A stretch of DNA of 7,180 bases from Smithellaceae bacterium. Its GTDB lineage: Bacteria > Desulfobacterota > Syntrophia > Syntrophales > JAQULV01. The stretch's first letter is position 1. Each line of letters starts with the position of its first letter. Shown here one piece after another: positions 1-7,180 of this stretch. The position numbers were made by a program, and so were the translations under genes. Location of the stretch: positions 1-7,180 of the forward strand of contig JAQULV010000066.1 of NCBI GenBank assembly GCA_028718405.1. The letters run 5' to 3'. Below the pieces are notes generated by a model that was given only the letters and a program-made list of their open reading frames with translations, searched no databases and was not told where the DNA came from.

Positions 1-1376
1 CTTCCGATCTGGGGGACGTCCACCGGGGCCACGTATTTAGCGACGGTGGCAACGGTGTTCCCCACGTTAAGCTTGTCGAAGAGGAAGGAGAACTGCGCCT
101 CCAACTCCTTCTCCAGGGCCTGCAAGGTTTCGGGCGGCATACTCCAGAGGTCCTTCTTGAAGGGACCGAACGCTTTTTTCCTCGTTTTGTAGATGAACTG
201 TTCTTCCGTGTCGGTCTCCTTCTTTTCCGACGCAAAGGCGGTTTTTATATGGCTATAGATCTTTTCCTTCAGGTCGGCCGGGAAATTCTTGCTGTCGTAA
301 ATGATGTTCTGAAATCCCGTGGCCAGATGCACCTCCGCCGTTCCCACGGCGGGAAAGCGATCGAAGGCCTCGTTGGGTAACGTGGAAGCTCCGTGCTGGA
401 CGGCTCCGGCTAGGCCGTAGGCACTGCGGGCCAGTTCGGAGAGGTTCTTCAAGGTGTCGAAATCGAGTTTCACCTTCGCGATAGTGCCATCGGCCAAGGG
501 AACGCCGCCGTGCGTCGTTCCGGTTTGGACGCTGATCTTGCTGATGCCCATGAGCTTCTCGCCGTTCTTCCCCAGCTCCTCCAGGTATCCCTCCATATAG
601 GCCTTCAACTCCTCGACGGTGCTGTTCTTTCCTCCCACCTCGCCGATCTCGCCACCTACGGAGATATGGACGCCGGCCGGCTCCAGATCGCGGATCATCG
701 TCGTCAGTTCCGCGGCCAAGGTATAGTTGTTCTTCTGCTGTTCCTTGACGGTTCCCTGCGAAAGATCGACCAAGGTGGAAGTGTCGATATCGATATTGTA
801 GAATCCTCCTTCGATAGCTTCCCAGATAAGGTCCTTCACGGTTTGGGTCTCTTTGCCCGGGTCCTGGGAGAACTTCTTGGCGCTGATCTGAAAGTGGTCG
901 CCCTGCAGGAAAAGCGGGCCCTTCCAGCCGGCCTTGATGGCGGCGGCCGTGACACAAGCCGTGTATTCGCGGGGGCGCTGGGAGGTGTAATCAATCTCGG
1001 AGCGGGCGATTTCGAAGATGACCGCGCCCGCGTTGCTCTTCTGCGCGGCATGAAAAATGGACTGCGCGACGTTGTAAGTCAGGGCGCGAACGTTGATAGC
1101 CGGGACCGTAAAGCCGCTTACCTCTTTCCTTCCCATCGCCATGTAGAGGTCATGGATGGAGGACGAATGGACGCCCAAAGCCGCACCGGCCCTTCTGATG
1201 AGCCAGATCGCCGCATCCTTCGCCTGCTCGTCTTGACTGAAGACGGCCGAGAAGACAAGATCGTCGATGATCTTTTCTCTCAGCTTCTTTTCGTCCGTTA
1301 CCTGAACCGCGTCGCCGGATACGGCCAGCACGCCTGCGATGCCCTTTTTCAACTGTTCGGTGGTTTCATAGATCAT
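1..1376 (-). CDS. Class II fructose-bisphosphate aldolase family protein, 3' end beyond window
   Basis: The frame is open for 458 codons from the ATG at 1376 to the left edge, with no stop, so the C-terminus is missing. It is assigned to the zinc-dependent class II aldolases, which cleave and form ketose bisphosphates in the cytoplasm. The visible metal and active-site pattern is Gly-Asp-His (D160, H161), Gly-Gly-Glu-Ile-Gly-Glu (E243, E246), Thr-Thr-His-Gly-Gly (H289) and Gln-His-Gly-Ala-Ser (H328), in family order. The barrel appears to begin near residue 88 (Gly-Phe-Thr-Val-Pro-Ala-Ile-Asn-Val), which leaves about 85 extra N-terminal residues, and at least 100 residues follow N357. It is therefore longer than the usual 280-360 residue enzymes. 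The start is supported by AGAGGT about 8 bases upstream; an earlier ATG is out of frame. Bases 1-10 may be adapter sequence, so the last three codons are doubtful. The superfamily is secure; fructose bisphosphate as substrate is inference. Confidence 0.82.
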   Translation of the reverse strand, partial: MIYETTEQLKKGIAGVLAVSGDAVQVTDEKKLREKIIDDLVFSAVFSQDEQAKDAAIWLIRRAGAALGVHSSSIHDLYMAMGRKEVSGFTVPAINVRALTYNVAQSIFHAAQKSNAGAVIFEIARSEIDYTSQRPREYTACVTAAAIKAGWKGPLFLQGDHFQISAKKFSQDPGKETQTVKDLIWEAIEGGFYNIDIDTSTLVDLSQGTVKEQQKNNYTLAAELTTMIRDLEPAGVHISVGGEIGEVGGKNSTVEELKAYMEGYLEELGKNGEKLMGISKISVQTGTTHGGVPLADGTIAKVKLDFDTLKNLSELARSAYGLAGAVQHGASTLPNEAFDRFPAVGTAEVHLATGFQNIIYDSKNFPADLKEKIYSHIKTAFASEKKETDTEEQFIYKTRKKAFGPFKKDLWSMPPETLQALEKELEAQFSFLFDKLNVGNTVATVAKYVAPVDVPQIG

Positions 1377-1728
1377 GGCTTCTACCTCTCATGTATGTTC
1401 CAGAAGTTTAATGATGTTTCTTCATGACTCTCTGTAGAACGGCCTTTGATTAGAACAATAAAGTCTCGGCGCGGCGCACCGGATTCAAAACGGGAGCCGG
1501 CGCCGAAGCGGTCTTACTTGTTTGCCGGTTTTGGAATATGAGGCGGCGATAGAAGCCGACCTCGTTTAGATGCAGCTATTTTTTAGCAACGAATCGCCCG
1601 TTTGACAAGCACATTTTTCCTTAACATCAGGCGGGGCGCGGAACTTCCCTCTTGCTATTTGCCGGCGGGCGGTATATTTTTTTAACGAGTGAACTTGCCG
1701 TATTCCAGACTCTCCGAGGAGAATCTCT
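1377..1728. other. Divergent intergenic region between aldolase and K+ channel genes
   Basis: This 352-base non-coding stretch separates two divergent genes and should hold promoters for both. For the minus-strand aldolase, the only -10-like box is TCTAAT (complement of 1449-1454), and it has no credible -35 box at normal spacing. For the plus strand there is a perfect TTGACA at 1602-1607, but the best partner (TAACAT, 1622-1627) is only 14 bases away. An 8-base palindrome CGGCGCCG lies at 1498-1505, and a small dyad GCTA-T5-TAGC at 1575-1587. No RNA gene or small coding region is convincing. Confidence 0.6.
1652..1678 (+). promoter_or_regulatory. Candidate sigma70-type promoter for the K+ channel gene
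   Basis: TTGCTA (1652-1657, four of six matches to TTGACA) is followed after 15 bases by TATATT (1673-1678, five of six matches to TATAAT). The spacer is shorter than the preferred 16-18 bases. The predicted start would lie about 40-45 bases before the TTG start codon. This is a pattern match only. Confidence 0.3.
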
Positions 1729-1731
1729 TTG
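1716..1731 (+). promoter_or_regulatory. Ribosome binding site supporting a TTG start
   Basis: GAGGAG at 1716-1721 is followed by a 7-base spacer and then TTG at 1729-1731. This spacing decides the start of the channel gene, which has no ATG nearby in frame. Confidence 0.7.
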
Positions 1732-2727
1732 CCACCAGCCAAAAAACTGAGGGTTGCCCTGATCAGCCTGCTTTCCGTAATCGCCGTCGGTACCGTGGGC
1801 TTTCATTTTCTGGAAGGCTGGGCTTGGGTTGATTCCCTCTATACAAGTGTCATTACCATCTCCACCGTTGGTTACGGCGATTTCTATCCGTCGCATTGGG
1901 AAACCAGATTATTCGTTATCGTCCTGATCATCTTCGGCGTCGGGGTGCTGTTCTATACATTGGGACTCTTCGCCGAGGCGATGATCGAGGGCCGCATCCG
2001 CGTCATCATGGGGAGGGGAAGATTGGAAAAGAAGATAGAAAAGATGAACAACCACTACGTCGTCTGCGGCTGCGGCCGCATCGGCTTTCTGATCTGCAAG
2101 GAACTCCATGCCGACAAGGTTGACTTCGTTGTCATCGACGATAATCCCGACGTGCTGCAGAAATGCGAAGAGGCGGGCTTTGTCTATATCAAGGGTGATG
2201 CCACCCAGGATAAGACGCTGATTGCCGCGGGCATCAAGAGGGCGCGCGGCATCATCTGCGTCCTGCCTACCGACGCGGAGAACCTTTACGTGATCCTGAC
2301 GGCCAAGGAGTTGAACAACAAGATCTACATCCTATCCCGTTCGGAGGAAGAAGAGTCGGAACACCGGCTGCTGCGCGCCGGGGCCGACCGTGTCATGTCC
2401 CCTTACACATTGGGCGGGATGAGGATGGCCATGGCGATTCTCCGCCCGGCGATGCTGGATTTCATCGAGATCACCACACGAAGACAGAGCCTGGAGTTAC
2501 GGATGGAAGAGCTCTCCGTGTGCGACGGTTCCTCCATGATAGGTCAGTCGTTGGAGGATTCAGAGATCAGACAAAAATTCGGTCTCATCATCGTGGCCGT
2601 CAAGAAAGAGTCCGGCAAGATGATCTTCAATCCCCTGGCGAACTACGTCATCGAGAAGGGGGACAAATTGATCGCCATGGGCGAGGACGACAACGTCATG
2701 CGCTTCTCCGACGTCTGCCTCGGATGA
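1729..2727 (+). CDS. Two-TM potassium channel with C-terminal RCK (TrkA-N/TrkA-C) domain
   Basis: This 332-residue inner-membrane protein probably passes K+ and is gated through its cytoplasmic ligand-binding domain, like MthK-type channels. The first helix spans about residues 8-25. A pore helix leads into the selectivity filter TVGYGD (46-51), and the second helix spans about 60-84. A linker rich in Arg and Lys leads to a Rossmann-type RCK domain with GCGRIG (114-119), an acidic strand end at D137-D138 and GDAT (156-159). A TrkA-C-like domain fills about 250-332. The start is TTG, chosen because GAGGAG (1716-1721) sits 7 bases before it and the protein then begins just ahead of the first membrane helix. 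It appears monocistronic; the next gene begins 253 bases later. Family confidence is high; the ligand (nucleotide, Ca2+ or other) cannot be read from the sequence. Confidence 0.93.
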   Translation: MPPAKKLRVALISLLSVIAVGTVGFHFLEGWAWVDSLYTSVITISTVGYGDFYPSHWETRLFVIVLIIFGVGVLFYTLGLFAEAMIEGRIRVIMGRGRLEKKIEKMNNHYVVCGCGRIGFLICKELHADKVDFVVIDDNPDVLQKCEEAGFVYIKGDATQDKTLIAAGIKRARGIICVLPTDAENLYVILTAKELNNKIYILSRSEEEESEHRLLRAGADRVMSPYTLGGMRMAMAILRPAMLDFIEITTRRQSLELRMEELSVCDGSSMIGQSLEDSEIRQKFGLIIVAVKKESGKMIFNPLANYVIEKGDKLIAMGEDDNVMRFSDVCLG

Positions 2728-2734
2728 TTATCCG

Positions 2735-2760
2735 CCTGCCTATGGCAGGAAAAAGATTTT
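2735..2760 (+). terminator. Possible weak terminator after the channel gene
   Basis: CCTGCC (2735-2740) and GGCAGG (2744-2749) form a 6-bp stem with loop TAT, starting 8 bases after the stop codon. Five A and one G come before the T-rich run (TTTTCTT), so this is not a classic intrinsic terminator. Confidence 0.3.
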
Positions 2761-2781
2761 CTTCCCTTCCGTCCCATACCG

Positions 2782-2866
2782 GGTCGGCACCGACCAGAGA
2801 AACCCCGTCTCTCCCCCGCCAGTTACCCATGAGCTGATGTCTTGCCATGGCACCTTATCCTGATAA
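2782..2866. repeat. Cluster of short inverted repeats upstream of the MerR gene
   Basis: Four dyads follow one another in the intergenic region. They are GGTCGG-CA-CCGACC (2782-2795), AGAGA-7 nt-TCTCT (2796-2812), the perfect palindrome TGCCATGGCA (2843-2852) and TTATC-CT-GATAA (2855-2866). Any of these could be a dimeric-regulator site or mRNA structure from the upstream transcript. None matches an operator that I recognise. Confidence 0.4.
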
Positions 2867-2901
2867 CCAGGACTTCGAGATGACGTTTGCCGGAAAAGTA
2901 C

Positions 2902-2932
2902 TTGACCCGATTACTACTTCATAGTTCAGAAT
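2902..2932 (+). promoter_or_regulatory. Candidate MerR-type promoter with long spacer
   Basis: TTGACC (2902-2907, five of six matches to the -35 consensus) is separated by 19 bases from CAGAAT (2927-2932, four of six matches to the -10 consensus). Spacers of 19-20 bases are typical of promoters that MerR proteins twist into an active form, and the next gene encodes one. A short dyad ACTA-5 nt-TAGT (2913-2925) lies in the spacer, but it is weaker than usual for MerR operators. Auto-regulation is inference. Confidence 0.3.
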
Positions 2933-2980
2933 GGGAAACCGCAAGACGTTTGATCCGGAGGAAATAGACAGGACCGAGGT

Positions 2981-3562
2981 ATGACATCGACAACCGTGAC
3001 GATTGGACAGCTAGCCAAGCAATTCGGCCTTTCCCGTAGCACCCTGCTTTATTATGACTCTATCAGTCTATTGAAACCAGCGGGGCGGAGCCGGGCGAAC
3101 TATAGGAGGTATACCGCGGAGGATGGCAGGCGTCTACAGATGATCATGACGTACCGACAGGTGGGGCTCTCGATGGCCTCCATCCGGGAGATCATCAAAT
3201 CCCCGCAGAATAGCGTGCGCGACATTCTGGAAAAGCGTCTGCTTGCACTGGGTAATGAGATCGGCGTCCTGCGGGAACAGCAACGGGTGATCATCAGTAT
3301 GCTGGGTGATCGTTCCCTACGCAAACGAATTCCCTTCATGGATAAAGAGGGTTGGATCACCCTGTTGCGGGCCGCCGGCCTCGACGGGGAAGGAATGGCG
3401 AAGTGGCACCGTGAATTTGAAAAGCTTTCCCCGCTTTTGCATCAGGAATTTCTCGAAGGGCTGGGTATTCCCGGCGCAGAGATCGAACAGATCCGGAGTC
3501 TTTCCCGTATGCCCGACCTTGATGCAGAGATGCCGAAGGCAAACGAGGAGAAAAAACGATGA
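2981..3562 (+). CDS. MerR-family transcriptional regulator without cysteines
   Basis: This 193-residue cytoplasmic DNA-binding protein has a MerR winged helix-turn-helix near the N-terminus: TIGQLAKQFGLS at 7-18, LLYYD at 22-26, and the Arg/Tyr-rich wing NYRRYT at 40-45. A predicted dimerisation helix covers about 76-108. The C-terminal part (about 120-175, with WHREFEKLSP near 142-151) looks like a small ligand-binding domain of a kind seen in longer MerR relatives, faintly like TipAS. There is no cysteine in the whole protein, so it cannot sense Hg(II) through the three-thiol site of classical MerR; its inducer is unknown. An in-frame stop at 2951-2953 with no other start codon after it fixes the ATG, although the ribosome site is poor: GAGG is almost adjacent and GGAGG is 19 bases away. 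It overlaps the next gene by four bases (ATGA), so both are likely co-transcribed and translationally coupled, with the regulator probably controlling its partner. Confidence 0.9.
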   Translation: MTSTTVTIGQLAKQFGLSRSTLLYYDSISLLKPAGRSRANYRRYTAEDGRRLQMIMTYRQVGLSMASIREIIKSPQNSVRDILEKRLLALGNEIGVLREQQRVIISMLGDRSLRKRIPFMDKEGWITLLRAAGLDGEGMAKWHREFEKLSPLLHQEFLEGLGIPGAEIEQIRSLSRMPDLDAEMPKANEEKKR

Positions 3563-4311
3563 AGAATAAACTGATGCTCGGATTATGGCGGTACATGCTT
3601 AGCGTGCCGCCGTTCCTCTGGGAGAAGCAGATTGCCAAGGCGAAGGAGAAGTTCGCCGCCCATCTGGCCTTCATGTCTGCCGAACATCGAGAGGTCCATC
3701 ATTTTGTCGTCCGGGAACTGCCGCGTTTAGGAAGACCTTTGGCACCAGACGCTATCGCCTTAGCCCTGCACCTTCCCGTCCCCAGAGTCATCGCCATTCT
3801 GGACGACCTCGAAGAGCACCTGACCTTTCTTTTCAGAAACAACCAAGGAGAGGTCGCATGGGCATATCCCGTGACGGTCGAGAAGACGCCGCACCGGGTA
3901 ACCTTTCATGCGGGCGAGCGACTCTACGCCGCTTGAGCGGTGGACGCGTTTGCGACGCCCTTCGTGCAAGGGCGACTCAGAGGCGAATTCGTATCGGTGA
4001 CGATCCAGACGGAATGCGCCCATTGTTCGCGTCCGATGGAGATAGAGATCGACAGCGATCTCAACTACCATGTCGGGGAAGAAGACTGTACACCGATTAT
4101 CTTCAACCCGGATGTCAATCTTCTCGAACTGGAGGAGGACAGCATCATAGATGCATTCTGACGGGAGAGTGTCTTCTTCTGGTCAGAAGAACATGCAAGA
4201 GAATTCAGAAAGCAGTCTCACCGACTCCGTGGCGCATACATGACGGCGGCACAGGTATGCCGGGTGACAAGGATCGTCCAGAGCGCGATATTCGCATTTA
4301 CAGATGTCTGA
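3559..4311 (+). CDS. merB: MerB (organomercurial lyase) family selenoprotein with two in-frame UGA codons
   Basis: Read through two TGAs, this gives 250 residues, slightly longer than typical MerB (about 212-220). MerB cleaves carbon-mercury bonds with Cys96, Asp99 and Cys159. Here a winged-helix-like N-terminal domain (about 44-90, with RLGRPLAPDAIALAL) is followed by the catalytic domain. The context LYAA-Sec126-AVD129 aligns with MerB LYAWCALD; CAHC (153-156) aligns near MerB Cys117; and DAF-Sec201 followed by FFWSEEHA aligns with MerB SFC-C-HVHFFAS. Both TGAs therefore replace the catalytic cysteines, while the proton-donor Asp is kept. Residues 1-125 contain no cysteine. GAGGAG (3545-3550) lies 8 bases before the ATG, which overlaps the stop of the MerR gene. 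The termination TGA at 4309-4311 is 18 bases from the convergent cutA stop. A decayed pseudogene is the alternative, but an otherwise clean frame argues against it. MerB-family membership is strong; selenocysteine insertion is very likely; organomercury as the substrate is inference. Confidence 0.9.
3934..3936 (+). other. Selenocysteine codon 1 (UGA, residue 126)
   Basis: The in-frame TGA lies between LYAA and AVDAF, where MerB has its nucleophilic Cys96 in LYAWCALD. The residue three positions later is Asp, as in MerB (Asp99). A hairpin follows at SECIS-like distance. Confidence 0.88.
3937..3992 (+). promoter_or_regulatory. Putative bacterial SECIS element 1
   Basis: CGCCCUU (3956-3962) pairs with AAGGGCG (3968-3974), giving a perfect 7-bp stem with apical loop CGUGC. 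The loop begins 26 bases after the UGA, within the roughly 16-37 base range known for bacterial SECIS elements, and has G as its second base followed by U. A lower helix, UUUGC (3949-3953) with GCGAA (3983-3987, one G-U pair), and ACG (3944-3946) with CGU (3990-3992), may extend it. SelB binding is inference. Confidence 0.75.
4159..4161 (+). other. Selenocysteine codon 2 (UGA, residue 201)
   Basis: The in-frame TGA follows DAF and comes a few residues before FFWSEEHA, where MerB has Cys159 in SFCCHVHFFAS. The frame stays open for another 49 codons with recognisable family similarity, and a SECIS-like hairpin follows. Confidence 0.86.
4162..4195 (+). promoter_or_regulatory. Putative bacterial SECIS element 2
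   Basis: UUCUUCU (4174-4180) pairs with AGAAGAA (4185-4191), giving a perfect 7-bp stem with loop GGUC (4181-4184). The loop starts 19 bases after the UGA. The GGUC loop closely resembles the GGU-containing apical loop of the E. coli fdhF SECIS that SelB recognises. The lower stem may continue past a C-C mismatch through U-A, G-U and U-G pairs. Confidence 0.82.
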
Positions 4312-4323
4312 CGGTTTCCACGG

Positions 4324-4346
4324 CGGCCCTTATGTCTGGAGGGCCG
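4324..4346. terminator. Hairpin between convergent merB-like gene and cutA
   Basis: CGGCCCT (4324-4330) and AGGGCCG (4340-4346) form a 7-bp stem with a 9-base loop, overlapping the cutA stop codon. It lies where two convergent transcripts meet, so a shared terminator is possible, but there is no T-run on either strand. It starts 12 bases after the merB-like stop. Confidence 0.35.
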
Positions 4347-4665
4347 GGGGAGCAAGTTCTCCCGCGAGCCAGCTTAGGTAGTCACGGCTGCCGGCGGTAA
4401 CGGGTAAGGCGATAATCTCCGGGACCTCGTAAGGGTGGATGGCTTTGATTGCTTCCTCGCAGGCGGAATAGAGATCCCTGTTCGTTTTGACGAGGCAGAG
4501 CCACTCGGATGACTCTTCGATCCTTCCTTCCCAGCGGTAGACACTCTTGATCGGGCCGACGATCTGCACACAACCGGCCAGTTTCTTTTCCGTCAGTGCT
4601 TGCGCAATTGCCTCGGCCACCTCGCGGCTGGGAGTGGTGGTCATTACCTGGAGATAGCCCGTCAT
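4330..4665 (-). CDS. cutA: CutA divalent-cation tolerance protein
   Basis: This 111-residue protein has the usual CutA length and motifs: AxALTEKKLAGCVQI with the conserved Cys31, SVYRWEG (about 41-47), and HPYEVPEIIALPVT toward the C-terminus. CutA forms a stable trimer with a PII-like ferredoxin fold. It was linked to copper tolerance in E. coli, but its exact biochemical role remains unsettled. The ATG at 4665 was chosen over the longer open frame from 4764 because the family starts there, GGGAGG lies just upstream, and the codon overlaps the stop of the preceding methyltransferase gene (ATGA). It is the last gene of the minus-strand run and converges on the MerB-like gene with only an 18-base gap. 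Confidence 0.95.
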   Translation of the reverse strand: MTGYLQVMTTTPSREVAEAIAQALTEKKLAGCVQIVGPIKSVYRWEGRIEESSEWLCLVKTNRDLYSACEEAIKAIHPYEVPEIIALPVTAGSRDYLSWLAGELAPPALQT

Positions 4666-5450
4666 GATCCCTCCCGCGGCGATGTCGCGCAGGCGTACAT
4701 GAGGATCGCCGCTGCCTGGGGAAGGCTCAGCGACTCCGCGTTCGATCCACCCGGAATGGTCCACAATTCATCTGCCATCTCCAGAAGATTTTTCGGCAGG
4801 CCGTGGCTTTCACTGCCGATGAGAAGGGCCGTTCTTTCCGGGCACCTTTGCGGCAGGTTCCCTCCCCGCGGGGTACTCCCGACGATATGATGCGTCTCTT
4901 TCAGGCGGGGCAGGAGCGCAGAAAAATCGCATTCGCTCCTCAACTGCAGATGAAAGAGACTGCCCATGGAGGCCCGTACCACCTTGGGATTCGTATAGTC
5001 GGCGGAATCGCCACTCAGGCAGACGGTGGAAAAGCCGAACCAATGGGCACTGCGGAGGACGGCCCCCAGATTATTGGGGTTATTGATCCGGTGCAAGAGT
5101 AAGAGGCGCGCCGTCTTTGCCAGCGACGCCGCGTTCATATCTATCTCTTTGGGTGGGGCGACGACGGCCATGATCCCTTCGGGATTATCGTCTTGCGTGA
5201 GGCGCTTCCCTTCGCGCTCCGTGAGGCGATAGATCTCGGTGTCGGCGGGCAGATCAAGTCGAATCCCCTTGTCCGTTTCGTAGTCATCCCTCCAGAAGAG
5301 CAGTGTTTTTATCTTCCAGGGACTTCCCTTGAGCTCGCGGATGATCTTCTCTCCCTCGGCGAGGCAGAGGCCCTCCTTCTTTCGGAACTTCCCCATGTGC
5401 AATTTTTCCCAAAGCTTCAACTGCGTCTGTGTAGGACGGTCGGGTTTCAC
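4662..5450 (-). CDS. SpoU/TrmH-family RNA 2'-O-methyltransferase
   Basis: This 262-residue cytoplasmic enzyme is predicted to transfer a methyl group from S-adenosylmethionine to a ribose 2'-OH in rRNA or tRNA. An N-terminal substrate-binding domain (about 10-98, with CLAEGEKIIREL at 29-40) precedes the SPOUT knot. Motif 1 has RINNPNNLGAVLRSA (121-135) with catalytic-type Arg133. Motif 2 is ALLIGSESHGLP (208-219). Motif 3 is NAESLSLPQAAAILMY (237-252). The start is GTG at 5450, overlapping the stop of the TerC gene (GTGA) and preceded by an AAGGAAAAGG stretch; the 3' end overlaps the cutA start (ATGA). Both overlaps suggest coupled translation. The architecture resembles RlmB/TsnR-type enzymes, but the target nucleotide cannot be read from the sequence. 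Confidence 0.92.
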   Translation of the reverse strand: MKPDRPTQTQLKLWEKLHMGKFRKKEGLCLAEGEKIIRELKGSPWKIKTLLFWRDDYETDKGIRLDLPADTEIYRLTEREGKRLTQDDNPEGIMAVVAPPKEIDMNAASLAKTARLLLLHRINNPNNLGAVLRSAHWFGFSTVCLSGDSADYTNPKVVRASMGSLFHLQLRSECDFSALLPRLKETHHIVGSTPRGGNLPQRCPERTALLIGSESHGLPKNLLEMADELWTIPGGSNAESLSLPQAAAILMYACATSPREGS

Positions 5451-6415
5451 GGCTTGCCTTTTCCTTTCCGACCCGCGGGGATCTCGCGCGGTTCGATGTC
5501 TATTTCCACCTTGTGCGGGAAGAGTAGTGACGCCGCTACGGAGGCGGCCAAAAACAGGGCTATCACCGCAAGAGACAGGCCCACGGGGATCTTGTAAAAA
5601 TCGCTTACAAGCATCTTGAGTCCCACGAATCCCAAGACCGCGACCAATCCATAGCGGAGGTAATGGAAGAGCCTCATCATGCCCGACAGGGCGAAGAAGA
5701 TGGAGCGCAGGCCCAGGATGGCGAAGACGTTGGAGGTGTAGACGATAAAAGGATCCGAGGTGATGGCCAAAACCGCGGGGATGGAGTCAACGGCGAAGAT
5801 CACGTCTGTTGTTTCCAGCACCAGCACCACGGCAAACAGAGGCGTCGCGTAGCGCACGGCGTTCTTGACGACAAAGAAGCGGCCGCCCTCGAAATCATGC
5901 GACACGGGCATCAAGCGCTTCAGGAGCTTCAGGGCCACGTTCTTGTCGGGATGGACCTCGCTTTCGCCGCTTAAGGCCAGTTTTCCCGCCGTGAAGATCA
6001 GAAACGCCCCGAAGACGTAGATGATCCAATGGAATTTTTCGATGAGGGCAACCCCCGTGGCGATGAAGATCGCGCGCATGATCAAAGCGCCGATGATTCC
6101 CCAGAAGAGCGCCTTGTGTTCGTACCGGGCGGGAACGCCGAAATAGTTAAAGATGAGGAGAAATACAAAGAGGTTGTCGACGCTGAGGGATTCCTCAATG
6201 AGGTATCCGGCCAGAAAGGACAGGGCCTTTTCCTGACCGAGGAAAAGATAGACCCCCAGGCAAAAGAGCATCGCCAGTCCCACCCAGAAGGCCGTCCATC
6301 CCAGTGCCTCCTTGACCTTGATCACGTGGACCTTGCGATTGAAGACGCCGAGGTCCAGCGCCAGCATAGCCAGGACAAAGAGAAGGAAGAATGCCCACCA
6401 CCAGATGTTTTCCAT
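5447..6415 (-). CDS. TerC/Alx-family integral membrane protein
   Basis: This 322-residue, highly hydrophobic protein has about eight or nine predicted membrane helices. Family signatures are EESLSVDNLFVF (74-85) and ETTDVIFAVDSIPAV (201-215), whose membrane-embedded acidic residues are thought to handle metal ions. TerC relatives are linked to tellurite resistance and, for Alx/MntP-like members, to manganese export or metal loading of exported proteins. The tail (about 303-322) is charged and probably cytoplasmic. The start is placed at the ATG at 6415, not at the longer open frame to 6475, because the latter reads into the upstream gene. TAAGGA, overlapping the upstream stop, provides a ribosome site 11 bases ahead. 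It lies 11 bases after the flavoprotein gene and overlaps the methyltransferase gene by four bases. The transported ion is unknown. Confidence 0.92.
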   Translation of the reverse strand: MENIWWWAFFLLFVLAMLALDLGVFNRKVHVIKVKEALGWTAFWVGLAMLFCLGVYLFLGQEKALSFLAGYLIEESLSVDNLFVFLLIFNYFGVPARYEHKALFWGIIGALIMRAIFIATGVALIEKFHWIIYVFGAFLIFTAGKLALSGESEVHPDKNVALKLLKRLMPVSHDFEGGRFFVVKNAVRYATPLFAVVLVLETTDVIFAVDSIPAVLAITSDPFIVYTSNVFAILGLRSIFFALSGMMRLFHYLRYGLVAVLGFVGLKMLVSDFYKIPVGLSLAVIALFLAASVAASLLFPHKVEIDIEPREIPAGRKGKGKP

Positions 6416-6426
6416 CAACCGTTTCC

Positions 6427-7180
6427 TTACAGCATCCGGTTTAATGTTTGCGCGGCCGTGTGGATGACATCCCAAGCGCCGCTGAAGACCGGGGCATAGG
6501 CGAGATCCATGTACCCGATCTGATCAAGTTCCATTTCCGCCCACAGACAGGCCGACAGCGTGTTGATCCGGCTGACGACGCCGGTGTTACCTATGGCCTG
6601 AGCCCCCAGCAGCCGACCGGTGGCGCGGTCAGCCACCATCTTCAAGCCGATCTTTTTCTGCTCCGGCATCGCCCTGGCCAAAGGTTCCGCCCAGATGACG
6701 TTGCCGACGGGATCGTAGCCGGAAGCCGCCGCGCCTTCCTCATCCAGGCCGGTCGCGGCCGCCTCGAGGCCGAAAACGCGGAACGACTGGGCACCTACAA
6801 TCCCCGGGAAGGATGCGTTGTCGCCGCCGATATTCCGGCCGGCGATCCTTCCCTGTTTGTTGGCAATATCACCTAAAGGGGTATGAACCCAGCGTCTGCT
6901 GATCCGATGGTAAACCTCGGCGCCGTCTCCGACGGCATATATCCCTTCCACCGGCGTCCGCTGATGGGGGTCCACCTTGAGGGCACCGGAATCTCCCAAT
7001 TTGAGCCCCGCCCGCGCGGCCATCTCCGTGTTGGGCCTGACACCCACGGCCAGTATTACGAGCTCTGTCTGAAGCTCCCCCGCACTCGTTACCACTGCGA
7101 GGCCGGCGCGCGTCTTTTTAATCGCGCGCGTCTTTGTCTCGGGGAGAAATTCCACTCCCTGGCGGCCAAGCTCCGAGACG
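6427..7180 (-). CDS. CoA-disulfide reductase/NADH oxidase-like flavoprotein, 5' end beyond window
   Basis: The C-terminal 250 residues are visible, and the frame remains open to the right edge. It belongs to the FAD- and NAD(P)H-dependent pyridine nucleotide-disulfide oxidoreductases. Visible signatures are VILAVGVRPNTEMA at the end of the NAD(P)H domain, the FAD motif GIYAVGDGAEV, and a C-terminal dimerisation domain with FRVFGLEAAATG and DLAYAPVFSGAWD. The tyrosine in LAYAP matches the conserved one in CoA-disulfide reductases. The redox cysteine expected near residue 43 is outside the window, so CoA-disulfide reductase, NADH oxidase and NAD(P)H-polysulfide reductase cannot be told apart. 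No C-terminal rhodanese domain is present. An apparent GTG start at 7155 is rejected because family similarity (SELGRQGVEF) continues upstream. It is the first visible gene of the minus-strand run. Confidence 0.9.
   Translation of the reverse strand, partial: VSELGRQGVEFLPETKTRAIKKTRAGLAVVTSAGELQTELVILAVGVRPNTEMAARAGLKLGDSGALKVDPHQRTPVEGIYAVGDGAEVYHRISRRWVHTPLGDIANKQGRIAGRNIGGDNASFPGIVGAQSFRVFGLEAAATGLDEEGAAASGYDPVGNVIWAEPLARAMPEQKKIGLKMVADRATGRLLGAQAIGNTGVVSRINTLSACLWAEMELDQIGYMDLAYAPVFSGAWDVIHTAAQTLNRML

What the first reader, a model, noticed from the sequence alone, without database searches (positions are those of the whole stretch)
3559..4311. MerB-family selenoprotein with both catalytic cysteines replaced by selenocysteine
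Seen directly: one reading frame holds two internal TGAs, at codons 126 and 201, with recognisable MerB sequence before, between and after them. The first sits in LYAA-TGA-AVD against MerB LYAWCALD (Cys96, Asp99). The second sits in DAF-TGA, shortly before FFWSEEHA, against MerB SFC and HVHFFAS (Cys159). Known: Cys96 and Cys159 bind Hg and Asp99 protonates carbon in MerB. Inferred: a Sec/Sec active site with higher mercury affinity and nucleophilicity, which could favour demethylation of organomercury or act on another organometal or soft-metal substrate. Random decay would be unlikely to hit exactly the two catalytic Cys codons with TGA and nothing else. Standard gene callers would break this gene into fragments. 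I cannot say from memory whether a double-Sec MerB has been described.
Basis: partly seen in the sequence, partly recalled or inferred. Interest (0 to 1): 0.95.

Follow-up and report, generated by a model that had tools for sequence, protein, structure and literature searches.

The report
MerB-like enzyme with two selenocysteines
Dozens of bacteria from many phyla share a gene, usually cut short in databases, that is related to the mercury-detoxifying enzyme MerB and has UGA codons in place of both catalytic cysteines, each followed by a conserved RNA hairpin and so predicted to be read as selenocysteine, which would likely give an enzyme that breaks metal-carbon bonds such as those of methylmercury.

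Summary
One frame (3559-4308) holds TGA at codons 126 and 201, which align with MerB Cys96 and Cys159; Asp129 aligns with Asp99 and Cys153 with Cys117. Of 89 distinct homologous loci, 87 have TGA at both codons and 2 have TGC then TGA. Each TGA is followed by a hairpin whose codons are nearly invariant at synonymous sites, unlike the rest of the gene. Hairpin 1 shows compensatory changes. In hairpin 2 three loci change the encoded Trp yet keep the apical pair and the GGUC loop, the loop of E. coli fdhF. Carrier genomes have selA (70 of 78) and, in a chosen subset, selB (44 of 50). The model has the MerB fold. The family scores far below the MerB and SaoL equivalog cut-offs; SaoL is the only MerB-like selenoprotein in a 2026 inventory. 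Decoding as double Sec is near certain by comparison. Organometal (probably organomercury) lyase activity is likely but untested. In those 50 carriers MerA is over its cut-off in 1 and the mercury-methylation protein HgcA in 21, without a matched control. In the window and some relatives a MerR-like regulator and a mer-type promoter precede the gene.

The parts
3559..4311 (+). Double-Sec MerB-like gene: 250 codons plus the TGA stop
   Evidence: Read-through translation; PF03243 at 57.5 bits, cut-off 27; MerB fold in the model
3934..3936 (+). In-frame TGA, codon 126, in the MerB Cys96 column; predicted Sec
   Evidence: Alignment to 3f2g; TGA in 87 and TGC in 2 of 89 distinct loci
3943..3945 (+). 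Asp129 codon, MerB Asp99 column (general acid in MerB)
   Evidence: invariant in alignment A4
3956..3974 (+). SECIS-like hairpin 1: 7-bp stem, loop CGUGC
   Evidence: Codon entropy; 93.4% of cells paired, 3 pairs with changes on both sides
4159..4161 (+). In-frame TGA, codon 201, in the MerB Cys159 column; predicted Sec
   Evidence: TGA in 89 of 89 distinct loci
4174..4191 (+). SECIS-like hairpin 2: stem UUCUUCU/AGAAGAA, loop GGUC
   Evidence: 100% of cells paired in 79 distinct rows; loop GGTC in 89 of 89, apical pair U-A 82, U-G 4, C-G 3
2981..3562 (+). MerR-family regulator gene, overlapping the lyase start by 4 bases (ATGA); its protein has no Cys
   Evidence: ORF; PF13411/PF00376 over cut-off; a homologue by BLAST clustering lies directly upstream in 6 further loci
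2902..2932 (+). Predicted mer-type promoter: TTGACC, 19-bp spacer with an imperfect dyad, CAGAAT
   Evidence: Alignment of upstream regions and pattern search

Best explanation
The gene is predicted to encode a MerB-fold lyase with selenocysteine at both metal-binding catalytic positions, and it likely cleaves metal-carbon bonds of organometals, most probably methylmercury. Proposed steps: (1) The cell transcribes the gene, in the window likely from a MerR-controlled promoter with a 19-bp spacer (inferred from sequence). (2) SelB with Sec-tRNA would read UGA 126 and UGA 201 with the help of one hairpin each (hairpins shown by comparison; decoding inferred). (3) The two selenolates, in the places of Cys96 and Cys159, would bind the metal of R-Hg+, and Asp129, in the place of Asp99, would give the proton to the leaving carbon, as in MerB (inferred from homology). 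(4) Since MerA was not found over its cut-off in 49 of 50 carriers, the Hg(II) would be passed to thiol, sulfide or selenide, or exported, rather than reduced by MerA (speculative). Sec at position 201 seems to matter most: it is TGA in all 89 DNA loci, while position 126 has Cys in some members.
Against: No enzyme assay exists and the substrate is inferred. The family scores below the MerB and SaoL equivalog cut-offs. Most loci have no shared neighbours: the MerR-like gene is in 7 and a MarR-like gene in 6 of 80 neighbourhoods. The window's MerR-like protein has no Cys, so it lacks the known Hg ligands (recalled). MerA is over cut-off in only 1 of 50 carriers, so no mer detoxification route is visible. 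In the window alone hairpin 2 is not the minimum-energy fold and its z is +0.4; at site 126 the mean z over 80 sequences (-0.3 to -0.5) is not special in the scan. L086 has Cys126 yet keeps hairpin 1. The two outer pairs of hairpin 1 are open in 27 and 9 of 78 sequences. The window's own assembly shows selA only as a fragment, without selB or tRNA-Sec; 8 of 78 carriers lack selA over cut-off. One full-length database protein has Gly/Leu at the two columns and two have Ser/Cys. selA is common in these phyla anyway (313 of 345; 280 of 350), so its presence is necessary but weak evidence.
Confidence: 0.62

Rival explanations
1. A double selenoprotein on the MerB fold with another substrate (for example organotin, organolead, organoarsenic or an organoselenium compound), or a soft-metal binding protein without lyase activity.
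For: Low score to MerB equivalogs; no MerA over cut-off in 49 of 50 carriers; scattered gene neighbourhoods; MerR-like protein without Cys; an additional near-invariant Cys156 beside Cys153.
Against: The columns of Cys96, Asp99, Cys159 and Cys117 are kept as Sec, Asp, Sec and Cys; 21 of 50 carriers have HgcA; mer-type promoter in the window and a few relatives.
Confidence: 0.28
2. A decaying pseudogene with two nonsense mutations.
For: Two in-frame TGAs; the ORF list and database entries cut the gene at codon 125. One relative, L085, carries a frameshift elsewhere.
Against: The same two TGA codons in 87 of 89 loci over many phyla, with the protein conserved before, between and after them, and synonymous conservation at the hairpins.
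Confidence: 0.01
3. The host reads TGA as Trp or another standard residue (genetic code 4 or 25).
For: 42 of 120 listed database proteins show Trp at both columns, mostly on short JGI contigs; I take this for a gene caller's choice of code 4.
Against: 0 of 89 loci have TGG at either column. In the window TGA ends the merR-like gene and the K+ channel gene, and this gene too. selA is over cut-off in 70 of 78 carriers.
Confidence: 0.01
4. UGA 126 is mainly a regulatory stop: a 125-residue N-terminal protein is the usual product, and read-through happens only with ample selenium.
Against: The region after both TGAs is conserved as protein and holds Asp129 and codon 201, so the full-length product is under selection.
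Confidence: 0.05

Closest known systems
MerB, organomercurial lyase (NF009710, NF033555; PDB 3f0o, 3f2g, 1s6l) and MerB2 (5c17)
   Different: Both catalytic Cys codons are TGA; 51.8 bits against a cut-off of 193; 16-19% identity to those structures; MerA over cut-off in 1 of 50 carriers
SaoL, MerB-like organometallic lyase of the Sec-assisted organometallic (SAO) system (NF040728)
   Same: MerB-like selenoprotein; listed with motif CU and 1 Sec in Table 1 of PMC13188914 (section 7, parts 1 and 2 of 3, read); the same accession is the 'alkylmercury lyase MerB-like protein' of PMC9312934 (passage)
   Different: Two predicted Sec in AUA and FUR contexts instead of one in CU; 45.1 bits against a cut-off of 140, best stretch residues 79-167; no recurrent SAO-like neighbourhood seen
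Orphan Cys-type MerB in genomes without MerA
   Same: MerB homologue without MerA; PMC8261052 counts 906 such genomes (section 11, part 1 of 2, read)
   Different: That paper reports that none of its MerB-only genomes encodes HgcAB; here 21 of 50 carriers have HgcA over cut-off. hgcAB with merB in one genome is not unheard of: PMC9948709 tells of three MAGs and of Geobacter bemidjiensis, which both methylates Hg and degrades methylmercury (passages)
Bacterial SECIS of E. coli fdhF
   Same: UGA followed by a hairpin with loop GGUC at almost the same distance: loop GU at positions 23-24 of the fdhF stretch and 24-25 in hairpin 2
   Different: Other stem sequence and no bulge; hairpin 1 has loop CGUGC at positions 30-34

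Membership tests
MerB superfamily (PF03243) | Pfam profile over the gathering score | tested here: met
   57.5 bits, cut-off 27, residues 106-238
MerB superfamily (PF03243) | MerB fold | tested here: met
MerB proper (NF009710/NF033555) | Score over the curated cut-off | tested here: not met
   51.8 against 193 and 46.3 against 200
MerB proper (NF009710/NF033555) | Cys96, Asp99, Cys159 | tested here: not met
   Asp is present, both Cys codons are TGA
MerB proper (NF009710/NF033555) | Cleaves organomercury | not testable with these tools
   Needs an enzyme assay
SaoL (NF040728) | Score over the equivalog cut-off | tested here: not met
   45.1 against 140; 36.2, 47.7, 43.3, 31.0 for four relatives; 43.2, 47.8, 38.3, 45.3 for four more
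SaoL (NF040728) | CU motif with one Sec | tested here: not met
   Two TGAs, in AUA and FUR contexts; motif of SaoL from PMC13188914
SaoL (NF040728) | Place in an SAO transport operon | tested here: inconclusive
   No gene family recurs beyond 7 of 80 neighbourhoods; neighbours were clustered by BLAST, and only the window's were named by profiles
Bacterial selenoprotein | In-frame TGA conserved among homologues, with Cys in some | tested here: met
Bacterial selenoprotein | SECIS hairpin just downstream of TGA | tested here: met
   Comparative evidence for both sites; not the minimum-energy fold for site 201 in the window; no Rfam SECIS match
Bacterial selenoprotein | selA, selB, selC, selD in the genome | tested here: inconclusive
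   Own genome: selA fragment at a contig end (297 bits, over cut-off), no selB, no tRNA-Sec, 86% complete. Carriers: selA 70 of 78, selB 44 of 50. selD nowhere and selC in carriers not searched
Bacterial selenoprotein | Sec found in the protein | not testable with these tools
   Needs 75Se labelling or mass spectrometry
MerR-controlled metal operon | MerR-family gene and a promoter with a 19-20 bp spacer holding a dyad | tested here: met
   Window and a few relatives only; regulation itself untested

The most novel reading that the evidence does not exclude
A widespread, so far overlooked Sec/Sec organomercurial lyase that works without MerA and lets anaerobes, including mercury methylators, take methylmercury apart: a candidate gene for the mer-independent methylmercury demethylation of anoxic sediments, and an enzyme in which evolution replaced both metal-binding catalytic thiols by selenols.
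Probability: 0.35. Interest if true: 0.93.

Novelty: new variant of a known kind. Interest (0 to 1): 0.84.

Why it matters
Most known selenoprotein families have a single Sec and only a small subset 2-3 (PMC13188914, section 7); here both catalytic cysteines of an enzyme fold are replaced, and the state is conserved over many phyla. Database entries are largely cut at residue 125 or translated with Trp, so mercury-gene and selenoprotein surveys that rely on gene calls would mostly miss or truncate it. If it cleaves methylmercury, surveys of merB undercount demethylators in anoxic settings, and methylation and demethylation may sit in the same cells (21 of 50 carriers have HgcA). It also gives a natural test of what selenium adds to mercury chemistry, since Cys126 and Ser126/Cys201 relatives exist for comparison.

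Tried and rejected
Pseudogene, recoded TGA and sequencing error were rejected on the comparative evidence. Membership in the SaoL or MerB equivalogs was tested and not met. Folding energies: in the window z = -1.5 for site 126 and +0.4 for site 201; over 80 sequences the mean is -0.3 to -0.5 at 126, which is not special in the scan, and -0.9 to -1.0 at 201, which with codon 196 (-1.3) is the lowest of the scan. Rfam found no SECIS. selA co-occurrence does not discriminate: selA is over cut-off in 313 of 345 and 280 of 350 genomes of the two phylum samples; the 12 and 3 carriers of these samples all have it. The tRNA-Sec matches of the own genome were ordinary tRNAs: RF01852 gave 8 matches under the gathering score on four contigs; ARAGORN on L001, L002, L003 and L007, which span those places by my reckoning, lists Ser, Tyr, Gly, Thr, Trp, Arg, Lys and His tRNAs and no Sec. 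The best selB candidate of the own genome (L009) looks like EF-Tu by its translation and its ribosomal-protein neighbours (my reading, no profile run); none of the 9 matches is over the selB cut-off. No conserved operon was found: after the MerR-like (7) and MarR-like (6) clusters the next largest are in 5 and 4 of 80 neighbourhoods; the name MarR is my reading of the sequences. The 50 genomes were chosen by me from the 78 after the selA result: 49 of the 50 had selA over cut-off, so the selB count is flattered. In one search, 47 of 50 genomes have MerA-related matches under the cut-off (the best 421 bits, cut-off 454), among which divergent MerA cannot be excluded, 25 of 50 match HgcA at 1e-30 and 21 pass the cut-off. 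HgcA, MerA and canonical MerB were not searched in the window's own genome, nor canonical MerB in the carriers. Rows dropped: L085 (frameshifted) was left out, L086 and L087 (TGC at 126) out; all three are. Other rows not used above: Trp126 and no residue at 201 in 3, Arg126 in 1, and 2 rows with Val126 that I take for misaligned. A claim of novelty rests on searches (listings), on Table 1 of PMC13188914, on the NCBIfam scan, and on term searches without a MerB hit in PMC12013277 and PMC5029168. Two papers by Haft and colleagues, which may be the closest, were not held, so a report of this family there is not excluded beyond what the review's table shows.

Full report
Observation. Window 3559-4308 is one frame of 250 codons with TGA at codons 126 and 201; the TGA at codon 251 is taken as the stop. 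With both TGAs read through it matches Pfam PF03243 (Alkylmercury lyase) at 57.5 bits, cut-off 27; the pieces 3559-3933 and 3940-4158 alone do not match it. phmmer aligns it with MerB of PDB 3f2g (the C160S mutant) so that codon 126 = Cys96, Asp129 = Asp99, Cys153 = Cys117 and codon 201 = Cys159.

Relatives. One scan of genome contigs gave 94 confirmed homologues, of which the best 80 were kept as loci. Read through, 77 of 80 show TGA/TGA, L086 and L087 have TGC/TGA, and L085 is frameshifted in my range; a later look found TGA/TGA in L085 too. The scan patterns included FFWSEEHA, so I repeated the search with a profile in 345 genomes of the window's phylum sample: 12 have the gene, the window's own genome included, all with exactly 2 TGA; in a second phylum sample 3 of 350, all with 2 TGA. 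Together, after removal of six duplicates, 89 distinct loci remain, the window's own copy included: 87 TGA/TGA and 2 TGC/TGA. Eight of them are new from the profile searches (L106-L108, L110, L111, L113, L114, L117). Record titles name Desulfobacterales, Syntrophus, Anaerolineae, Acidobacteria, Nitrospirae, Binatia, Rokuibacteriota, KSB1 and others; these are nearly all metagenome bins, so single labels may be wrong.

In the protein database the family is mostly broken. Of 121 rows aligned (the 120 hits listed out of 147, plus the query), 61 have nothing at either column, chiefly because they end about residue 125; 42 show Trp at both, mostly on short JGI contigs, which I take for a code-4 translation of TGA (a few of these are named alkylmercury lyase, most hypothetical protein); 8 have Cys126 and end before 201; 2 have Ser126/Cys201; 1 Gly/Leu; the other 6 besides the query are listed in Tried and rejected. 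NCBI holds a 125-residue 'hypothetical protein HY881_09600' (P0146) whose contig length and identity fit the gene of L018. In the tree the Cys126 rows lie scattered beside Sec126 rows (bootstrap not fully settled, events not counted), while codon 201 is TGA in all 89 loci.

SECIS. The strongest evidence is at synonymous sites (80 sequences, L085 left out). Codons 134-138 after TGA 126 are nearly fixed (CCC 79 of 79, TTC 80 of 80, GTG 99%, CAA 92%, GGG 99% of the sequences with the same amino acid), and so are codons 206, 207 and 209-211 after TGA 201 (TTC and TTC 100%, TCA 95%, GAA 99%, GAA 93%). Codon entropy relative to the gene's own usage averages 0.17 (6 columns) and 0.36 (7 columns) there and 0.93 in 92 other columns, of which none is under 0.30 (Mann-Whitney p = 6e-7). 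These codons form a 7-bp hairpin with loop CGUGC (window 3956-3974) and a hairpin UUCUUCU-GGUC-AGAAGAA (4174-4191). Hairpin 1 (78 sequences): 93.4% of cells paired, 3 pairs with changes on both sides in 15 cells, 0 of 500 shuffles as high; its two outer pairs are open in 27 and 9 sequences, and the tool warns that related sequences can beat such shuffles. Hairpin 2: 100% paired, no double changes among 79 distinct rows. The loci from the profile search add them: L107, L108 and L114 change Trp208 to Arg (TGG to CGG) together with TCA to TCG, which turns the apical U-A pair into C-G and leaves the loop; L107 opens one other pair. Over 89 loci the loop is GGTC in 89. Its loop GU is at positions 23-24, here 24-25. 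L087, with Cys126, has lost hairpin 1; L086, with Cys126, still has it. Against: in the window hairpin 2 is not the minimum-energy fold, and single-sequence energies are unremarkable.

Sec machinery. Of the 80 loci, 79 lie in 78 held genomes. selA is over its cut-off in 45 of 49 and 25 of 29, 70 of 78 in all; 3 more have fragments. selB is over cut-off in 44 of 50 genomes that I chose from these after the selA result (49 of the 50 had selA), both loci from records titled 'chromosome' (L080, L083) included. selA is common in these phyla anyway (313 of 345; 280 of 350). The window's own assembly (2.04 Mb, 415 contigs, 86% complete) has a selA fragment that runs off the end of contig 240; selB and tRNA-Sec were not found.

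Context. In the window the gene overlaps a MerR-family gene by 4 bases. A homologue of that regulator lies directly upstream in L018-L022 and L039; a MarR-like regulator (my reading) lies upstream in six others; no other cluster is in more than 5 of 80 neighbourhoods. Upstream of the regulator the window has TTGACC-N19-CAGAAT (2902-2932), with similar sites in L019, L020, L021, L022 and L039 and, 234 bases before the lyase gene, in L017. The strict pattern hit 6 places on the + strand of these 80 sequences (655,532 bases), all of them upstream of this gene. A 19-bp spacer is the mark of mer promoters (start of the abstract of PMC11049809 in the listing). The window's MerR-like protein has no Cys, so how it would sense a metal is open.

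Function. MerB needs Cys96, Asp99 and Cys159 (PMC8261052, section 10 read). Keeping all three as Sec/Asp/Sec argues for the same chemistry; the gain would be selenolates that are charged at neutral pH and bind Hg(II) more tightly (established chemistry, recalled). In the 50 chosen carriers MerA is over cut-off in 1 (G069, the genome of L086, a Cys126 member), with weaker relatives in most, and HgcA in 21; G069 has no HgcA, so none of the 21 has MerA over cut-off. PMC8261052 reports that none of its MerB-only genomes had HgcAB (section 11, part 1), while PMC9948709 tells of three MAGs with both hgcAB and merB and of Geobacter bemidjiensis (passages). This points to methylmercury but lacks a matched control.

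Verdict. Double Sec: about 0.95. Organometal lyase: about 0.7. Methylmercury as the main substrate: about 0.5. These are my estimates.

Noticed in passing
window 1-10: The contig begins with cttccgatct, which I recall as the 3' end of an Illumina adapter: probably an untrimmed adapter at the contig edge.
   Followed up: no
window 4325-4345: GGCCCT/AGGGCC inverted repeat just after the stop, between convergent genes; looks like a terminator stem.
   Followed up: no
window 4330-5450, minus strand: CutA-like protein (102.4 bits, cut-off 120) and an rRNA methyltransferase-like gene (95.3 bits, cut-off 160.15), overlapping; both under the curated cut-offs.
   Followed up: partly
window 3-1376, minus strand: Class II aldolase-like protein of at least 458 residues, far below the curated cut-offs (best 53.7 bits against 215.6).
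   Followed up: no
database rows: 42 of 120 listed proteins show Trp at both Sec columns: gene callers seem to have switched to code 4 on short contigs because of this gene. Such double-Trp entries may flag other selenoproteins.
   Followed up: partly
P0039, P0060, P0018: Full-length members with Ser/Cys (two) and Gly/Leu (one) at the two columns; P0039 lies inside the Sec family in the tree.
   Followed up: partly
column 156 (alignment A4): A further near-invariant Cys forms C153-A-H-C156; MerB of 3f2g has only the first of the pair. It could be a redox or metal site.
   Followed up: no
G001:C99:72361-73749 and G022:C120:4391-5722: Two MerA-related frames contain one TGA each: possible further selenoproteins.
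   Followed up: no
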